From positions 124,001 through 188,000 of the forward strand of contig NZ_JAMXBJ010000047.1 in assembly GCF_023913755.1 (NCBI RefSeq): a DNA stretch of 64,000 nucleotides, in the 5' to 3' direction. Shown in pieces: positions 1 through 64,000 of the stretch; position 1 is the stretch's first letter; each line of letters opens with the position of its first letter. Both the position numbers and the translations under genes were made by a program. The notes under the pieces are model-generated. The model was not told where the DNA came from, searched no databases, and worked only from the letters and a program-made list of their open reading frames with translations. The DNA is from Pseudarthrobacter cellobiosi. Its GTDB lineage: Bacteria; Actinomycetota; Actinomycetes; Actinomycetales; Micrococcaceae.

Positions 1-750
1 GACCGACCGCACGGCCGCCACGACTCCCTGGTTCGCGTCAAAGGCGTCCGCGGCGAACCGCGGGATCCGGCGTCGGAAGTCGTTTGCTCCCAGGCTGGAA
101 GCGTCCACCGTGCCGGTGAGGAATCCCCGGCCCAGTGGCGAATACGGCACAAAGCCCACACCCAGGCTGGCCGCGGCCGGAACTACGTTGCGTTCCACGT
201 CGCGGCTCCAGATGGACCATTCGCTTTGGACCGCGGCGATGGGGTGCACGGAGTGGGCTTCGGCCAGCTCCTGCGCGGTCACCTCTGACAGGCCAAGGTG
301 TTTGACCTTGCCCTGCTGCACCAGCCCCGCCATGGCCTCCACGGTTTCCACAATCGGAACGCGGAGGTCACGGCGGTGCATGTAGTAGAGGTCGATCACG
401 TCCGTGCCAAGCCGCTTCAGGCTGGCGTCGACAGCCTGCCGGACGTAGGCGGCATCTCCTCGGACATCCGTGTAGCCATCAGCCGGCGAGCCCACCAGGG
501 AAAACTTGGTGGCGAGCTGCACTTCACCCCGCCGGTCCTTGAGCAACTGCGCGATGAGTTGCTCGTTGCTGCCTCCGCCGTAGATGTCCGCGGTGTCAAT
601 GAAGCTGACGCCGGCATCCACCGCATGGTGCAGGGTTTTGAGGGCCTCGTGCGAGTCAACGTCGCCGTAGACCGGGGTGAGGGCCATGCCGCCGAAGCCG
701 AGGGGGCTGACGTTCAGGCCGTCGCCGAGGTGTACCAATGCTGCAGTCAT
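1..750 (-). CDS. Aldo/keto reductase (partial, 3' end beyond window)
   Basis: NADPH-dependent aldo/keto reductase of the YajO/Tas-like type; its substrate cannot be told from sequence. Read from the ATG at 748-750, about 250 residues are visible. They carry the family's catalytic tetrad in order: Asp and Tyr in DTADIYG, Lys in LATKF and His in YYMHRRD. The later stretch with SEWSIWSRD and PYSPLGRGFLTG is typical of the (beta/alpha)8 barrel. The C-terminus lies left of base 1. The start overlaps the stop of the upstream kinase as ATGA, so the two are translationally coupled. A 37-base piece of a second copy lies upstream of the kinase (1487-1523). Confidence 0.9.
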   Translation of the reverse strand, partial: MTAALVHLGDGLNVSPLGFGGMALTPVYGDVDSHEALKTLHHAVDAGVSFIDTADIYGGGSNEQLIAQLLKDRRGEVQLATKFSLVGSPADGYTDVRGDAAYVRQAVDASLKRLGTDVIDLYYMHRRDLRVPIVETVEAMAGLVQQGKVKHLGLSEVTAQELAEAHSVHPIAAVQSEWSIWSRDVERNVVPAAASLGVGFVPYSPLGRGFLTGTVDASSLGANDFRRRIPRFAADAFDANQGVVAAVRSV

Positions 751-1454
751 GAGCGCTCTCCATTCGTTGGGGACTCTCGTCCCAGCCAAGAACCCTTACC
801 CCGGCCTGAGTATTCCTGGCCGGCGTCCTGGTCCCACGGGATGATCCGGTCGGCGCCCTGGCGCGTTGCCTCGATCATCACAGCGTTGGCCTCATCCGGT
901 CCTGCCGCCCACGCCTCCGCAGCGGCCCGATCCATGCCGAACTCCACGTGCCGGTCCACCAGCCGGGCCAGCCGAAGCGCGGGAGGGGTGTCCATAAACC
1001 AGACCTCATCCAGCTGCGCCCGGACATCCTTCCACGCGGGTGTCTCCGCCAGCAGATAGTTTCCCTCGGTGATCACCAGCGGCACGGACGCGGGGACTGC
1101 GATGGACGCGGCCACCGGCTCGTCCAAAGTCCGCCGGAACTCCGGTGCGTACACCACTGCCTCGTCCCGGCGCACGAGCCGCTGCAACAGCGACAGGTAC
1201 CCGCCGGCGTCGAACGTGTCCATTGCGCCCTTACGCTGCCGCAGCGGTGTGCCCTCGATGATCGCGTTGCCCAGATGGAAGCCATCCATGGGCACTACTA
1301 CGGCGAGTTCCGGGCCGAACTCCCGCTGCAGCCGGGCCGCGAACGTGGACTTGCCGGAGCCGGGCGCGCCCGTGATGCCCAGAAGTGTACGCCGGCTGCC
1401 ATCGAGCCTGTGCCGCAGGGCGTCGAGTGCCTTCTGTACTTCGGGGGAGTCCAT
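747..1454 (-). CDS. P-loop nucleoside/sugar kinase family protein
   Basis: A 235-residue kinase of the uridine kinase / pantothenate kinase-like P-loop group, often annotated as nucleoside/nucleotide kinase family protein. The Walker A motif GAPGSGKST is at residues 29-37. A PMDGFHLGN segment follows (residues 56-64), which in this group positions the phosphate acceptor. Residues near 135-160 hold the second nucleotide-site strand (VPLVITEGNYLL). The ATG start at 1454 has no strong Shine-Dalgarno. It is followed by the aldo/keto reductase with a 4-base overlap, so the pair probably handles one carbohydrate-like compound (inference). The exact substrate is unknown. Confidence 0.8.
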   Translation of the reverse strand: MDSPEVQKALDALRHRLDGSRRTLLGITGAPGSGKSTFAARLQREFGPELAVVVPMDGFHLGNAIIEGTPLRQRKGAMDTFDAGGYLSLLQRLVRRDEAVVYAPEFRRTLDEPVAASIAVPASVPLVITEGNYLLAETPAWKDVRAQLDEVWFMDTPPALRLARLVDRHVEFGMDRAAAEAWAAGPDEANAVMIEATRQGADRIIPWDQDAGQEYSGRGKGSWLGRESPTNGERS

Positions 1455-1469
1455 GGCAAAAGCCTAAAC

Positions 1470-1530
1470 CGGCCGCTGGTTCTTCCCGGTTTCCACTATC
1501 GGAACGAGGAGGTCACGGCGGTGTGGGTGC
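1470..1530 (-). pseudogene. Remnant of a second aldo/keto reductase
   Basis: Bases 1487-1523 match 342-378 in the intact reductase at 35 of 37 positions and in the same orientation. On the minus strand the remnant encodes HRRDLLVPIVET, against HRRDLRVPIVET in the intact gene, and then runs into a TAG stop. No other part of a reductase is recognisable. This is the only structure I see in the 337-base gap between the kinase and the permease start. Confidence 0.6.
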
Positions 1531-1791
1531 AGTCATCTTCGGACCGGACGGCAGCCATGAGAGACTTCGTGGACCCACGCTTTCACCGCTGGCTCCCTCT
1601 TTTCCGCTTGATCTGGCCCTGTGCACCCCCTACGTCGGCTCCGTAGGTTTATGGCTACACCAGGAGGAGTGATCTGAATCACCCAGTGATTGCAGTACGG
1701 TCCGACCCTCCGGTGGACCTGGCTTCGCGCTTCGTGGCGCGGGCACCGAAGTGCACTTCAACGGGTTTCGTCAGAGCATCTTGGAGGAAAC

Positions 1792-3279
1792 GTGTATCAA
1801 GCCGAACCCCGGCAGGCCGACAATGCCGGCCTTAGCAAGGGCCTCAAGAACAGACACATGAATTTGATCGCCATTGGGGGCGTCATTGGTGCCGGGTTGT
1901 TCGTCGGCAGTGGCGTGGTGATCAGCAGCACCGGCCCGGCGGCCATCGTCTCGTTTGCGATCGCAGGAGTCATCACTTTGCTCCTCATGCGGATGCTGGC
2001 TGAAATGGCCGTAGCGCGTCCGGTGGTGGGCTCTTTTTATGTCTACGCACGCCAGGCACTGGGACAGCGGGCCGGTTTCGCCACCGGCTGGATGTACTGG
2101 TACTTCTTTGTGATTGTGGTGGCAGTCGAGGCGATTGCCGGTGGCCGGATCATCCAGCTGTGGTTCCCCATGGTTCCGTTGTGGATGCTCAGCCTGGGCC
2201 TGATGGTGGTACTGAGCGCCACGAACATGGCTTCGGCCCGCTCCTTCGGCGAGTTCGAGTACTGGTTCAGCTCCATCAAAGTTGTGGCCATCGTCTTGTT
2301 CCTAGGGCTGGGCGTACTGTGGATCACCGGCCTATGGCCCGAGTCGACGCCGGGGATCGGCAACCTCTTTGACCACGGCGGTTTCACGCCGCTGGGCTGG
2401 GGTGCCGTGCTGGCCGCCGTCGTTCCCTGTGTGGCCTTCTACACCGGCGCGGAAATCATCACCATTGCGGCCGCCGAGTCCGAAGACCCCGAGCGTTCCG
2501 TCAAGAAGGCCATGCGCTCCATCGTGGCCCGGGTGGTGACCTTCTACGTCGGCTCGATCTTCGTGGTGGTGGCGATCCAGAGGTGGGATGCCGAGAGCGT
2601 CGGCGTGAGCCCCTACGCGGCGGTGCTGGACGTCCTGGGTATCCCGGCCGTGTCCACCATCATGAACTTCATTGTCCTCACGGCAGTGCTCTCGTGCCTG
2701 AACTCAGCCCTCTACACCACCTCGCGCATGCTGTTTGCGCTCACCCGCAACGGCGATGCCCCCAAGTTCTTCACCAAGCTGTCTCGGAGCGGCGTTCCGC
2801 GCCGTGCCATCCTGCTGGGCACCACCGTGGGCTACGTTTCGGTGGTCTGTGTCTACGTGTGGGGCGATGTGGTGTTCGCCTTCCTGGTGAACTCCTACGG
2901 TGCCGTGGCGCTCTTCGTCTACCTGGCGATCGCACTGTCACAGGTGGTGCTGCGCAAGAGACTGGACCGCGACGACCCCGGGGCGCTGAAGCTTAAGATG
3001 TGGCTGTTTCCATGGCTGAGCTACGCAACCATCGCGCTCATGCTCTTGGTCATCGCCGCCATGGCCCTGCTGCCCAGCACCCAGACCCAGTTCGTGATGA
3101 GCGGCGTGACGCTCGTGATCATCCTCCTCAGCTACGAGCTACGCCGGCGCTACGGCCGTAAGCCAGGAGAAGAGGCCGGCAACGACGCCGCCGACCTTCC
3201 GGCAAATCCGTCCGTGGACCCCACGGCTGAAGGGCTCGAGGAGGAGCCCGACAAGCAGCCGGTAGCGGCCCGCCCCTGA
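1792..3279 (+). CDS. APC-family amino acid permease (GabP-like), candidate taurine importer
   Basis: Secondary amino-acid/proton symporter of the APC superfamily with about 12 membrane segments. The first begins at LIAIGGVIGAGLFVGSG, the family's conserved unwound helix 1. I place the start at the GTG at 1792, preceded by TTGGAGGAAAC; an in-frame start at 1690 lacks a ribosome site and would add 34 non-homologous residues. This gives 495 residues. The C-terminal tail of about 50 residues is hydrophilic and Glu/Pro rich. It ends against a strong two-way terminator shared with the convergent CobT-like gene. Its place at the edge of the taurine island makes uptake of taurine or a related amino acid plausible, but this is inference from context. 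Confidence 0.85.
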   Translation: MYQAEPRQADNAGLSKGLKNRHMNLIAIGGVIGAGLFVGSGVVISSTGPAAIVSFAIAGVITLLLMRMLAEMAVARPVVGSFYVYARQALGQRAGFATGWMYWYFFVIVVAVEAIAGGRIIQLWFPMVPLWMLSLGLMVVLSATNMASARSFGEFEYWFSSIKVVAIVLFLGLGVLWITGLWPESTPGIGNLFDHGGFTPLGWGAVLAAVVPCVAFYTGAEIITIAAAESEDPERSVKKAMRSIVARVVTFYVGSIFVVVAIQRWDAESVGVSPYAAVLDVLGIPAVSTIMNFIVLTAVLSCLNSALYTTSRMLFALTRNGDAPKFFTKLSRSGVPRRAILLGTTVGYVSVVCVYVWGDVVFAFLVNSYGAVALFVYLAIALSQVVLRKRLDRDDPGALKLKMWLFPWLSYATIALMLLVIAAMALLPSTQTQFVMSGVTLVIILLSYELRRRYGRKPGEEAGNDAADLPANPSVDPTAEGLEEEPDKQPVAARP

Positions 3280-3308
3280 TCTTCAGGCCGGATGTCCGTC
3301 CGGTCCGT

Positions 3309-3360
3309 AAAGCCCGCCGCGGGGAAGTGCCAATGGAGGCACGTCCCCGCGGCGGGCTTT
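3309..3360. terminator. Bidirectional intrinsic terminator
   Basis: A 17-base perfect inverted repeat (3309-3325 with 3344-3360, arms AAAGCCCGCCGCGGGGA and its complement), extended by further pairing towards the loop. It has A/T runs on both outer sides and lies between two convergent genes, so it can terminate both. Confidence 0.9.
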
Positions 3361-3393
3361 TGCGTTGAGCGGCTTCGCCGCACGGGGGTAGCG

Positions 3394-5199
3394 TCAGCGG
3401 CTTCCGGCAAGCATGGCCAGGACCTGCCCGACGACGGCGGCACTGCTTCCGCGCGAGAGGTCCAGTGCGATGTTCCTGCGGTAATACGGCGAGAGATCCA
3501 GCCCCACGCCCAGTCCGAAGATCTCCGCGTTGCCGGCAGCTTCGTGCGCCGCCACGACATCCCGTAGATGCTGTTCCAGGTAGTGGCCGTCGTTGGCCAG
3601 GGCGGTGGCGGCGTCCATCGGGCTGCCGTCGGACACCACCAGCAGTATCCGCCGTTCGGAGCCGCCGTTCCCCGTGCCGCCGTTCCCCGTGCCGCCGTTC
3701 CCCGTGCCGCCCCTGAGCCGAGCGCAGGCCCAGTCCACGGCCTCGCCGTCGACTCCTTCACGGAACAGGTCCTTCTTCATGAGCCCCGCAATGGCCGGGC
3801 GGGCCCGCCGCCATGGGGTGTCTGCGTCCTTGAAGACCAGATGCCGCACCTCGTTGAGCCGCCCCGGATGCGGTGGCCTGCCGGTACGGATCCAGTCCTT
3901 CCCGGCGCGGCCGCCGTTCCAGGCAGCTGTGGTGAAGCCGAGGACTTCGCAACGCGCCCCTGCCAGTTCCAGGGCGCGCGCGTAGACGTCTATCAGCGCG
4001 GCCACGGCGGCGCTGTGCTCCTTCATGGAACCGGAGCAGTCCACCAGGAACGACACCGAGGCGTCGGTCCGGGGTTCTATCCGTTCGGTCCTGAACACCC
4101 TGCGGTCCCCGGATGCCGTGACCAGCCGGGCGAGCCTGCTGCCGTCGAGCCGGCCCTCAACGGCGTCGCCGTCCCATCCGTCGTGGACGGCCGTGGACAG
4201 CACCGCGCCCAGGGCACGGCCCAGCCGGGGCACGTTGATGCCCCGCCTGGCAATGTCGTCGTCCAGCTGCTGCCGATAACCGCGCAGCAGTTCGGCGCGG
4301 ACCAGGTCCGTGACCTGGAGCTCGCGGTCATAGGCCGTGGTGAACTTTCGGTAGCCGTCCTCGCCGGATTCCAGCGCATCGCTGTGCCCATACCCGGCGG
4401 TGGGGACGGCGTCCTCGTTGCTGTCCTGATCGAACAGCAGCTGGAACTGCGGCACGCGGCCGCCGGAGCGGGAGGGCCGCGCTTCCCGGGCTTCCAGGTG
4501 CTCGCTGATGGCGGCGACGGTCTCCGCGATGGCGAGGGCATGGCGGCCGAAGCCCGGCTGGGAGAACCGTTCCCGCCGCAGGGCGGCCAGATGCGTGCCG
4601 ACGTGCGGGGCAAGCTCGGCCCGGGTGGATTCAATCCGGTCCTCGAAGTCCGGGGACATCGGCTCCGCGGTGATCCTCGCCCGGCAGACCTGGGCCACGG
4701 TGAAGAGGATGAGTCCCAGGTCCGTGTCCGCCAGGGTGGACGCCTCGAACTCCCGGGACCATTGCTGGAAGCGGCGGTTCATGTTGGCCCGGACCCCCGG
4801 CATGGCGGCGTCGGCCAGTGACTCGGTACGGAACTGTTCGAGCATCTCAAACACCAGCATTCGTGCCGGCGTTGCGGGGCAGAACTCCGCATGCAGAGCG
4901 GCATCGCTGTGCTGCAGCCGCAGCGCCATGCCGTCCGCCGCGCCGCGGAAGGCGTCCAAGCTAACGGCGTCCGTTCCCGGGTGGAGATGGGGCGCGGGCA
5001 TGGCCACCGGGGTGCTCTCCCGGTACAGCGCGGGGCCGCGGAAGTGCAGGCCGCCCTGCCCGCTGAGCCCGCGCATGGCTGCGGCGCACAGTTCAAGGGT
5101 CTGCTTGCGGCGGCGCAGCGATGTGGCTGCGAGCTGCCGGGAGGCCCTCTCCGCCCGTTCCCTCTCCGCCTGCTCCGTCTGTTCCGCCAGGGAGGCCAT
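3394..5199 (-). CDS. CobT-like VWA-domain protein (cobaltochelatase CobT family)
   Basis: A 601-residue protein resembling the CobT subunit of aerobic cobaltochelatase. CobT works with the AAA ATPase CobS to drive metal insertion by CobN. Residues 1-250 are a helical region, followed by an acidic linker near 258-283. The C-terminal von Willebrand A domain has the metal-ion site DCSGS (Asp387, Ser389, Ser391), a GFTT strand (421-424) and VSDGSP (Asp524). Between the last two lies a tandem GTGNG repeat (residues about 498-513), from a 15-bp DNA repeat. It starts 9 bases after the CobS-like stop. No CobN gene is in the window, so the pair may act on another target, as CbbQ/CbbO and NorQ/NorD do. 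Family placement is good; function is unproven. Confidence 0.82.
   Translation of the reverse strand: MASLAEQTEQAERERAERASRQLAATSLRRRKQTLELCAAAMRGLSGQGGLHFRGPALYRESTPVAMPAPHLHPGTDAVSLDAFRGAADGMALRLQHSDAALHAEFCPATPARMLVFEMLEQFRTESLADAAMPGVRANMNRRFQQWSREFEASTLADTDLGLILFTVAQVCRARITAEPMSPDFEDRIESTRAELAPHVGTHLAALRRERFSQPGFGRHALAIAETVAAISEHLEAREARPSRSGGRVPQFQLLFDQDSNEDAVPTAGYGHSDALESGEDGYRKFTTAYDRELQVTDLVRAELLRGYRQQLDDDIARRGINVPRLGRALGAVLSTAVHDGWDGDAVEGRLDGSRLARLVTASGDRRVFRTERIEPRTDASVSFLVDCSGSMKEHSAAVAALIDVYARALELAGARCEVLGFTTAAWNGGRAGKDWIRTGRPPHPGRLNEVRHLVFKDADTPWRRARPAIAGLMKKDLFREGVDGEAVDWACARLRGGTGNGGTGNGGTGNGGSERRILLVVSDGSPMDAATALANDGHYLEQHLRDVVAAHEAAGNAEIFGLGVGLDLSPYYRRNIALDLSRGSSAAVVGQVLAMLAGSR
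3662..3706. repeat. Three perfect 15-bp tandem repeats in the VWA gene
   Basis: Three identical copies of CCGCCGTTCCCCGTG (3662-3676, 3677-3691, 3692-3706) plus a partial fourth. The unit is a multiple of three, so copy-number change would lengthen or shorten a Gly/Thr/Asn loop in the VWA domain without a frameshift. Confidence 0.95.
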
Positions 5200-5208
5200 G
5201 CGCGGCCC

Positions 5209-6231
5209 TTAGCTGGCCGCGGCGGCAGCGAAGGCGCGGGTTGGCGGCAGGTCGGCGGGCAGGTACCCCGAGGTCCGTGGCGCTTCCAGCTCCCGGTCAA
5301 AGCAGCGCTGGAAGAATTCGGCAATGAGCGGCTGCTCGGCTTCATCGCACTTGTTGACGAAGGACAGCTGGAACGCCTTGCCGGGGTCGCCGAAGATCCC
5401 GATGTTCTCGGCCCAGGTGATGACGGTGCGCGGGGACATCAGGGTGGACAGATCGCCCACCCGGAAACCGTCCCGCGTCAGCTTGGCCACGGCCACCATG
5501 GACGCCACCAGTTTCCGGCCGGCTGCGTCGTCCAGCTCAGGGACCCGCGCCAGCACGATCCCGATCTCGTCCTCCGCCGGGGGATGGTTCAGGGCGGCGA
5601 CGATGTTCCAGCGGTCGATCTGCGCATGGTTGAGCCGCTGGACTCCGTGGTACATGCCGTTGAGGTTTCCCAGTCCCACGGTGTTGGCCGTGGCAAAGAG
5701 CCGGAACCCGGGGTGCACGTCTAGGACCCGGTTCTGGTCCAGCAGGGTCAGCTTGCCGTCGCGTTCCAGGAGCCGCTGGATCACGAACATCACGTCCGGG
5801 CGGCCGGCGTCGTACTCGTCCAGGATCAGGGCAACCGGCCGTTGGATGGCCCAGGGGACAATCCCTTCCTGGAACTCGGTGACCTGCTTGCCGTCCTTCA
5901 GCACCACGGTGTCGCGGCCCACCAGGTCAAGGCGGCTGATGTGGCCGTCCAGGTTCACCCGCACACAGGGCCAGTTCAGCCGCGCGGCCACCTGCTCGAT
6001 GTGCGTGGACTTGCCTGTGCCGTGCAAGCCCTGGAGCAGCATCCGCCGGTTCCGGGTGAAGGCGGCCAGGATGGCCAGGGTGACGTCGTGGTTGAAACGG
6101 TAGGCGGGGTCCACCTCGGGGACATGCTCGTCGGCTTCCCGGAAGGCCGCCACCTTGAGGTCCGAATCGAGATTGAACACCTCGCGGACTGAAACCATCT
6201 CGTCCGGCATCAGGCGGCTCAGCTGGTCCAC
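5209..6231 (-). CDS. CobS-like MoxR/AAA+ ATPase (cobaltochelatase CobS family)
   Basis: AAA+ ATPase closely resembling the CobS subunit of cobaltochelatase. Walker A is GLHGTGKST, directly followed by HIEQVAARLNWPCVRVNLDG, and Walker B is LILDEYDAG. The stretches DVMFVIQRLLE and FRLFATANTVGLGN are characteristic of CobS rather than of general MoxR ATPases. I choose the GTG at 6229-6231 because GGAGG (6239-6243 on the other strand) sits seven bases upstream; this gives 340 residues. An ATG at 6208-6210 is the alternative. The chosen start overlaps the end of the IclR gene by 13 bases, so the order IclR, CobS, CobT forms one operon divergent from xsc. Confidence 0.87.
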   Translation of the reverse strand: MDQLSRLMPDEMVSVREVFNLDSDLKVAAFREADEHVPEVDPAYRFNHDVTLAILAAFTRNRRMLLQGLHGTGKSTHIEQVAARLNWPCVRVNLDGHISRLDLVGRDTVVLKDGKQVTEFQEGIVPWAIQRPVALILDEYDAGRPDVMFVIQRLLERDGKLTLLDQNRVLDVHPGFRLFATANTVGLGNLNGMYHGVQRLNHAQIDRWNIVAALNHPPAEDEIGIVLARVPELDDAAGRKLVASMVAVAKLTRDGFRVGDLSTLMSPRTVITWAENIGIFGDPGKAFQLSFVNKCDEAEQPLIAEFFQRCFDRELEAPRTSGYLPADLPPTRAFAAAAAS

Positions 6232-7142
6232 AGATCGTCCTCCATGCCGGGGCGGCCCGCGTCGATGCCGGCCGCCCCGGCCTGGCTTCCCCCGGTGGTG
6301 CTGCCGCCGTCGGCGGTTCCTTCCGCGGTGCCTGAACCGGCCTCGGCCTCGATCAGACCGATCGCCGCCGCAGCACGCTGCAGGGCCGGGAGCAGCTTCA
6401 GCCCCTTCTCGGGGGTGAGCCGCATGACCGGCGCCTGGACCGCGACGCAGAGGTTGGACACGGTGTTCGCTGTGGGAACCAGCACGGCCACGCACACCAT
6501 GCCTGGGAGGAATTCCTCGTCGTCGATCGCGTAGCCGTCCCGGCGGACGCGCTGGAGTTCCTCCTCGATCAGCTCGGGGTCCGTCACGGTCTTGTTCGTG
6601 TAGCGTTCCAGCGGCGCGGCGGCAATGAGGCGCCTGCGCTGTGCAGGGCTGAGCTGGGAGAGGATCATCTTCCCGCTGGCCGAGCAGTGCACGGGCACCC
6701 GGGAGCCGGGCTGGAGGGTGATCCGCAGCGGTTCGGACGTTTCGATGCGGTCCAGATAGACCACTTCGCTGCCGGACACCGCCGTCACGTTGCAGCTCTC
6801 GCCCAGTTCCGCGACCAGGTTTCGAAGCACCGCGTGGCGTGCGCCGTGGTGCATGTCATTGATCAGCAGGTTCTCCGCCATGCGCCGCAGCCGGACCCCG
6901 GTGCCGAAGTGCCGGCCGTTGTTCTCCCGGATCAGAAGGCCGGAGCTTTCCAGCTGCTGCAGCATGCGGTGGAGCGTGGGCTTGGGTGTGCCTGTTTCCT
7001 CCACCAGGCCCTGGAGCGTGAAGAGCTGGTCCTTGGTGGCGATCAGTTCCAGCAGGGAGAACAGCCGCATGGTGGGTGTGTCCCCGGCCAGCTCCGTCGG
7101 CGCCTGCAGGGCGGGCTCGCCCAGCCTGTGAATCTCAGCCAT
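6219..7142 (-). CDS. IclR-family transcriptional regulator
   Basis: A 307-residue IclR regulator with an N-terminal winged helix-turn-helix (about residues 25-78, containing TPKPTLHRMLQQL) and a C-terminal GAF-like effector domain (about 95-265; VHCSASGKMIL and GYAIDDEE are typical). The ATG at 7142 has GGAGG eight bases upstream, so the 56 extra codons up to 7310 are not used. The last 35 residues are a low-complexity Gly/Ala/Thr tail. It is divergent from xsc across a 206-base gap holding a 15-base palindrome and leads an operon with the CobS/CobT-like genes. It probably controls xsc and its own operon in response to a taurine-pathway metabolite (inference). Confidence 0.9.
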   Translation of the reverse strand: MAEIHRLGEPALQAPTELAGDTPTMRLFSLLELIATKDQLFTLQGLVEETGTPKPTLHRMLQQLESSGLLIRENNGRHFGTGVRLRRMAENLLINDMHHGARHAVLRNLVAELGESCNVTAVSGSEVVYLDRIETSEPLRITLQPGSRVPVHCSASGKMILSQLSPAQRRRLIAAAPLERYTNKTVTDPELIEEELQRVRRDGYAIDDEEFLPGMVCVAVLVPTANTVSNLCVAVQAPVMRLTPEKGLKLLPALQRAAAAIGLIEAEAGSGTAEGTADGGSTTGGSQAGAAGIDAGRPGMEDDLWTS

Positions 7143-7280
7143 TTTGTTGTCCTCCACTTGGTCAAGCCGCACCGAAATTGGCATCTGGTTCAAGAATATC
7201 GTACGCATCGTTCCGAATAATTGAAATACCCGTTGACGTTGTTGTTCTTTTGCCATAATCTCGGCATCAGCACCAAAACA

Positions 7281-7295
7281 GGAACGCTGCGTTCC
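7281..7295. promoter_or_regulatory. Candidate operator in the iclR-xsc intergenic region
   Basis: GGAACGCTGCGTTCC is a perfect 7+1+7 palindrome. It lies just upstream of a possible -10 box TATAGT at 7302-7307, about where the -35 region of xsc would be. It is the best visible candidate for the IclR binding site. A second possible promoter, TTGACG with CATAAT, lies near 7233-7259 with a short spacer. Confidence 0.5.
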
Positions 7296-7348
7296 ATTTT
7301 TTATAGTCAAACGTATCTAGGCGAAATCCTGGAGGAGGAGCAATCATC

Positions 7349-9259
7349 ATGAGCCAAGACACCGTCGAACTCTCATCCGTTGCCGACGACGGCACGGCAG
7401 AAGCGCTCGTCGCCGACTCATCCGAGGGGCAGGGCAAAGGCGCCCCGGCCCAGGCAGCGCCGGCCCAGGCCGCCCGCGAAGTCGCCAAGGGCGTGCAGAA
7501 AATGACACCGTCGGAGGCCTTCGTGGAGACGATGGTCGCCAACGACGTCACCGACATTTTCGGCATCATGGGTTCAGCCTTCATGGACGCCATGGACATC
7601 TTCGCCCCCGCAGGCATCCGCCTGGTTCCGGTGGTCCACGAGCAGGGCGCAGCCCACATGGCTGACGGCTATGCCCGTGCCAGCGGCCGCCACGGCGTGG
7701 TCATCGGCCAGAACGGCCCGGGCATCAGCAACTGCGTCACCGGCATCGCAGCGGCATTCTGGGCGCACAGCCCGGTGGTCATCGTGACGCCGGAAGCCGG
7801 CACCACGGGCATCGGCCTCGGCGGCTTCCAGGAGGCCAAGCAGCTGCCCATGTTCCAGGAATTCACCAAATACCAAGGCCACGTGACCCACCCGGCCCGC
7901 ATGGCCGAATTCACCGGCCGCTGCTTCGACCGCGCCATGTCTGAAAACGGACCCACCCAGCTGAACATCCCGCGTGACTACTTCTACGGCGAGATCACTG
8001 TGGAGATCCCGCAGCCGCGCCGCGTGGACCGCGGCGCCGGCGGTACCAAGAGCCTGGACGAGGCAGCGGCCCTGCTCGCCACGGCCAAGTTCCCCGTGAT
8101 CGTCTCCGGCGGCGGCGTCGTCATGGCCGACGGCGTGGAGGAATGCAAGGCCCTGGCCGAACGCCTGGGCGCCCCGGTGGTCAACAGCTACCAGCACAAC
8201 GACTCCTTCCCGGCCAGCCACCCCCTCTGGGCCGGACCGCTGGGCTACCAGGGATCCAAGGCGGGAATGAAGCTCATCTCCCAGGCCGACGTCGTGATCG
8301 CCCTCGGCACCCGCCTGGGCCCGTTCGGCACCCTGCCGCAGTACGGCCAGGCGTACTGGCCCACCGAAGCGAAGATCATCCAGATCGACGCCGACCACAC
8401 CATGCTGGGCCTGGTCAAGAAGATCAGCGTGGGCATCTGTGGCGATGCCAAGGCCGTGGCACTTGAACTGGGCAAGCGCCTGGACCAGCTCACCCTCGCC
8501 TGCGACGCCACGAAGGCCGAGCGTGCCGCCACCATCAAGGCTGAGAAGGAAAGCTGGGAAGAGGAACTCACCGCGTGGACGCACGAAAAGGATGAGTACA
8601 GCCTCGACATGCTCGAGGAGCACAAGAACGAGGACGGCAACTGGCTGTCCCCGCGCCAGGTCCTCCGCGAGCTCGAGAAGGCCATGCCGGAGAACGTCAT
8701 GATCTCCACGGACATCGGCAATATCAACTCCGTGGCCCACAGCTACCTGCGCTTCGAGAAACCGCGCAGCTTCTTCGCCCCGATGAGCTTCGGCAACTGC
8801 GGCTACGCCCTGCCGACCATGATCGGCGCCAAGGCCGCGGCCATGGACCGTCCCGCCGTGGCCTACGCCGGCGACGGCGCCTGGGCCATGAGCATGGGCG
8901 AAGTCCTCACCGCAGTGCGGCACGACATCCCGGTTACCGCCGTCGTCTTCCGCAACCGCCAGTGGGGTGCGGAGAAAAAGAACCAGGTGGAGTTCTACAA
9001 CCGCCGCTTCATTGCCGGCGAACTCGACAACGGCGAAAGCTTCGCCGCCATGGCCCAGACCATGGGAGCCGAAGGCATCGTGGTCGACCAGCTCGACGAG
9101 GTGGGCCCCGCGCTCAAGCGGGCGCTCGCCGCCCAGATGGAAGAGGGCAAGACCACGGTCATCGAGATCATGTGCACCCGCGAACTGGGAGACCCCTTCC
9201 GCCGCGATGCCCTCGCGAAGCCGGTCCGGACGCTCGAGAAGTACAAGGACTACGTGTAA
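7349..9259 (+). CDS. xsc: Sulfoacetaldehyde acetyltransferase
   Basis: Thiamine-diphosphate enzyme converting sulfoacetaldehyde and phosphate to acetyl phosphate and sulfite, the desulfonation step of taurine breakdown. It has 636 residues. The Pyr domain holds GIMGSAFMDAMDIF and VHEQGAAHMADGYARA with the activating Glu. The C-terminal PP domain holds AYAGDGAWAMSMGE, followed by the cofactor-binding segment VFRNRQWGAEKKNQVEFY. These are Xsc signatures and distinguish it from acetolactate synthase. The first about 48 residues are an extra Ala/Gln-rich extension with a repeated APAQAA. The ATG at 7349 follows GGAGGAGGAG. An aldehyde dehydrogenase follows after a hairpin. Confidence 0.95.
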   Translation: MSQDTVELSSVADDGTAEALVADSSEGQGKGAPAQAAPAQAAREVAKGVQKMTPSEAFVETMVANDVTDIFGIMGSAFMDAMDIFAPAGIRLVPVVHEQGAAHMADGYARASGRHGVVIGQNGPGISNCVTGIAAAFWAHSPVVIVTPEAGTTGIGLGGFQEAKQLPMFQEFTKYQGHVTHPARMAEFTGRCFDRAMSENGPTQLNIPRDYFYGEITVEIPQPRRVDRGAGGTKSLDEAAALLATAKFPVIVSGGGVVMADGVEECKALAERLGAPVVNSYQHNDSFPASHPLWAGPLGYQGSKAGMKLISQADVVIALGTRLGPFGTLPQYGQAYWPTEAKIIQIDADHTMLGLVKKISVGICGDAKAVALELGKRLDQLTLACDATKAERAATIKAEKESWEEELTAWTHEKDEYSLDMLEEHKNEDGNWLSPRQVLRELEKAMPENVMISTDIGNINSVAHSYLRFEKPRSFFAPMSFGNCGYALPTMIGAKAAAMDRPAVAYAGDGAWAMSMGEVLTAVRHDIPVTAVVFRNRQWGAEKKNQVEFYNRRFIAGELDNGESFAAMAQTMGAEGIVVDQLDEVGPALKRALAAQMEEGKTTVIEIMCTRELGDPFRRDALAKPVRTLEKYKDYV

Positions 9260-9281
9260 ATCCTCAGGTCAGTCCAGCCTT

Positions 9282-9318
9282 GCCTGTGGAGGTCTTCCGT
9301 GTGGAGGCCTCCACAGGC
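9282..9318 (+). other. Intergenic hairpin after xsc
   Basis: GCCTGTGGAGG at 9282-9292 pairs with CCTCCACAGGC at 9308-9318. No T run follows, so it may be an mRNA-processing or attenuating hairpin rather than a full terminator. A related hairpin follows the aminotransferase at 15460-15495. Confidence 0.6.
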
Positions 9319-9467
9319 CTGCTTCTGGAGTTGTAGCAAGACGGAAGCGGACGCCGTGGTCCTGACTTACGGCTCCTCCTGCACGGTGCTGGTCCAGCAG
9401 CTCAGTCTTCCAGGCCCGGCCGCGACAGGGCCAGATTTCTCGGCCGACCCCATAGAAAAGGACGCTC

Positions 9468-10961
9468 ATGAGTATCCAGTCAACGACCAACTCCCGGACC
9501 TCGCAGCAGGCGCTTGACGCCATCGCCACGGTCAGCACCGGCCTGTTCATCGACGGCGAATGGGCCGAAGCGGCGTCCGGGGCCCGTTTCGACGTCGTAA
9601 ATCCCGCCACTGAAGAGGTCATCGCCACGATAGCTGACGGCGGTCCCGAAGACGCCCGCCGGGCCATCGAAACCGCCGGCCGCGTACAGAAGGAATGGGC
9701 CAAGACCTCGCCGCGCGAGCGGAGCGAGATCCTGCGCCGTGCCTACGACCTGATCACGGCCCGCCAGGATGAGCTCGCTCTCATCATGACCTCCGAGATG
9801 GGCAAGCCGTTCCCGGAGGCCAAGGGCGAAGCGGCCTACGCCGCGGAGTTCTTCCGCTGGTTCTCCGAGGAAGCCGTGCGGATCGGCGGCGACCTGACCA
9901 CCACCGGCGACGGCAAGAACCGCGTCCTCGTCTCCAAGGAGCCCGTGGGCCCCTGCGTGCTGGTCACGCCGTGGAACTTCCCCCTGGCCATGGGCACCCG
10001 GAAGATCGGCCCGGCCATCGCGGCCGGCTGCACCATGGTGTTCAAGCCCGCCAACCTCGCCCCGCTGTCCTCCCTGGCGCTCGTGGACATCCTGATCGAG
10101 GCCGGCCTGCCCAGGGGTGTGCTCAACGTTGTCTGCACCACCAAGGCTGCGGAGGTGGTGTCGCCTTGGATGGCCAGCGGCATCGCCCGCAAGGTCAGCT
10201 TCACGGGCTCCACCGAAGTCGGCGTGCGCCTGCTCCAGCAGGCATCGCAGCACGTCATGCGCTCCTCAATGGAACTGGGCGGGAACGCCCCGTTCATCGT
10301 GTTCGAGGACGCTGACCTGGACCGCGCCGTGGATGGCGCAGTCGCCGCGAAGATGCGCAACATGGGCGAGGCCTGCACGGCAGCCAACCGGCTCTTTGTG
10401 CAGCGCCCCATCGCGGACGAATTCGCCCGACGGCTGGCCGCCCGCCTCAGTGCCCTTTCGGTGGGCGACGGAGCCGACTCCGGCACCGACGTCGGGCCCC
10501 TCGTCGAAGAGAAGGCACTCACTAAAATGCAGGAACTGGTGGACGACGCCGTGTCCAAGGGCGCCACGGTGGTGTGCGGTGGCTCCCGCCCGGACCGCCC
10601 CGGCTACTTCTACACTCCTACTGTTTTGTCCGGCGTCAGCCCGGATTCCGACCTGATGAGCCAGGAGATCTTCGGGCCCGTGGCTCCTGTGGTTCCCTTC
10701 GACACCGAAGAGGAAGTCACCCGCCTGGCCAACGACACCCCGTGGGGGCTGGTGGGCTATCTCTTCACACAGGACGTGGACCGGGGCTTCCGCATGGGCG
10801 ACGCCCTTGAAGTTGGCATGGTTGGGCTCAACACTGGAATTGTCTCCAACCCTGCGGCGCCCTTCGGCGGCATCAAGGCCTCCGGCCTGGGCCGCGAGGG
10901 TGGCCGGGTCGGAATCGAGGAATTCCTCGAGACCAAGTACATGGCTATTCCCCGCGTCTAA
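9468..10961 (+). CDS. NAD(P)-dependent aldehyde dehydrogenase (succinate-semialdehyde type)
   Basis: A 497-residue aldehyde dehydrogenase of the GabD group. It has the cofactor-site Asn in TPWNF (residue 170) and Lys in VFKPAN (193). The general base Glu269 is in MELGGNAP and the nucleophile Cys303 in GEACTAAN. The ATG at 9468 lacks a strong ribosome site (GGACGC lies just upstream). It follows xsc in the same direction after about 208 bases. In this setting it could oxidise sulfoacetaldehyde to sulfoacetate, or act on succinate semialdehyde as the wider family does; sequence alone does not separate these. Confidence 0.88.
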   Translation: MSIQSTTNSRTSQQALDAIATVSTGLFIDGEWAEAASGARFDVVNPATEEVIATIADGGPEDARRAIETAGRVQKEWAKTSPRERSEILRRAYDLITARQDELALIMTSEMGKPFPEAKGEAAYAAEFFRWFSEEAVRIGGDLTTTGDGKNRVLVSKEPVGPCVLVTPWNFPLAMGTRKIGPAIAAGCTMVFKPANLAPLSSLALVDILIEAGLPRGVLNVVCTTKAAEVVSPWMASGIARKVSFTGSTEVGVRLLQQASQHVMRSSMELGGNAPFIVFEDADLDRAVDGAVAAKMRNMGEACTAANRLFVQRPIADEFARRLAARLSALSVGDGADSGTDVGPLVEEKALTKMQELVDDAVSKGATVVCGGSRPDRPGYFYTPTVLSGVSPDSDLMSQEIFGPVAPVVPFDTEEEVTRLANDTPWGLVGYLFTQDVDRGFRMGDALEVGMVGLNTGIVSNPAAPFGGIKASGLGREGGRVGIEEFLETKYMAIPRV

Positions 10962-10988
10962 GCCCAGGCTAAGGCGCGGCCGGCTGCT

Positions 10989-11022
10989 GCCGTGGGGCTA
11001 CCAGAAGCTGGTGCCCCACGGC
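10989..11022 (+). terminator. Probable terminator after the aldehyde dehydrogenase
   Basis: GCCGTGGGGC (10989-10998) and GCCCCACGGC (11013-11022) form a perfect 10-bp stem 28 bases after the dehydrogenase stop. The regulator that follows is convergent. There is no clear T run, which is common in high-GC Actinobacteria. Confidence 0.6.
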
Positions 11023-11131
11023 ATACCGGGATGTCTGGCGGCAATTTTCTCCGCCGCATGCCTGCCGGACCACAACAGCGCCCGCAGCGGGGCATCAGCC
11101 GTTCTGGTGTCTGATGGGCCCCGTCAGGCCG

Positions 11132-12625
11132 CTATCCAGCGGCGATTTTGGGTCTGCCGTCTCTCCCGGCAAGCAGGATCTTTGCTTCCTCGCCGACCAC
11201 TGCCAAACCCTCCGCAATTGAGCGCGAGGGAATGGCGCCAAAACCAATCCTGAAGCAATTCCGCGGTGCGTCCGGTTGGATGAAATAAATATCGCCACGT
11301 TCAATGAGCACTCCGCGCTTTTCTACGGCGCGGACCAACTCCAAGGCATCCAGCCCGGGTGGCCCCTCCACCCAAAGACTGACGCCGCCGGGCGGGTAGG
11401 GGCCCTGCTCCCACGGCAGGCACTGCGCGGAGATCTCGGTGACCGTCTCCCAGCGCGTCTTCAGCTGCCGCCGGTGGCGGCGCAGGGCGCGGTGGTAGTC
11501 GCCACTGTCGATCATCAGGGCGAGGGCGCGCTGCATGTGCCCGGGAGGGTGGCGTACCTGATACCGCCGCACGCGCCGCAGTTCCGTGATCAGTTCCGCG
11601 GGCCCCACCAGGAACCCCAGCCGCAGCCCCGGGGAGAGGAACTTGGAGAATGTGCCGAGGTACAGCACGTCGCCGGTGGAGTCCAGCGCCTTCAGCGCGG
11701 GGCTGGGGCTGCCTTCATAGCGGAATTCGCTGTCGTAGTCATCCTCGATGAGCACCGTTCCGGAAGTGGCGGCGAGCTTGAGCAGACGACGGCGGCGCTC
11801 CATGCTCAGCGTGACGTTGGTCGGGTGGTGGTGGCTGGGGGTGACATACAGGAGGGCGGTGCCGCTAAGGGTCCCGGGGAGGCAGAGTCCGTCCCCGTCG
11901 ACGTCGATGCCGTAGACCTGGGCGCCGGTGCGCAGGAAGATGTGGCGGGCGTCAAGATAGCCGGGGTTCTCGATGCCCACGCGCTGGTGGGGGCCGAGCA
12001 GCGTCCTGGCCAGCAGGTCCAGACCCTGCTGGGAGCCCACCGTGATGAGGACTTCATCCGGCCCGGCCTCAATGCCGCGTGCGGGAAGGATCTGGCGGCG
12101 GATCATCTCGATGAGCATGGGGTCGTCCGCGCCTACGCTGTCCTGGAGGCTGGCGGAGCGGTGGGGCTGGTACAGGGCTTCGCGCAGGCTCCGCACCCAG
12201 GCGGTGGCAGGGAAGCTGTTGACATCCACCTGGCCGGCGACGAACGGGTATGGGTAGGTGTACCAGTCCGGGGTCTTTTCCACCTCCGGGATGTCTTCGT
12301 CGGCGTAGCGCCGCATCCGGGAGGACCAATCGATCATCGAATCCGTGGCGGGCACCTCGGCCTCGGCCGCGGCCAGCATTTCCGGGTTGACGAAGATCCC
12401 GCTGCGCTCATGGCTGATCACCAGGCCCTCGGTGAGCAGCTCCTGGTAGGCCAGGTTGATGGTGTTGCGGGCAACCTTGAGCTCGGCGGCCAGCTCGCGG
12501 GAGCTGGGGAGCCTGCGGCGTGAATCGAAGATACCGACGGCGATGCCGTGCTCGATGACGCGGCGGACCTGCCGGTACAGGGGTTCGCTGGAACTGCGGT
12601 CAATCTCTATGAGTGTCCGTGGCAC
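11132..12625 (-). CDS. MocR/TauR-like GntR-family regulator with aminotransferase domain
   Basis: A 497-residue MocR regulator: an N-terminal GntR winged helix (about 10-78, LPSSRELAAELKVARNTI) joined to a type-I aminotransferase fold used as effector domain. PLP-binding features are retained: DDYDSEFRY with the ring-contacting residues, and the Schiff-base lysine near residue 326 in GTFSKFLSPGLRLG. TauR, PdxR and GabR belong to this family and sense amino compounds through PLP. Position beside ald and the taurine aminotransferase suggests a TauR-like activator of taurine genes (inference). It reads in the same direction as ald and is separated from it by a strong terminator. Confidence 0.9.
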   Translation of the reverse strand: MPRTLIEIDRSSSEPLYRQVRRVIEHGIAVGIFDSRRRLPSSRELAAELKVARNTINLAYQELLTEGLVISHERSGIFVNPEMLAAAEAEVPATDSMIDWSSRMRRYADEDIPEVEKTPDWYTYPYPFVAGQVDVNSFPATAWVRSLREALYQPHRSASLQDSVGADDPMLIEMIRRQILPARGIEAGPDEVLITVGSQQGLDLLARTLLGPHQRVGIENPGYLDARHIFLRTGAQVYGIDVDGDGLCLPGTLSGTALLYVTPSHHHPTNVTLSMERRRRLLKLAATSGTVLIEDDYDSEFRYEGSPSPALKALDSTGDVLYLGTFSKFLSPGLRLGFLVGPAELITELRRVRRYQVRHPPGHMQRALALMIDSGDYHRALRRHRRQLKTRWETVTEISAQCLPWEQGPYPPGGVSLWVEGPPGLDALELVRAVEKRGVLIERGDIYFIQPDAPRNCFRIGFGAIPSRSIAEGLAVVGEEAKILLAGRDGRPKIAAG

Positions 12626-12670
12626 GATTCGCCTCCCAAGCAGCGCGGTGAAGTATCAGGACCGAAAGAA

Positions 12671-12699
12671 GCGGGGGAGTTCAGTATGAACTCCCCCGC
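12671..12699 (-). terminator. Intrinsic terminator of ald
   Basis: A perfect 13-bp stem with a 3-base loop: arm 12671-12683 (GCGGGGGAGTTCA) pairs with 12687-12699. On the minus strand it is followed by TTCTTTC. It separates ald from the MocR gene downstream. Confidence 0.9.
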
Positions 12700-12719
12700 C
12701 AAGAATTTCTCTTTGTACT

Positions 12720-13841
12720 TTAGCTACGGGCCAAAGATTCCAGTGAATCAACGACGTCGATGCCATGCGCCGCGCCGACCGCGGTGTTGGTCAGGCGGCC
12801 GCCCAGGGTGCTCAGGCCTGCGCGCAGTGCCGCATTCTCGGCCACGGCCCGCTCCACGCCCTTGTCGGCGATCTGCAGAACGTACGGAAGCGTGACGTTG
12901 GTCAGCGCGTAGGTGGAGGTGTGGGGGACGGCGCCCGGCATGTTGGCCACGCAGTAGAAGACGGAGCCGTGGACGCGGAAGGTGGGTTCCTGATGCGTGG
13001 TCGGGTGCGAATCCTCGAAGCAGCCGCCCTGGTCAATGGCGATGTCCACCAGGACGCTGCCGGGCTTCATACGGGAGACCAGCTCGTTGGAGATGATCTT
13101 GGGTGCCTTGGCCCCGGGGACCAGCACGGCGCCGATGACGAGGTCGGCCTGGATGACCTCCTGCTCGATGGCGAGCTGGTTGGCGGCGAGCGTGCGGACC
13201 CGGCCCTGGTACATGCGGTCCGCGGCGCGCAGCTTGTCCACGTTCTTGTCGAAGAGGACCACGTCCGCCCACATGCCGGCGGCCACGGCAACGGCGTTCA
13301 TGCCGGACACGCCGGCGCCGATGATGACCACGCGGGCAGGTGCCACGCCGGAGACGCCGCCGATCAGTACGCCGCGTCCGCCCTCGGGGCGGGTCAGGCA
13401 CTGTGCGCCCACCAGGGGAGCCAGCCGGCCGGCCACCTCGCTCATGGGGAACAGCAGCGGCAGCGAGCCGTCTTCGAGCTGGACCGTCTCGTAGGCAATG
13501 GATGTGCTGCCGGCGTCGAGCAGGGCCCGGGTGCAGGCCTCGTCGGCGGCCAGGTGCAGGTACGTGAAGATCGTCAGGTCCGGACGCATGCGGTGGTATT
13601 CCTCGGCGATCGGCTCCTTGACCTTAAGCAGCAGATCGGCGGCGGCCCAGACCTCGTCGGCCGTCTGAAGGATGGTGGCTCCCGCTACCGTGTACGCATC
13701 ATCGGAGATGGACGAGCCCTCTCCGGCGCCGGCCTCGATGAACACCTCGTGGCCGTGGGCAACGAGCTCGTGGACGCCGGCCGGCGTGACGGCTACTCGG
13801 TATTCGTGGGACTTGATTTCCTTCGGGATGCCGATCTTCAT
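12720..13841 (-). CDS. ald: Alanine dehydrogenase
   Basis: NAD-dependent L-alanine dehydrogenase, 373 residues, the usual family length. It starts MKIGIPKEIK and has the substrate-binding Lys75 (LKVKEP) and catalytic His96 (YLHLA). The Rossmann motif is VIIGAGVSGMNA, and VLVDIAIDQGGCFE near 267-280 holds the second catalytic acid. In the taurine pathway it deaminates the alanine formed by the aminotransferase, regenerating pyruvate and releasing ammonium. The ATG at 13841 follows GGAGGTCACA. It is divergent from the aminotransferase across a 232-base gap carrying repeated motifs. Confidence 0.95.
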   Translation of the reverse strand: MKIGIPKEIKSHEYRVAVTPAGVHELVAHGHEVFIEAGAGEGSSISDDAYTVAGATILQTADEVWAAADLLLKVKEPIAEEYHRMRPDLTIFTYLHLAADEACTRALLDAGSTSIAYETVQLEDGSLPLLFPMSEVAGRLAPLVGAQCLTRPEGGRGVLIGGVSGVAPARVVIIGAGVSGMNAVAVAAGMWADVVLFDKNVDKLRAADRMYQGRVRTLAANQLAIEQEVIQADLVIGAVLVPGAKAPKIISNELVSRMKPGSVLVDIAIDQGGCFEDSHPTTHQEPTFRVHGSVFYCVANMPGAVPHTSTYALTNVTLPYVLQIADKGVERAVAENAALRAGLSTLGGRLTNTAVGAAHGIDVVDSLESLARS

Positions 13842-13921
13842 TGTGACCTCCGGGTTGTTGATGGGTTGCGCTGCAAGTAAGTCCGCTGTGCGGGCTGCGC
13901 AGCATTATCGAAGTATGGTCC

Positions 13922-13980
13922 GGTCCAGGATGGGACCAGAAGCACCAGATGCGCGCCGGCTGACGGGACCAGACTGGACC
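13922..13980. promoter_or_regulatory. Candidate MocR/TauR operator region between ald and the aminotransferase
   Basis: GGGACCAGA occurs twice in direct orientation, at 13932-13940 and 13965-13973, 33 bases apart (about three helical turns). CTGGACC occurs at 13974-13980 and in inverted form at 13922-13928. MocR regulators commonly bind spaced direct repeats, and CTGGAC is close to what I recall of the described TauR site in Rhodobacter. This is the best visible site for the MocR regulator to act on both divergent genes. Confidence 0.5.
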
Positions 13981-14073
13981 CATCAGGCGGGCACCATGTG
14001 GCCCTGATGCCCGGTGTGGCCCCCAGCCTAGGCTTCGATCATCGCTACTCACCTCGACAAGAAGGAGATAGTC

Positions 14074-15438
14074 TTGGACGCCTCAACACTCCGGGCCCAG
14101 GCCCGGCGCCACCTCGGACCCCATTTCACACGCAAGGACACCTGGGACAGCGAGTTCCCGATTTTTGTCCGCGGCGAAGGAAGCTACCTCATTGACACCG
14201 AGGGGGACCGTTATCTGGACGGCCTCGCCGGTCTCTTCTGCGTGAACATGGGCCACGGCCGCCAGGACATTGCCAAGGCCGCCAGCGAGCAGATCAGCAC
14301 CCTGGCCTACGCCTCCAACTGGGGCTCGGCGCACCCGCCGGCCATCGAGGCCGCCGCGCTCATCGCGGACCTGGCCCCCGGCGACCTGGGCACGACGTTC
14401 TTCGTCAACTCCGGCTCCGAGGCCGTGGAGACGGCCCTGAAGTTTACCCGCCAGTACTTCCGCAGCCAGGGCCAGCCGCAGCGGACCAAAGTCATCAGCC
14501 GTGACATGGCATACCACGGCACCACCATGGGGGCCCTGTCCATTACGCAGCTGCCCAAGATCAAGGAGCCGTTCGGCGAGCTCCTGCCGGGCATCCGCAG
14601 CGTCCCGAACACCCTCGGATTCACCGGCGACTGCGGCCCGGTCACGGAGCTCGACTGCTTCCGCGCCATTGAGCGGGTGGTCCTCGAAGAGGGCCCTGAA
14701 ACCATTGCGGCCATCTTTGCCGAGCCGGTCCAGAACGGCCGCGGAGCCCTCGTGGCACCTGACGGCTACTGGCCGGCACTGCGCGCACTGTGCGACAAGT
14801 ACGGGATCCTCCTGGTCTCCGACGAAGTCATCTGCTCCTTCGGCCGGCTTGGCCACTTCTTCGGCTACGGCGTCACCGGCGTGGTCCCGGACCTGGTCAC
14901 CTTCGCCAAGGGCTCCACCTCCGGCTACGCCCCGCTGGGCGGCCTGATCGTCCGCGAGCAGCTGGTCCAAGAGCTGTTCAATTCCTCCACGGGCGGCGTC
15001 TTCACCCACGGCGCCACCTGGGGCGGGCACCCGGTGTCCACCGCCGTCGCGGTCGCCAATATCACCGCCATGCGCGACGAAAACGTCCTGGGCAACGTCC
15101 AGGAACAGGGCCCCAGGATCATGGAGGCCCTGGAATCCCTCAAGAACTCGCACCGCTGCGTCAAGGCAGTGCGGGGCACGGGCTTCTTCTACGCGATCGA
15201 ACTCATGGCGGACAGCTTCAGCGGCCGCGAACTGACCCAAGCAGAGTCGCTGAAGGTCCTGCGCGAGGTGCTCCCCGAGTCCTTCAAACGCACCAAGGTG
15301 ATCCTGCGCGGCGACGACCGCGGCGCCACCATGATCATGATCTCCCCGCCCCTGGTAGCCGACGCTGAGGTCCTGTCAGCGCTGCTGCACGGCGTGGACG
15401 GCATGCTCACCGACATCGAGAAGGCCATCCAGCCCTAA
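14074..15438 (+). CDS. tpa: Taurine:pyruvate aminotransferase (class III)
   Basis: PLP enzyme that moves the amino group of taurine to pyruvate, giving sulfoacetaldehyde and alanine. It has 454 residues. Class III features are present: VNSGSEAVETALK binding the PLP phosphate, ISRDMAYHGTT, LLVSDEVICSFGRLG with the ring-nitrogen Asp, and the Schiff-base Lys279 in TFAKGSTSGYAPLGG. The start is a TTG at 14074 behind GAAGGAGA; no ATG is available nearby. The assignment to taurine rests on neighbours (xsc, ald, pta, tauE). Close relatives act on omega-amino acids such as beta-alanine, which cannot be excluded. Confidence 0.88.
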   Translation: MDASTLRAQARRHLGPHFTRKDTWDSEFPIFVRGEGSYLIDTEGDRYLDGLAGLFCVNMGHGRQDIAKAASEQISTLAYASNWGSAHPPAIEAAALIADLAPGDLGTTFFVNSGSEAVETALKFTRQYFRSQGQPQRTKVISRDMAYHGTTMGALSITQLPKIKEPFGELLPGIRSVPNTLGFTGDCGPVTELDCFRAIERVVLEEGPETIAAIFAEPVQNGRGALVAPDGYWPALRALCDKYGILLVSDEVICSFGRLGHFFGYGVTGVVPDLVTFAKGSTSGYAPLGGLIVREQLVQELFNSSTGGVFTHGATWGGHPVSTAVAVANITAMRDENVLGNVQEQGPRIMEALESLKNSHRCVKAVRGTGFFYAIELMADSFSGRELTQAESLKVLREVLPESFKRTKVILRGDDRGATMIMISPPLVADAEVLSALLHGVDGMLTDIEKAIQP

Positions 15439-15459
15439 ACCACCGCATCCGGTTCTTCG

Positions 15460-15495
15460 CCTGCGGAGGCGCCCCCTCGTGGACGCCTCCGCAGG
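15460..15495 (+). other. Intergenic hairpin between tpa and pta
   Basis: CCTGCGGAGGCG (15460-15471) pairs perfectly with CGCCTCCGCAGG (15484-15495). A third half-copy, GCCTCCGCAGG, follows at 15507-15517. It resembles the hairpin after xsc. Without a T run it may modulate rather than end transcription into pta. Confidence 0.6.
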
Positions 15496-15537
15496 ATCCG
15501 ATGTGGCCTCCGCAGGTTCGAGATGAGAGGTACAACC

Positions 15538-16632
15538 ATGGCGACGGCGATTGTTGAGAAGCGCCTCCCGCAGGCAGCGTCGCCCGCGGGAAGTGCACTG
15601 TTTGAGCGCTGGCGCCAGGAGCTGTCCGGCCGCGGCCGGGTGGTCGGATTCGCCGACGGCGAGGACGAGCGTGCCGTCCGCGCTGCCAGTGCGTTGTCAG
15701 CGGAAGGAATTATCAGTCCCCGCCTCATCGGCAGAGCCAAGGAAATCCGGCGGCTGGCGGCCGAACTGGACTGTGTGCTGCCCGGCGACGCCATCCTCGA
15801 CGTCGGCGGGCTGGCCGGCGACAGCAGCATCGCCGCTCTGATCGGGGAGGCTTACTCCCGCAAGCCCGAGCAGTTGACCCATGCCAGTCAGGAACCGGTC
15901 CATATTGCCGCGGCCGCGTTGCGGGCCGGGTATCTGGACGCCTGTGTTGCCGGTGCCGGGACGCCCACGGCGCTGGTGCTCCGGGCCGCGCTGCGCGTGG
16001 TGGGCCTGGACCCCGGCTGCACCACCCTGAGCAGCTCGTTCCTGATGCTGCTGCCCGACGGAAGGGAACTGACGTTCGGCGATTGCGCCGTCGTTCCCGA
16101 TCCTTCCGCCGAACAGCTGGCGGACATCGCCGCCTCGGCAGCCGCCATGCACCAGGCGCTGACGGGGCAGTCGCCGAAGGTGGCCATGCTGTCCTTCAGC
16201 ACCCGGGGCAGCGCTATCCACTCACACGTGGACAAGGTCAGGTCCGCGAGGGAAATCCTGCGGACCCGCCACCCGCTGCTGCACGTGGATGGCGAGCTGC
16301 AGTTTGATGCCGCGCTGGTCCCCGCCATAGGGGCGGCGAAAGCGCCCGGCTCGGAGGTGGCGGGTCAGGCAAATGTGCTGGTGTTCCCCAGCCTGGACGC
16401 CGGAAACATCGGCTACAAGATCACCGAACGGCTCGGGGGAGCCGTGGCCGTGGGCCCGATCCTGCAGGGGCTGGCGGCGCCCCTGAACGATCTGTCCCGT
16501 GGTTGCAGCGCCGGGGACATCGCGTCCGTTGGCCTGTTGAGCGCCATGCAGTCGCTCTCCGTACTCGACAGAAAGGAGATCCGGCCTGAGCACGGCGCAA
16601 GCCCGCTCCGGGAGGATCGTAGACGACCATGA
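15538..16632 (+). CDS. pta: Phosphate acetyltransferase
   Basis: Converts acetyl phosphate from Xsc to acetyl-CoA. It has 364 residues and is the short single-domain form, about 30 residues longer than the usual 330. Recognisable parts are [21 protein letters not shown] near the N-terminal third, a [12 protein letters not shown] strand, [10 protein letters not shown], and the C-terminal [20 protein letters not shown]. The ATG at 15538 has GAGAGG seven bases upstream and is preferred over the ATG at 15523. The stop overlaps the start of the YeiH-like gene as ATGA. Its place in the island links it to taurine carbon recovery. Confidence 0.9.
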
Positions 16633-17741
16633 CACAAGACGTTGCCACGCCCGTAGGACGCGACAAGCCGGAAGGAAGCGGCAAACAGCGTGGATTTCTC
16701 CCGCGAGGCCTGCGGGACAGGCGGCTGCCCGGGCTCGCACTGGCGGCCGCTGCCGTGGCCGTCGCGTGGCTTATCCACGCGGCCGTCCCGGTGCTCCCCT
16801 TCCTCACGGTGGCCGTCATCCTGGGCATCCTTTCCGCCAACCTGCCCGGGATCGGCCCGGCAGTCGAAGGAGTCATGCAGCCTGGGCTGGTGCTGGCCGC
16901 CAAGAGGTTCATGAGGCTCGGAATCGTGCTGCTCGGACTGAAGCTGAGCCTCATAGACGTCGCGGCCCTCGGCTGGGCGACGCTGGGGATCGTGGTGGGC
17001 ATCGTGCTGCTGACCTTCGTGGGCACCTTGCTGCTGGGCAAGGCGTTCAGGCTTCCGGGGGACCAGCCCTTGCTCCTGGCCGCAGGCTTTTCCATCTGCG
17101 GCGCGTCCGCCATCGGGGCCATGAGCGGAGTGACCAGAACGGATCACCGCGGCACCGTGGTGCCCATCGCGCTCGTGACCCTGTGCGGGACGCTTGCCAT
17201 CGCCGTGCTACCGGCCCTCAAGGGTCCTCTCGGCTTGGACGAGGTGCAGTTCGGGCATTGGGTGGGGGCCAGTGTCCATGACGTGGGGCAGGTTGTCGCG
17301 ACGGCGCAGACGGCAGGCACCGCGGCCCTGGCCGGGGCCCTGGTCATCAAGCTCACCCGTGTCCTGATGCTCGCCCCGATGGTCACCGCTGCCGCTTTGG
17401 TGCAGCGCTGCCGCAATCGTTCCCGGCGCAATCGTTCCCAGCACAGCGAGGCGGCCGCCGGCATCGAAGAAGGCAAGCTCAAATTCCCACCCTTGATCCC
17501 GCTGTTCGTGGCCGGGTTCATGGCGATGATCGTGTTGCGGACGCTGGGAATCCTGCCGCATGCGGTCCTGGAAGGTGCTGCGCTCGCCCAGGACCTTCTG
17601 CTCGCTGCGGCGCTGTTCGGGCTGGGAGCGTCCGTGCAAATACGGTCAATTCTTCACACCAGCGGCAGGGCGATCGTCGTCGCCATGCTCTCCTGGGGTC
17701 TCATCGGAGTACTCGCCTACGTGGGAGTGCAATTCATCTAG
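16629..17741 (+). CDS. YeiH/UPF0324-family membrane protein, putative sulfite/sulfate exporter
   Basis: A 370-residue integral membrane protein of the YeiH (UPF0324) family with about 9-10 hydrophobic segments. Family signatures include [27 protein letters not shown] and [19 protein letters not shown] cytoplasmic loop near residue 260 carries a basic duplicated [10 protein letters not shown], encoded by a short tandem DNA repeat. YeiH proteins are annotated as putative sulfate exporters but are weakly characterised. Here the gene is translationally coupled to pta and followed by TauE, so a role in clearing sulfite or sulfate made by Xsc is a reasonable inference. Confidence 0.82.
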
Positions 17742-17752
17742 GAACGGACATC

Positions 17753-18472
17753 ATGACCACCTCGGAACTCATCATCGCGGCTCTCATAGTTGCCGTCGCC
17801 GTGGTGGCACAGTCCGGCACCGGGTCCGGATTCGGCATCGTCTCCTCGCCGCTGCTGCTGATGATCAGCCCGCAGCTGGTGCCCGGCCCGCTGCTTCTCG
17901 TTTCGGTGGTGGTCATGCTGTTCGTGAGCTGGCAGAACCGGAGGGGCCTACGGCACGTGGATCTCAAGGTGGCCATTGCCGGGTGCGTGCCCGGCGCCGT
18001 TGCCGGACTATGTGTATTGCCCCTGTTGAACGGCAAATGGACCGGAATGATCGTCGGCGGCCTGGTGGTGGCCAGCGTTCTCACCGGACTCAAGGGGTTC
18101 CGCATCCCGCAAAACCGCTTATCCCTGTTCGCGGCCGGCCTGCTCGGCGGAGTCCTGGGTACGGTTGCCTCCACCTCAGGGCCGCCGCTTGTGGTGGTTT
18201 ACCGGAGCGAGGACGCGGCCCACTACCGTGCCAACCTCTCCCTGTTTTTTCTGGTCTCGTCGTTGGTCTCGCTGCTTGCCCTGGCGGGCGCCGGTTCCTT
18301 CGGCACGGTGGAGCTGCTGCTCACCGGCTGGCTGTTACCGGGCGTTGCCCTCGGGGCGCTGGCATCGCGGCCGGTGGTGAAGCGGATTTCCGCCGCCGCC
18401 ATCCGTCCCGCGGCCCTCGGCCTGTGCCTGGTTGCCGGGGTGAGCCTGCTGATCAAAGGCGCTCTGGCCTGA
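17753..18472 (+). CDS. tauE: TauE/SafE-family sulfite exporter
   Basis: A 239-residue TauE/SafE (DUF81) membrane protein with about eight hydrophobic helices. It has two sequence-related halves, each with a small-residue motif: QSGTGSGFGIVSSPLLL at the start and GLLGGVLGTVASTSGPPLVVVY in the middle. Family members export sulfite or organosulfonates. It starts 12 bases after the YeiH-like stop and closes the pta-yeiH-tauE operon. The 3' end overlaps the convergent SMR gene by 20 bases. Confidence 0.88.
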   Translation: MTTSELIIAALIVAVAVVAQSGTGSGFGIVSSPLLLMISPQLVPGPLLLVSVVVMLFVSWQNRRGLRHVDLKVAIAGCVPGAVAGLCVLPLLNGKWTGMIVGGLVVASVLTGLKGFRIPQNRLSLFAAGLLGGVLGTVASTSGPPLVVVYRSEDAAHYRANLSLFFLVSSLVSLLALAGAGSFGTVELLLTGWLLPGVALGALASRPVVKRISAAAIRPAALGLCLVAGVSLLIKGALA

Positions 18473-18857
18473 CGGGCACGGGTCCCGACGCCGGCGTGTC
18501 CTCGGTGGCTGGCTCAGTGTTCTTGCCCGCCGGCAGTGCCTTCAATCCCGCCGCGCAGGCCACAATCCCGGCGATGAACAGCACCTTCAACAAGCTGAAG
18601 GGTTCGACGCCGGTGGCCATCGCCCAGCCCACCGTCAGGGCAGCCCCGATCCCCACCCAGACGGCGTAGGCAGTGCCGAGCGGGATGCTGCGGATGGCTA
18701 GGCCGAGGCCGATCATGCTCAGGGTGGCGGTTACGCCGAAAACAAGAGTGGGCAGGGGCCGGGTGAAACCGTCGGACTGGCCCAGGGCGGTGGCCCAGAC
18801 GGCTTCCAGCACGGCGGAGGCCAGCAGCATCAGCCACGCAGCGGAACGCTTGTTCAT
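18453..18857 (-). CDS. Small multidrug resistance (SMR) transporter subunit, second of pair
   Basis: A 134-residue SMR protein with four membrane helices and the essential Glu18 in helix 1 (VLEAVWATAL), plus the helix-3 signature GTAYAVWVGIGAA. The last 25 residues form a Pro/Glu-rich cytoplasmic tail that is not usual for the family. The start shares one base with the stop of the first SMR gene (TAATG), so they are co-translated and probably form a heterodimer, as EbrAB or YkkCD do. Substrate (cation or guanidinium compound) is unknown. Confidence 0.88.
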   Translation of the reverse strand: MNKRSAAWLMLLASAVLEAVWATALGQSDGFTRPLPTLVFGVTATLSMIGLGLAIRSIPLGTAYAVWVGIGAALTVGWAMATGVEPFSLLKVLFIAGIVACAAGLKALPAGKNTEPATEDTPASGPVPVRPERL

Positions 18858-19180
18858 TACGCCACCACCTTCAGGCCAACCACGCACGCGGCGATGCCGG
18901 TGAGCAGTAGCAGGCGCGCCGTCGTCGGACGTTCCGCCTTGGTGATGATCGCGTAGGCGGAGGTCAGCACCACGCCCACGCCCACCCACACGGCGTACGC
19001 GGTGCCGGTGGGGATGGACTGCATGGCGATGGCGAGGCCGGCCATGCTGGCGAGGACGGAGACCAGGAAGAGGAGGGCGGGCGCGAGCCGGCGTCGGCCG
19101 GAGGCTTGGAATGTCCGGTGCAGGGCTGCGGCCCAGACGGCTTCCAGCGCTCCGGAAAGAATGAGAATTAACCACGACAT
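18857..19180 (-). CDS. Small multidrug resistance (SMR) transporter subunit, first of pair
   Basis: A 107-residue SMR protein, the standard size, with Glu13 in LEAVWAAAL and GTAYAVWVGVGVV in helix 3. The ATG at 19180 has AAAGGA upstream; codons up to 19264 are not homologous. It is paired with the overlapping second SMR gene. I looked for a guanidine riboswitch in the 147-base leader and did not recognise one. Confidence 0.9.
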   Translation of the reverse strand: MSWLILILSGALEAVWAAALHRTFQASGRRRLAPALLFLVSVLASMAGLAIAMQSIPTGTAYAVWVGVGVVLTSAYAIITKAERPTTARLLLLTGIAACVVGLKVVA

Positions 19181-19270
19181 GACAGATCCTTTGGCCAGTC
19201 TTGTCGCGTGCCGGGTACTGAACCGTCGTCCGGAGGGTCCTGTGCGGAGCCTTGTTCCCAGCATAGCAAC

Positions 19271-19318
19271 GCCCGACGGCGGGTGGCCGGGTTGGTGGCC
19301 AACCTCACCGCCGGGCGG
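19271..19318 (-). terminator. Possible terminator after ferritin
   Basis: GCCC plus CGGCGG on one side can pair with CCGCCGGGC on the other, with a 3-base bulge and an inner GGCC pair. It lies just past the ferritin stop and before the SMR pair. Weak by eye. Confidence 0.35.
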
Positions 19319-19327
19319 GGCGGAACC

Positions 19328-19858
19328 TTAGAGCGCGCCGCCGGCAGCTTCCGGCGCGGAGGAGTCGCGGCCCCCGTTGCCCACGGTTTCGCGGGCGATG
19401 AAGTTCTCGATGTCGAACAGGTTGTCCGCGCGCTCGGCGATGTTCAGGAGGGTGGTCATGGCGGCGACCTCCTCCACCTGCTCCTTGAGGAACCAGAGCA
19501 TGAACTGCTCGCCCAGAGCATCGTCCTCGGTGCGGGCGGCGCGGAACAGGGCCTCGATCGCGGACGTCACTTCCTTCTCCTGCTCCAGCGCCAGGGCCAG
19601 CGGCTCGGTCACAGAGGAGAATTCGTTGCGCACGGTGGGGACGCCCGGGATGGTGAATTCAATGTCGCGGTCCAGCATGTACTGCACCATCATCATGGCG
19701 TGGTTCCGCTCTTCCACCGACTGCCGGTAGAAGTAGCGGGCCAGCTGCGGGAGGTCCTGGTTGGCGAACCAGGTGGCCACGGCAATGTACTGCTGCGAGG
19801 CCGCGAATTCGTTGCCGATCTGGGTGGACAGGAGCGCATTAAAGGGTGTGGAGGTCAT
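19328..19858 (-). CDS. Ferritin (iron storage, non-haem)
   Basis: A 176-residue ferritin-like four-helix protein that oxidises and stores iron in a 24-subunit shell. Ferroxidase ligands are visible as Glu in GNEFAASQQY, the EERNH pair (Glu/His) and Glu/Gln in LKEQVEEV. It most resembles the actinobacterial BfrB/FtnA form. The C-terminus ends in a Ser/Gly/Ala tail. It starts at 19858 and stands as a single gene between the SMR pair and the HutD/Ves gene. Confidence 0.93.
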   Translation of the reverse strand: MTSTPFNALLSTQIGNEFAASQQYIAVATWFANQDLPQLARYFYRQSVEERNHAMMMVQYMLDRDIEFTIPGVPTVRNEFSSVTEPLALALEQEKEVTSAIEALFRAARTEDDALGEQFMLWFLKEQVEEVAAMTTLLNIAERADNLFDIENFIARETVGNGGRDSSAPEAAGGAL

Positions 19859-19942
19859 AGCCAGAGTCTAGGAGCGCCGCGTGCCGCTGACCAGTGTGGA
19901 AAGGCTCAGATAACGAAGGCGAGGCTAGCCTGCAGCGCTGGA

Positions 19943-20614
19943 TCAGGCAGTCACGCGGTCGATCGACACCACGGCCAGGAAGCCGCGGCCCAGAATCTCG
20001 GGGGTCCCGGTATCGGAGCCAACGACGGCGTCATACCGGTTGAGTGCCTCGGGTTCCGTGGGGCTGGGGGCAGCTTCGTCGGCGTCGGCTTCCGCGGCGG
20101 CTGCAGATTCCGCGGTGCCCGCGGTGGCGTCCGCGGCTTCCGGGGTGACGCTGAGGTTGCCCGTGCTGACGGCGGCCTGGCCCTGCAGAAGTACAGCGAG
20201 CTGGCCCTCAAAGACCGGGTGCGCGCGCTTTTTGGAGAGCTCGATGATGGACGTGAAGCCCTTGAAAAAACCCGTCCGGGTGATGACATTCAGGTCGCGG
20301 ATGTCCCCGGTGGGCAGGGCACCGTGCGTGGCAGCTTCGCCGGAGAACCTGAACGGACGGTACTTTTCCAGCGGGTGCTCGGCGCCGTCCACCGTGAGAA
20401 GGAGCAGCTCGCCGTCGATCACGGTCAGCACACGTTCCATGCCCGGGAACGCCGAGAAATCCCCGGCCTTGCTGACGTCGGCGATGCTGACGCGCCAGTC
20501 CCAGGCGCCGTCCTGCGCCGAGGCGGCCTTCGGGTGGCTGGCAAGCTCCCGGGTCACCCCGCCGCCGTTGCGCCACGGTTCGGACCTGAGTTCTGCGAAG
20601 CGGATGATCTCCAT
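19943..20614 (-). CDS. HutD/Ves-family protein
   Basis: A 223-residue cupin-fold protein of the HutD/Ves family: MEIIRF at the start, PWRNGGGVTRELA, WDWRVSIADVSKAGDFSAFPG and VLTVIDGELLLLTVDG. Members are linked to histidine use or cold response, but the biochemical role is unclear. An Ala/Glu-rich low-complexity insert occupies about residues 155-190. No hut gene is nearby. It is divergent from the phosphotransferase gene. Confidence 0.85.
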   Translation of the reverse strand: MEIIRFAELRSEPWRNGGGVTRELASHPKAASAQDGAWDWRVSIADVSKAGDFSAFPGMERVLTVIDGELLLLTVDGAEHPLEKYRPFRFSGEAATHGALPTGDIRDLNVITRTGFFKGFTSIIELSKKRAHPVFEGQLAVLLQGQAAVSTGNLSVTPEAADATAGTAESAAAAEADADEAAPSPTEPEALNRYDAVVGSDTGTPEILGRGFLAVVSIDRVTA

Positions 20615-20667
20615 CGGACCAGCCTAGTTTGTTTGGGCGTCCCGGCCACGCGTGGCATGCTGGGCAA

Positions 20668-21507
20668 ATGCGCCAGGGGATCACCGAGGAACAGAGCCGG
20701 CTGCTGACATCCTGGCTTGGGGAATTCAGCGTGGTGCAGGATTGTTCGTGGCCCCTGCAGGACACGAACGTCCTCCACGTTGTCACGCCGGCGGGCGAAG
20801 GGTTCATCGTCAAGGCGAGCACCACAAGCCACCATATCCGCCGCGAGATCGCCGCCCATGCCGGCGGGTTCGAAGGGCTCCGCGGACGCGTCCCGGCGTT
20901 ACGGCATGCCTCCGTGGAAGCCCGGATCCTGGTTACGGAGTTCCTGCCGGGAGTCCTGGTCGAAGGGACTCCGGCCGAGGATGATCCGGAAACGTACCGC
21001 CAGGCGGGGGAGTTGCTGGCGAGGATTCACCGGCCGGCCGGGGACTCGTGCACGTACGCAACAGCCCTCGCGGCAAAGACCCGGGCGTGGATGGACCGCG
21101 CCCACGGGCTGCTGCCGGAATCGCAACTGGAAAGCTTTGAACAGGAACTGGATGCCCTACGGCCGGGCGTGGCGCAGCTCGTGGCAACTCACGGCGATTA
21201 CCAGCCAAGGAACTGGCTGCAGGACAACGGGCAGATCAAAGTCATCGACTTTGGCCGCGCTGAACCGCGTCCGTGGGTGCACGATCTGGTGCGCCTCAGT
21301 CACCAGCGGTTCGTTGGCAGGCCCGACCTGGCGGACGCGTTCCATTCCGGCCTGGACAAGTCGGTGGCACCGGCGGAGGCTGACCTGTGGCGGCTGGAGA
21401 ACCTGAACCAGGCCATCGGCACGGTGGTGTGGGCCAACCAGGTGGGCGACACGGCGTTTGAACAGACGGGCCGCGCCATGGTGGAGCGCGTGTTGTCCGG
21501 CGCCTGA
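20668..21507 (+). CDS. Phosphotransferase (aminoglycoside phosphotransferase/choline kinase fold)
   Basis: A 279-residue kinase-fold protein of the APH family with the catalytic loop HGDYQPRNWL and the metal-binding VIDFGRAEPRPWVHDL. Substrate is not predictable. I use the ATG at 20668, eight bases after a CATGCT box, which suggests a leaderless mRNA. An in-frame start at 20629 would add 13 residues of no family likeness. Confidence 0.85.
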   Translation: MRQGITEEQSRLLTSWLGEFSVVQDCSWPLQDTNVLHVVTPAGEGFIVKASTTSHHIRREIAAHAGGFEGLRGRVPALRHASVEARILVTEFLPGVLVEGTPAEDDPETYRQAGELLARIHRPAGDSCTYATALAAKTRAWMDRAHGLLPESQLESFEQELDALRPGVAQLVATHGDYQPRNWLQDNGQIKVIDFGRAEPRPWVHDLVRLSHQRFVGRPDLADAFHSGLDKSVAPAEADLWRLENLNQAIGTVVWANQVGDTAFEQTGRAMVERVLSGA

Positions 21508-21596
21508 AATGGAACCGACCCACATCGGCGCAGGGGGCACTTCCCTGTTACTCTCCTCCCGGGGGACGTCACGAAGACAGCCTGAAGGAGCCGAAA

Positions 21597-22196
21597 ATGT
21601 TCGTCAAAGTCTGTGGTCTCAGTACGCCCGAATCAGTCAGTGCCGCCGTGGAGGCTGGGGCGGACGCCGTCGGGTTTGTCCTGACGGCCAGCCCGCGGGT
21701 GGTCTCGCCGTCGCAGGTTTCCACTCTTCTGGCCGATGTGCCGGAAGGCGTGGTTGCCGTCGGCGTTTTCCGGCATGAACCTGTTGCCGATGCCATTGCC
21801 ATTGCCCGTTCCGCCGGACTCAAATGGGTCCAACTCCACGGGGACCTCACGCCGGAAGACGTCACAACAGTGCACGACGCCGGCATGAAGCTGATCAGGG
21901 CGGTCACCATGGCAGCCACTGCGGACGCGTTCGCCGACTGGGGCGAGGAAATCCTGCTGATTGATGCCGCCGTGCCCGGCTCCGGAGAAGCCTGGGACTA
22001 TGCCTCCATGGTGGACGTGACGGCGCTCCAGGACCGCAAGTGGCTGCTGGCCGGCGGGCTGGATACGGACACCGTGGCGCACGCCACTGCAGCCTCAGGC
22101 GCGTGGGGCGTGGACGTCTCCTCCGGCGTCGAGGTTTCCCGTGGTGTGAAGGACCTGGACAAAATCCGCGCGTTTGTTAAGGCCGCCAAGGGCTGA
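21597..22196 (+). CDS. trpF: Phosphoribosylanthranilate isomerase-like protein
   Basis: A 199-residue (beta/alpha)8 protein of the TrpF family (tryptophan pathway, conversion of PRA to CdRP). The general-base Cys is in KVCGLSTPESV, the general-acid Asp in LLIDAAVPGSGE, and phosphate-binding segments are LLAGGLDTDTV and GVDVSSGVEVSRGVKDLDKI. The ATG at 21597 has AAGGAG upstream. No other trp gene is near. Many Actinobacteria use the bifunctional PriA for this step, so this copy may be redundant. Confidence 0.88.
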   Translation: MFVKVCGLSTPESVSAAVEAGADAVGFVLTASPRVVSPSQVSTLLADVPEGVVAVGVFRHEPVADAIAIARSAGLKWVQLHGDLTPEDVTTVHDAGMKLIRAVTMAATADAFADWGEEILLIDAAVPGSGEAWDYASMVDVTALQDRKWLLAGGLDTDTVAHATAASGAWGVDVSSGVEVSRGVKDLDKIRAFVKAAKG

Positions 22197-22286
22197 GGCC
22201 CGGTCCAAGTTCCAGGGCCCAAGATCAGGGGCCAATTAGGGCAGACCCCTACGTTTTTGTCAGACCCCGCGGGGCACAATGGACAG

Positions 22287-22688
22287 ATGAAGACACTGCT
22301 CAACATCATCTGGCTGGTATTCGGCGGACTCTGGCTTGCCCTGGGCTATTTCCTGGCTGGGATCATCTGCTGCCTGCTGATCGTCACCATCCCGTGGGGC
22401 ATCGCGTCGTTCCGGATTGCGGCGTACACGCTCTGGCCGTTCGGGCGCATGGTGGTGGACAAGCCGGGCGGGACTGGCGTGTTCCCGCTCCTGGGGAATG
22501 TCATCTGGCTGGTGGTGGCGGGCATCTGGATCGCAATCGGCCACGTGCTGACGGCCATTGCCATGGCGGTCACCATCATCGGCATCCCGCTGGCCATCGC
22601 CAACCTCAAACTCATCCCGGTCAGCCTGATGCCGCTCGGCAAGCAGATTGTTCCCACCAACAGCCCGTTCGTTACCGCGTACCGTTAG
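22287..22688 (+). CDS. YccF-domain membrane protein
   Basis: A 133-residue membrane protein with two copies of the YccF motif, each with hydrophobic helices followed by an IP[WL][GA]IA-type turn (TIPWGIASFRIA and GIPLAIANLKLIP). Function is unknown. The ATG at 22287 lies six bases after CACAAT, suggesting a leaderless start. The last four bases overlap the convergent VOC gene. Confidence 0.87.
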   Translation: MKTLLNIIWLVFGGLWLALGYFLAGIICCLLIVTIPWGIASFRIAAYTLWPFGRMVVDKPGGTGVFPLLGNVIWLVVAGIWIAIGHVLTAIAMAVTIIGIPLAIANLKLIPVSLMPLGKQIVPTNSPFVTAYR

Positions 22689-23131
22689 CCGGCGGCATTC
22701 CCAGCGGCATTCCCAGGGGCTTCGCTGAACCCGGGGACCAGTCCTTGGGCTTCGAGCTCTTCTGACCGGAGCGCCCGCAGAACACAGAATTCGTTGCCGT
22801 CCGGGTCGGCCATGACCACCCACGTGACCTCCGGCCCCTGCCCGACAGAAATGCGCGACGCGCCGAGGGCTTCCAGCCGCTGCACCTCCTCGGCCTGGTC
22901 ATCCGGACGCAGGTCCAGGTGCAGCCTGTTCTTGAGCTCTTTCCCCTCGGGAACCTTCACGAACAGCAGGTCCGGGCTGACGCCGTCGGCCGGGCTGCCT
23001 GCGCGCGGCTCCAGTACGATTTCGTCTTCCACCTCGTAGGTGCGGCGCCACCCCAGGGCCTTCTCCCAGAAGTCGGCGGGCACTTTGGGGTCAGTGGAGT
23101 CGACGCTGACGGCTTGGATGCGCAGGTTCAT
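22685..23131 (-). CDS. VOC (glyoxalase-like) family protein
   Basis: A 148-residue vicinal-oxygen-chelate protein with one or two beta-alpha-beta-beta-beta modules: VSVDSTDPKVPADFWEKALGW near the start, LHLDLRPDD and VMADPDGNEFCVL. The ATG is at 23131. The C-terminus ends in a duplicated GNAAG from a short DNA repeat at 22690-22715. No enzymatic role can be assigned. Confidence 0.83.
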   Translation of the reverse strand: MNLRIQAVSVDSTDPKVPADFWEKALGWRRTYEVEDEIVLEPRAGSPADGVSPDLLFVKVPEGKELKNRLHLDLRPDDQAEEVQRLEALGASRISVGQGPEVTWVVMADPDGNEFCVLRALRSEELEAQGLVPGFSEAPGNAAGNAAG

Positions 23132-23190
23132 CCGAGCAGTCTTGCACCGGCCGGGGCGCCCGTAAAGGCTTCGGGCGGTTGCGCGAAGAG

Positions 23191-24060
23191 TCAGGCCAGC
23201 TCGCCCTGCAGGTTCCGGCGGGCGGCGTCGAGCCACAGTTCCCGGGCGCGGTCGCTGTGGAACAAGGGGTCCAGTTCCAGCAGGTGACGGACGACGGCGG
23301 CGCGACCGGCCGCGAAGTCGGCGTCGCCGATGTGCGCATAGTCTTCCCGGACGGCGGCCACATACCTGGCGTACGGCTCCGGTTCGCCGCCGAGGACTGA
23401 CAGGTCCGCATCGCAGAGGAGGGCGCCGTCGTGGTCCCCTGGTTCCGGGCGGTGGTCCGACGTCAGCCTGACCAGCCGCGCCACCTCCTCGACATCGGCG
23501 GCCGGGAGCCCCGCGTCCGGGAGGCGCTCCTCGGCGAGGCGGGCCGATTCCTCCTCGTCCTGGCCGGCGACCCCGCGGTACACGGCATCGTGGAACCAGG
23601 CTGCGAGCAGCACGGTCCGCGGCGGATCGGCGGGGTCCGCGAGCAGGTCCAAAGCCTCAAGAACTGTCAGCAGGTGCGTGCAGCCGTGATACCGCCGGTG
23701 GTCCTCGCTCCAGCGGTCCAGCAGGTCCAGGAAGAGGGCGTCGTGGCCGGGCATGATGGTTTGCCAGCGGTTCAGCAGCGGGACCTTGAGGGACTTGTTG
23801 CGCTGCCGGGCCGGTATGCGCAGCCCGCTGGCGATGAGCTTGCGGACCAGGATCCGGCCTTCCACCGGAATGGCGCCCGCAGCTACGAGGTCGTCGAACC
23901 GGCGCTCGGCGACGTCGTAGTGGTCGCCGTCGAACGCCCGGTCCGGGACGCCGGCCGCGGCGGCGAACGCGTGCAGTTCCGCCAGCGACATGTCCGAGAT
24001 GAGGTGCGAAAAGTGCGTGCCGTGGGCTGGCCACACGGGCGGATCCAGGTAAATCGCCAT
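23191..24060 (-). CDS. DUF4031 - HD-domain fusion protein
   Basis: A 289-residue two-domain protein. The N-terminal part (1-82, MAIYLDPPVWPAHGTHFSHL) matches DUF4031. The C-terminal part is an HD-type metal hydrolase-like domain with YHGCTHLL, AAWFHDAVYRG and a later LCDADLSVLG, where His/Asp residues could bind metal. Function is unknown; HD domains usually cleave phosphoesters. It follows the FAD oxidoreductase in the same direction, 34 bases after its stop. Confidence 0.8.
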   Translation of the reverse strand: MAIYLDPPVWPAHGTHFSHLISDMSLAELHAFAAAAGVPDRAFDGDHYDVAERRFDDLVAAGAIPVEGRILVRKLIASGLRIPARQRNKSLKVPLLNRWQTIMPGHDALFLDLLDRWSEDHRRYHGCTHLLTVLEALDLLADPADPPRTVLLAAWFHDAVYRGVAGQDEEESARLAEERLPDAGLPAADVEEVARLVRLTSDHRPEPGDHDGALLCDADLSVLGGEPEPYARYVAAVREDYAHIGDADFAAGRAAVVRHLLELDPLFHSDRARELWLDAARRNLQGELA

Positions 24061-24094
24061 GGGGGAAGTCTAGTGCGGCTCTCCGCAGGGCCGC

Positions 24095-25432
24095 TCAGGA
24101 GCCGGCCGGCAGGATGTTCTGGTTCCCCTGGAAGACGTTCCGTGGATCGAAGTCCCGCTTGACCCTGGCCAGCCGCGCGTAGTTCCCGTTGCCGAACGCG
24201 GCACGGATGCGCTCCTGGCCTTCGTTGCCGATGAAATTGAGCCACACCCCGCCCGAGGCATAGGGCGCAATCTTGCCGCGGAAGTCCTTCACCCACGCCT
24301 TGGCCAGCTCGCCTTCCTCGGGCGTGGGGGAGATGCCGTACGGGTGGCTTACCCAGGCCGCGTTCCGGTTGATCAAGGGCGTGGCCGCCCCCGCGTTCCC
24401 GCCCACGGCGCCGCCCCAGCGGGCGATGAGCTGCTGCGACGTGGCATCGGGAAGGTTCCGCGCCGATTCCACAAAAAGATCCAGAGCCGCATCGGGAAGT
24501 TCGTTGTGGTAGTCCGCGCTCCAGTAGTTGTAGTGGTCCGGCGGATCATCCAGGGAGCTGTTGAACTCTGCATAGCCTGTGTCACCCACCAGGTTGACGG
24601 CCGGTCCGAGTTCGCGGAACGGCCGGGCATGTTCGGAGCCTTCCTCGGGGTCACCCGCGTAGACGTAGCCAATGGCGACGGCCATTTTTCCCACCAGATG
24701 CTCAGGCACAAACGGCTCCGGCGGCGCGGTCATGTACAGCAGCCCCACCCCGACGCCATCGGGGGCTGCGAGGGCCAGGTCCCGGAACGCCCGGGAAACA
24801 TCAGAGGCTGCCTCCCCAGGCCACAGCCATATCCCGGCGTGGACCACGGGGCCGAGCCGGTGCGCCTGGAACGTGAAGGACGTGGCCACTCCGAAATTGC
24901 CGCCACCGCCATGGAGTGCCCAGAAGAGTTCGGGGTTTTCCCGGGCGCTCGCGGTGACGCGCTCGCCGTCGGCCGTCACCAGGTCCACCGAGACGAGACT
25001 GTCGCACGCGAACCCGAAGGAGCGCTCCAGCCACCCGGATCCGCCGCCCAGGGTGAAGCCGGCGACGCCGGTGGTGGAGGCCCGCCCGCCGGTGACGGCC
25101 AGGGCATGCTCCTGGGTGGCGTGGTCGAACTCGCCCCAGGTGACGCCTGCCCCGGCGGTGACGATGCCGGATTCCGGGTCCACGTCGATCGACTTCATGG
25201 GCCGGACATCGATCACCAGGCCGTCGTTGTTCATGGACATTCCGGCCACTGAGTGGCCGCCGGCACGGACAGCAATGGCGAGGGAATTTGCCCGTCCATA
25301 GCGCAGGGCTTCGGCCACGTCCGCGTCATTTGAACACTGGGCAATCACCGCCGGCCGCCGGTCAATGCTGGCGTTGAAGACCTTCCGGGCCGGGTCATAG
25401 TCGGGGCTGTCAGGCCTGATCCACTTCATCAC
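24095..25432 (-). CDS. FAD-linked oxidoreductase (berberine-bridge-enzyme type)
   Basis: A 445-residue flavoprotein of the PCMH/BBE group. The FAD-binding part has VRAGGHSVAGM, where the His is the usual covalent flavin attachment site, and TLGGGSGWLERSFGFACD. The C-terminal BBE segment is NGNYARLARVKRDFDPRNVFQGNQNI. Such enzymes oxidise alcohols or sugars with oxygen as acceptor; the substrate is unknown. It starts at 25432. Confidence 0.88.
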   Translation of the reverse strand: MMKWIRPDSPDYDPARKVFNASIDRRPAVIAQCSNDADVAEALRYGRANSLAIAVRAGGHSVAGMSMNNDGLVIDVRPMKSIDVDPESGIVTAGAGVTWGEFDHATQEHALAVTGGRASTTGVAGFTLGGGSGWLERSFGFACDSLVSVDLVTADGERVTASARENPELFWALHGGGGNFGVATSFTFQAHRLGPVVHAGIWLWPGEAASDVSRAFRDLALAAPDGVGVGLLYMTAPPEPFVPEHLVGKMAVAIGYVYAGDPEEGSEHARPFRELGPAVNLVGDTGYAEFNSSLDDPPDHYNYWSADYHNELPDAALDLFVESARNLPDATSQQLIARWGGAVGGNAGAATPLINRNAAWVSHPYGISPTPEEGELAKAWVKDFRGKIAPYASGGVWLNFIGNEGQERIRAAFGNGNYARLARVKRDFDPRNVFQGNQNILPAGS

Positions 25433-25584
25433 AAACGCTCCTCAGCGACTGCGGCCCCTCCCCTCCACATAGCGTAGGACTTCGGCCCGGGACGTTCCAT
25501 AGGCAGCCCAGGTGAACCCTCGAACGGGAGCGAAACCAGCATTGGCGTCATCTTCGGATACGCGGCGAAAACTACTAAGAAAAC

Positions 25585-25604
25585 CCGCAAATGCGGACTA
25601 GGAT
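25585..25604 (+). promoter_or_regulatory. Leaderless promoter and palindrome before the mod operon
   Basis: CCGCAAATGCGG (25585-25596) is a perfect short palindrome directly upstream of a TAGGAT -10 box (25599-25604). The ATG follows six bases later, so the mRNA is probably leaderless. The palindrome is well placed for repression by the HTH-TOBE protein it precedes. Confidence 0.45.
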
Positions 25605-25610
25605 CATAAA

Positions 25611-26021
25611 ATGCCCACTATTCGCGTATCCGAAGCCGCCCGGTTCCTCGGCGTCAGTGACGACACCGTCCGGCGCTGGACAGAGAACGGCAGCCTCACC
25701 CCGGTAAAGGACGACGCCGGCCGGCTGGCAGTCGACGGGCTCGAACTTGCCCGGCACGCCCAGAAGCTCGCGCAGCTTCCCGAGGACCCGCACCGTTCAG
25801 GGAGTTCGGCGCGCAACAGGTTCGTTGGCCTCGTCACGGGCATCACGGCGGACAAGGTCATGGCCCAGGTGGAACTCCAGTGCGGGCCGTTCCGGGTGGT
25901 GTCGCTGATGAGCAGCGAAGCCGTCCGTGACCTGGGCCTGGAACTCGGCTCCGTGGCCACCGCGGTGGTCAAAGCAACCACAGTCATCATCGAAACCCCG
26001 CATGGAAAGAGCATCATTTGA
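25611..26021 (+). CDS. HTH-TOBE molybdate-responsive regulator-like protein
   Basis: A 136-residue protein joining a MerR/excisionase-type helix-turn-helix (residues 1-45, IRVSEAARFLGVSDDTVRRW) to a TOBE (molbindin) domain (residues 68-136, RNRFVGLVTGITADKVMAQVEL). TOBE domains bind molybdate or tungstate. It heads the mod operon and overlaps modA by four bases, so it likely senses molybdate and controls the operon in place of ModE. Confidence 0.88.
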   Translation: MPTIRVSEAARFLGVSDDTVRRWTENGSLTPVKDDAGRLAVDGLELARHAQKLAQLPEDPHRSGSSARNRFVGLVTGITADKVMAQVELQCGPFRVVSLMSSEAVRDLGLELGSVATAVVKATTVIIETPHGKSII

Positions 26022-26833
26022 GCACCCGTAAACACGGCGCAGCCGCCGTCATCTCAGCCGCCCTTATGCTGGGCCTCGCCGCGTGCGCACCCGCTTCCAC
26101 GACGCCCACGGCCTCACAGCCCGCCGCGTCGCAGTCCCCGGACGCCGCCGGGCAGGTCTCCGGGACCATCACGGTCTTCGCGGCCGCGTCGCTCAAGGCC
26201 ACGTTCACCCAGCTGGCCACCGACTTCGGGGCGAAGAACCCGGGCACCAAAGTCATGCTGAGCTTCGCCGGTTCCTCGGACCTGGTCACCCAGATCACCC
26301 AGGGCGCACCGGCGGATGTCTTTGCCTCCGCCGACACCAAGAACATGACCAAACTGGCCGATGCCAAGCTCCTGGACGGGACCGCGAAGAACTTCGCCAC
26401 CAACGTCCTGGAGATCGCCGTCCCGCCGTCCAATCCGGCGTCGCTCGCGTCCTTCGCCGACCTGGCCAAACCCGGCGTCAAGGTGGTTGTCTGTGCCAGC
26501 CAGGTTCCGTGCGGGGCCGCCGCGGATACTGTGGAAAAGGCTGCGGGTGTGACCCTCTCGCCGGTCAGCGAGGAATCATCGGTGACGGACGTCCTGGGCA
26601 AGGTCACCTCGGGCGAGGCCGACGCCGGCCTGGTCTACGTCACCGACGTCAAAGGCGCCGGAGACAAGGTCAAGGGAATCCCGTTCGCCGAATCCGGCAA
26701 GGCGGTCAATACCTATCCCATCGCCACAGTAGGCTCGAGCCGGAACAAGGAACTGGCCGCAGCCTTCATTGCCATGGTGACCGGTGCCGACGGGCAGAAA
26801 ACCCTTGGTGAGGCTGGCTTCGGCTCCCCGTAG
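26018..26833 (+). CDS. modA: Molybdate ABC transporter, substrate-binding lipoprotein
   Basis: A 271-residue periplasmic-type binding protein anchored as a lipoprotein: signal peptide then LAAC lipobox, and a Thr/Ser/Pro-rich linker. Mature ModA features are ITVFAAASLK, FAGSSDLVTQI and GAPADVFASAD, where Ser residues bind the oxyanion, and later CASQVPCGA and AGLVYVTD. The start is a TTG at 26018 overlapping the regulator's stop (TTGA), behind GGAAAGA. Confidence 0.92.
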   Translation: MSTRKHGAAAVISAALMLGLAACAPASTTPTASQPAASQSPDAAGQVSGTITVFAAASLKATFTQLATDFGAKNPGTKVMLSFAGSSDLVTQITQGAPADVFASADTKNMTKLADAKLLDGTAKNFATNVLEIAVPPSNPASLASFADLAKPGVKVVVCASQVPCGAAADTVEKAAGVTLSPVSEESSVTDVLGKVTSGEADAGLVYVTDVKGAGDKVKGIPFAESGKAVNTYPIATVGSSRNKELAAAFIAMVTGADGQKTLGEAGFGSP

Positions 26834-26887
26834 CAACCCGCCCCACAGGCAACCCGGCACCGTAGGCAACCCGTCCCCAAGGAGACC

Positions 26888-27751
26888 ATGAAACAGGCCA
26901 GGAACGGCGGATACGGCGGCGTCCCGCACTGGATTTACATCCTTGCGGCTGCCGGTGGACTGTTCGTGGTGCTGCCGCTTGCGGCCATGGTGGCCAAGGT
27001 CAACTGGGCCCAGTTCATCCCGCTGATCACGTCGGAAGCGTCGCTGCAAGCCCTTGGACTGAGCCTGCGCACGTCCGCGGCCAGCACAGTCCTGTGCATC
27101 GTGCTGGGTGTGCCGCTCGCCCTGGTCCTGGCCCGCGGCAGCTTCCCCGGCCAGCGCGTCCTCCGCTCACTGGTCCTGCTCCCGCTGGTCCTTCCGCCGG
27201 TGGTGGGCGGCATCGCGCTGCTCTACACGTTCGGGCGGCAGGGGCTGCTGGGCCGGACGCTGGAAGTGGCAGGCCTGCAGATCGCCTTTTCGACGACGGC
27301 GGTCATCCTGGCCCAGACGTTTGTGGCCCTTCCGTTCCTGGTGGTCAGCCTCGAAGGCGCCTTGCGGACCGCTGGGAACCGGTACGAAGCGGTGGCTGCG
27401 ACGCTCGGCGCCGGGCCCACCACGGTGCTTCGCCGGGTCACCCTCCCGCTCGTGCTGCCGGGACTCGCGTCCGGCGCGGTGCTGTCCTTCGCCCGCAGCC
27501 TGGGCGAATTCGGCGCCACGCTCACGTTCGCCGGCAGCCTGCAGGGGGTGACCCGGACCCTGCCGCTGGAAATCTACCTGCAGCGGGAAACGGACGCCGA
27601 TGCCGCCGTCGCGCTTTCCCTGGTCCTCGTGGCGGTGGCAGTGGTTGTGGTGGCACTCGCGTACCGCAGTCCCCGCGCCGCCGAACGGGCCCCCACCCTG
27701 AGCGGCCAACGTACGACGACGGCGCCGGCCCAGGGAGGTGCAGTCCTGTGA
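26888..27751 (+). CDS. modB: Molybdate ABC transporter permease
   Basis: A 287-residue membrane permease with about six helices. The EAA loop that docks the ATPase is visible as [36 protein letters not shown] is typical of ModB. The ATG follows AAGGAGACC. The stop overlaps the GTG start of modC by four bases. Confidence 0.93.
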
Positions 27752-28809
27752 CGTTCTCGGTTCAGGCCGCCGTGGCTGGCCGTGGGTTCGACGTCTCCCT
27801 CGCGGTGGGGCCGGCCGAAACGGTGGCCGTTATGGGCGCCAACGGCGCCGGAAAATCGACCCTGCTGAACGTCATCGCGGGCCTGCTGCACCCGGACTCG
27901 GGCACGGCCGAACTGGACGGCAGGACCCTGTTCCACCTCAGCGCGGGGCGAGGCGAATGGACGGCTCCGCACCGGCGCGGCACGGCCCTCCTGGCCCAGG
28001 AACCGCTGCTTTTCCCGCACCTGAGCGTGTTGGAGAACGTGGCCTTCGGGCCCCGGAGCGCGGGGGCTTCGAAGCAGGCCGCCCGGGAGTCCGCCCTGCG
28101 GTGGCTCGCGGAAGTCGAGGCGACTGAGCTGCAGTCCCGGCGCCCGGCCGAGCTCTCCGGCGGCCAGGCGCAGCGCGTTGCGGTGGCCCGGGCGCTTGCC
28201 GCCGACCCCGGGCTCCTGCTCCTGGATGAACCGATGGCCGCGCTGGATATCCATGCCGCGCCGCTGCTCCGGCGCCTGCTCAAACGGGTCCTGGCCGGCC
28301 GGCGCGCCATCATCATCACGCACGACGTCCTCGATGCCCTGATGCTGGCCGACCGTGTGGTCATCCTCGAGAACGGCCGGATCAGCGAGGAAGGCCCAAC
28401 CCGCGGAGTCCTCCAGCGCCCGCGCAGCCGGTTCGCGGCCGGCCTCGCCGGGCTCAACTTTGTGGTGGGCCACATCACCGAACACGGTCTGCGGGCAGGC
28501 GCCCTCAACCTCTATGGCCACCACGACGTAGCCGGCCCGCTCCCCACCGGACAGCCCGGCGTGGCCGTCTTCCCGCCGTCGGCCGTTTCCGTATTCCTCA
28601 CCGAGGCGCACGGCAGCCCGCGGAACTCCTTCGCCGTGACCATCACGGACCTGGAGCCGCACGGGGACGGGATCAGGGTCCGCGCCGGGGACGGCGGGCA
28701 GCTGAGCGCGGACATCACGCCGGCGGCCTCCGTCGATCTCGGGTTGGCGCCGGGCCTGCAGGTGTACTTCGTGATCAAGGCCGGCGCTGTGGCCATCTAC
28801 CCGGGCTGA
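27748..28809 (+). CDS. modC: Molybdate ABC transporter ATP-binding protein
   Basis: A 353-residue ATPase. It has Walker [11 protein letters not shown]-loop [10 protein letters not shown], signature [15 protein letters not shown], Walker [13 protein letters not shown] and switch ITHDVLDA. The C-terminal third is a TOBE domain (about 290-352) typical of ModC. The start is GTG at 27748 behind GGGAGG and overlaps the modB stop. Longer readings upstream in this frame are not coding. Confidence 0.93.
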
Positions 28810-28877
28810 AGGGGTGGGAATCCGCGGGTAGGCTGGTCAGCGTCGTCCGGACGTGGCGGCGGTATTGGGGGAGAACC

Positions 28878-29543
28878 ATGAAGAAAATTACGACGGCGGC
28901 TGCCGCCATTGCGCTGCTGGCGGGCCTGTCCGGATGCAGCCTGTTCCCGTCGCCGACGCCGCTGCCGGACATCGCCCCGGCAACGCCCGCGTCCATGCTT
29001 CCGCCGGAGTGCCCTTTTGTGGGCCGGGACGACGTGTCGCCGGTCCGGATCCCCAAGGGCACTCCGCGCGAAACCATCGGCAGCGTCCTGAACGCCTACA
29101 GCGGCTGGCTCAACGCCGGCTCCGAGCTGGTCACGGCGTGGAGACCGGGCAAGGCTGTGTCGGAAAACTGCGTCGCCGATCTCGCGGCGAAAAACGCGGA
29201 GGCCTATTCGAGAACCCTGTTCACCACCCACAGCGACGTCGCGTGGCAGGAATACTTTGCGGCGGTGAAGGTGATGAACCAGCAAAACCTGGCGGCGGTC
29301 CGCATTGCCGAGCCAGGTACGGGCGGGCGGGGCACGTTTGAGCTGCTGCAGGAGGTCGATTCGAGCGCCACTGACAGCGGAACGTTCCTGAAGTTCGACG
29401 CCGTCTACCGCCCCACCGTTACCGGGCAAGGCAGCTGGGAGGACCTGGACAAGCCGACCCGCTGGTATGTGGAACTCGTCCCGGCGGGGGAGTTCCTGGT
29501 CATCAACTACATCGAAACCAAGCCTGCGGCCGGCTATCCCTGA
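28878..29543 (+). CDS. Secreted lipoprotein of unknown function
   Basis: A 221-residue protein with a lipoprotein signal (KK start, hydrophobic stretch, lipobox LSGC at residues 18-21), then a Pro-rich linker. The mature part has two Cys residues (ECPFVG and ENCVAD) and no domain I recognise. The ATG at 28878 has GGGGGAGAACC upstream. It stands alone after modC. Confidence 0.75.
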   Translation: MKKITTAAAAIALLAGLSGCSLFPSPTPLPDIAPATPASMLPPECPFVGRDDVSPVRIPKGTPRETIGSVLNAYSGWLNAGSELVTAWRPGKAVSENCVADLAAKNAEAYSRTLFTTHSDVAWQEYFAAVKVMNQQNLAAVRIAEPGTGGRGTFELLQEVDSSATDSGTFLKFDAVYRPTVTGQGSWEDLDKPTRWYVELVPAGEFLVINYIETKPAAGYP

Positions 29544-29729
29544 GTTCACTTGGCCTGCTCCGGAAATGTAGTTGACGGATTTTGTCATTTAACGTGACAG
29601 ACTTCACATCTGGCAGTAATGTCGCCTGTGGATCGCCCGCACCGATGGCCGGTCCACCCACTGGAAACTGACCCGGCTGACTGCTGACCGCTGATGGCCG
29701 CGGGTCCACTTGCGAAGGAGCTACCCGCT

Positions 29730-30491
29730 TTGAAGATCGCCCGAATCCTGGCCGCGGCCGCAGCGGCTGCAGCGACCGCTGCCCTGCTGACTCCCTTGAC
29801 CGCCCACGCTGCACCCGCAACCGGCGGTGATTCGGCCAGCCCGGACATCGCCGGAGGCACCACCACCACGATTTCCGCAGCCCCTTACGCCGCCCAGATT
29901 TCCTTCGATTCCACCGGGACCAACGTGGGCTGCACCGGCAGCCAGATCTCCGCGAGCTGGGTCGTCACGGCCAAGCACTGCAACTCAACATCGCTGAAGT
30001 CCGTCAGGCTGGGCACAACGTACCTGGAAACCGGCGGAACCGTGAAAACCGTGGCCGCCCGCTATGCCTCCAGCACCGGCGATGTCCTGCTCCTGAAGCT
30101 TTCAACCCCGCACTACGGCTCGTTTGTGGGGCTCTCCAGTTCGTTCCCGGCTACGGGCGCCTCGGCCAAGGTCTACGGCTGGGGTGACCAGACCGAAGGT
30201 GCGGGCACCATGTCCTACTACCTCAAAACGGCCAATGTCACGGTTGCCGGACAGGGGGTGGACACCTACGGAGGGCCTTCCGTTCGAACGCAGTCACAGT
30301 CCGGCCACACTCTGGGCGGCGACTCCGGCGGCCCGCTGATCGTGAACGGCAAGCTGGTGGGAGTGCTCTCCACCTCCAGCATCCTGCCGCCGCAGAACCC
30401 GTCCGACTACACGCGTTACTACAACGACCACGCCTCGATCGCCGGCAACCTGGCCTGGATCACCAGCGTCTCGGGGGTTGCCGGCTCCTGA
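29730..30491 (+). CDS. Secreted trypsin-like serine protease
   Basis: Chymotrypsin-fold protease (S1 family). An Ala-rich signal peptide ends near AHAAPATGG and a short pro-segment precedes IAGG. The catalytic triad is visible: His in VVTAKHC, Asp in TGDVLLLKL and Ser in GGDSGGPL. Cys pairs (VGCTGS with KHC) fit a disulfide. The TTG at 29730 with AAGGAG nine bases upstream gives a 253-residue protein with a proper signal peptide. The ATG at 29694 would add 12 residues. A strong terminator follows. Confidence 0.88.
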   Translation: MKIARILAAAAAAAATAALLTPLTAHAAPATGGDSASPDIAGGTTTTISAAPYAAQISFDSTGTNVGCTGSQISASWVVTAKHCNSTSLKSVRLGTTYLETGGTVKTVAARYASSTGDVLLLKLSTPHYGSFVGLSSSFPATGASAKVYGWGDQTEGAGTMSYYLKTANVTVAGQGVDTYGGPSVRTQSQSGHTLGGDSGGPLIVNGKLVGVLSTSSILPPQNPSDYTRYYNDHASIAGNLAWITSVSGVAGS

Positions 30492-30513
30492 TCTGATCGG
30501 CCTAAACAGACCA

Positions 30514-30550
30514 CCGGGCGGGTGGCTCCTTGGGGGAGCCACCCGCCCGG
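30514..30550 (+). terminator. Terminator after the protease gene
   Basis: A perfect 16-bp stem (CCGGGCGGGTGGCTCC at 30514-30529 with 30535-30550) and a 5-base loop, 23 bases after the protease stop. Confidence 0.85.
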
Positions 30551-30576
30551 GATGCTCTAAGCCCGGCGCCCTACAT

Positions 30577-30698
30577 TCACGGGACATCGAGGGTTTCGTG
30601 GATCTGGATGGTGGCGCCTTCGCGGGACATGAAGTGCGGGTGGCCTTCCATCAAGGCAACGGCGGCGTCCAGATCCTCGGCCTGGATGAGTCCCTGAG
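30577..30698 (-). pseudogene. Truncated YCII-like domain gene remnant
   Basis: On the minus strand this encodes LIQAEDLDAAVALMEGHPHF, then MSREGATIQIHETLDVP and a stop. That is the C-terminal half of a small YCII-type protein. The reading frame is blocked by a TGA at its upstream end, so the N-terminal half is missing. Between it and clpB (30699-30830) I see no gene. Confidence 0.5.
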
Positions 30699-30830
30699 GT
30701 CACAGCATGATCCTAGGACTTTGCGGGCTGCTGCGGCAGTGGTGCCGGGAGCGGATTTCCGCTCGGCAGCGCGTGGCTCTGGACAGGCAGTTCGCCGTCG
30801 GCAAACATGGCCATGGAGGGAGTATCCTCA

Positions 30831-30855
30831 AAGTTGAGCGTTATAGGCTCAACTT
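30831..30855. promoter_or_regulatory. HAIR-type (HspR) operator before clpB
   Basis: AAGTTGAGC (30831-30839), a 7-base spacer, then GCTCAACTT (30847-30855): a perfect 9-bp inverted repeat. The spacing and core match the HAIR element (CTTGAGT-N7-ACTCAAG), the binding site of the heat-shock repressor HspR in Actinobacteria. It lies 33 bases before the clpB start. Confidence 0.8.
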
Positions 30856-30888
30856 AGCGAAAAATGCACAGCCCGGAAGGAGCTCTCT

Positions 30889-33546
30889 TTGGACGTCAAA
30901 TTCACCACCAAGAGCCAGGAGGCTCTTTCGGCAGCAGCCATGAACGCCTCCACGGCAGGAAATCCCCAGGTGGAACCTGCCCATCTGCTTAAGGCGCTGA
31001 TGGATCAGCGGGAGGGCGTCGCCGTCGCGCTTCTCCGCGCCACCGGCGCAGACCCGGATGCCATCAGTGTGCAGGCGAGCAGTGCCATCAAGGCGCTGCC
31101 GGCAACGTCGGGCGGCTCCACGCAGCAGGCCCAGCTGTCCCGGCCCGCGCTGCAGGCCATCCAGAACGCCAAAAACGAGGCCGACAGACTCGGCGATACC
31201 TATGTCTCCACCGAGGTCCTGCTGCTGGGGCTCTCTGCCGGCAGTGACGCCGTCGGGCGGTTAATGCGCGACGCCGGAGCCTCCCATGAAGCGTTGCTCG
31301 CCGCCCTGCCGGGCGTCCGCGGCGACCGTAAGGTCACCACGCCGGACCCGGAAAACACGTTCCAGTCGCTGGAGAAGTTCGGCACGGACCTCACCGCGAT
31401 GGCGCGTGCGGGAAAGCTGGACCCGGTGATCGGCCGCGATACCGAGATCCGACGCATCATCCAGGTGCTGAGCCGCCGTACAAAGAACAACCCCGTCATT
31501 ATCGGCGAGCCGGGGGTGGGCAAGACCGCGGTGGTTGAAGGGCTGGCCCAGCGGATCGTGGCCGGGGACGTCCCGGAAAGCCTGCGGGGAAAGACCCTGA
31601 TCGCCCTGGACCTCGCCTCCATGGTGGCCGGGGCGAAATACCGCGGCGAGTTCGAAGAGCGGCTCAAGGCCGTCCTAGAGGAGATCAAGAATTCGGACGG
31701 GCAGATTGTCACGTTCATTGACGAGATCCACACCGTGGTGGGTGCCGGTGCCACGGGCGAGTCCTCGATGGATGCCGGCAACATGCTCAAGCCCATGCTG
31801 GCCCGTGGCGAGCTGCGGCTGATCGGTGCCACCACGCTGGACGAGTACCGCGAGAACATCGAGAAGGACCCGGCCCTGGAGCGCCGGTTCCAGCAGGTGT
31901 ACGTGGGTGAGCCCAGCGTGGAGGACACCATCGGGATCCTCCGCGGCCTCAAGGAACGCTACGAGGCCCACCACAAGGTGACAATCGCCGACTCAGCGCT
32001 GGTAGCCGCGGCTACGCTGTCCAACCGCTACATCTCGGGCCGCCAGCTGCCGGACAAGGCCATCGACCTGATGGATGAGGCCGCCTCCCGGCTGCGGATG
32101 GAGATCGACTCCGCGCCGGAGGAGATCGATCAGCTGCGCCGCGTCGTGGACCGGCTCACCATGGAGGAACTGGCCCTGGCGAACGAGAAGGACGCCGCCT
32201 CGGTGGAGCGCCTCGCGGCCCTCCGCGCCGACAAGGCGGACAAGAGCGAAGAGCTGGATGGACTCAACGCCCGCTGGGCAGCCGAGAAGGCCGGGCTCAA
32301 CCGGGTGGGTGACCTGAAGGCGAAGCTGGATGAACTCCGGTCCACCGCGGACAAAGCCCAGCGCGAAGGCGACCTGGAAACCGCGTCGCGGGTGCTGTAC
32401 GGCGAGATCCCGGCCTTGGAACGCGAACTCAACGCCGCAGCGGCCGCTGAGGAAGCGAACACGGACAAGTCGGGCCAGATGGTGGCCGAACAGGTCACCG
32501 CGGACGACATCGCAGAAGTCATCTCCGCCTGGACCGGGATCCCGGCCGGGCGCATGCTGCAGGGCGAAAGCCAGAAGCTGCTGCACATGGAAGAAGAGCT
32601 CGGCAAGCGGCTCATCGGCCAGGCGAAGGCTGTCACGGCGGTTGCCGACGCCGTCCGTCGTGCGCGGGCCGGCATCAGCGACCCCAACCGGCCCACGGGT
32701 TCGTTCCTGTTCCTGGGGCCCACGGGCGTGGGGAAGACTGAGCTGGCCAAGGCGCTCGCGGGTTTCCTGTTCGACGACGAACGCGCCATGGTGCGGATCG
32801 ACATGTCAGAGTACGGCGAGAAGCACTCGGTGGCCCGGCTCGTGGGTGCCCCTCCCGGCTACGTGGGCTACGAGGAAGGCGGCCAGCTGACTGAAGCTGT
32901 CCGCCGTCGGCCGTACTCGGTGATCCTGCTGGACGAGGTGGAGAAGGCCCACCCCGAAGTCTTCGACATCCTCCTGCAGGTGCTCGACGACGGCCGCCTC
33001 ACCGATGGGCAGGGCCGCACCGTGGACTTCCGCAACGCGATCCTAGTGCTGACATCCAACCTGGGCAGCCAGTTCCTGGTGGACCAGTCTCTGGACCCGC
33101 AGGCCAAGCGCAACGCCGTGATGGCCACGGTGAATGCGTCCTTCAAGCCGGAGTTCCTGAACCGGCTGGACGAGGTGGTGCTGTTCGACGCCCTGTCCGT
33201 GGACGAGCTGGCACGCATTGTGGAACTGCAGGTGGCCGAACTCGGCAGGAGGCTGACCGGCCGGCGGCTTACCCTGGAAGTGTCCGAGGGCGCCCGCGCC
33301 TGGCTGGCCATGTCCGGCTTTGATCCCGCCTACGGTGCCCGGCCGCTGCGCCGGCTGGTGCAACGCGAGATCGGCGACCGCCTGGCCAAGGCCATCCTGT
33401 CCGGTGGGATCGCTGACGGGGATACCGTGCTGGTGGATGCAGCGGCCGACGTCGACGAACTCACCATCGAAGGACTGGAGGCTCTGGCAGGGCCCGACGG
33501 CGGTGCTCCGGCCGGCACGGGCCTGGTGGTGCGGCGGAAGGAATAG
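30889..33546 (+). CDS. clpB: ATP-dependent disaggregase ClpB
   Basis: Hsp100 chaperone that pulls proteins out of aggregates together with DnaK. It has 885 residues, with an N-domain (1-145), first AAA domain with Walker A GEPGVGKT (about 206) and arginine-finger region, a middle coiled coil (about 400-520) and second AAA domain with GPTGVGKT (about 610). The pore-loop region [13 protein letters not shown] is present. The start is a TTG at 30889 behind AAGGAG. An upstream HAIR element indicates HspR control. Confidence 0.97.
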
Positions 33547-33558
33547 GCACCCGGTGGG

Positions 33559-33993
33559 TTAGCCTGCGGTTTGTGCCTGGGAGGGCACAGCGGTGAGTTG
33601 CTGTTTGATGTCCTCCCAGTTCGTCGCCACACGGCGTTCCACTATGAGTCCATCCACCACCCGCTCCAGGGTCAGGCTCTCGCTGGTAATGGGGGCTCCG
33701 GTCGGGGCGATCCCTTGGAATTCGCCGCCGCTATGCACTGCATGCATGGTCACTCGGCACGCGACCATATCTCCTTCGGCGATTTGGTCCGCCAGGGTGA
33801 AGCTGGTCCCGCTGAACGTGATGTTCCAGCCCTTGATGGCCGTCAGCATTGTGTCCCGGTCCACTGGTTCAGTGTTTCCGTGCACGAACGCTTGGAGTTT
33901 GGGCGACAGTACCCGGGTGAGCTCGGCCTCGTCTTGGTCCTCAAAGGCCCGGAAGAACCTGCGTACCACTTCCTTGTTCTGGTCAGTAGTCAT
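33559..33993 (-). CDS. SnoaL-like polyketide cyclase / ester cyclase family protein
   Basis: A 144-residue NTF2-fold protein: KEVVRRFFRAFEDQDEAEL at the start, GMVACRVTMHAVHSG-like central strands (GDMVACRVTMHAVHSGGEFQ) and ERRVATNWEDIKQQL near the end. The ATG at 33993 begins MTTDQNK. These proteins are common as stand-alone genes with no known substrate. It lies tail-to-tail with clpB and downstream of the broken LuxR regulator. Confidence 0.8.
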   Translation of the reverse strand: MTTDQNKEVVRRFFRAFEDQDEAELTRVLSPKLQAFVHGNTEPVDRDTMLTAIKGWNITFSGTSFTLADQIAEGDMVACRVTMHAVHSGGEFQGIAPTGAPITSESLTLERVVDGLIVERRVATNWEDIKQQLTAVPSQAQTAG

Positions 33994-34097
33994 TGGACTT
34001 TCCCTTTCGATGCTTATCCGGGAAGCTCCGGATAAGCACAGATTAGGATCATGCGGCACAGCCCAACTCCGTGTACGCACGTAGTTGGGAGGGGGAA

Positions 34098-36165
34098 TCA
34101 GCGACGCCGCGGAGGGTTTTGGTGGAGGACCGCCAAGGTGTCCTGCTCGGGCCCCAGAGCGTGCCGGAACGCGTAGTTGGCGGCAGCCGCGCGAGCTGCC
34201 GGGCCCTCAACGCCGATCTTAAGGTAGAGGTTGGCCGCGTGCCGCTCGACTGTCCGCACGCTGAGCCCCAACTCCGATGCGATGGATTGGTTGGTCTCTC
34301 CTCCGGCAATGAGGTGGAGCACCTGGGATTCGCGTGGCGTCAGGCGAATGCCCGGCGAACCGGGGGATCCTGCCAATGATCCTGGCGGCGGCGGTTCCTG
34401 CAGTTCCTTCACCAGGGAATCGGTCTCTTGGGTCGTCAGAGTTCTGCCCTCCCGGAGGTATTCGCGGAAGGCATCCTCCCCGAGAAGGGCGGTGGCCGTG
34501 GACGCAGTACGGACGAAATCGGCCCGGTCAAGCGCCCAGAGCACTGCCCCGTACTGGTCGAGCCGTCCTTGTGCCGCGCCCAGTAGCATCGCCGATGTCC
34601 GGGGCGACCCAACGGATGCGGCCACAGAAGCCCAGGCGGCCAGGGCCATAGTGCAGCCCCAATCGTCGTTGCCGTCCTTTGCCACGCGCATTGATTCGCC
34701 AAGGTGATGACGGGCTCCTTCGAGGTCTCCGCGGGTCCTGGTCACCTGTCCAAGCCGGACGCACCGCCGTGCAATGGCGAATGAGTGGCCGAGCTGGCGG
34801 GCGAGCACCTGGCTTTTCGAGTAGCAGTCGGCCGCCTTGTCAAGGTCTCCCTGCAGGAATGAGGCATCTCCCAAGGCGAAGAGGCACGCTGAGGTCCACC
34901 ATTTGTCACCTGCCTCCTCTTCCAAGGCCAACCTAGCAGCCAGGGCCGCGGCCCGTGGAGCGTCGGTGCCCATGGTTGCGTGGGCCAGGTAATGCAGCTG
35001 CCGGCCCACAGCCCCAGGATCTTCCACCTCAGCGAAAATGGCGGCAGCTTCCTCCCAATGGCTTCGCGCCTCATCGCTTAGCCCGGCATGGACTGCGAGG
35101 AAACCAGTCGATTCGTGGAGATCCCCCTGGACCCGACGCGGAATTGCATGGATGTTGGCCAAGTATCGCCGGTACCACATCAGCCCTTCCGCGAATTCAC
35201 CGCGCAATTGCCACACCTGGGCCAGGGTAAGAACGATTTCGGCTCCGGTTTCCAGCCCTTCCGGCGTATCCAGGCCCCACGCCATAGCCGCCCTGAAATT
35301 CTCCCGGTCCTGCTCCAGCCGCCGCGTCCAGGCGGGCTGCTTTGGACCGTTCAGTTCTCCGCGCGCCTCCATGGCGAGGGCAGCGAACCGGGCTGCGTGG
35401 GACCTGCGCAGCAACGATCGTTCCTTCGCTGCCCTCAACAGTTCGTCAGCGTACTGCCGGATGACTTCGAGCAGCCGGAATCGCCGGGTGCCGCCGCTGG
35501 GCCGTTCCACCACCACCAACGACTGGTCCATCAGGTCGGTTAGTACGGCCAGGATGTCCGCCGCCTCCAGCGTCCCGCCCGGACAGATTGCTTCGGCGTC
35601 TTCCAGGGCCCAGTCGCCCGCGAAGACAGCCAGCCGTCTGAACAGCGTCTGCCCGGATAGCGACAGGAGCCCGTGGCTCCAGTCCAGGGCTGCACGAAGG
35701 GTGGCATGGCGCTGTCCACCGACTGGGCCGCTTCCGGTAAGGAGACCTAAGGCGTGTTCCAGACGTTCATCGAGTTGCGCCGTCGTCAGCATTTAAGCCC
35801 GGCCCGCGGCCAGCTCTATGGCAAGGGGCAGGCCGTCCAGCCGGCGGCAGACCCTGGCCACGGCGGCGGCGTTTTGTCGGGTTACTGCGAAGCCCGGAAG
35901 CACCATGCAGGCGCGTTCGGTGAAGAGCCTGACGGATTCACACGCGGCGATTTCCTCGGGTGGAAGTTCTTCGGATGCCGGTACCGGCAGAGGGTCAAGC
36001 AGCCAGGTTCTTGCGGCCTCTACAGGCAGCGTCACCCGGCTGGTGACCAGGATGTGTAGACGCGCGCAGCCAGCGAGTAGCTCCACACTGACTTTGGCGC
36101 ACTCCCGGGCAATATGCTCACAATTGTCCAGCACCAGCAAGGCCGATGTACTTCCGAAATGCTCT
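34098..36165 (-). pseudogene. LuxR-type ATPase/TPR regulator, truncated and interrupted
   Basis: Large LuxR regulator of the LAL/AfsR-like type. The C-terminal HTH is intact (LTPRESQVLHLIAGGETNQSIA) after a long TPR region and the NB-ARC part. The frame is broken twice. A TAA at 35793-35795 interrupts the conserved AIELAAGRA/LTTAQLDERL joint, with an in-frame ATG right after it. Near 36165 the frame meets a TGA and everything upstream of the Walker B strand LLVLDNCEH, including Walker A, is absent. The 564-codon part from 35792 could still be made as a truncated protein. Confidence 0.8.
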
Positions 36166-36323
36166 CAGGCGCGCGCCTAGGTACTGGCGCCGGATTTGAG
36201 TCGGGGGAGGAAACCACCACTTACATCCGAACATTAGGATCACAATGCTCAATTACCTCAGCCCCAGCGAACTCCATCACGCTTTGACCATCAGAGATCT
36301 CTCAAATCCGAGCGGTCAACCGC
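36166..36323. other. Degraded intergenic stretch
   Basis: About 160 bases between the truncated LuxR regulator and the transporter remnant. I see no gene, repeat or terminator here. CTAGGCGCGCGCCTGAG at 36163-36179 marks the break in the LuxR gene and is nearly palindromic. Confidence 0.4.
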
Positions 36324-36482
36324 ATGCCGTGCAGGCACTCCTACAAGACATCATTGGTCCTGCCCGCCCTGGCCCTGTCAAAACTCAAGCTCAAGGACAT
36401 TATGGGTTACACCGTGATCATGATGTTCTGGGTTGGCATCATCTACATCGCTGCCATCCTGCTCTGGGGCTACCTGGGCTAA
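36324..36482 (+). pseudogene. C-terminal remnant of a membrane transporter
   Basis: The frame ending at TAA 36480-36482 encodes LVLPALALSKLKLKDIMGYT and one further hydrophobic helix ending LLWGYLG. This looks like the last helices of a short-chain fatty acid transporter (AtoE-like family); the rest is missing and no ribosome site precedes it. It ends 27 bases before catC. Confidence 0.5.
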
Positions 36483-36509
36483 AGCCCTTCCAACAAGAAA
36501 AGAGAACCA

Positions 36510-36788
36510 ATGCTGTTCCTGGTACGCATGGACGTCAACCTTCCCGCTGACATGCCTTCTGAGGAGGCGGCCGCCATCAAAGCAGTGGAAAAGGCCTACT
36601 CCCAGGACCTGCAGCAGCAGGGCAAGTGGCGCCACATCTGGCGCGTTGTGGGCGAGTACTCCAACTACTCGGTCTTTGATGCTGAAAGCAACGACGAGCT
36701 GCACAACATGCTCTCGGGCCTGCCGCTGTTCCCGTACATGGACATTTCGGTCACGCCGCTGGCGAAGCACCCGTCAGACATCAACTGA
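36510..36788 (+). CDS. catC: Muconolactone delta-isomerase
   Basis: A 92-residue protein with the full muconolactone isomerase pattern: MLFLVRMDVNLP, EKAYSQDLQQQGKWRHIWRVVGEYSNYSVFD, and LFPYMDISVTPLAKHPSDI. It isomerises muconolactone to 3-oxoadipate enol-lactone in the catechol ortho-cleavage path. No catA or catB is near, and a transporter remnant lies directly upstream, so it looks like the survivor of a larger cluster. Confidence 0.93.
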   Translation: MLFLVRMDVNLPADMPSEEAAAIKAVEKAYSQDLQQQGKWRHIWRVVGEYSNYSVFDAESNDELHNMLSGLPLFPYMDISVTPLAKHPSDIN

Positions 36789-36796
36789 CGCCCGCT

Positions 36797-36826
36797 GGTC
36801 CGGATCGGTACCAACCGATCCGGACC
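36797..36826 (+). terminator. Terminator after catC
   Basis: A perfect 13-bp stem, GGTCCGGATCGGT (36797-36809) with 36814-36826, 4-base loop, followed by GTGTTTTGTGG. It starts nine bases past the catC stop. Confidence 0.92.
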
Positions 36827-36845
36827 GGCGTGTTTTGTGGGTTGT

Positions 36846-37487
36846 TTAGGGCAGCGCGCTGGCGTTGATGACGTTCCCGCCGTCGGCCGTGACGTAGCAG
36901 TCCACGCGCCGGTCGCCTGATTCCCAACTGGTGCTGCTGGGGTAGGCCCGCTGGAAGTTCAGCGTGTACTCGTTCGCTGCCGGTGCCAGCTTCGCCGCCT
37001 GGCAGGCCTCCAGGGCCTTGGCGGCCAGGGCCTCCCGGCCAGGATAGGAGCCGACGGCGGGGTAGCGGAAGACGGCCACAAGCTGGGCTGAGTGGCCGGT
37101 ATCGCAGGCCACCACCGTTGACCGCAAAGCCTTCGGGTCAAAATCCTTGAAGCAGTCGCCCAGCCGGTAGTCCGGCGGCTCCACACCCTCACGGGGGAGG
37201 GGGAGCGGGGTGGCCAGGGGAGTGGGTGTGGTTTCCACGACCACGGAGCCGCCGTCGCCGGTCGTTTCCGGTGCCCCGGAATCCAGCCACGCGGCGAGCC
37301 ACACCAGGCCTCCCACCACACCGAGCAGAACCACCACGAAGACAGTCTTCAGGAGCGTAGATGCGACCCGCCGCGGCTTCCGTGCCGGGGGTTCCACGGC
37401 AGTTGCCGGAACAGCCACGTGCGGCAATCCGGCGGTGGGCGGAGCGGCAGGTTTGGGCGGGACGGGGCGCGGTTCCTGGTTGTCCAT
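36846..37487 (-). CDS. Membrane-anchored protein with Septum_form-like domain
   Basis: A 213-residue protein: a Pro-rich cytoplasmic N-terminus (about 1-45), one membrane helix (about 46-68, LLKTVFVVVLLGVVGGLVWLAAWL), a Thr/Pro-rich stalk and an outer domain. The domain has YRLGDCFKDFD, VVACDTGHSAQLVAVFRYP and CQAAKL, with four Cys residues in a pattern like the actinobacterial Septum_form family. Function is unknown. The ATG at 37487 is chosen because residues upstream are not conserved-looking. Confidence 0.75.
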   Translation of the reverse strand: MDNQEPRPVPPKPAAPPTAGLPHVAVPATAVEPPARKPRRVASTLLKTVFVVVLLGVVGGLVWLAAWLDSGAPETTGDGGSVVVETTPTPLATPLPLPREGVEPPDYRLGDCFKDFDPKALRSTVVACDTGHSAQLVAVFRYPAVGSYPGREALAAKALEACQAAKLAPAANEYTLNFQRAYPSSTSWESGDRRVDCYVTADGGNVINASALP

Positions 37488-37762
37488 CCGGATACCCCTC
37501 CTGGGTGTCGCCTCGGGATGCTGGATTCTCCGGGCACCCGGATCGGCAGCTGATGAAGAGACTCTATCCAACAAAAAAGCCGGGAACCGTGCGCGTCGCG
37601 GCGGAAAGGGTACCCGACATGGCGTCCGCGCGCACGGGCCGGGGCGCACCGTGCGCGGAAAGCATGTAATCTAGGTGTTACGACAAATTGACCAAACATT
37701 CCGGGGCCTCACCGATAGCCAAGGTGACCACCTCCGGTCCGAGTACAAAAGGGGGTCACGCC

Positions 37763-37996
37763 ATGGGGCGCGGCCGTCAAAAGGCAAAAGCTACCAAGCA
37801 GGCTCGGGATATTAAGTACTATTCCCCGAACACTGACTATTCGGCCCTTCAGCGAGAGCTCAAAGGTCCTGAAGGTCGTGCCACGAGCCATTTCGCGAAT
37901 GACCCGGTTGAACCGGACTATTCGGCTTATGTGGATAAGTACGCGGACGATTTGGAAGAAGACGACGACGAGGTACACACCCGTCGGATCGGCTAG
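37763..37996 (+). CDS. DUF3073-domain protein
   Basis: A 77-residue, highly charged actinobacterial protein: MGRGRQKAKATKQARDIKYY at the start, then FANDPVEPDYSAYVDKYADDL and an acidic tail. DUF3073 genes are conserved near purM/purF across Actinobacteria; the role is unknown. The ATG at 37763 follows AAAAGGGGGT. Confidence 0.92.
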   Translation: MGRGRQKAKATKQARDIKYYSPNTDYSALQRELKGPEGRATSHFANDPVEPDYSAYVDKYADDLEEDDDEVHTRRIG

Positions 37997-38132
37997 TTGT
38001 TGCACGCCGGTCCCGCCGCAAGGCGCCCGGCCCCGCGACGCTGCAGTACGTTCGGACGCCGTTCGTTAGTACAGCGCTTCTTTTCAGCACCCCGGATCCC
38101 AGCGGACCCCCGGTGCTGGCCTCAGTTATCAG

Positions 38133-38176
38133 GCCCGTGGCCTGCGCCGGAACCCGGTGCCGGCGGCGGGCTTTTT
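38133..38176 (+). terminator. Terminator after the DUF3073 gene
   Basis: GCCCG and CGCCGG on the left pair with CCGGCG and CGGGC on the right, with a bulge, directly followed by TTTTT at 38172-38176. Confidence 0.7.
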
Positions 38177-38227
38177 GGTGTTGACTGGAGGCGTTGATGC
38201 GCTGTGCCGCCCGCGAAAGGACCTCCC

Positions 38228-39007
38228 ATGCCAGGAACCTCCTCATCCCCCAGCTACCGCCATGGTGAACCGTGCTGGGCTGACGTCCAGACCCGGGACG
38301 TGGAGGCAGCCAAGGCCTTCTACGCAGCGGTGTTCGGATGGACCTTCAAGGACCTGCCCACGCCCGATGGCCGCAGCTATGCCCAGGCGTTCGTGGGGGA
38401 GGACCTGGTGGCCATGGTGGCGCCGCAGAACCCGCACCAGGAATCTCTCGGCACGCACGCCCAATGGAACATCTACTTCGCGGCCGAGGACGCCGGTGCG
38501 CTGGCCGAGGAAGTTCCCCACGCCGGCGGCGCAGTGCAGTTCGGCCCTGAGGAAGTGGCGGACACCGGCGTGATGGTGTTTGTGGATCCTCCCGGCGGCG
38601 GGACCACCGGCGTATGGCAGCCTGGGACGCACACAGGCTCCGGCCGGTACAACGAGGCCGGTGCGCTGTCCTGGACGGAACTGCTGACACCCGAGCCGCG
38701 GGCCGCCGTCGGGTTCTTCCAGCAGCTGTTCGGCCACGAGGTGACCGAGTATCCCCAGGACGACGGCGGGACGTACAGCACGCTGATGGTGAACGGCGCG
38801 GAGGTGGCCGGAATCGTCGCGGCCGAGGCGCCTGCCAGGTGGCAGATCTACTTCGGCGTCACAGACGTGGCCGAGGCCGTGCGGAAGGCCGTGGCCGCGG
38901 GGGCGGAAGTGCTGATCGCGCCGGAGCCGGATGACGACGATACGCCCGGCGCCACGGCTACCCTCCAGGACCCGCAGGGCGGTGTCTTCAGCCTGCTGGA
39001 GGTTTAA
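38228..39007 (+). CDS. Two-domain VOC (glyoxalase/dioxygenase-like) protein
   Basis: A 259-residue protein with two glyoxalase-fold halves. Half one has GEPCWADVQTRDVEAAKAFY, then FGWTF; half two has ALSWTELLTPEPRAAVGFFQ, then LFGHEV. Each half ends with a metal-site-like segment (VFVDPPGGG and TLQDPQGGVFSLLEV). This is the hydroxylase/VOC type common in Actinobacteria, with unknown substrate. The ATG at 38228 follows AAAGGACCTCCC. Confidence 0.85.
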   Translation: MPGTSSSPSYRHGEPCWADVQTRDVEAAKAFYAAVFGWTFKDLPTPDGRSYAQAFVGEDLVAMVAPQNPHQESLGTHAQWNIYFAAEDAGALAEEVPHAGGAVQFGPEEVADTGVMVFVDPPGGGTTGVWQPGTHTGSGRYNEAGALSWTELLTPEPRAAVGFFQQLFGHEVTEYPQDDGGTYSTLMVNGAEVAGIVAAEAPARWQIYFGVTDVAEAVRKAVAAGAEVLIAPEPDDDDTPGATATLQDPQGGVFSLLEV

Positions 39008-39015
39008 CGCATCGA

Positions 39016-39062
39016 GTGCTCCGTAGCCGCCGTTTTCAACGTTCAAAAGGGCGGTTGCGGAG
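39016..39062. terminator. Two-way terminator between the VOC gene and purM
   Basis: An inverted repeat centred near 39039: GCTCCG, GCCGCC and GTTTT on the left pair with AAAAG, GGCGG and CGGAGC on the right. It lies between convergent genes. Confidence 0.75.
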
Positions 39063-39074
39063 CTCGACGAGGGT

Positions 39075-40235
39075 TTAGGCGTAGGCGTTGACCAAGCGGA
39101 CGGCGCCGCCGTCCACACCCTTGGCACCCTGGACGTAGTCCGGACCGGTCTTGAGGATGGAATCCGAGTCCGCGGTGACGGTGCCCATGATCCAGGACGG
39201 CACGCCGCGGTCGTTGAGGCGGGCCACGGCGGCGTCGGCGGCTTCGGCGGACACGATGGCCACCATACCCACACCGAGGTTCAGGGTGCGCTCCAGGTCG
39301 GCCAGCGGCACGTTGCCCAGCTCGGAGACCAGCTTGAAGATGGCCGGAAGTTCCCAGGTGGCGCGGTCCACGGTGGCCACGAGGCCCTGCGGCAGGACGC
39401 GGGCCAAGTTGGCGGCCAGGCCGCCGCCGGTGACGTGGCTGAAGCCGTGCACGGCGTTGGCGCTGTTCACCGGGAAGGCGCGGGCAAGGTCCAGGCAGTC
39501 GGCAGCGTAGACGCGGGTGGGTTCCAGTAGTTCCTCGCCCAGCGTGCGGCCGAGTTCGGAGACCTGGCGGTCCAGTGCCCAGCCGGCGTGGTTGATGACG
39601 CGGCGGACCAGGGAGTAGCCGTTGGAGTGCAGGCCGGAGGAGGCCATACCAATCACAACGTCGCCGGCGCGGACACGGTCTGGGCCCAGCAGGTCGGAGG
39701 CCTCGACAACACCGGTGGCGGCACCGGCAACATCGTATTCGTTCTCGCCCAGCAGGCCGGGGTGCTCGGCGGTTTCGCCGCCCACCAGGGCGGTGCCGGC
39801 CACGGAGCAGGCCGCGGCGATGCCACGGACGATGTCCGCGATACGCTCCGGGACAACCTTGCCGCAGGCAATGTAGTCGGTCATAAAGAGCGGCTCGGCG
39901 CCCACGACGACGATGTCGTCAACCACCATGCCCACCAGGTCAAAGCCGATGGTGTCGTGGATGTCCATGGCCTGGGCGATGGCGACCTTGGTGCCGACGC
40001 CGTCGGTGGACGTGGCCAGCAGCGGGCGCTTGAAGGTCAGCAGGCGGGAGACGTCGTACAGGCCGGCGAAGCCGCCCACGCCGCCGATGACGGAGGAATT
40101 GTGGGTGGCCTTCACGGCACCCTTCATCAGCTCCACGGCGCGGTCGCCGGCTTCAACGTCAACACCGGCGGAGGCGTACGTGATGCCTGCGGGGCTCAGG
40201 GGGCTGTTACCGGCGGCGGGGGTTGTGGAAGTCAT
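39075..40235 (-). CDS. purM: Phosphoribosylformylglycinamidine cyclo-ligase (AIR synthetase)
   Basis: ATP-dependent closure of FGAM to AIR, step five of purine synthesis. It has 386 residues. Signatures are TYASAGVDVEAGD, LLATSTDGVGTKV, the metal/ATP segment GFDLVGMVVDDIVVVGAEPLF, GGETAEHPGLL and SSGLHSNGYSLVR. The start overlaps the purF stop by four bases (ATGA). Confidence 0.97.
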   Translation of the reverse strand: MTSTTPAAGNSPLSPAGITYASAGVDVEAGDRAVELMKGAVKATHNSSVIGGVGGFAGLYDVSRLLTFKRPLLATSTDGVGTKVAIAQAMDIHDTIGFDLVGMVVDDIVVVGAEPLFMTDYIACGKVVPERIADIVRGIAAACSVAGTALVGGETAEHPGLLGENEYDVAGAATGVVEASDLLGPDRVRAGDVVIGMASSGLHSNGYSLVRRVINHAGWALDRQVSELGRTLGEELLEPTRVYAADCLDLARAFPVNSANAVHGFSHVTGGGLAANLARVLPQGLVATVDRATWELPAIFKLVSELGNVPLADLERTLNLGVGMVAIVSAEAADAAVARLNDRGVPSWIMGTVTADSDSILKTGPDYVQGAKGVDGGAVRLVNAYA

Positions 40236-41911
40236 ACGGACTCTTTCTTTTCAGCGCCGGGGGTGGTGGCTTCGTGGTGGATCGCGGGCACGTGGTCCTC
40301 TTCGGTGAGCAGGTTCTCGAACTCGGCGTCCGGACCCGGATCGCAGCCGGTGGCGCCCGGCTTGTCCGCCGGGTCCTCCTCGGCGTCGATCGCAAGGGCC
40401 GCCGTTGCGCCGGGGAGGGCAGAGGGCGACGGCGTGAGGCCGCCGAGGTCGGTACGCTCCAGCAGGTTCTTGCCCAGTTTGTCCGCGCCCGGAAGCTCGA
40501 TGGGGTACGTGCCGGTAAAGCAGGCGGTGCAGAGGCGCTCGCGCGGCTGCCTGGTGGCGTTGATCATGCCGTCTTCGGAAATGTACGCCAGGGAATCGGC
40601 GCCGATTCCCTGGGAGATTTCCTCGATGGTGGCGCCGTTGGCAATCAGTTCCGCGCGGGAAGCGAAGTCGATGCCATAGAAGCACGGCCATTTGACCGGC
40701 GGGGAGGAGATCTTGATGTGGACGGACGCGGCGCCGGCCTCGCGGAGCATCCGGACGATGGCGCGCTGGGTGTTGCCGCGGACGATCGAGTCATCCACCA
40801 CCACCACACGCTTGCCACGGATCACGGACTCGAGGGCGTTCAGCTTGAGCCGGATACCCAGCTGGCGCAGGGTCTGCGAGGGCTGGATGAACGTGCGGCC
40901 CACGTAGGAGTTCTTGACGAAGCCGTGCGCGAAGGGAATGCCGGATTCCTCGGCGTAACCCACGGCCGCGGGGGTGCCGGACTCCGGGACCGGGATGACG
41001 ATGTCCGCGTCCTGGGTGTTTTCGCGGGCCAGTTGGCGGCCCATCTCCACACGGGACTCGTACACGGAGCGTCCCGCGATGGCGGCGTCCGGACGCGCGA
41101 GGTAAACGTATTCGAAAACGCAACCAGCCGGCGTCGCCTCCGCGAAGCGCTTGGAACGCACGCCGTCCTCGTCGATGGCGATGAATTCGCCCGGTTCGAT
41201 TTCACGGATGAAGCTGGCGCCGACGGTGGCCAGGGCGGACTGCTCGGAGGCAACCACCCAGCCGCGCTCCAGCCGGCCCAGGACCAGCGGGCGGATGCCG
41301 TAGGTATCGCGTGCTGCGTAGAGGGTGCCTTCGTCCATAAACACGAAGCAGAAGCCGCCCTTGATCTTCGGCAGCAGCTCCATGGCGGTCTGTTCGAGGG
41401 TCTTGCCCTCCTCGCCTTCGAGCAGCGCCGTGACCAGGGCCGTGTCCGAGGTGTTGCCCTGCTTCATTTCGCCGCTGAGCTGGCCGCCGTTGCGTTCCAT
41501 GATCATGGCGTTGAGCTCGGCCGTGTTGGTCAGGTTGCCGTTGTGCGCCAGGGCAACCGTGCCGGTGCTGGTGGCGCCGAGGGTGGGCTGGGCGTTGGCC
41601 CAGTGGCTGGCTCCGGTGGTGGAGTAGCGGCAGTGTCCCACCGCCAGGTGCCCGGTCAGGGTGTTCAGCGTGGTCTCGTCGAAGACCTGGGAAACGAGGC
41701 CCATGTCCTTGTAGACGTTGATCCGCTTGCCGTCACTGGTAGCTATACCAGCCGACTCCTGACCGCGGTGCTGCAATGCATACAGCCCGTAATAGGTTAG
41801 TTTTGCTACTTCTTCACCTGGTGCCCAGACCCCGAAAACGCCACAAGCGTCCTGAGGTCCCTTTTCGCCAGGGAGAAGATCATGAGAAAGTTTTCCATCG
41901 CCGCGTGCCAC
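40232..41911 (-). CDS. purF: Amidophosphoribosyltransferase
   Basis: First committed enzyme of purine synthesis, 559 residues. The N-terminal nucleophile Cys23 (QDACGVFG) is preceded by a 22-residue propeptide, the glutamine amidotransferase half has HRGQESAGI and HNGNLTN, and the PRPP site is VVVVDDSIVRG. Cys in TPAGCVFEYVY, KWPCFYGIDF and RLCTACFTGTYP match the ligands of the iron-sulfur form. The last 80 residues are an acidic tail beyond the catalytic fold. The GTG start at 41911 has only a weak ribosome site. Confidence 0.96.
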   Translation of the reverse strand: MARGDGKLSHDLLPGEKGPQDACGVFGVWAPGEEVAKLTYYGLYALQHRGQESAGIATSDGKRINVYKDMGLVSQVFDETTLNTLTGHLAVGHCRYSTTGASHWANAQPTLGATSTGTVALAHNGNLTNTAELNAMIMERNGGQLSGEMKQGNTSDTALVTALLEGEEGKTLEQTAMELLPKIKGGFCFVFMDEGTLYAARDTYGIRPLVLGRLERGWVVASEQSALATVGASFIREIEPGEFIAIDEDGVRSKRFAEATPAGCVFEYVYLARPDAAIAGRSVYESRVEMGRQLARENTQDADIVIPVPESGTPAAVGYAEESGIPFAHGFVKNSYVGRTFIQPSQTLRQLGIRLKLNALESVIRGKRVVVVDDSIVRGNTQRAIVRMLREAGAASVHIKISSPPVKWPCFYGIDFASRAELIANGATIEEISQGIGADSLAYISEDGMINATRQPRERLCTACFTGTYPIELPGADKLGKNLLERTDLGGLTPSPSALPGATAALAIDAEEDPADKPGATGCDPGPDAEFENLLTEEDHVPAIHHEATTPGAEKKESV

Positions 41912-41997
41912 TGGTCGATTATCTCACGAGATGCGGTACGACTTTTCCGCCGCCGGCATTGTGACTGTGCACGGAGGCCGGACGACGGTGTTGGAAC

Positions 41998-42312
41998 CTA
42001 GGGCTGCGCGCCGTCGTCGGGCTCTGAATCCGGGACGGCTTCCACGATGGCGCGTTTCTGCCGCTTGACGCTCCGCCGGTCCAGCAGCAGGGCCACCACG
42101 GCGCCCAGCACCGCGCCGCCGGCGCCGAACATCACCAGGAAGAAGCCGAACACCGAGCCGCGTTCGAAGGATTCGTCACCGGGGAGCCCGTATGCGACGG
42201 CGGCAGCCGCCGCTGCGCCCACCAGGGCGCCGAGGATGAGGAACGGCACATATTTCGGTGCCCGGCGGACGGTGACCTCGCGGCGTTCAGCGGGGGTTTC
42301 TTCAAAAGCCAT
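41998..42312 (-). CDS. Small membrane protein of unknown function
   Basis: A 104-residue protein with two hydrophobic helices (about 22-44 and 55-80) flanked by charged ends; AERREVTVRRAPKYVPFLILG begins the first. No family recognised, although such genes often sit near purF in Arthrobacter-like genomes. The ATG at 42312 is seven bases after TAGGCT, a leaderless arrangement, and is preferred to the ATG at 42333. Confidence 0.72.
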   Translation of the reverse strand: MAFEETPAERREVTVRRAPKYVPFLILGALVGAAAAAAVAYGLPGDESFERGSVFGFFLVMFGAGGAVLGAVVALLLDRRSVKRQKRAIVEAVPDSEPDDGAQP

Positions 42313-42338
42313 GCCCTCTAGCCTACTCATCATTGGTG

Positions 42339-42764
42339 TCAGGGCTGTGACGTCCGGGACAGGATCCAGGTGTTGGTGCCGTCCTGGCGTTCGAAGGTCA
42401 CGGTGGTGACCAGCGCCTCGATGAGCGCCAGGCCGCGGCCGGACTCGGAATCGTCGTCCGGGGTTCCCGGTTCCAGGGGGCCGAACGGCGGATTGGCGAA
42501 GAATGCGCTGACCCGGGCCTGCAGGAGCCTGGGCTGGACGCTGATGTCCACTCCCAGCTCCACCGGTTTCTTTGCCTTGGCCGGCTGGGCGTGCTGGACG
42601 ATGTTGGACGCGGACTCGATCACCGCCGTGGTGAAGGTCATCTGGTCCATGGCCTGGACGAACGGGGCGTCCGCCCAGAGGCCGTCCAGCTCGTTGTGGA
42701 CGGCTTCGATGGCCTCGGCCGTGGACAGTCCCCGGAAGCTCCGCTGGGCCAGGATCTCAGTCAT
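42339..42764 (-). CDS. RsbW-like serine-kinase/anti-sigma ATPase
   Basis: A 141-residue GHKL ATPase of the anti-sigma-factor type (HATPase_c_2). The N-box is TTAVIESASNIVQHAQ, G1 is reduced to PDDDSESGRGLALIEAL, and strands VELGVDISVQ and NTWILSRT follow. It overlaps the STAS gene by eight bases. In partner-switch systems this kind of protein phosphorylates the STAS protein and binds a sigma factor or other client. No sigma gene is next to it, so the client here is unknown. Confidence 0.85.
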   Translation of the reverse strand: MTEILAQRSFRGLSTAEAIEAVHNELDGLWADAPFVQAMDQMTFTTAVIESASNIVQHAQPAKAKKPVELGVDISVQPRLLQARVSAFFANPPFGPLEPGTPDDDSESGRGLALIEALVTTVTFERQDGTNTWILSRTSQP

Positions 42765-43089
42765 TGCTGAACGCCTCGTCGGCGGAGGCGTAGGCAGTCA
42801 GCACCCGGTCCATGCTGGTCAGCTCGAGCACCATTTTGACCTGCGGCTGGACGGCGGCGATGCGGAGGTCCCCGCCGGCCTGACGGGCGGCCTTGAGGCA
42901 GCCGATCAGCGCGCCGAGGCCGGAGGAATCCATAAACGCTGTGTTCTCCAGGTTCACCACGATCCGCGAGGAACCGCCGGCGATCACATCGGTGACGAAT
43001 TCGCGCAGCTTGGGCGCGGACACCATGTTCAGCCGCCCGTCAGCCTTGACCTCCGCGTACGAATCCTTGACCTCGTAACTAAACTCCAT
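42757..43089 (-). CDS. STAS-domain anti-anti-sigma factor-like protein
   Basis: A 110-residue STAS protein: FSYEVKDSYAEVKADGRLNM, VVNLENTAFMDSSGLGALIG with the phosphorylatable Ser pair, and MVLELTSMDRVL. The ATG at 43089 overlaps the glycosyltransferase stop by 11 bases, behind GAGAGG. It should be phosphorylated by the RsbW-like kinase and dephosphorylated by the SpoIIE-type phosphatase encoded at the head of the operon. Confidence 0.88.
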   Translation of the reverse strand: MEFSYEVKDSYAEVKADGRLNMVSAPKLREFVTDVIAGGSSRIVVNLENTAFMDSSGLGALIGCLKAARQAGGDLRIAAVQPQVKMVLELTSMDRVLTAYASADEAFSND

Positions 43090-45049
43090 CGGCTTTCCTC
43101 TCTCCAGCATCAACGTTCACAGCGGGTTCGTAGCCCTTGTACAAAACAGCTCGGACCAGGATGCTCATGACCACCAGGTCAAAAATAACCCAACCCACGT
43201 TCACCAGCGTGCCAAGCGGCTCGGCCAGTCCCGTGGCCAGCCGGATAATCCCGACGACGACGGCCACCGCCAGCAGCACACTCACCACAATCTGGGGCCG
43301 GATGAGGCTCCAGCTGGGGCCGCCGGTCTGGCGGGCTTTGGGGGTGACGGCGAACCCGAGGGGGCGGCCGAACCAGACGTTCCGGGCCGCCGTCGAACAC
43401 GCTTTGATCCAGGTGGGGAACAGTGCCAGGCTGTACTGCTGGCCGCGCCAGGTGGGTATTCCGCGGCCTGCCACCGCGAAAAGCAGCTGGTTCGCGACCA
43501 TAAACGGGATGAACCGCAGGAAGAAGTCCCAGCTGAGGCTGGACACGGGCAGGACGCCCAGCAGCAGGTAGATGATGGGGGCGGCGAAGTAGACGACCGC
43601 CGCATAACCGCTCAGGTAGGTCCACATCGTGGCAAAGTACATCAGCCGCTGGCCGATCTTCAGGCCCTTCTGCACCAGCGGGTTCTCGCGGAGCAGCACC
43701 TGCATGGTCCCCTGCGCCCAGCGGAGGCGCTGGGTGAGCATGGTCTTGAGGTCCTCGGGCGCCAGACCGTAAGCCAGGATCTCGTGGTGGTAGACACTTT
43801 CCCAGCCCATGGCATGCATGCGCATGGCCGTGGCCATGTCCTCGGTGACGGAGATGGTGGCCAGCGGCATGACCGGCTGGGCTTCGTCGTTGCGCTCAAC
43901 GCTCAGGGCATCCAGGACGGCCTGCACGGATTCCAGCGCGCCGAGCGGCGACCAGTCACGGGCCGACATGCGCTGGACGGCGTCATCGGCCACCACCGGG
44001 ACGCCGGCATCACCCACATGGGCGAGTTCCATGGCGGCGATCTCTTCGAGGTCGGCCTGCAGCGCGGACATGTCAGCCTCGACCAGCGTCTGCACGGCCG
44101 CGTCCACGCGGCGGCGGACCCGGTACGTGATCTCGCTCAACGGCTGTCCGGTCGCCAGCTGCTCCTGGGCTTCGCGCGTGGCGGCCTCCACCGCGTCCAG
44201 CACTTCAGCTACGAGCGGGGTGTCCATGTCAGCGGATTTCCGCGCCTGGCGGATGGCGGACCGGGAAGCCGTGAGGGCCCGGCGGATGCTCTTTTCAGTC
44301 TCCTTGACGTAGCCCACCAGGCCCAGCTGCATCAGTGCTTCACGGCGCAGGATGGCGTTGGAGCCGCAGAAGAACGCCGCGTTCCAGCCGTCCTTGCCCT
44401 GCTGGATGGGCCCGTAGAACAGGGGTGCCTGGCTGCCGAGGGGATCGTGGGCGGGCACGTTGCTGAAGTACTGCGGCGTCTGGACCAGGGCCACCCGGCG
44501 GTTGTTGAAATAGCCCAGGGTCTTTTCCAGGATGTCCGGCTCGGGGATCTGGTCCGCATCCAGGATCAGCAGGAATTCGCCGTGCGTGACCATCATGGCG
44601 TTGTTCAGGTTGCCGGCTTTGGCGTGGCGCGGCACCTTGGCGGTCCAGTCCTCACTCCGGGTCACATAACCCAGCCCGTGCTCTTCGGCGAGGGCCTTCA
44701 GCTCGGGGCGGGCGCCGTCGTCGAGAATCCAGGTGCTGTGCGGGTGCCGGATCTTCTGGGCCGCCAGGGCAGTGGTCATCACCATGTCCAGGTCTTCGTT
44801 GTACGTGGTGATGAAGACGTCCACGGTGGCATCGTGGGGCGGCGCGGGTGCTCCCTTGCGGATCTTGAGCTGCCACACGGTCATCCCGAACAGCATCACG
44901 TCGATCAGGCTGTAGGTCTCAGCCAGCACCAGGGGCACGGCGATCCACCAGGCATCCCAGTTCAGCGACGACGCCCAGCGCCAGCCCACATAGTTCAGGC
45001 CGAAGATGACCGTCAGGACCACCGCCAGGCGGGTCCAGAAGCGCGTCAT
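43079..45049 (-). CDS. Cellulose-synthase-like family 2 glycosyltransferase with inserted helical region
   Basis: A 656-residue membrane processive glycosyltransferase. Two N-terminal helices precede the GT2 domain. The catalytic series is present: DDG (110-112), DAD (164-166), FFCGSN (227-231), TED (402-404) and QRLRW (440-444). Several C-terminal helices follow. In BcsA-type enzymes TED comes about 20-30 residues after FFCGS; here about 145 extra residues (about 247-395), mostly helical and Ala/Glu/Arg rich, sit between them. It is coupled by ATGA to the response regulator upstream and overlaps the STAS gene downstream. No PilZ domain is seen, so control by protein partners rather than c-di-GMP is likely (inference). 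Confidence 0.88.
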   Translation of the reverse strand: MTRFWTRLAVVLTVIFGLNYVGWRWASSLNWDAWWIAVPLVLAETYSLIDVMLFGMTVWQLKIRKGAPAPPHDATVDVFITTYNEDLDMVMTTALAAQKIRHPHSTWILDDGARPELKALAEEHGLGYVTRSEDWTAKVPRHAKAGNLNNAMMVTHGEFLLILDADQIPEPDILEKTLGYFNNRRVALVQTPQYFSNVPAHDPLGSQAPLFYGPIQQGKDGWNAAFFCGSNAILRREALMQLGLVGYVKETEKSIRRALTASRSAIRQARKSADMDTPLVAEVLDAVEAATREAQEQLATGQPLSEITYRVRRRVDAAVQTLVEADMSALQADLEEIAAMELAHVGDAGVPVVADDAVQRMSARDWSPLGALESVQAVLDALSVERNDEAQPVMPLATISVTEDMATAMRMHAMGWESVYHHEILAYGLAPEDLKTMLTQRLRWAQGTMQVLLRENPLVQKGLKIGQRLMYFATMWTYLSGYAAVVYFAAPIIYLLLGVLPVSSLSWDFFLRFIPFMVANQLLFAVAGRGIPTWRGQQYSLALFPTWIKACSTAARNVWFGRPLGFAVTPKARQTGGPSWSLIRPQIVVSVLLAVAVVVGIIRLATGLAEPLGTLVNVGWVIFDLVVMSILVRAVLYKGYEPAVNVDAGERKADGV

Positions 45050-46158
45050 GCCGGGGCTGGCTCAGGCAGGCGGCGGACCACCACTACGGTGACATCATCC
45101 TCGGCGGTTTCGGCAGGGGCCAGTGCCATGATGGCGTCGCTGGCGGACTGCGCGGAAACCTCGCCATGGGCTGCGGCGAGCACCGCCTCGGTGAATTGCT
45201 CCACCGAGTCAAAAACATCCAGCACGCCGTCGCTGGCCACCACCAGGGAGTCCCCCGGGGCCAGGGCGACGGCGGACTGCGGCCAGGCGGATCCGGCCCA
45301 GGCGCCCACGGGCGGACCGCCGCTGGGAAGACGGTGCGCCGACCCCTCGGCGGTGACATGCAGCGCCAGTCCGTGGCCGGCGTCGACATAGCTGACGACG
45401 CCGGAAGCGGCGTCCAGGCGGGCGTGGAAGAGGGTGACAAATGAGTTGGAGGAATCCAGGTCCGCCGCGATAGTGGTGCTGGCGGAGGCGAAGGCGGCGT
45501 CCAGGTCTTGGCGCTGTCCCGTGGACCGCATGACGGCCCGGACGGTGGCCGCGATGAGGGCGGCGCCCATGCCCTTGCCCATGGCATCGGCGAACGTCAG
45601 GTGCAGACCCTCCGGCGTGCGGTACCAATCGTAGAAGTCACCGCCGACGCTGCGGGAGGGGCGGAAGACGCCGGCGACGTCGTACCCGTTCACCCGGACG
45701 TCCTCCTGGGGCAGCAGGCTCTGCTGGACCTCGGTGGCGCGCTCCAGCTCGCTCGCCACGGCTGTGTCCGCGGCGGACGGCTGCCGGCGGCGGAACAGGG
45801 CGTTGATCCTGGATTGGAGTTCGCGCGGGCTGAACGGCTTGCTGATGTAGTCATCGGCGCCGTTGTCCAAGCCCGTGAGCTTGTCCAGTTCGTCGGCACG
45901 GGCGGTGAGCATCACGATGAAGGCATCAGAGAATTCACGGAGGAGTTTGCAGACTTCCAGCCCGTCCACGTCCGGGAGGTTCAGGTCCAGTGTGATGAGA
46001 TCCGGCTTGGCGCGGCGGACCTCCTCCACGCCGGGCAGGCCGGCTTCAGCGTGGGTGACCTCGAAACCCTGCTTGGTCAGGATCCGGACGAGGAGGCCTC
46101 GGATGTCCGGATCGTCCTCAATCACAACGGCACGGCGCGGTTCGGGCATGGAAGGCAT
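45046..46158 (-). CDS. Response regulator with SpoIIE/PP2C phosphatase output (RsbU-like)
   Basis: A 370-residue protein. The receiver domain (9-120) has acidic pair EDD (14-16), phospho-acceptor Asp58 in LITLDLNLP and Lys107 in DDYISKPF. A short linker (130-150, ATEVQQSLLP) leads into a PP2C-type phosphatase with SVGGDFYDW (171-178), TFADAMGKGMGAAL, LDAASGVVSYVDAGH and GDSLVVASDGVLDVFD. Metal-binding Asp residues are present. It is predicted to dephosphorylate the STAS protein on an input signal. No histidine kinase is adjacent. It heads a four-gene overlapping operon. Confidence 0.92.
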   Translation of the reverse strand: MPSMPEPRRAVVIEDDPDIRGLLVRILTKQGFEVTHAEAGLPGVEEVRRAKPDLITLDLNLPDVDGLEVCKLLREFSDAFIVMLTARADELDKLTGLDNGADDYISKPFSPRELQSRINALFRRRQPSAADTAVASELERATEVQQSLLPQEDVRVNGYDVAGVFRPSRSVGGDFYDWYRTPEGLHLTFADAMGKGMGAALIAATVRAVMRSTGQRQDLDAAFASASTTIAADLDSSNSFVTLFHARLDAASGVVSYVDAGHGLALHVTAEGSAHRLPSGGPPVGAWAGSAWPQSAVALAPGDSLVVASDGVLDVFDSVEQFTEAVLAAAHGEVSAQSASDAIMALAPAETAEDDVTVVVVRRLPEPAPA

Positions 46159-46382
46159 GACTCTATTTCTACCGTATTAGGGCGGTGAAGCATGTCATTT
46201 GCCGTGACTACGACGGTTGTAGTCGGTGAAGCTCCGGGCATTCCGGGGAGGGCGGCCATCAGTGTGAAGCGGTCTTGCCGGAATACTTGCCCGCCCTTGA
46301 TGGGACCTTGAGGCTCCTTGGCCACACTCGAAGGACCAGCTTTGAAGGAATGTGCGGATTGCCGGAGGATGGTGCAGGACTT

Positions 46383-46673
46383 ATGGAACCAACGGAATCC
46401 GTCAGACTGCCGGGCAGGCTGGCGCGCTCGTGGCGGCTCTTGAAGCAGGGCCGCCGCCCGCGCAGCACCGTTCACTACCTGAGCCATTCCTGGAAGCTCC
46501 GCTCGCTGTCCCGCTCGCTGGCCCAAGCCCTGGGGGAGTCCTGGGAGGCCTCGAGCTGGCCGGGGGACCGGCTGGCCGTCGGCGTGGAGCTTTCGGAAAA
46601 AGTTGAACAGCTCACCCGCCTCCTCAACCGCGAAACCGAACTTCACGGCCGCCTGGCGGCGCTCGCAAGGTAG
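46383..46673 (+). CDS. Small basic protein of unknown function
   Basis: A 96-residue reading frame, rich in Arg/Leu/Ser, with LARSWRLLKQGRRPRSTVHY and a helical end (VELSEKVEQLTRLLNRETEL). No family recognised. The start is uncertain: ATG at 46383, or ATG at 46350 right after GAAGGA. A minus-strand open frame covers the same bases but shows no recognisable domain. Confidence 0.45.
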   Translation: MEPTESVRLPGRLARSWRLLKQGRRPRSTVHYLSHSWKLRSLSRSLAQALGESWEASSWPGDRLAVGVELSEKVEQLTRLLNRETELHGRLAALAR

Positions 46674-46750
46674 CCGTTCCCTGCTGACCCTTTCCGTGCC
46701 AAACTTGAGGACAATCAAGTGGCTGGGGGATACCAGGTCAGGAGATTGCC

Positions 46751-46870
46751 GTGCATTGGTACACAGGGTGGGCTTACCTTTTAGCTGGGCTGATTACCAT
46801 GGACACGCTTCTGCTGGTCCTGTGGGCGATCGACTCAGACTGGCCCAATCGCTGGTGGAAGAAGCCCTGA
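46751..46870 (+). CDS. Predicted 39-residue membrane microprotein
   Basis: From GTG at 46751, six bases after GGAGA, the frame reads VHWYTGWAYLLAGLITMDTL, then LLVLWAIDSDWPNRWWKKP and TGA. This is one strong membrane helix with a Trp-rich basic end. Codon use fits a coding gene. It runs tail-to-tail into the degraded acetyltransferase. No homologue is known to me. Confidence 0.5.
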   Translation: MHWYTGWAYLLAGLITMDTLLLVLWAIDSDWPNRWWKKP

Positions 46871-47442
46871 TCGACGCAGGTCCAGGCGCATCAGGACGCG
46901 CGGGAATCCGTTGAGTACCGAATCCGTATCAGCGGCCTTGACGAACCCGGCCTTCTCGAAGAGCCTGCGCGTGCCCACGTAGGCCATGGTGAGATCCACT
47001 TTGCTGCTGCCGTTATCCACCGGGTAGCCCTCAATAGCGGGCGCGCCGTAGCTGCGGGCCAGCCCACGGCACCTTTGAGCAGGTGATGGGAGATTCCCTT
47101 GCCGCGGTAACCGGGCCGGACCCGGATGCACCAGACAGCCCAAACATCCAAGCCGTCCACGTGCGGGATCCTGCGGTTGCGGGCAAAACTGGCGTCGGCG
47201 CGTGGGTGGACAGCTGCCCACCCAACTACGTCGTCGCCGTCGTACGCCAGAACCCCTGGTGGGGGATCCTGCGCCACCAGCTCCTTCACCAGGTCGCCGC
47301 GGGCCGTTCCGCGCAGCGCAAGGTTCTGCTTGGACGGAATGCGGTAGCTCAGGCACCAGCACACGTTGGCATCGGGCCGCTTAGGGCCACCCAGCGTTTT
47401 GACGTCCTCGAACAGTGTTCCCGGACGGACTTCGATCGCCAT
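46835..47442 (-). pseudogene. GNAT acetyltransferase with frameshift
   Basis: The frame from ATG 47442 gives a GNAT N-terminus and acetyl-CoA site (DVWAVWCIRVRPGYRGKGISHHLLKGAVG). The family sequence then continues in another frame (LARSYGAPAIEGYPVDNGSS, then AYVGTRRLFEKAGFV). The switch is at about 47061-47066, where minus-strand GTGGGCTGG lacks one base for in-frame reading. Restoring one G or C there would give a protein of about 190 residues. Confidence 0.8.
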
Positions 47443-47482
47443 GCCTGACTCCCGGTTGGTGGGCTACCTGTGCCCCGCCAGA

Positions 47483-47962
47483 CTAGACCCCCAGGGACTC
47501 CCGCAGGGCAGCGACGTGACCCTGCGCCTTGACCTGGTACTGCGCCAGCGCCACGTTGCCCGCCGGATCCACCACAACGGTGGAGCGGACGAGGCCCTCG
47601 ACGATCTCGCCGTCGACCAGCTTTTCGCCCCACGCGCCGTACGCGAGAGCTACTGCGTGGTCCTCGTCGGAAAGCAGCGGGAAGGTCAGGTTGAAGTCGC
47701 CGGTGAAGTTGGCCAGCTTCACCGGGGCGTCGGGGGAGATGCCCAGGACTTCATAGCCGGAGCCCTGCAGGGATGAGAGGCTATCGCGGAAATCGCAGGC
47801 CTCGGTGGTGCAGCCGGGGGTTGCCGCCTCCGGGTAGAAGTACACGATGACGTTCTTGCCGCGGTAGTTGGCCAGGGAGGTTTCCCTGCCCTTGGCGTCC
47901 TGCAGGGTGAAATCGGGGGCCTGGGTACCTGGCTGAAGTTTGATGGTCAGTTGGGGGCTCAT
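47483..47962 (-). CDS. bcp: Thioredoxin-dependent peroxiredoxin (Bcp/PrxQ)
   Basis: A 159-residue peroxiredoxin Q: PDFTLQDAKGRETSLANYRG, then YFYPEAATPGCTTEACDFRD with peroxidatic Cys in PGCTTE and resolving Cys five residues later. Usual PrxQ reads YPKD; here it is YPEA. The ATG at 47962 follows AAGGA. It reduces hydroperoxides with electrons from thioredoxin. Confidence 0.93.
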   Translation of the reverse strand: MSPQLTIKLQPGTQAPDFTLQDAKGRETSLANYRGKNVIVYFYPEAATPGCTTEACDFRDSLSSLQGSGYEVLGISPDAPVKLANFTGDFNLTFPLLSDEDHAVALAYGAWGEKLVDGEIVEGLVRSTVVVDPAGNVALAQYQVKAQGHVAALRESLGV

Positions 47963-48278
47963 GGCGTTCCTTCGGGAGACTCTGATGGCAAAAGACAGGA
48001 AACCAGTGAATCGGCTTTCCAGTTTAAACAACAACTCCGGCGTCATTTGAGGTATTCCGGCTGGTCCAGGGCAGGGACCTGTGCAGGGGACCCATTTCGG
48101 TCCGCGAATGGCCGGCGATCCATTGACTTGAGGCGCCGGATGGATACGGTTAGAGGTACACATTACTGGTCTCCGCAGTACGTGATCCGCACTACGTAGC
48201 CGCTAGCCGGCATCCACGCACAACCGCTTGGTCCCAGCCCTAAGCGCCCGCCGCAAATGATCCCAAGGCTGTTTCCCC
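47963..48278. other. 316-base intergenic region
   Basis: No gene or RNA recognised. A possible promoter towards the cupin gene is TTGACT at about 48124-48129, with TACGGT 16 bases later. The remainder shows nothing I can name. Confidence 0.35.
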
Positions 48279-48677
48279 ATGACCGCAAATTTCATCAGAG
48301 TACTGGCTGTTAAATCCTTTGACATCCCGGACAAGAAGCGGTGTCCGGACAAAGCTGAGTTCGATCTCGTCACCGTTGACGACTACTCAGTGGCCCGCCT
48401 CATCCTCGCTCCCGGCTGGCGCTGGTCCGAGTCCGCCAAGCCCACTGAACTGACGGACTTCTGCGAGCACAACCACCTCGGTTACTGTGTCTCCGGCAGT
48501 CTTGAGATTCAAACGTCCGACGGCGTGAGGTCCGCCATCCGCGCCCATGACACCTATGCGTTGCCTCCCGGGCACGATGAGTGGGTGGTTGGCTCCGAGC
48601 CGTTCGTCGCTATTGAATTCCTGGGTACGGCGTCCTTCGGCCGGCCGCGGAGCAGGGGATCCCACGCGCTGATTTGA
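48279..48677 (+). CDS. Cupin-domain protein
   Basis: A 132-residue single-cupin protein: SVARLILAPGWRWSES, then HNHLGYCVSGSLEI and LPPGHDEWVVGSEPFVAIEF. His residues in EHNHLGY and GHDEW could bind metal. It resembles small stand-alone cupins with no known substrate. The ATG is at 48279 in CCCCATGACC without a good ribosome site. Confidence 0.82.
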   Translation: MTANFIRVLAVKSFDIPDKKRCPDKAEFDLVTVDDYSVARLILAPGWRWSESAKPTELTDFCEHNHLGYCVSGSLEIQTSDGVRSAIRAHDTYALPPGHDEWVVGSEPFVAIEFLGTASFGRPRSRGSHALI

Positions 48678-48738
48678 GCCGGAGCTGGCCTGGGCTGGAG
48701 CCGGTCTGAGTCCGAGCCGGTCGGGGCAGGAACCGGGC

Positions 48739-49320
48739 CTAAACAGCCACGGGAGTTTCCGCGCGCACGATCCGCTTGAGCCTGGCCACAACCTCTTCCG
48801 GCGTACAGTCCGCGTCGAGCTGGACAAAGCCCGGGTATTCCGGCATGGAGCGGTAGGCATCGCGCAGATCCACCAGGTCAGCCAGCGTCTCCGAATCGGT
48901 GCCGCGGGCCACGATGCGCTCGAGCGCCAGCGCAGGCTCAACGTCCAGGTGCACCACCGCGTCAGGTTCCGGTAGTGACGAAATCAGCCAGGGAAGCAGG
49001 CGGCCGCGCGACAGACCTTTGGCGGTGCGAAGAGCCAGCTGGCAGTGGAGGTGCCGGTCCATCACCACCAGTCCGTCGAAGCGGCTGGCCCGGGCATGCG
49101 ACATGAGCACGTTGGCCACGCGGAGGGTGGTCTCCACGGCGTCGGCCAGGCGGCGTGGCAAGCGGATGCCCAGCCGTTCCGCCAGCACGGACATGCTCCG
49201 CCTGCCGGCGTGGTTGCTGAGCAGCAGGGCGTTTTCGCCGTCAGCCTGGGCCGCATCCACCAAGGCGCGGGCGGCCGTGGATTTTCCCGAGCCGTCGATT
49301 CCGGTTAAGACAATAAGCAC
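48739..49320 (-). CDS. Thymidylate-kinase-like P-loop protein
   Basis: A 193-residue P-loop kinase similar to dTMP kinase: VLTGIDGSGKST at residues 4-15, VMDRHLHCQLA with the DR motif, and the later LDVEPALALERIVARG. The usual LID region is altered, so nucleotide specificity is unsure. It is probably not the housekeeping Tmk. Confidence 0.78.
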   Translation of the reverse strand: MLIVLTGIDGSGKSTAARALVDAAQADGENALLLSNHAGRRSMSVLAERLGIRLPRRLADAVETTLRVANVLMSHARASRFDGLVVMDRHLHCQLALRTAKGLSRGRLLPWLISSLPEPDAVVHLDVEPALALERIVARGTDSETLADLVDLRDAYRSMPEYPGFVQLDADCTPEEVVARLKRIVRAETPVAV

Positions 49321-49444
49321 ATGGCCTCCTTTCGCCGATGGTTTAACGGAAGGGACAGCGTGATCGTCCCGTCATGAGGCGGAGGTCACAATAAACTGAC
49401 ATCCGGGCGGTGCCTGCAACGGGCCGGCAGCCGCACCAAGGGGA

Positions 49445-49843
49445 ATGGGATCTTCGATGCAGCTAGCCCAGTTTGCCGCGAATACCGCGTGCGTACTTTT
49501 GGCCGCGCTCGCGGTTTTTCAGGCCGCCCTGATCGCGGGGGCACCGCTGGGAAGGTTCGCGTGGGGCGGCCAGCACAACGTCCTCCCCACCAAGCTGCGG
49601 ATCGGCAGCGCCACCTCGATCATCCTCTACGTCCTCTTCGCCTACGTTGCGCTGGCCAAGGCCGGCATGGCGGCCCCGCTGGTGAATCAGGGTTTCACGG
49701 GCGTCTTCTGTTGGGTGCTGACGGCCTATTTCGCGCTGGGCATCGTGCTGAACGGAATCTCCCGCAGCGAGCCGGAACGCCTGGTCATGACACCCACAGT
49801 GGTGATCCTGACAGCCCTCTACCTGGTCCTGGCCCTGAACTAG
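49445..49843 (+). CDS. Four-helix membrane protein of unknown function
   Basis: A 132-residue membrane protein with about four helices; APLGRFAWGGQHNVLPTKLR is the conserved-looking loop. It resembles uncharacterised integral membrane proteins common in Actinobacteria. The start is ATG 49445, or ATG 49457 four codons later. Confidence 0.75.
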   Translation: MGSSMQLAQFAANTACVLLAALAVFQAALIAGAPLGRFAWGGQHNVLPTKLRIGSATSIILYVLFAYVALAKAGMAAPLVNQGFTGVFCWVLTAYFALGIVLNGISRSEPERLVMTPTVVILTALYLVLALN

Positions 49844-49897
49844 GCCGGCAGCAGGCCCTTGAACCACGGCCGGCACCAGAGGCCCGTACCGGTGGCG

Positions 49898-50550
49898 TCA
49901 GTGCTGTGGTTCGAGGGCGAGCCGCAGCCCGAAGCCGATCAGGACGGTGCCGGTGATGCGGTCGATGATCCGGAGGCTGCGGGCGCTTTTCAGCCATTTG
50001 GAGGCGAAACCTGCTCCGAAAATCAGGAAGGTCAGCCACGCAAGGCCCAGGACGCAGTGGACGCCGGCCAGCAAAATTCCCATCAGCAGCGGTGGAGTGC
50101 CCGGCGGGATGAACTGGGGAATTGTGGCGATGTAGAACACGCCGACCTTCGGATTGAGCAGATTAGTGCCCGTCCCGGTCAGGCAGCCTTGGAACAGCTG
50201 ATGGCGGGAGGCAGCGGGGACCTCAACGTCGGCAGCTGGCGAGGCGGACGGCGCGTCCTTGGTCCGGCTCGTCCACAGCAGGGAGGCGCCAAGCCAGACC
50301 ATGTACGCGGCGCCGGCGATGGTGAGCGCCCGGTACGCCAGCCCCGATGCTGCCAGCAGCGCCGAAACGCCCACGGCTGCCGCGATTCCCCAGACCATCA
50401 GTCCGGTGGAGATGCCCAGGGCCGTGGCGAAGGCGAAACCGCGCGTTCTGGCGAGGGACGAACGGAGCCCAGTGCCGTATCGATGCCCGGAACCAGTGTC
50501 AGGAGCCCGGCCACCAGGCCGAACGAGAACAGAGACTGATAGAGATCCAC
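49898..50550 (-). pseudogene. LysE-family exporter with frameshift
   Basis: From GTG 50550 the frame gives the typical LysE/RhtB start (VDLYQSLFSFGLVAGLLTLV, then PGIDTALG), then fails. The rest of the family (LRSSLARTRGFAFATALGIS, then GTNLLNPKVGVFYIATIPQF) is in another frame. The break is at about 50468-50470, minus-strand CTGGGCTCC, where one base is missing. Restored, it would be a 217-residue amino acid exporter. Confidence 0.8.
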
Positions 50551-50568
50551 GAGCCAAGGATAAGCCGA

Positions 50569-50594
50569 CGACGGCGGCCAACCGGCCGCCGTCG
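50569..50594 (-). terminator. Terminator after the small lipoprotein gene
   Basis: CGACGGCGGCC (50569-50579) pairs perfectly with 50584-50594, 4-base loop, 22 bases past the lipoprotein stop on the minus strand. Confidence 0.75.
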
Positions 50595-50615
50595 AACGTC
50601 AGCGCAGCAGGCGTC

Positions 50616-50954
50616 TTAGCTGCAGTGCTTCGTGAAGGCGGCGCCGGCTTCCTGGTACTTGGCCTCCAGCTCGGCGAGCTTGGCCTCGTCCGGGGCTTCC
50701 TTGGCGGACTCGTCGGTGAACTCGATGATGGATCCGAGCGCAGGCTTGAGGTCATCCGATGCCACAACTTCGATGGGCCGGATCTGGTTGGCGAGACGCA
50801 CCAGGCCGGTCTTGCCCACGTTGTTCGCGGGGTTCGCCAGGACAGCCTTGACGCGGTCGCAGGTTTCGGGGGTGGAAAGTTTGGTGGGCGTGGTGCATGC
50901 AGAAGCGGAAAGCACGAGGCCGGCAGCGATCAGGGCGGTGGCGAGTTTCTTCAT
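50616..50954 (-). CDS. Small secreted lipoprotein of unknown function
   Basis: A 112-residue protein with a KK-type signal peptide and Cys at residue 20 (LSASAC), then a helical mature part with two more Cys residues (ETCDRVKAVL and TKHCS). No family recognised. The ATG is at 50954. It is divergent from the beta-propeller gene. Confidence 0.75.
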   Translation of the reverse strand: MKKLATALIAAGLVLSASACTTPTKLSTPETCDRVKAVLANPANNVGKTGLVRLANQIRPIEVVASDDLKPALGSIIEFTDESAKEAPDEAKLAELEAKYQEAGAAFTKHCS

Positions 50955-51165
50955 GGGTCCCTCAGTAGTTGATTGAGGTTTCGATTGTAAGCAGAGACCA
51001 CGGCAGGTTGCCGATCCGGGGGCTGCGGAGGGCGGAGTATGACCCGGCAGAGAAGGGGCTCAGGGCTCTGGCGGGCCGGTTCCCAGGGTGCATAGACTGG
51101 CAGGACAATCGTGCGGGCCTGCCGCAGGTTGGCCCGTGCGGATCACCTAAATTCAAGGAAGAATC

Positions 51166-52110
51166 ATGGCCCGCACAACCCAGAATTCAGGAAAAGTACA
51201 GCGCCGTACCGCCATTGGGTTCATTGCACTCATGGGGCTGTTGGCGCCTGTCCTCCCGGCCTCGGCGTCGCCGCCGGATGACTCAGTCATTGTGCTCAAG
51301 GGCGCCACTTCCGCCGAGGGGATCGCCGCCGGCAGTGGAACCACCTTCTACGCCGGCGACCTGGCACTGGGAGACATTTACCGGGGCGACATCCGTAAGG
51401 ACAAAGCGCGGTTGTTCATCGACGTATCGGACTTTGATTCGCAGCCCAGGGCCGCCGTCGGGATGAAGGCCGATACCCGCAACGACCTGCTGTTTGTAGC
51501 GGGTGGCGGGACCGGCAAGGCCTTTTTGTACAACACGGAATCGGGCGAGCCCGTTGCGGACTTCACCCTCGCTCCGGGCTTCATCAACGACGTCACGCTC
51601 ACCCGGGATGGCGCCTGGTTCACGAACTCCGCCGCCGGTGAGCTGTACTTCCTGCCAGTGGGCAGGCACGGAAAGCTGGGCGACGTACGGACCCTGAAGC
51701 TGAACGGACCGGCGGGTGAGTTGACAGGTCCCTTCAACCTCAATGGCATTGCCACTGCCAAGGGCGACCGCGTCCTCATCGTTGCGCATTCGACGAACAG
51801 AGCCCTCTATACCGTGGATCCGGAGACCGGCGACAGCGCCTTGATTGAGGGTGTGGAGGTGCCGAATGTTGACGGCATCCTGGTCCGGGGTCATACCGTC
51901 TGGGCGGTGCAAAACTTCTTGAACCAGATCGTCCGGATTGACCTCTCCAACGATCTCTCCTCCGGCGAGATCGAGGACACCATCACCAGTCCCCACTTCG
52001 ATGTTCCCACCACGGTTGCGCGGTTCGGGAACACCCTGGCTGCCGTGAATGCACAGTTTAGCCAGCCGGCCAGTCCGCATGAAGTGGTGCTGGTGCCGGC
52101 CCGCGATTAG
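51166..52110 (+). CDS. Secreted beta-propeller (SMP-30/NHL-like) protein
   Basis: A 314-residue exported protein. The signal peptide ends near LPASASPPDD and is followed by repeated strands such as GTTFYAGDLALGDIYRGDI, AAVGMKADTRNDLLFVAGGG and NGIATAKGDRVLIVAHSTN. These fit a six-bladed propeller of the SMP-30/gluconolactonase-like class. No catalytic residues can be named. The ATG at 51166 follows AAGGAAGAATC. Confidence 0.8.
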   Translation: MARTTQNSGKVQRRTAIGFIALMGLLAPVLPASASPPDDSVIVLKGATSAEGIAAGSGTTFYAGDLALGDIYRGDIRKDKARLFIDVSDFDSQPRAAVGMKADTRNDLLFVAGGGTGKAFLYNTESGEPVADFTLAPGFINDVTLTRDGAWFTNSAAGELYFLPVGRHGKLGDVRTLKLNGPAGELTGPFNLNGIATAKGDRVLIVAHSTNRALYTVDPETGDSALIEGVEVPNVDGILVRGHTVWAVQNFLNQIVRIDLSNDLSSGEIEDTITSPHFDVPTTVARFGNTLAAVNAQFSQPASPHEVVLVPARD

Positions 52111-52126
52111 GCAGCTTACGTAGGGA

Positions 52127-52227
52127 CGGTGCTGCCCCGCTTGAGCGGTGCGGGGCAGCGCCGCTCGTGCGGGGCAGGGCAGCTTGTATGGGGCAGGGCA
52201 GCTGATGCCGTGCCCGCTGATGCCGTG
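52127..52227. repeat. Short imperfect repeats, 52127-52227
   Basis: GTGCGGGGCAG occurs twice (with a GTATGGGGCAG variant), GGGGCAGGGCAGCT twice and GCTGATGCCGTG twice, in a row. It forms the noncoding space between the propeller gene and the convergent SRPBCC gene. Confidence 0.7.
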
Positions 52228-52281
52228 TACGACGGCGGGCGGCACCTTAGGTTCGACTCCGCCAGTCTGCGCCTCCGCCAG

Positions 52282-52920
52282 TCAGCGGTCGCCCAGGTTG
52301 CCGCCGAGCGGCGGGATCGTGCCGCCGTCGTCCGGTTTGTGGACGTTGCGTTCAGCCGCGCTGCGGATCTCGCCGTCGGTTGTTCCGTCTGACTCCCCCT
52401 CAAGATCCACCAGGGCGCCGGTCTGGTCGAACGGATGCGTGTACCGGTTGTACGCCGACGGCTCGCCTGTCGGGACGGATTCCCGCCACGCGCCCGTGGC
52501 ATGGCCCTCGTGTTCGATGAATTCCTTGAACTGCTTCAGGTCGTGCTCCGCCTGGCGGGCCACCAGGTGGAGCAGGTCGCCCACCTTCTCCACCATGCCT
52601 TCCGGCTGGTACTCCAGGGTGAGGGACAGCTGGGTTTTGTTGCCGCCGGCGTCGGAGAATTCCACGGCACCTGAGTTCGTGGCCCCATCCGTGGACGCCC
52701 ACTCAATCCTGCGGTCCGGGACTTGCTCCACGATGGTGGCTTCCCACTCCCGGCGGACCCCGGCGATGTGGGCCACCCACTTCAGGCGGTCGTCACTGAG
52801 CTGGGTCACGCTCTCCACGCCACCCATGAACTGCGGAAAATCCTCGAACTGGGTCCACTGGTTGTAGGCCGTACTGAGGGGAACATCGACCACAATCTGC
52901 TTCTCCACTTTGCTGCTCAC
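52282..52920 (-). CDS. SRPBCC (polyketide cyclase/START-like) family protein
   Basis: A 212-residue protein: an SRPBCC domain (1-145) with IVVDVPLSTAYNQWTQFEDF, PQFMGGVESV and EYQPEGMVEKVGD, then a charged, disordered tail. Such proteins bind hydrophobic ligands; the role is unknown. The ATG at 52920 is preceded by AAGGAGACGTTGTG on the minus strand. Confidence 0.83.
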   Translation of the reverse strand: MSSKVEKQIVVDVPLSTAYNQWTQFEDFPQFMGGVESVTQLSDDRLKWVAHIAGVRREWEATIVEQVPDRRIEWASTDGATNSGAVEFSDAGGNKTQLSLTLEYQPEGMVEKVGDLLHLVARQAEHDLKQFKEFIEHEGHATGAWRESVPTGEPSAYNRYTHPFDQTGALVDLEGESDGTTDGEIRSAAERNVHKPDDGGTIPPLGGNLGDR

Positions 52921-53007
52921 AACGTCTCCTTCGACTGGAACGGGCTGTATATAGTCAGTAGCCTTACCGTATCGCCGTCGGGGCGCGTGGGCCAGAGGGG
53001 AGGGCGG

Positions 53008-53142
53008 CTAGTCTTCGTCCGTGTCGGCGCCCTCGGCGGGTTCCTGCGAGTGCACGCGGATGTCGGTGGGATCCGCGGACTCGTCCCCTTCGGCCGGAGC
53101 TTCGCTGTGGATGCGCTGCGCCACTACTGGCTTTTCCTTCAT
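53008..53142 (-). CDS. 44-residue acidic protein with an internal repeat
   Basis: Small frame from ATG 53142, with GGGAG eight bases upstream, ending at TAG 53008. It reads MKEKPVVAQRIHSEAPAEGD, continues through ESADPTDIRVHSQEPAEGAD and ends TDED. The motif R-I/V-H-S-x-x-P-A-E-G-x-D occurs twice. Strongly acidic and probably disordered. No family recognised. It lies just upstream of the SRPBCC gene in the same direction. Confidence 0.5.
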   Translation of the reverse strand: MKEKPVVAQRIHSEAPAEGDESADPTDIRVHSQEPAEGADTDED

Positions 53143-53329
53143 GTCAACCGCTCCCGTGGTGTGTGGAATGTGCCTCAATCATCATTCAGCGCCTCCCGGA
53201 GCGGGGTGTCAATACCCTCTGTCCGCGGCTCGTGTTCTGTGCTGGACTGGGGAAGCGCTGTGCCCCGCTTCATCCTGTAAAAGCTCTACGCCCAGCCGGT
53301 CCTACCGGCTGTCGGGAAGGAACAATCTC

Positions 53330-53940
53330 ATGGCAACGCAGGAAATCGGATACTTCGTGGGGAGACTGGCAACCGGCTCCATTAACCGCACACTCGCCAA
53401 GGCCCTCATCAAGCTGGCCCCGGCGGACCTTGAATTCACCGAGATCCCTATTAAGGACCTGCCCCTCTACAGCTACGACTACGACGCCGATTTCCCGCCG
53501 GCAGGCCGCGCCCTCAAGGACGCGATCGAGGCCTCGGACGGCATCCTGTTTGTGTCCCCCGAATACAACCGATCCATTCCGGGGCGCTCAAAAACGCAAT
53601 CGACTGGGCGTTGCGGCCCTGGGGCACCAACTCGTTCGCGCGGAAACCCACCGGCATCATCGGAGCTTCGCCGGGCAGAATTGGTACGGCTGTGATGCAG
53701 TCCTCGATGCGTAGCGTGCTCAGCTTTCTGGACGCGCCCCAGCTGAACGCCCCGGAGGTCTACATCCACTTCAAGCCGGAAGCCTTCTCTGCCGAGGGCG
53801 AGGTGCGGGATGAGGGCACGGCCAAGTTCCTGCGGCACTACATGGAGGAATACGGCGCCTTCGTGGAGCGAGTGGTGGCGGCAAACGCACCGGGCCACAT
53901 CGGCGATCTGGTGCCGGACCCGGACAAGTTGTCACGGTAA
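53330..53940 (+). pseudogene. NADPH-dependent FMN reductase with frameshift
   Basis: Flavodoxin-fold reductase. From ATG 53330 it reads GYFVGRLATGSINRTLAKAL and FVSPEYNRSIPG, then loses frame at about 53581-53584. The family sequence resumes as ALKNAIDWALRPWGTNSFAR, with FARKPTGIIGASPGRIGTAV, up to the stop at 53940. The run GGGG at the break needs one more base. Restored length is about 203 residues. Confidence 0.85.
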
Positions 53941-53945
53941 GCGGG

Positions 53946-54419
53946 TCAGTCCAGGGGTAGGGTTACCGTTACGGTGGTGCCCTGCCCTGGCTTCGAACAG
54001 ACGCTGACGGTGCCGCCGGCCTCATGGATAGCCACGGACATCAGCCGCAGCCCGTAGCCGTGGTTCTTGCCGCTTAGGGCGAGGTCGCAGTCAAAGCCCG
54101 TGCCGTCGTCGGACACCACAAGACGGATGCCGTGGCCAACCGCGGATAACTGGACGGTGAGCTCGGCGGCGTCGGAGTACTTGAAGGCGTTGCTCAGCGC
54201 TTCGCGCGCCGACTGGTAGAGGAGGGAAGCGCAGTCCGCCGGGATCTCGATGCCCCAGTGCGGAGTATCCCAGCGGACTGCTGTTCCTTGCTGACGGAGA
54301 GGCCCGGTCAACCGGTCAATGCAACCGGCCAGCCCCAAGGTGTGGAAGTCGAGCGGGTGGTGATCAGTGATCACTCCTCCCACCGCGACTACCTCGCCCA
54401 GAGCTGATTCGTTCCCCAT
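53946..54419 (-). CDS. Stand-alone histidine-kinase-like ATPase domain
   Basis: A 157-residue protein containing only the C-terminal half of a NarX/DesK-type sensor kinase: DHHPLDFHTLGLAGCIDRL, N-box ALSNAFKYSDA, G1 VVSDDGTGFD, G2 HGYGLRLMSV and G3-like GQGTTVTVTLP. The sensor part and the phospho-accepting His helix are absent. The ATG at 54419 has AGGAAG upstream. Either a truncated kinase or an ATPase working in trans. Confidence 0.72.
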   Translation of the reverse strand: MGNESALGEVVAVGGVITDHHPLDFHTLGLAGCIDRLTGPLRQQGTAVRWDTPHWGIEIPADCASLLYQSAREALSNAFKYSDAAELTVQLSAVGHGIRLVVSDDGTGFDCDLALSGKNHGYGLRLMSVAIHEAGGTVSVCSKPGQGTTVTVTLPLD

Positions 54420-54511
54420 GAATCTTCCTGCTTCCCCGCCGTTTTCTGTGGTGATGGGTCCAGCCTGAACCGCCAACTGCATGGGTTGCCAAGGGTTGGC
54501 TCAAGTTTGGA

Positions 54512-55408
54512 TCAATTTTCCGCGGAGCCTGCGGTGATCTGTCCCATGGGCACCGGTGGACGCCGCCCGGCCCCGGCGGTCAGGGCTGCATTGGCCGCTG
54601 CGATCAGGAAAATGCCGGCCCACTGCACAACACCCAGGGCTTCATCCAGAGCCAGAGCCCCCACCAAAGCCGCGAAAACGGGGTTGATGCTCATCAGAAC
54701 GCCGAACAGGCTGGTGGGGATGCGGCGCAGGGTGATCACGTCCGCGACGTACGGGACCACGGACGCGAGGACTCCGGCGCCTGCTGCGCAGAGGATAGTG
54801 AACGCGTCGGGCTGGTGGTTGATGAACGTCATCAGCCCCACGGGGAGGAAGAGCGCGGCCGACAGGCCGGTGGCGGCAGCCGTCCCCTGGATGCCCGGGA
54901 TCCGCTTGCCCACTGTCCTGTTCAGGAGAATGTAGGCGGCCCAGCTGCAGGCGGCCACCAGTCCCAGGCCGATGCCCACGTAGTCCGTGGACGCCTCGGG
55001 CTGGGTGATGGCCACAACCCCTCCAGCGGCCAGGAGGGCGCAGGCGGCGCTCGCTTTGGTCCGTGAACCGATCAGGGCGAGGGCCAGGGGGCCCAGGAAT
55101 TCGAGAGTCACCGCGAGGCCCAGCCCGATGCGCTCCACCGCCGCGTACAGGGAGAGGTTCATCGTCCCGAACACCAGCGCCAACAGCAGAACGGGCCACC
55201 ATTGGTGGCGCGTGAAGGAGACGATGCGGGGCCGGACAAGGGGCAGCAGCACCGCCGCGGCAATGAGCTGACGCGCTGCGACTACGCCCACCGGGCCGAT
55301 TGCGGGGAAGGCCAGTGAACCGCTGGCCGCACCCAGCTGGTTTGAGAGCGCGCTCGCAACGAGGATGGCGCCGGCCCGGCCTCGGCCGGCAGATAATATG
55401 TTATCCAT
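54512..55408 (-). CDS. EamA/RhtA-family metabolite exporter
   Basis: A 298-residue drug/metabolite transporter with ten helices and two EamA halves; VERIGLGLAVTLEFLGPLAL and SINPVFAALVGALALDE are typical of RhtA-like threonine/homoserine exporters. The ATG at 55408 begins MDNILSAGRG. It is divergent from a LysR gene that probably controls it. Confidence 0.88.
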   Translation of the reverse strand: MDNILSAGRGRAGAILVASALSNQLGAASGSLAFPAIGPVGVVAARQLIAAAVLLPLVRPRIVSFTRHQWWPVLLLALVFGTMNLSLYAAVERIGLGLAVTLEFLGPLALALIGSRTKASAACALLAAGGVVAITQPEASTDYVGIGLGLVAACSWAAYILLNRTVGKRIPGIQGTAAATGLSAALFLPVGLMTFINHQPDAFTILCAAGAGVLASVVPYVADVITLRRIPTSLFGVLMSINPVFAALVGALALDEALGVVQWAGIFLIAAANAALTAGAGRRPPVPMGQITAGSAEN

Positions 55409-55453
55409 CCTTGGAGTGTGGGGCCGTGCGGGCATGCGCCAAAATGCATAGAC

Positions 55454-55492
55454 AGGCGATCTTATGCGTCCAGCGTATGAATAGAATCGCCT
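55454..55492. promoter_or_regulatory. Inverted repeat between the EamA and LysR genes
   Basis: AGGCGAT (55454-55460) and ATCGCCT (55486-55492) form a 7-bp inverted repeat 25 bases apart, ending right at the LysR start. The position suits autoregulation by the LysR protein. Confidence 0.4.
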
Positions 55493-55493
55493 C

Positions 55494-56345
55494 ATGAACA
55501 TGGAGCTGCGGCACCTGCGTTGCCTGGTTGCAGTGGCCGAAGCGGGCACGTTTACTGACGCCGCCATTGAGCTGGGCATCTCGCAGGCGGCGGTGTCGCG
55601 CAATATCGCTGCGCTGGAGCGCGCTTTGGGGGTCCGCCTGATGCACCGCACCACCAGGAGCATTGAGTTCACCGCCGCCGGCGACCGGACCGTCCGGCAT
55701 GCCCGCCGCGTTCTCTCGATTCTGGAGGCCATCCAGCAGGAGGCGGCCGACGGCGGCGGCACCGTCCGGATCGGCTACGCCTGGTCCGCCCTGGGCAGGC
55801 ACACCACGGAGTTCCAGCGCAGGTGGGCTGACGCGTTTCCAAACACCGAGCTGCGCCTCATCCGGACCAACACCCCGACGGCGGGACTGGCGGAAGGAAC
55901 CAGCGACCTCGCCATCCTGCGGAGGGTCCCTGACACAGCGGCCATCAGCCTTGTCCTCATCGGGCTGGAGAAACGCTTCTGCGCCATGGCGGCGGATGAC
56001 GCCCTTGCCGGAAAGCGAAGCATCACCCTTGCCGAAGCCGCGACCAAACCGATTGCCCTGGACCGGCGCACCGGAAGCACGCGCCTGGACCTGTGGCCGG
56101 AAGGCCGGCAGCCGCAGCGCACCATCGCCACGGACGACGTCGACGACTGGCTGACGGTGATCGGCAGCGGCAAAGCGCGGGGCATCACGGCAGAATCAAC
56201 CGCGCACCAGTACCGGCGCAAGGGTGTTGTGTACCGGCATGTGCGGGATGCCGCCTCGGTCCCCGTTTACGTCGCCTGGTCCAAGACGGACCCGCCCGTG
56301 GGTTTCCAGGGCGTCGTCGAGCTGCTCGCGGCGCTCTATTCCTGA
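55494..56345 (+). CDS. LysR-family transcriptional regulator
   Basis: A 283-residue LysR protein with an N-terminal winged helix (1-62, LRHLRCLVAVAEAGTFTDAA, then QAAVSRNIAALERALGVRL) and a substrate-binding domain. The start is ATG 55494, or ATG 55500 two codons later. Divergent from the EamA exporter, so it likely responds to the exported metabolite. Confidence 0.92.
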   Translation: MNMELRHLRCLVAVAEAGTFTDAAIELGISQAAVSRNIAALERALGVRLMHRTTRSIEFTAAGDRTVRHARRVLSILEAIQQEAADGGGTVRIGYAWSALGRHTTEFQRRWADAFPNTELRLIRTNTPTAGLAEGTSDLAILRRVPDTAAISLVLIGLEKRFCAMAADDALAGKRSITLAEAATKPIALDRRTGSTRLDLWPEGRQPQRTIATDDVDDWLTVIGSGKARGITAESTAHQYRRKGVVYRHVRDAASVPVYVAWSKTDPPVGFQGVVELLAALYS

Positions 56346-56477
56346 CCCGGCCGGCGGGCGGGATCCGTTCGTTATCCCCGCAACGGTTCGGTGCCAATCG
56401 GGCCGCCGTTGGATCCTTGTGCGGCCGGCAGCATGACAATTTAAGGACCAACAAGGTCAGGCCCAAAGGAGGGTGTG

Positions 56478-57227
56478 ATGCGCAGTCCGGCCACGCGAAG
56501 CGCGGCAATTCCCCTAGCTATTCTGATGGCGGTGCTGCTGGCGGGGTGCGGCCCGCAGGCAGGACCAACGGCGACGGCAAGTCCCAGCCCCACCGTCACC
56601 TCCGCGGCCACCGGAACTACCACTGCCGTGCCAACGACGACAGTCTCGCCGAGCGCCACCGGCACCGCACCGGCGTCGGCCGCCTGGTCCAGCTACACCA
56701 CGGCAGACGGCCAACTGACGTTCGAACACCCGGCCGCGTGGAGCGTCCGGGACCCGGCCGGCGAACTGCCGGAGGGCGGCGGCGCCTTCGCCGAGGTGAC
56801 CAACCAGGCAGGCAAGCCGCTGGCGACGCTCCGGACCAACATGGCCACCGGGTCCATGTGCCTGGAGCGGTTCCCGTACGAGGTGCTGGAGTCTGAAGAA
56901 TTGCCGCTGCTTGCGCAGGGCGGCGCGGCGCCCTGGTTTGTTTTTGAGACCCGCGGCAACGACGCTGCGCCGGGTCCGGCCAACACGCCGGCCGCGGCCT
57001 ACGGCATCGCGTGGGCGGCGCCCACGGGCGACTCGGCGTGCGCCATCTTCCACTTCTTCACCTGGCCACCCACCGCAGCGATGTTCGGTGCGTTCTACAA
57101 CCCTGGGAACAACGTGACGCCAGGGGCCGAGTCCCTGCCGTATCTGGAGCAGGCCAAGAAGTACGCGGAGACTGCGGAGTACCGGGACATCAAGCGGATG
57201 ATCACCTCATTGCGGCCAGCGGATTAG
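56478..57227 (+). CDS. Secreted lipoprotein of unknown function
   Basis: A 249-residue lipoprotein: hydrophobic signal, lipobox LLAGC, a Thr/Ser/Pro-rich linker of about 45 residues, then a globular part (YTTADGQLTFEHPAAWSVRD). The latter resembles PsbP/LpqN-like surface domains. The ATG at 56478 suits AAAGGAGGG better than the GTG one codon earlier. Confidence 0.78.
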   Translation: MRSPATRSAAIPLAILMAVLLAGCGPQAGPTATASPSPTVTSAATGTTTAVPTTTVSPSATGTAPASAAWSSYTTADGQLTFEHPAAWSVRDPAGELPEGGGAFAEVTNQAGKPLATLRTNMATGSMCLERFPYEVLESEELPLLAQGGAAPWFVFETRGNDAAPGPANTPAAAYGIAWAAPTGDSACAIFHFFTWPPTAAMFGAFYNPGNNVTPGAESLPYLEQAKKYAETAEYRDIKRMITSLRPAD

Positions 57228-57319
57228 GCGCCTGGGGTTAGGCTGCCCGGCTCGATGCGGGCCGGCTCAAGGTTCACACAAGATTTGGGCGAGACAGCGT
57301 TTTCCGTCCTTGCGTCCGG

Positions 57320-57406
57320 GTAGATTCGATAGATTGATCCCGGTTTCGGGCCCCCCACCGAAACCCGGAAGCCCCCGCGCTCGAGTCCAACTCGCGTGGG
57401 GGCTTC
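57320..57406 (+). ncRNA. Candidate structured RNA, two hairpins with a six-C loop
   Basis: Hairpin 1: GGTTTCGG (57342-57349) with CCGAAACC (57358-57365), loop GCCCCCCA. Hairpin 2: GAAGCCCCC (57368-57376) with GGGGGCTTC (57398-57406), resembling a terminator. Two TAGATT boxes lie just upstream (about 57321-57336). Loops with six C residues recall the actinobacterial 6C RNA, but only one loop has the run. It could simply be a terminator for the lipoprotein gene, 110-180 bases away. Confidence 0.35.
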
Positions 57407-57490
57407 CAACCAAAAACCAAAAAGGGGGGGACGACGGCGAGACCGCGGATGGGAACCACCAGTCAGGCAGCAGAGCCTATCGGTGCGTCC

Positions 57491-58801
57491 TCAGTTGCGC
57501 GGTTTCGTCAGGGCAGAGACCCGGCCCGTGCCGTCGTAGCCACCTGCCGGGGACTTGAGCCCGTAGATGCTGCCAACGGTGGGCGCGACGTCGATGGTCC
57601 GGGCAGCCTCGGAGGACACCGATCCTTTCACTACCAGCGGGCTGCCGCCTGATATGAAGAAGGGAATGGGCTCTGTGGCGGGGTGACCGTGGTTGCCAGG
57701 GATCGGGTTGGACGCGACGTACGGGTCGGAGAAGCGCCAGCCCGCCCGGCAGTAGGCCACCAGGTCTCCGGCCTCGTGGCCCAGCCGCAGGTCCGCCGGC
57801 TTGTTGACCGAGAGCACGCCCTCATGCGATCTGACCAGCTGTTCGACGGCGGCCAGTCCGGCCATGCGGTCCGGTTCGGGGCCGGTCCAGTAGAGCAGGT
57901 CCGCGCCGCCGTTCTGGGCAATCGTGATGTTCGACTGCAGCTCCGGACGGGACTGGAGGATGAGGTTGATCGAGATGAGGTTGCTGGGGATGGACCAGTC
58001 CATGGAATGGTCGGCAAGCACCATCACCACGCTGGAGTCCCATTTGCCGGCGTTCTTGAGGTGGTCGATGAAACGCCCTACCTGCAGGTCTGTTTCCGCC
58101 AGGGCAGCCTCGCGCGCCGCCCGCAGCGTTGTTCCGGAAACGTCTGAGTGGCCTACGCGGTCGATGTCGCCCAAATTGGTGAACACAAAGTCCGGGTCCG
58201 GCCCGCTCACCATGGCCAGCAGGGCGTCCATGGTGGCGGCGTCGGGCGCGTGGCCGGTCACCGGAAGCACCGGCTGGGGTTCCCACCGGTAGCTGGCGCG
58301 GGCACCGAAGATGCCGTAAAGGTACTTCTTGCTAAGCACGGAGCCGGTCGTCAGGCCGAGCTCCTGCAGCCGCTCCAGGAGGGTCGGGAAGTGCAGGTCC
58401 GTGGACCGGTCGAGGTCGCGGACAACGCCGTCGGTCCGGTCGAAGATGGAGTTGGCTGGCACGCCCGAGCGGTCCGGGCGGACACCCGTCATCATCATGG
58501 CGTGGTTGGGGATGGTCTCCATCACCGGAAGCGAACGTGCCGCGGGGAAATTGGTGCCTGCATCGCGCAGTGCAGCCAGCCTCGGAGTCAGTGCGGGCGT
58601 AATCTCATCGGGCCGGCAGCCGTCCACCACCAGCACGTAGCTTCGCGTTCGTCCAGCGGCGGGGGCAGCCCAGGCGGTGCCCTGTGCCGCTGAAAGGACG
58701 ACGGCGGCCCCGCCGGCGGCGGCGATTTGCAGGAACTGCCGGCGTCCCGGCGTCGGAAGTCTGCTGCTGGCGGGCGTGCCCTGCTGCGGTGAACGGCTCA
58801 C
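57491..58801 (-). CDS. Tat-exported alkaline-phosphatase-superfamily phosphodiesterase
   Basis: A 436-residue protein with a twin-arginine signal (GRRQFLQIAAAGGAAVV, cleavage near AWAAPA). The enzyme part is of the nucleotide pyrophosphatase/phosphodiesterase type: YVLVVDGCRPDEI with the metal-binding Asp, VMETIPNHAMMMTG with a Thr at the nucleophile site, DIDRVGHSD and VMVLADHSMDW with the Asp/His metal ligands, and GNHGHP. It is coupled by ATGA to the phoD gene upstream. Likely releases phosphate from organic esters outside the membrane. Confidence 0.87.
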   Translation of the reverse strand: MSRSPQQGTPASSRLPTPGRRQFLQIAAAGGAAVVLSAAQGTAWAAPAAGRTRSYVLVVDGCRPDEITPALTPRLAALRDAGTNFPAARSLPVMETIPNHAMMMTGVRPDRSGVPANSIFDRTDGVVRDLDRSTDLHFPTLLERLQELGLTTGSVLSKKYLYGIFGARASYRWEPQPVLPVTGHAPDAATMDALLAMVSGPDPDFVFTNLGDIDRVGHSDVSGTTLRAAREAALAETDLQVGRFIDHLKNAGKWDSSVVMVLADHSMDWSIPSNLISINLILQSRPELQSNITIAQNGGADLLYWTGPEPDRMAGLAAVEQLVRSHEGVLSVNKPADLRLGHEAGDLVAYCRAGWRFSDPYVASNPIPGNHGHPATEPIPFFISGGSPLVVKGSVSSEAARTIDVAPTVGSIYGLKSPAGGYDGTGRVSALTKPRN

Positions 58802-60441
58802 TGGAGTCCTCCCTGCGTCGGGGTGACTTTGCCGGAGTTGGCCTGGACGTTGAATGATGTGGACAGCGTGGCTCCTGAGCTGGCGGAGGTGCGTTCAGCG
58901 AGGACGTACCAGTCCATCCGAACGCCGGCGGCTGTTACGTCCAGGACGGAGTAGCCGTGAGAGTCGAAGTCCAGGTACTTCACGTGCGGGTTGGCCGCCT
59001 TGATGGCGTTCTCGACGCCGACGGATCCGGTCCGGGGCGGAACGTTCAGGATGTCGTCGAGGTTGTCGCTCGTGACGGAAGTGCAGACGAGTTCCGCGGC
59101 CACGGAATCGCCGGTGGCCGGGTAGCTGGCCGGATCCGCGGGGATGTCGCAGGCCCAGCCGGAGTGGATGTCGCCGGTGAGGAACACAGTGTCCTTGACG
59201 GCGTTATCCCGCAGGTGGCGGACCACGCGGTTGCGGTCCGCCTCGTAGCCGTCCCATTGGTCCACGTTATAAGGCACGCCGCTGATGCTCGTCCCGCCCA
59301 TCAGCTTCTGCACACCGGCCAGCTCTGCGGTGTTCAGGGTCGAGGGAACGCGGACGGGCGCAATCATGACGGGATTGCCCACCAGCTTCCATTGCGGGCC
59401 TGTGGACTTGAGGTTGCCCAGCAGCCACTCCATCTGTGCGGCGCCGGTGATAGTGCGGGCGGGGCTGCTGACGGAGGGATCCGCACCGCTGGCGGCCTGC
59501 TGGTCACGGTAGGAGCGCAGGTCCAGCATGGACAGGCTGGCCAGGGAGCCGAAGTCCAGGCGGCGGTACAGTTGGCCCCCCGGCTCATAGCGCACGGGCA
59601 TCCACTCGGCGTACGCCTGGTGCGCGGCGGCGATCCGTTCGCTCCACGCGCCTTCGGTGCCCTCGGTGTGGTTTTCGGCGCCGCCCTTCCAGGTGTCGTT
59701 GGCCGATTCATGGTCATCCCAGGTCACGACGAACGGGGCGGCGGCGTGCAGGGCTTGCAGGTCAGGGTCGGTTTTGTACTGGGCGTGACGGCGCCGGTAG
59801 TGCGCCAGCTGTGTCATTTCGTGGGCGGGTTCGTGGGGGCGGACGACGACGTTGCGCGCCTGGTATTCGCCGGGCCCGTATTCGTAGAGGTAGTCGCCGA
59901 GGTGAAGCACGGCGTCGAGGTCGCCGCGCGCGGCGAGATGGCGGTAGGACGAAAAGTAGCCCGCCTGCCAGTTGGCGCACGACACGACGCCGAACTTCAG
60001 CCGGTCCACGGCCGCACCCGCTGCCGGGGCGGTGCGCGTACGGCCCGCTGGCGATACGGCCTGTCCCAGCTTGAAGCGATACCAGTAGTTGGTGGCGGGG
60101 GCCAGCCGGCCCGCGACGACCTTGACCGTATGGTCCCGGGCCGCGCCGGTGGCGGCAGTACCCCTGGCCACGATCTTCTTGAAGCCAGCGTCCGCAGCGA
60201 TTTCCCAGCCGACGGACACATCCGGGCCCAGCCCGGTGCCTGGCAGCGCTGCGGGCGCTGGCGTCACGCGGGTCCAAAGCAGCACGCTGTCCGCCATCGG
60301 GTCTCCCGAGGCGACCCCGTGGCAGAAGACGCCGCCCTGGGAGGCGGAAAAGCCACTTGCTGCGGTGCTGGAGACCATGGCCCCAGCCACGGCAGCAACC
60401 CCTGCTGAGCGCAGAACTTGACGACGAGTAAAGTTAGTCAT
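58798..60441 (-). CDS. phoD: Alkaline phosphatase D (PhoD family)
   Basis: A 547-residue phosphodiesterase/phosphatase with a Tat signal (TRRQVLRSAG). PhoD features are FCHGVASGDPMADSVLLWTR (N-terminal domain), FGVVSCANWQAGYFSSYRHL, VLHLGDYLYEYG, VTWDDHESANDTW and FLTGDIHSGWACD, which supply the Asp, His and Cys ligands of the iron-calcium centre. The ATG at 60441 is used; the codons up to 60465 lack homology. A PHO-box-like repeat lies upstream. Confidence 0.94.
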   Translation of the reverse strand: MTNFTRRQVLRSAGVAAVAGAMVSSTAASGFSASQGGVFCHGVASGDPMADSVLLWTRVTPAPAALPGTGLGPDVSVGWEIAADAGFKKIVARGTAATGAARDHTVKVVAGRLAPATNYWYRFKLGQAVSPAGRTRTAPAAGAAVDRLKFGVVSCANWQAGYFSSYRHLAARGDLDAVLHLGDYLYEYGPGEYQARNVVVRPHEPAHEMTQLAHYRRRHAQYKTDPDLQALHAAAPFVVTWDDHESANDTWKGGAENHTEGTEGAWSERIAAAHQAYAEWMPVRYEPGGQLYRRLDFGSLASLSMLDLRSYRDQQAASGADPSVSSPARTITGAAQMEWLLGNLKSTGPQWKLVGNPVMIAPVRVPSTLNTAELAGVQKLMGGTSISGVPYNVDQWDGYEADRNRVVRHLRDNAVKDTVFLTGDIHSGWACDIPADPASYPATGDSVAAELVCTSVTSDNLDDILNVPPRTGSVGVENAIKAANPHVKYLDFDSHGYSVLDVTAAGVRMDWYVLAERTSASSGATLSTSFNVQANSGKVTPTQGGLQ

Positions 60442-60503
60442 GCCTTCCAGTATCCGCACGCTCAAAGGGTCAAGGGGCGGCTTTTTGACGTGGTTAGCCA
60501 GAC

Positions 60504-60525
60504 GTTCACCCAGTGTTTTCCGTGG
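60504..60525. promoter_or_regulatory. PHO-box-like direct repeat upstream of phoD
   Basis: GTTCACCCAGT (60504-60514) is followed directly by GTTTTCCGTGG (60515-60525), two 11-base units. The first matches the PhoP box unit of Actinobacteria well, the second partly. It lies about 65 bases upstream of phoD, on the opposite strand. Confidence 0.45.
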
Positions 60526-60638
60526 CGCAGTCCGTATCCTGGCTTAGCCAGCGCTAGGGAAGCGAGAGGTTCTTCGCGCACATCCCCTCGCTGGTTGGCA
60601 TCCGCAGTGGATTGACGAGGCCCGCCGTGCCGGCCCAG

Positions 60639-60710
60639 TCACTGGCCCAGGGACTTCAATCCACTGGCGCATACGCAGGACCGGCGAATGATGAGCTCTG
60701 CGGGGAACAG
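60639..60710 (-). pseudogene. Possible C-terminal scrap of a LacI regulator
   Basis: A 23-codon frame on the minus strand, starting LFPAELIIRRSC and ending at TGA 60639-60641, resembles the end of LacI-family regulators (LPAELIVR). A stop lies directly upstream. It is short, so chance likeness is possible. Confidence 0.3.
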
Positions 60711-60713
60711 TTA

Positions 60714-61127
60714 GACCTTGCCGTCTGAATGGTTGGCAGAGAGCGAGCTGCGGACCATCCGGCTGCCGGTCTTCAGCCAGGGGGCACTGCCGGTGGGCCC
60801 GCAGCGGCTCGATCCACGCGACTCGATCCACGCGACCCCGCCGCGCTGGAGTCCGCAACGTGCGGCGAGCACGGCGTCACCGCCGAGGCCTTCGTCCTGA
60901 GCGACGACGACGGTGCCCTGTTCATTCCGCTCAGCCGCGCCGCCGACGTCGCGGACGTGGCAGCCACGATCCGCGACACCGAACGTTCCCAGGCCGCGAA
61001 GATGAACCTGGGCACCACGTTCCGGACCCAGGCCCGCCTGGGGGAGTACCTCGCAGCCCGGAACTCGGATGCGACCATCACGTTCCGGCAGCACCTGCGC
61101 GCGTTCGGCGGCGAGATCGAAGAGTAG
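60714..61127 (+). pseudogene. RraA-family (aldolase-like) gene, truncated and frameshifted
   Basis: The C-terminal part of an RraA/HMG-aldolase-like protein is split over two frames. The first reads ELRTIRLPVFSQGALPVGPQ and RLDPRD. The second reads ALESATCGEHGVTAEAFVLS, DDDGALFIPL and on to the stop at 61127. A 14-bp tandem duplication at the joint explains the shift. The N-terminal third is missing; a stop lies directly upstream. Confidence 0.75.
60808..60835. repeat. 14-bp tandem duplication
   Basis: CTCGATCCACGCGA occurs twice in direct succession (60808-60821, 60822-60835). Removing one copy restores the frame as RLDPRDPAALES across the joint. Confidence 0.95.
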
Positions 61128-61165
61128 CGCTGGCTTCAACGCGGTTGGGCCGGCGTCGGCTGCTG

Positions 61166-62710
61166 TCACTTGCTTAGTTCAGCCAGTTCCTCAACGCTCG
61201 TTGTGGAATCCTCTGGACGCCCGTCGGTTTGAACTCCCGGCTCCCGCCTTTTACCCGGCGATAGCCTGGGCGTCGCGGCAATTAGAAGAGCAGCCACAGC
61301 CACCGCGGCGCTCAGGATCAAGCCCGGTCGGTACTGTTCCAGCATCGCGGCCGCATTGACGGCGGCACCTGGTTCGGGCGCATTGCCGTGACCGCTCACC
61401 ATTGCCGTGGTGACGGCAAGTACCAGGGCGGCGCCGACTTGGGTGCTGGTCTGGATCAGGCCTGCGGCCAAACCTTGCTCGGCATCCCGGATGCCTGCGG
61501 TGGCCTGGACATTGATGGACGGGAAGGCCAGGGCGAAACCGACGCCCAGGAGCAGGACGGACGGCAGAATGTCGGTCACGTAATTGGGCGAGGTACCCAC
61601 ACGAAGGAACAGCACGTATCCGAGCGTCAACGCCGCCAGACCGGTCAGGATCAGCCGCGGGGCGCCGAATCTCTCGATGAGCCGGTCCGCGAACGGTGCG
61701 CTTGAGGCAACCAGCAGGCCGGTCGGGAGCAGCGCCAGGGCCATGCCAAGGGGGCTCCATCCCAGTACAGACTGCAGGTAGAGCGTCAGGATGAACTGGA
61801 AGCTCAGGTAGGAACCGAACAGCCCCACGGCGCTGAGGTTGGCCCGGGCAACCCAGCCTTCCTTGAGGATGCTGAACCGGATCAGGGGGTGCCTGACGCG
61901 GTTTTCGATCACGCCGAACGCTGCCAGCACCCCGGCGGAGGCCACGAATCCGGCGATAGTTGCCACAGATCCCCAGCCGTTCCCCGGGGCCGCTACCAGC
62001 GTGTACACGAGCCCCAGCATGCCGGCCGCGAGCGTGATGGCGCCCCAGACGTCATGCCCGCTCTCCTGCTCCCCGTTGGCAGCCTGGCCTGCGGCTCCGT
62101 CCCGGGGGATGTACCTCAGGCCAAGGATCACAACGGCGACTGCCACCGGAACGGAGACCAGGAAGGTCCAGCGCCAGCTCAGGGCGGTCATGAGGCCGCC
62201 TACAACCAGGCCGAGGGAGAATCCGCTGGCGCCGAACGTGGTGAAGATGGACAAGGCGCGGTTGCGTTCGCGCCCTTCAGCGAAGTTGGTGGTGATGATC
62301 GAGAAGCCAGCGGGAGCCGTGAATGCGGCGGCCAGGCCCTTGACGAAACGGGTGGCGATCAGCAGGGCCGGGTCATCCACCAGCCCGCCGAGCAGGGATG
62401 CTGCGGCGAAAACGCTGAGCGCAATCAGGAAGATGCGCCGCCGGCCGAGCAGATCCGCCATTCGTCCGCCCAGCAGGAGCAGGCTTCCGTAGCCGAGCAC
62501 ATAGGCGGAGACGATCCACTGGAGGGATTCGGTTCCGAGATGAAGTTCGTTGCCGATCGAGGGCAGGGCCACGCCGACCATTGATACGTCCAGTGCGTCG
62601 AGTGCCAGGACGGTGCACAGGACCAGGAGGAGCATCCATTGTGCGCGGGTCCAACGCACAGCTGTAAGCCGGTCTCCGGCTGTTCTTTCAAGGGTGGAAG
62701 TTGAAGTCAT
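61166..62710 (-). CDS. MFS drug exporter (DHA2/EmrB type)
   Basis: A 514-residue, 14-helix major facilitator. It has VLALDALDVSMVGVALPSIG (helix 1), GGRMADLLGRRR (motif A), RFVKGLAAAFTAPAG and SGFSLGLVVGGLMT (motif C). The closest described type is the multidrug/antibiotic exporter group. It is divergent from a MarR gene, with a palindromic operator between them. Confidence 0.92.
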   Translation of the reverse strand: MTSTSTLERTAGDRLTAVRWTRAQWMLLLVLCTVLALDALDVSMVGVALPSIGNELHLGTESLQWIVSAYVLGYGSLLLLGGRMADLLGRRRIFLIALSVFAAASLLGGLVDDPALLIATRFVKGLAAAFTAPAGFSIITTNFAEGRERNRALSIFTTFGASGFSLGLVVGGLMTALSWRWTFLVSVPVAVAVVILGLRYIPRDGAAGQAANGEQESGHDVWGAITLAAGMLGLVYTLVAAPGNGWGSVATIAGFVASAGVLAAFGVIENRVRHPLIRFSILKEGWVARANLSAVGLFGSYLSFQFILTLYLQSVLGWSPLGMALALLPTGLLVASSAPFADRLIERFGAPRLILTGLAALTLGYVLFLRVGTSPNYVTDILPSVLLLGVGFALAFPSINVQATAGIRDAEQGLAAGLIQTSTQVGAALVLAVTTAMVSGHGNAPEPGAAVNAAAMLEQYRPGLILSAAVAVAALLIAATPRLSPGKRREPGVQTDGRPEDSTTSVEELAELSK

Positions 62711-62730
62711 GGCAACAACTTATATGACAC

Positions 62731-62743
62731 GTCATTGAATGAC
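62731..62743. promoter_or_regulatory. Probable MarR operator
   Basis: GTCATTGAATGAC is a perfect 13-base palindrome in the 84-base gap between the MFS and MarR starts. An overlapping TGACACGTCA (62725-62734) and a further ATGACGT (62754-62760) add half-sites. Well placed to control both genes. Confidence 0.6.
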
Positions 62744-62794
62744 AAGGAATATTATGACGTGGACTTTTAATTGGTCATGAACTAGAATCGCTGC

Positions 62795-63178
62795 ATGGCA
62801 AAACCGCAGGACCGCCAGTTGGTTGAGCAATGGCGCAGTATCCAGACCACGTATTTCCACACGGCGGGGGCGCTGGAGCGTGCGCTGGAGTCGAAGTTCA
62901 GCATCGGCCTGACAGAGTTTGAAATCCTGGACCTCGTGGCCGAAAGCGCCGATGCGGCATGCCGCATGAAGCAACTCGGTGAGCGCACCCCTATGACCCA
63001 GAGCGCCATGTCCAAGGTGGTGGACCGGCTCGACAAAGCCGGACTGATTTCCCGCCAGTCCTGTGAAGATGACCGGCGCTCACTGTACCTGGAACTCACC
63101 GAGGCCGGCCGCGCGCTCCACAGGCAAGCCGCCATCGAGCACCGCGCCCTGCTCAGGGAAAACCTGGGCAAAGACTAA
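62795..63178 (+). CDS. MarR-family transcriptional regulator
   Basis: A 127-residue winged-helix regulator: LTEFEILDLVAES, then MTQSAMSKVVDRLDKAGLIS (recognition helix) and CEDDRRSLYLELTEAGRALH (wing). Likely represses the divergent MFS exporter until a ligand binds. ATG at 62795. Confidence 0.92.
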   Translation: MAKPQDRQLVEQWRSIQTTYFHTAGALERALESKFSIGLTEFEILDLVAESADAACRMKQLGERTPMTQSAMSKVVDRLDKAGLISRQSCEDDRRSLYLELTEAGRALHRQAAIEHRALLRENLGKD

Positions 63179-63243
63179 CCGTCAGCCCTTGCCGTCCTGG
63201 CCGGGCTCTTCGTCATCCGAGGTCGCGGATTTGAAATGGCGCG

Positions 63244-63438
63244 TCAGTGATCGTCGATGGAGATCTCTTCGATCTTCAGGTCGAACAGCTTAGCGAGGCG
63301 GAAGGCGACTGGGAGGCTCGGGTCGAACTTTCCTGTTTCGATTGCGTTGATTGTCTGCCTCGACACGCTGACACGCTGAGCCAGGTCGGCCTGCGTCCAG
63401 GCGCGTTCGGTCCGAAGGTCTGTGAGGCGGTTCTTCAT
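63244..63438 (-). CDS. Small Xre-type HTH regulator
   Basis: A 64-residue Cro/C1-type helix-turn-helix protein: MKNRLTDLRTERAWTQADLA, then VSVSRQTINAIETGKFDPSL and FDLKIEEIS. This compact form is usually paired with a small membrane protein; here it overlaps the upstream membrane-protein gene by four bases (ATGA). Confidence 0.9.
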   Translation of the reverse strand: MKNRLTDLRTERAWTQADLAQRVSVSRQTINAIETGKFDPSLPVAFRLAKLFDLKIEEISIDDH

Positions 63439-63623
63439 CGGTACCTGATCATGCCGACGGCGAAGGTGACCAGGTGGACGACGCCCAGGAGCGTGGGGAA
63501 GCCCGCGAGATTGACGTCGTACGCGACGAGGCCGGCAGCGTCCGCGACGACATAGGCGAATCCGCCGACCCACCCCAGTCCGAAGGTGACCACCCGCGCA
63601 TCCTGGATGATCTTCCGCTGCAA
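63435..63623 (-). CDS. Small membrane protein paired with the HTH gene, probably N-terminally truncated
   Basis: The frame has two hydrophobic helices (FGLGWVGGFAYVVADAAGLV and TLLGVVHLVTFAVGMI). It is preceded in frame by RFLRGIDELQRKII, the conserved linker of larger members, up to a TGA near 63661. The only start is TTG at 63623. Relatives usually have another helix pair before DELQRK, so the 5' part appears lost. Confidence 0.6.
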   Translation of the reverse strand: MQRKIIQDARVVTFGLGWVGGFAYVVADAAGLVAYDVNLAGFPTLLGVVHLVTFAVGMIRYR

Positions 63624-63718
63624 CTCATCAATTCCCCGGAGAAATCGCGTGAAGCCTCGAGGTCAAGCCTTCAGCGGCCACCAACAATTCTTCGACGCGC
63701 GCGATTTAGACTGCACCC

Positions 63719-64000
63719 ATGTCCGAAACTGAACGAACCATCACAGACCCGGTCTTCGAGGCTGCCTACGAGGCCGCACAAAAGAGCCTCCGAGAGGGCG
63801 GCATCCCGATCGGTGCTGCCTTGGCCCGGGGCGGGGTCGTCATTGCCAGCGGTCACAACGAGCGTGTCCAGCATGGCGATCCAATCGCCCACGGCGAGAT
63901 GTCTGCGTTGCGGGCTGCCGGACGCCAGAAGAGCTACCGGGACACAACCCTCTACACCACCCTAGCGCCGTGTGCGATGTGTACCGGGACCATTATCCAA
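63719..64000 (+). CDS. Cytosine deaminase, fungal-type (partial, runs off window)
   Basis: The first 94 residues of a small zinc nucleobase deaminase. GGIPIGAALARGG, GHNERVQHGDPIAHGEMSAL with the zinc His and catalytic Glu, and YRDTTLYTTLAPCAMCTGTI with the two zinc Cys residues are close to yeast cytosine deaminase, down to TTLYTTL. It converts cytosine to uracil. The ATG at 63719 lies six bases after TAGACT, suggesting leaderless expression. The 3' end is beyond base 64000. Confidence 0.85.
   Translation, partial: MSETERTITDPVFEAAYEAAQKSLREGGIPIGAALARGGVVIASGHNERVQHGDPIAHGEMSALRAAGRQKSYRDTTLYTTLAPCAMCTGTIIQ

Follow-up and report, generated by a model that had tools for sequence, protein, structure and literature searches.

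A partner-switch operon around a BcsA-like, PilZ-free glycosyltransferase in Pseudarthrobacter cellobiosi, a candidate phospho-switch for polysaccharide synthesis

Architecture of the operon

We analyzed a window of 64,000 nucleotides from Pseudarthrobacter cellobiosi (contig NZ_JAMXBJ010000047.1), in which positions 42339–46158 hold overlapping genes for a receiver-PP2C phosphatase, a membrane GT2 synthase, a STAS protein and an RsbW-like kinase (Table 1). The four genes named in the initial annotation are confirmed: all lie on the minus strand, the positions match and the domain calls agree; adjoining genes overlap by 4–11 bases. For the STAS gene, the ATG at 43089, which gives 110 aa, is a likelier start than the TTG at 43113 of the open reading frame list. 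The operon is flanked downstream by purF and a gene for a 111-aa membrane protein and upstream by genes for a GNAT and a peroxiredoxin-like protein, and the best match of the GT2 (98%) comes from Pseudarthrobacter sp. MDT3-9. Scans for promoters, terminators and Rfam families yielded nothing useful, and clustering of the flanking ORFs, which was confounded by antisense ORFs, found no further same-strand neighbor that most loci share. Elsewhere in the window (7349–16632), a family scan placed genes for a thiamine-pyrophosphate enzyme, an aldehyde dehydrogenase, a class-III aminotransferase and a phosphate acetyltransferase close together, presumably a taurine/sulfoacetaldehyde dissimilation cluster.

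Table 1. Features of the operon and of related loci (operon coordinates refer to the window, others to the named locus)
Feature	Coordinates	Strand	Description
Receiver-PP2C/SpoIIE-type phosphatase	45046..46158	-	370 aa; operon gene 1; receiver 11-118, PP2C 183-363
BcsA-like membrane GT2 synthase	43079..45049	-	656 aa; Pfam Cellulose_synt 4.8e-24; without PilZ; LDDG, DAD, TED, QRLRW
GT2 insert, 151 residues (246-396)	43862..44314	-	between FFCGS...LRR and TED; mainly a predicted three-helix bundle
STAS protein, anti-sigma-factor-antagonist type	42757..43089	-	110 aa; phosphorylatable Ser in FMDSSGLG
RsbW-like GHKL ATPase/kinase	42339..42764	-	141 aa; N-box and G2-like motifs present, G1-box DxG missing
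Paralogue GT2 and STAS	L144 7400-9957; L145 7484-9985
Switch loci of family genomes without insert GT2	L221, L222, L223, L224		STAS/RsbW, three with receiver-PP2C

The textbook targets of partner switches are sigma factors, and the parts of such a switch are recognizable here. The receiver-PP2C protein matches the Pfam families Response_reg (5.2e-28) and SpoIIE (1.6e-32), and its metal-binding aspartate motifs are intact (GGDFYD, ADAMGKG, ASDGVLD and EDDVT); the Pfam scan gave no HATPase match within it, and the kinase is a separate gene. The STAS protein matches Pfam STAS (1.3e-18) and TIGR00377 (2.5e-24), its closest solved structures are those of SpoIIAA, and the motif D-S-(S/T)-G-L-G is present in all 135 aligned STAS rows, 109 of them distinct. 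The RsbW-like protein passes the cut-off of HATPase_c_2 (3.4e-11), and its match to the RsbW structure 6m36 is weak (E 0.09). The genome has 14 HATPase_c_2 matches, of which 13 lie in frames of at least 425 aa and only that of the operon lies in a short one (152 aa). Of the N, G1 and G2 motifs of RsbW/SpoIIAB kinases, the N-box is kept in 134 of 134 rows; the operon protein lacks the G1-box DxG, which 17 of 113 distinct homologues possess, most of these belonging to other families. Loss of the G1-box may mean weaker ATP binding and with it a weakened kinase, or a protein that only binds; the intact motifs of the phosphatase and the conserved serine of STAS argue that phosphorylation would still matter.

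The input side is less uniform. Six of the eight PP2C proteins that we scanned from related loci carry a GAF domain (one barely over the cut-off) and two have no recognized sensor. The receiver-PP2C gene is preceded at two loci (L182 and L063) by a divergently oriented histidine kinase gene. No histidine kinase adjoins the operon of the window; three related kinases are encoded elsewhere in the genome at 40–46% identity, one with in-frame stops and two with a receiver domain nearby. That sensors vary while GT2, STAS and RsbW stay constant fits a dedicated output.

A BcsA-like synthase with a long insert beside the TED motif

Like BcsA, the GT2 has membrane helices, the BcsA fold and the catalytic motifs DDG, DxD, TED and QxxRW (here DDG, DAD, TED and QRLRW). 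Its core aligns with the BcsA structure 9b8v_E over 483 residues (Z 31.9, rmsd 2.6), and the next structural matches are CesA structures. Unlike BcsA, it reaches 354 bits against the curated model TIGR03030, about half of the cut-off of 699, has a longer loop between the RR and TED motifs, and lacks PilZ, the domain through which c-di-GMP usually controls canonical BcsA. The Pfam scan found no PilZ in the operon GT2 and none in 55 homologues that share its insert, compared with 16 of 26 insert-free actinobacterial control synthases, and no BcsB, BcsC or BcsZ was recognized among the neighboring ORFs scanned. On the absence of PilZ, the model score below cut-off and the neighbors scanned, we rejected a canonical bcs operon.

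The phmmer alignment to BcsA falls into two blocks, residues 3–245 and 397–632, with 151 extra residues between them. In an AlphaFold2 model built from a 55-sequence alignment (mean pLDDT 79.5), this interval is predicted to form helices at 236–272, 278–299 and 304–341, followed by a low-confidence stretch at ∼341–400. The insert sits in the cytosolic GT domain and adjoins TED, the motif at which the finger helix of BcsA begins; it extends the RR-to-TED loop to 165 aa, against 14 aa in all 24 comparison synthases. In a search of 396 phylum genomes, the insert appeared only within GT2s, namely those of the window genome and of one other genome of the same class, and a search of plasmids found none.

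Conservation of the switch beside the synthase

A survey of operon conservation, suggested with the initial annotation, found a conserved association of the switch with the synthase. We used the best 80 of 460 relatives, so that closely related genomes are over-represented, and then sampled 149 family, 394 class and 396 phylum genomes. Among 121 distinct loci with an insert-type GT2, STAS and RsbW genes adjoin it on the same strand in 112, a degree of conservation that rules out chance adjacency, and RsbW adjoins wherever STAS does. The nine exceptions are varied: two loci stop at a contig edge (L027, L095), three have STAS and RsbW at another place within the locus (L073, L075, L077), in two the switch is located elsewhere in the genome (L166, L169), one has no switch within 13 kb (L071) and in one the GT2 copy is missing part of its catalytic region (L176). 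None of 18 insert-free loci, with flanks of up to about 8 kb, contained STAS, RsbW or PP2C genes. These counts are not independent of each other, since the switch-linked synthases are mutually related.

The same association is seen at the level of whole genomes. Within the 149 family genomes, all 26 that have the insert GT2 also have the STAS gene, which is found in 30 genomes overall and thus in 4 of the 123 without the insert GT2 (Fisher 3.5e-25, kinship ignored); counted by genus, STAS is present in 10 of 10 genera with the insert GT2 and 1 of 22 without (Fisher 1.7e-7). In two genomes (G116, G130) the GT2 stands alone and receiver-PP2C, STAS and RsbW are encoded at another place. Three of the four genomes without the insert GT2 have receiver-PP2C, STAS and RsbW (G034, G102, G133), and the fourth only STAS and RsbW (G121).

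We rejected natural GT2-STAS/RsbW fusions in the fetched loci: the large frames that suggested them are long stop-free stretches, and the GT2 and STAS matches of the compared loci fall in separate frames. In one genome (G006, L176 7298–9367) there is a second, apparently defective insert-GT2 copy with part of its catalytic region gone, and at another locus (L180) a detached piece of a GT2 tail lies about 5 kb from a STAS gene.

Sigma factors in the operon-bearing genomes

The observation in the initial annotation that the operon comes without a sigma factor extends to the genome, within the scope of the SigB/F/G-type model TIGR02980 used here: none was found among the selected window ORFs scanned, and no match in the genome passes the cut-off of the model. 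The best match scores 130 bits, lies in a frame of 445 aa and resembles a housekeeping factor, like the corresponding match of the other genomes. A match passes the cut-off in 13 of 45 operon genomes and exceeds 140 bits, used as a lower threshold, in 31. In the other 14, the window genome included, STAS and RsbW adjoin the GT2 without exception. No match above 140 bits was found in G034, G102 or G133 either; having neither insert GT2 nor SigB-like factor, these genomes would hold a switch that serves another target or is a relic, one or the other.

A paralogous synthase with a STAS protein that lacks the phosphorylatable serine

Two genomes of the same genus (G063 and G137) have, in addition to the standard operon, a gene for a divergent GT2 whose insert is shorter (123 aa from RR to TED); the protein encoded after it contains a STAS domain (Pfam 1.7e-9 and 1.5e-10). 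Here the conserved D-S-S-G reads G-A-S-G, so that the position of the phospho-serine is an alanine, and no match to RsbW or PP2C was found in the 18-kb paralogue loci. The two cases amount to one evolutionary event. The pair looks like a switch frozen on, by analogy with the S56A form of Vibrio fischeri SypA, which is described in passages of PMC10120452 as active whatever SypE does.

Related loci in other phyla

A tblastn search of plasmids recovered a comparable cluster in Cyanobacteriota: plasmid pn1 of Nostoc sp. UHCC 0926 (L225 8917–16271) carries, within ∼7 kb, genes for a PilZ-less GT2 and a STAS protein along with a receiver, part of a PP2C and an RsbW-like ORF. The cluster is broken by a transposase-like ORF and also contains DUF3131 genes, and its GT2 has ∼100 extra residues elsewhere in the protein, in the interval from LDDG to a KAGN motif. 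All nine proteobacterial loci examined (plasmid-borne cases included), from Pantoea, Chimaeribacter, Sphingobium, Paracoccus, Pseudooceanicola, Vibrio and a Rhodobacteraceae member, have PP2C, STAS and RsbW genes beside a PilZ-less GT2, with a receiver before the PP2C in eight. A matching STAS gene accompanies the GT2 in each of the 17 top-ranked records with a Pantoea-type GT2 (at least 55% identity), which are not independent since ten are from Pantoea or Salmonella. By comparison, four canonical bcsA loci contained no PP2C, STAS or RsbW genes. Genes for DUF3131, acyltransferase or OpgC proteins occur at the proteobacterial loci as well, and the first two kinds, or other genes, could be the output there; common to all phyla are GT2, PP2C, STAS and RsbW.

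The loop preceding TED separates the two kinds of synthase. From RR to TED it measures 36–174 aa in every one of the 20 switch-linked synthases and 14 aa in each of 24 others. The proteobacterial and Nostoc relatives have loops of 36–60 aa and no long insert, so the long insert is not required for association with the switch. In a tree built without thinly filled columns, and hence with the long insert left out, all 20 switch-linked GT2s fall on one side of a branch, apart from canonical BcsA, with moderate support (80/88, not starred), and the actinobacterial ones form a group of their own (100/100). The loop expansion may therefore have arisen once; the correlation is one within a single lineage.

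We also compared the divergence of the insert and of the operon proteins across loci, starting with 129 loci, duplicates included, and keeping 41 dereplicated operons. After the signal of the GT2 core was removed, which takes out shared ancestry only in part, the residual correlation was highest between the insert and STAS (0.44), followed by STAS-RsbW (0.40), STAS-PP2C (0.30), insert-RsbW (0.27), insert-PP2C (0.25) and RsbW-PP2C (0.15). All lie above nearly all permutations, so only their ranking is suggestive.

The plasmid loci L226–L230 and L234–L237 combine DUF3131-GT2 genes with partner-switch genes. A heme-NO-binding protein is encoded near the Pseudooceanicola locus and a globin near the Pantoea stewartii and Chimaeribacter loci, a hint at possible gas sensing. 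In Pantoea stewartii DC283, the phosphatase gene is separated from what is left of a STAS gene by IS66 genes (pDSJ10, L229 613–5270).

Proposed mechanism and alternatives

The initial annotation had proposed that the STAS or RsbW-like protein controls the synthase post-translationally in place of a sigma factor. Its core, the synthase as output, is favored by adjacency, co-occurrence, the missing SigB-type factors in 14 of 45 operon genomes, recurrence in other phyla and the phospho-dead STAS beside a GT2 alone; four STAS-bearing genomes without the GT2 and the lost G1-box of the RsbW-like protein count against it. Taking all routes of control together, we regard the synthase as quite probably the output of the switch. 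For the specific reading that the operon joins a polysaccharide synthase to a dedicated phospho-switch, with unphosphorylated STAS licensing synthesis, we would put the probability at roughly 0.58.

In the mechanism that we infer, as we do the GT2 as output, STAS as effector, the binding site, whether control is positive or negative, and what polymer is made, a signal would lead to phosphorylation of the receiver of the receiver-PP2C protein, and the activated PP2C domain would remove the phosphate from the STAS protein. Unphosphorylated STAS would then release from the RsbW-like protein and dock on the GT2 from the cytosolic side, with the insert beside TED as the most plausible site, and docking would license polymer synthesis. 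With the phosphatase idle, the RsbW-like protein would phosphorylate or hold STAS, leaving the synthase off. The switch would in this way stand in for the PilZ domain and c-di-GMP of canonical BcsA. A broader version, in which phospho-controlled STAS gates a PilZ-free branch of synthases across Actinomycetota, Pseudomonadota and Cyanobacteriota by binding directly at the extended loop beside TED, is tentative, and we would give it somewhat less than even odds.

Two other accounts keep the switch and change its target or its effector. RsbW, STAS and PP2C parts classically target sigma factors, and the switch here might act on a distant one, SigB-like or of another type such as an ECF factor, with the synthase gene merely co-transcribed; the SigB-like matches above 140 bits in 31 of 45 operon genomes would suit this, as would the three switch-bearing genomes without GT2, for which another target is possible. 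Those three are themselves without a SigB-like match, however, as are the window genome and 13 other operon genomes at the same threshold, and co-transcription leaves unexplained both the recurrence beside related synthases in other phyla and the paralogue GT2 accompanied by a phospho-dead STAS alone; we consider control of a distant sigma factor improbable. It is likewise unlikely, in our estimation, that the RsbW-like protein is the direct effector, binding and inhibiting the GT2 until titrated away by unphosphorylated STAS, as RsbW is from its sigma factor. This arrangement would preserve the canonical topology with an enzyme in place of the sigma factor, RsbW adjoins wherever STAS does, and loss of the G1-box would suit a protein that only binds. 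Yet the paralogue GT2 has a STAS protein and no RsbW nearby, the insert correlates more strongly with STAS than with RsbW, and in Vibrio SypE/SypA the STAS protein is the downstream component (as described in passages of PMC10120452). Such points lead us to infer that STAS, rather than the RsbW-like protein, would be the direct effector.

The insert could also have a role unrelated to the switch, with the regulatory genes merely sharing its history. The class-specific region of plant CesA has a proposed role in oligomerization or in recruiting secretion partners, and it occupies the same interval as the insert; in the structural comparison CesA follows directly behind BcsA, and all switch-linked synthases belong to one related group. 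Against this, the linkage persists down to about 56% GT2 identity and across three phyla, and insert-free synthases are without switch genes; we consider such a separate role very improbable.

If STAS does license the synthase, a processive polysaccharide synthase could be switched by a second route that does not depend on c-di-GMP. Linkage, co-occurrence and structural change tie one membrane enzyme to the switch and make it a concrete candidate target.

Relation to known systems

The operon has PP2C, conserved-serine STAS and GHKL ATPase components in common with the SigB/SigF modules (RsbU/V/W and SpoIIE/AA/AB); unlike these, neither operon nor genome has a SigB/F/G factor. Partner switching as such is already known, and what would be new is a polysaccharide synthase as its direct output. 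Among the open-licence PMC papers listed by full-text searches, none describes the pairing of switch and synthase in its title or the start of its abstract.

The closest functional parallels concern polysaccharides, and the likeness drawn here is one of gene anatomy and description, with a shared function putative. The Vibrio fischeri syp biofilm polysaccharide system has a receiver-containing PP2C, RsbW-like kinase activity and a STAS protein, all with matching parts in the operon. SypE combines kinase, receiver and phosphatase in one protein, whereas the window operon has separate genes and a BcsA-like synthase as candidate target. In the passages of PMC10120452 and PMC4517449 that treat it, SypA is the downstream STAS component, its non-phosphorylatable S56A form is active, and its target is stated to be unknown. 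HmpU, HmpV and HmpW of Nostoc punctiforme, likened here by description only, are separate PP2C, STAS and RsbW proteins, as in the window operon, that affect polysaccharide; their passage in the review PMC8256260 states the target as unknown and, in a difference from the operon, names no BcsA-like synthase partner. Direct control of a synthase by STAS, if it holds, would hint at the kind of target that SypA and HmpV have.

In two further systems the output runs through c-di-GMP. SiaA and SiaB of Pseudomonas aeruginosa are the phosphatase and kinase that regulate the activator of SiaD. In SiaABCD, according to the abstract of PMC8457831, the regulated protein directly activates the diguanylate cyclase SiaD, so that its output is c-di-GMP synthesis; the window switch would act on the polymer synthase and bypass c-di-GMP. 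BspP of Burkholderia glumae, a SpoIIE-HATPase protein tied to pellicles, was rejected as a precedent for direct synthase control, as it works via c-di-GMP levels and bcsB expression in the account given in parts of PMC7444824. The review passage on the Nostoc proteins also describes Anabaena all4160 as a GT-STAS fusion (PMC8256260).
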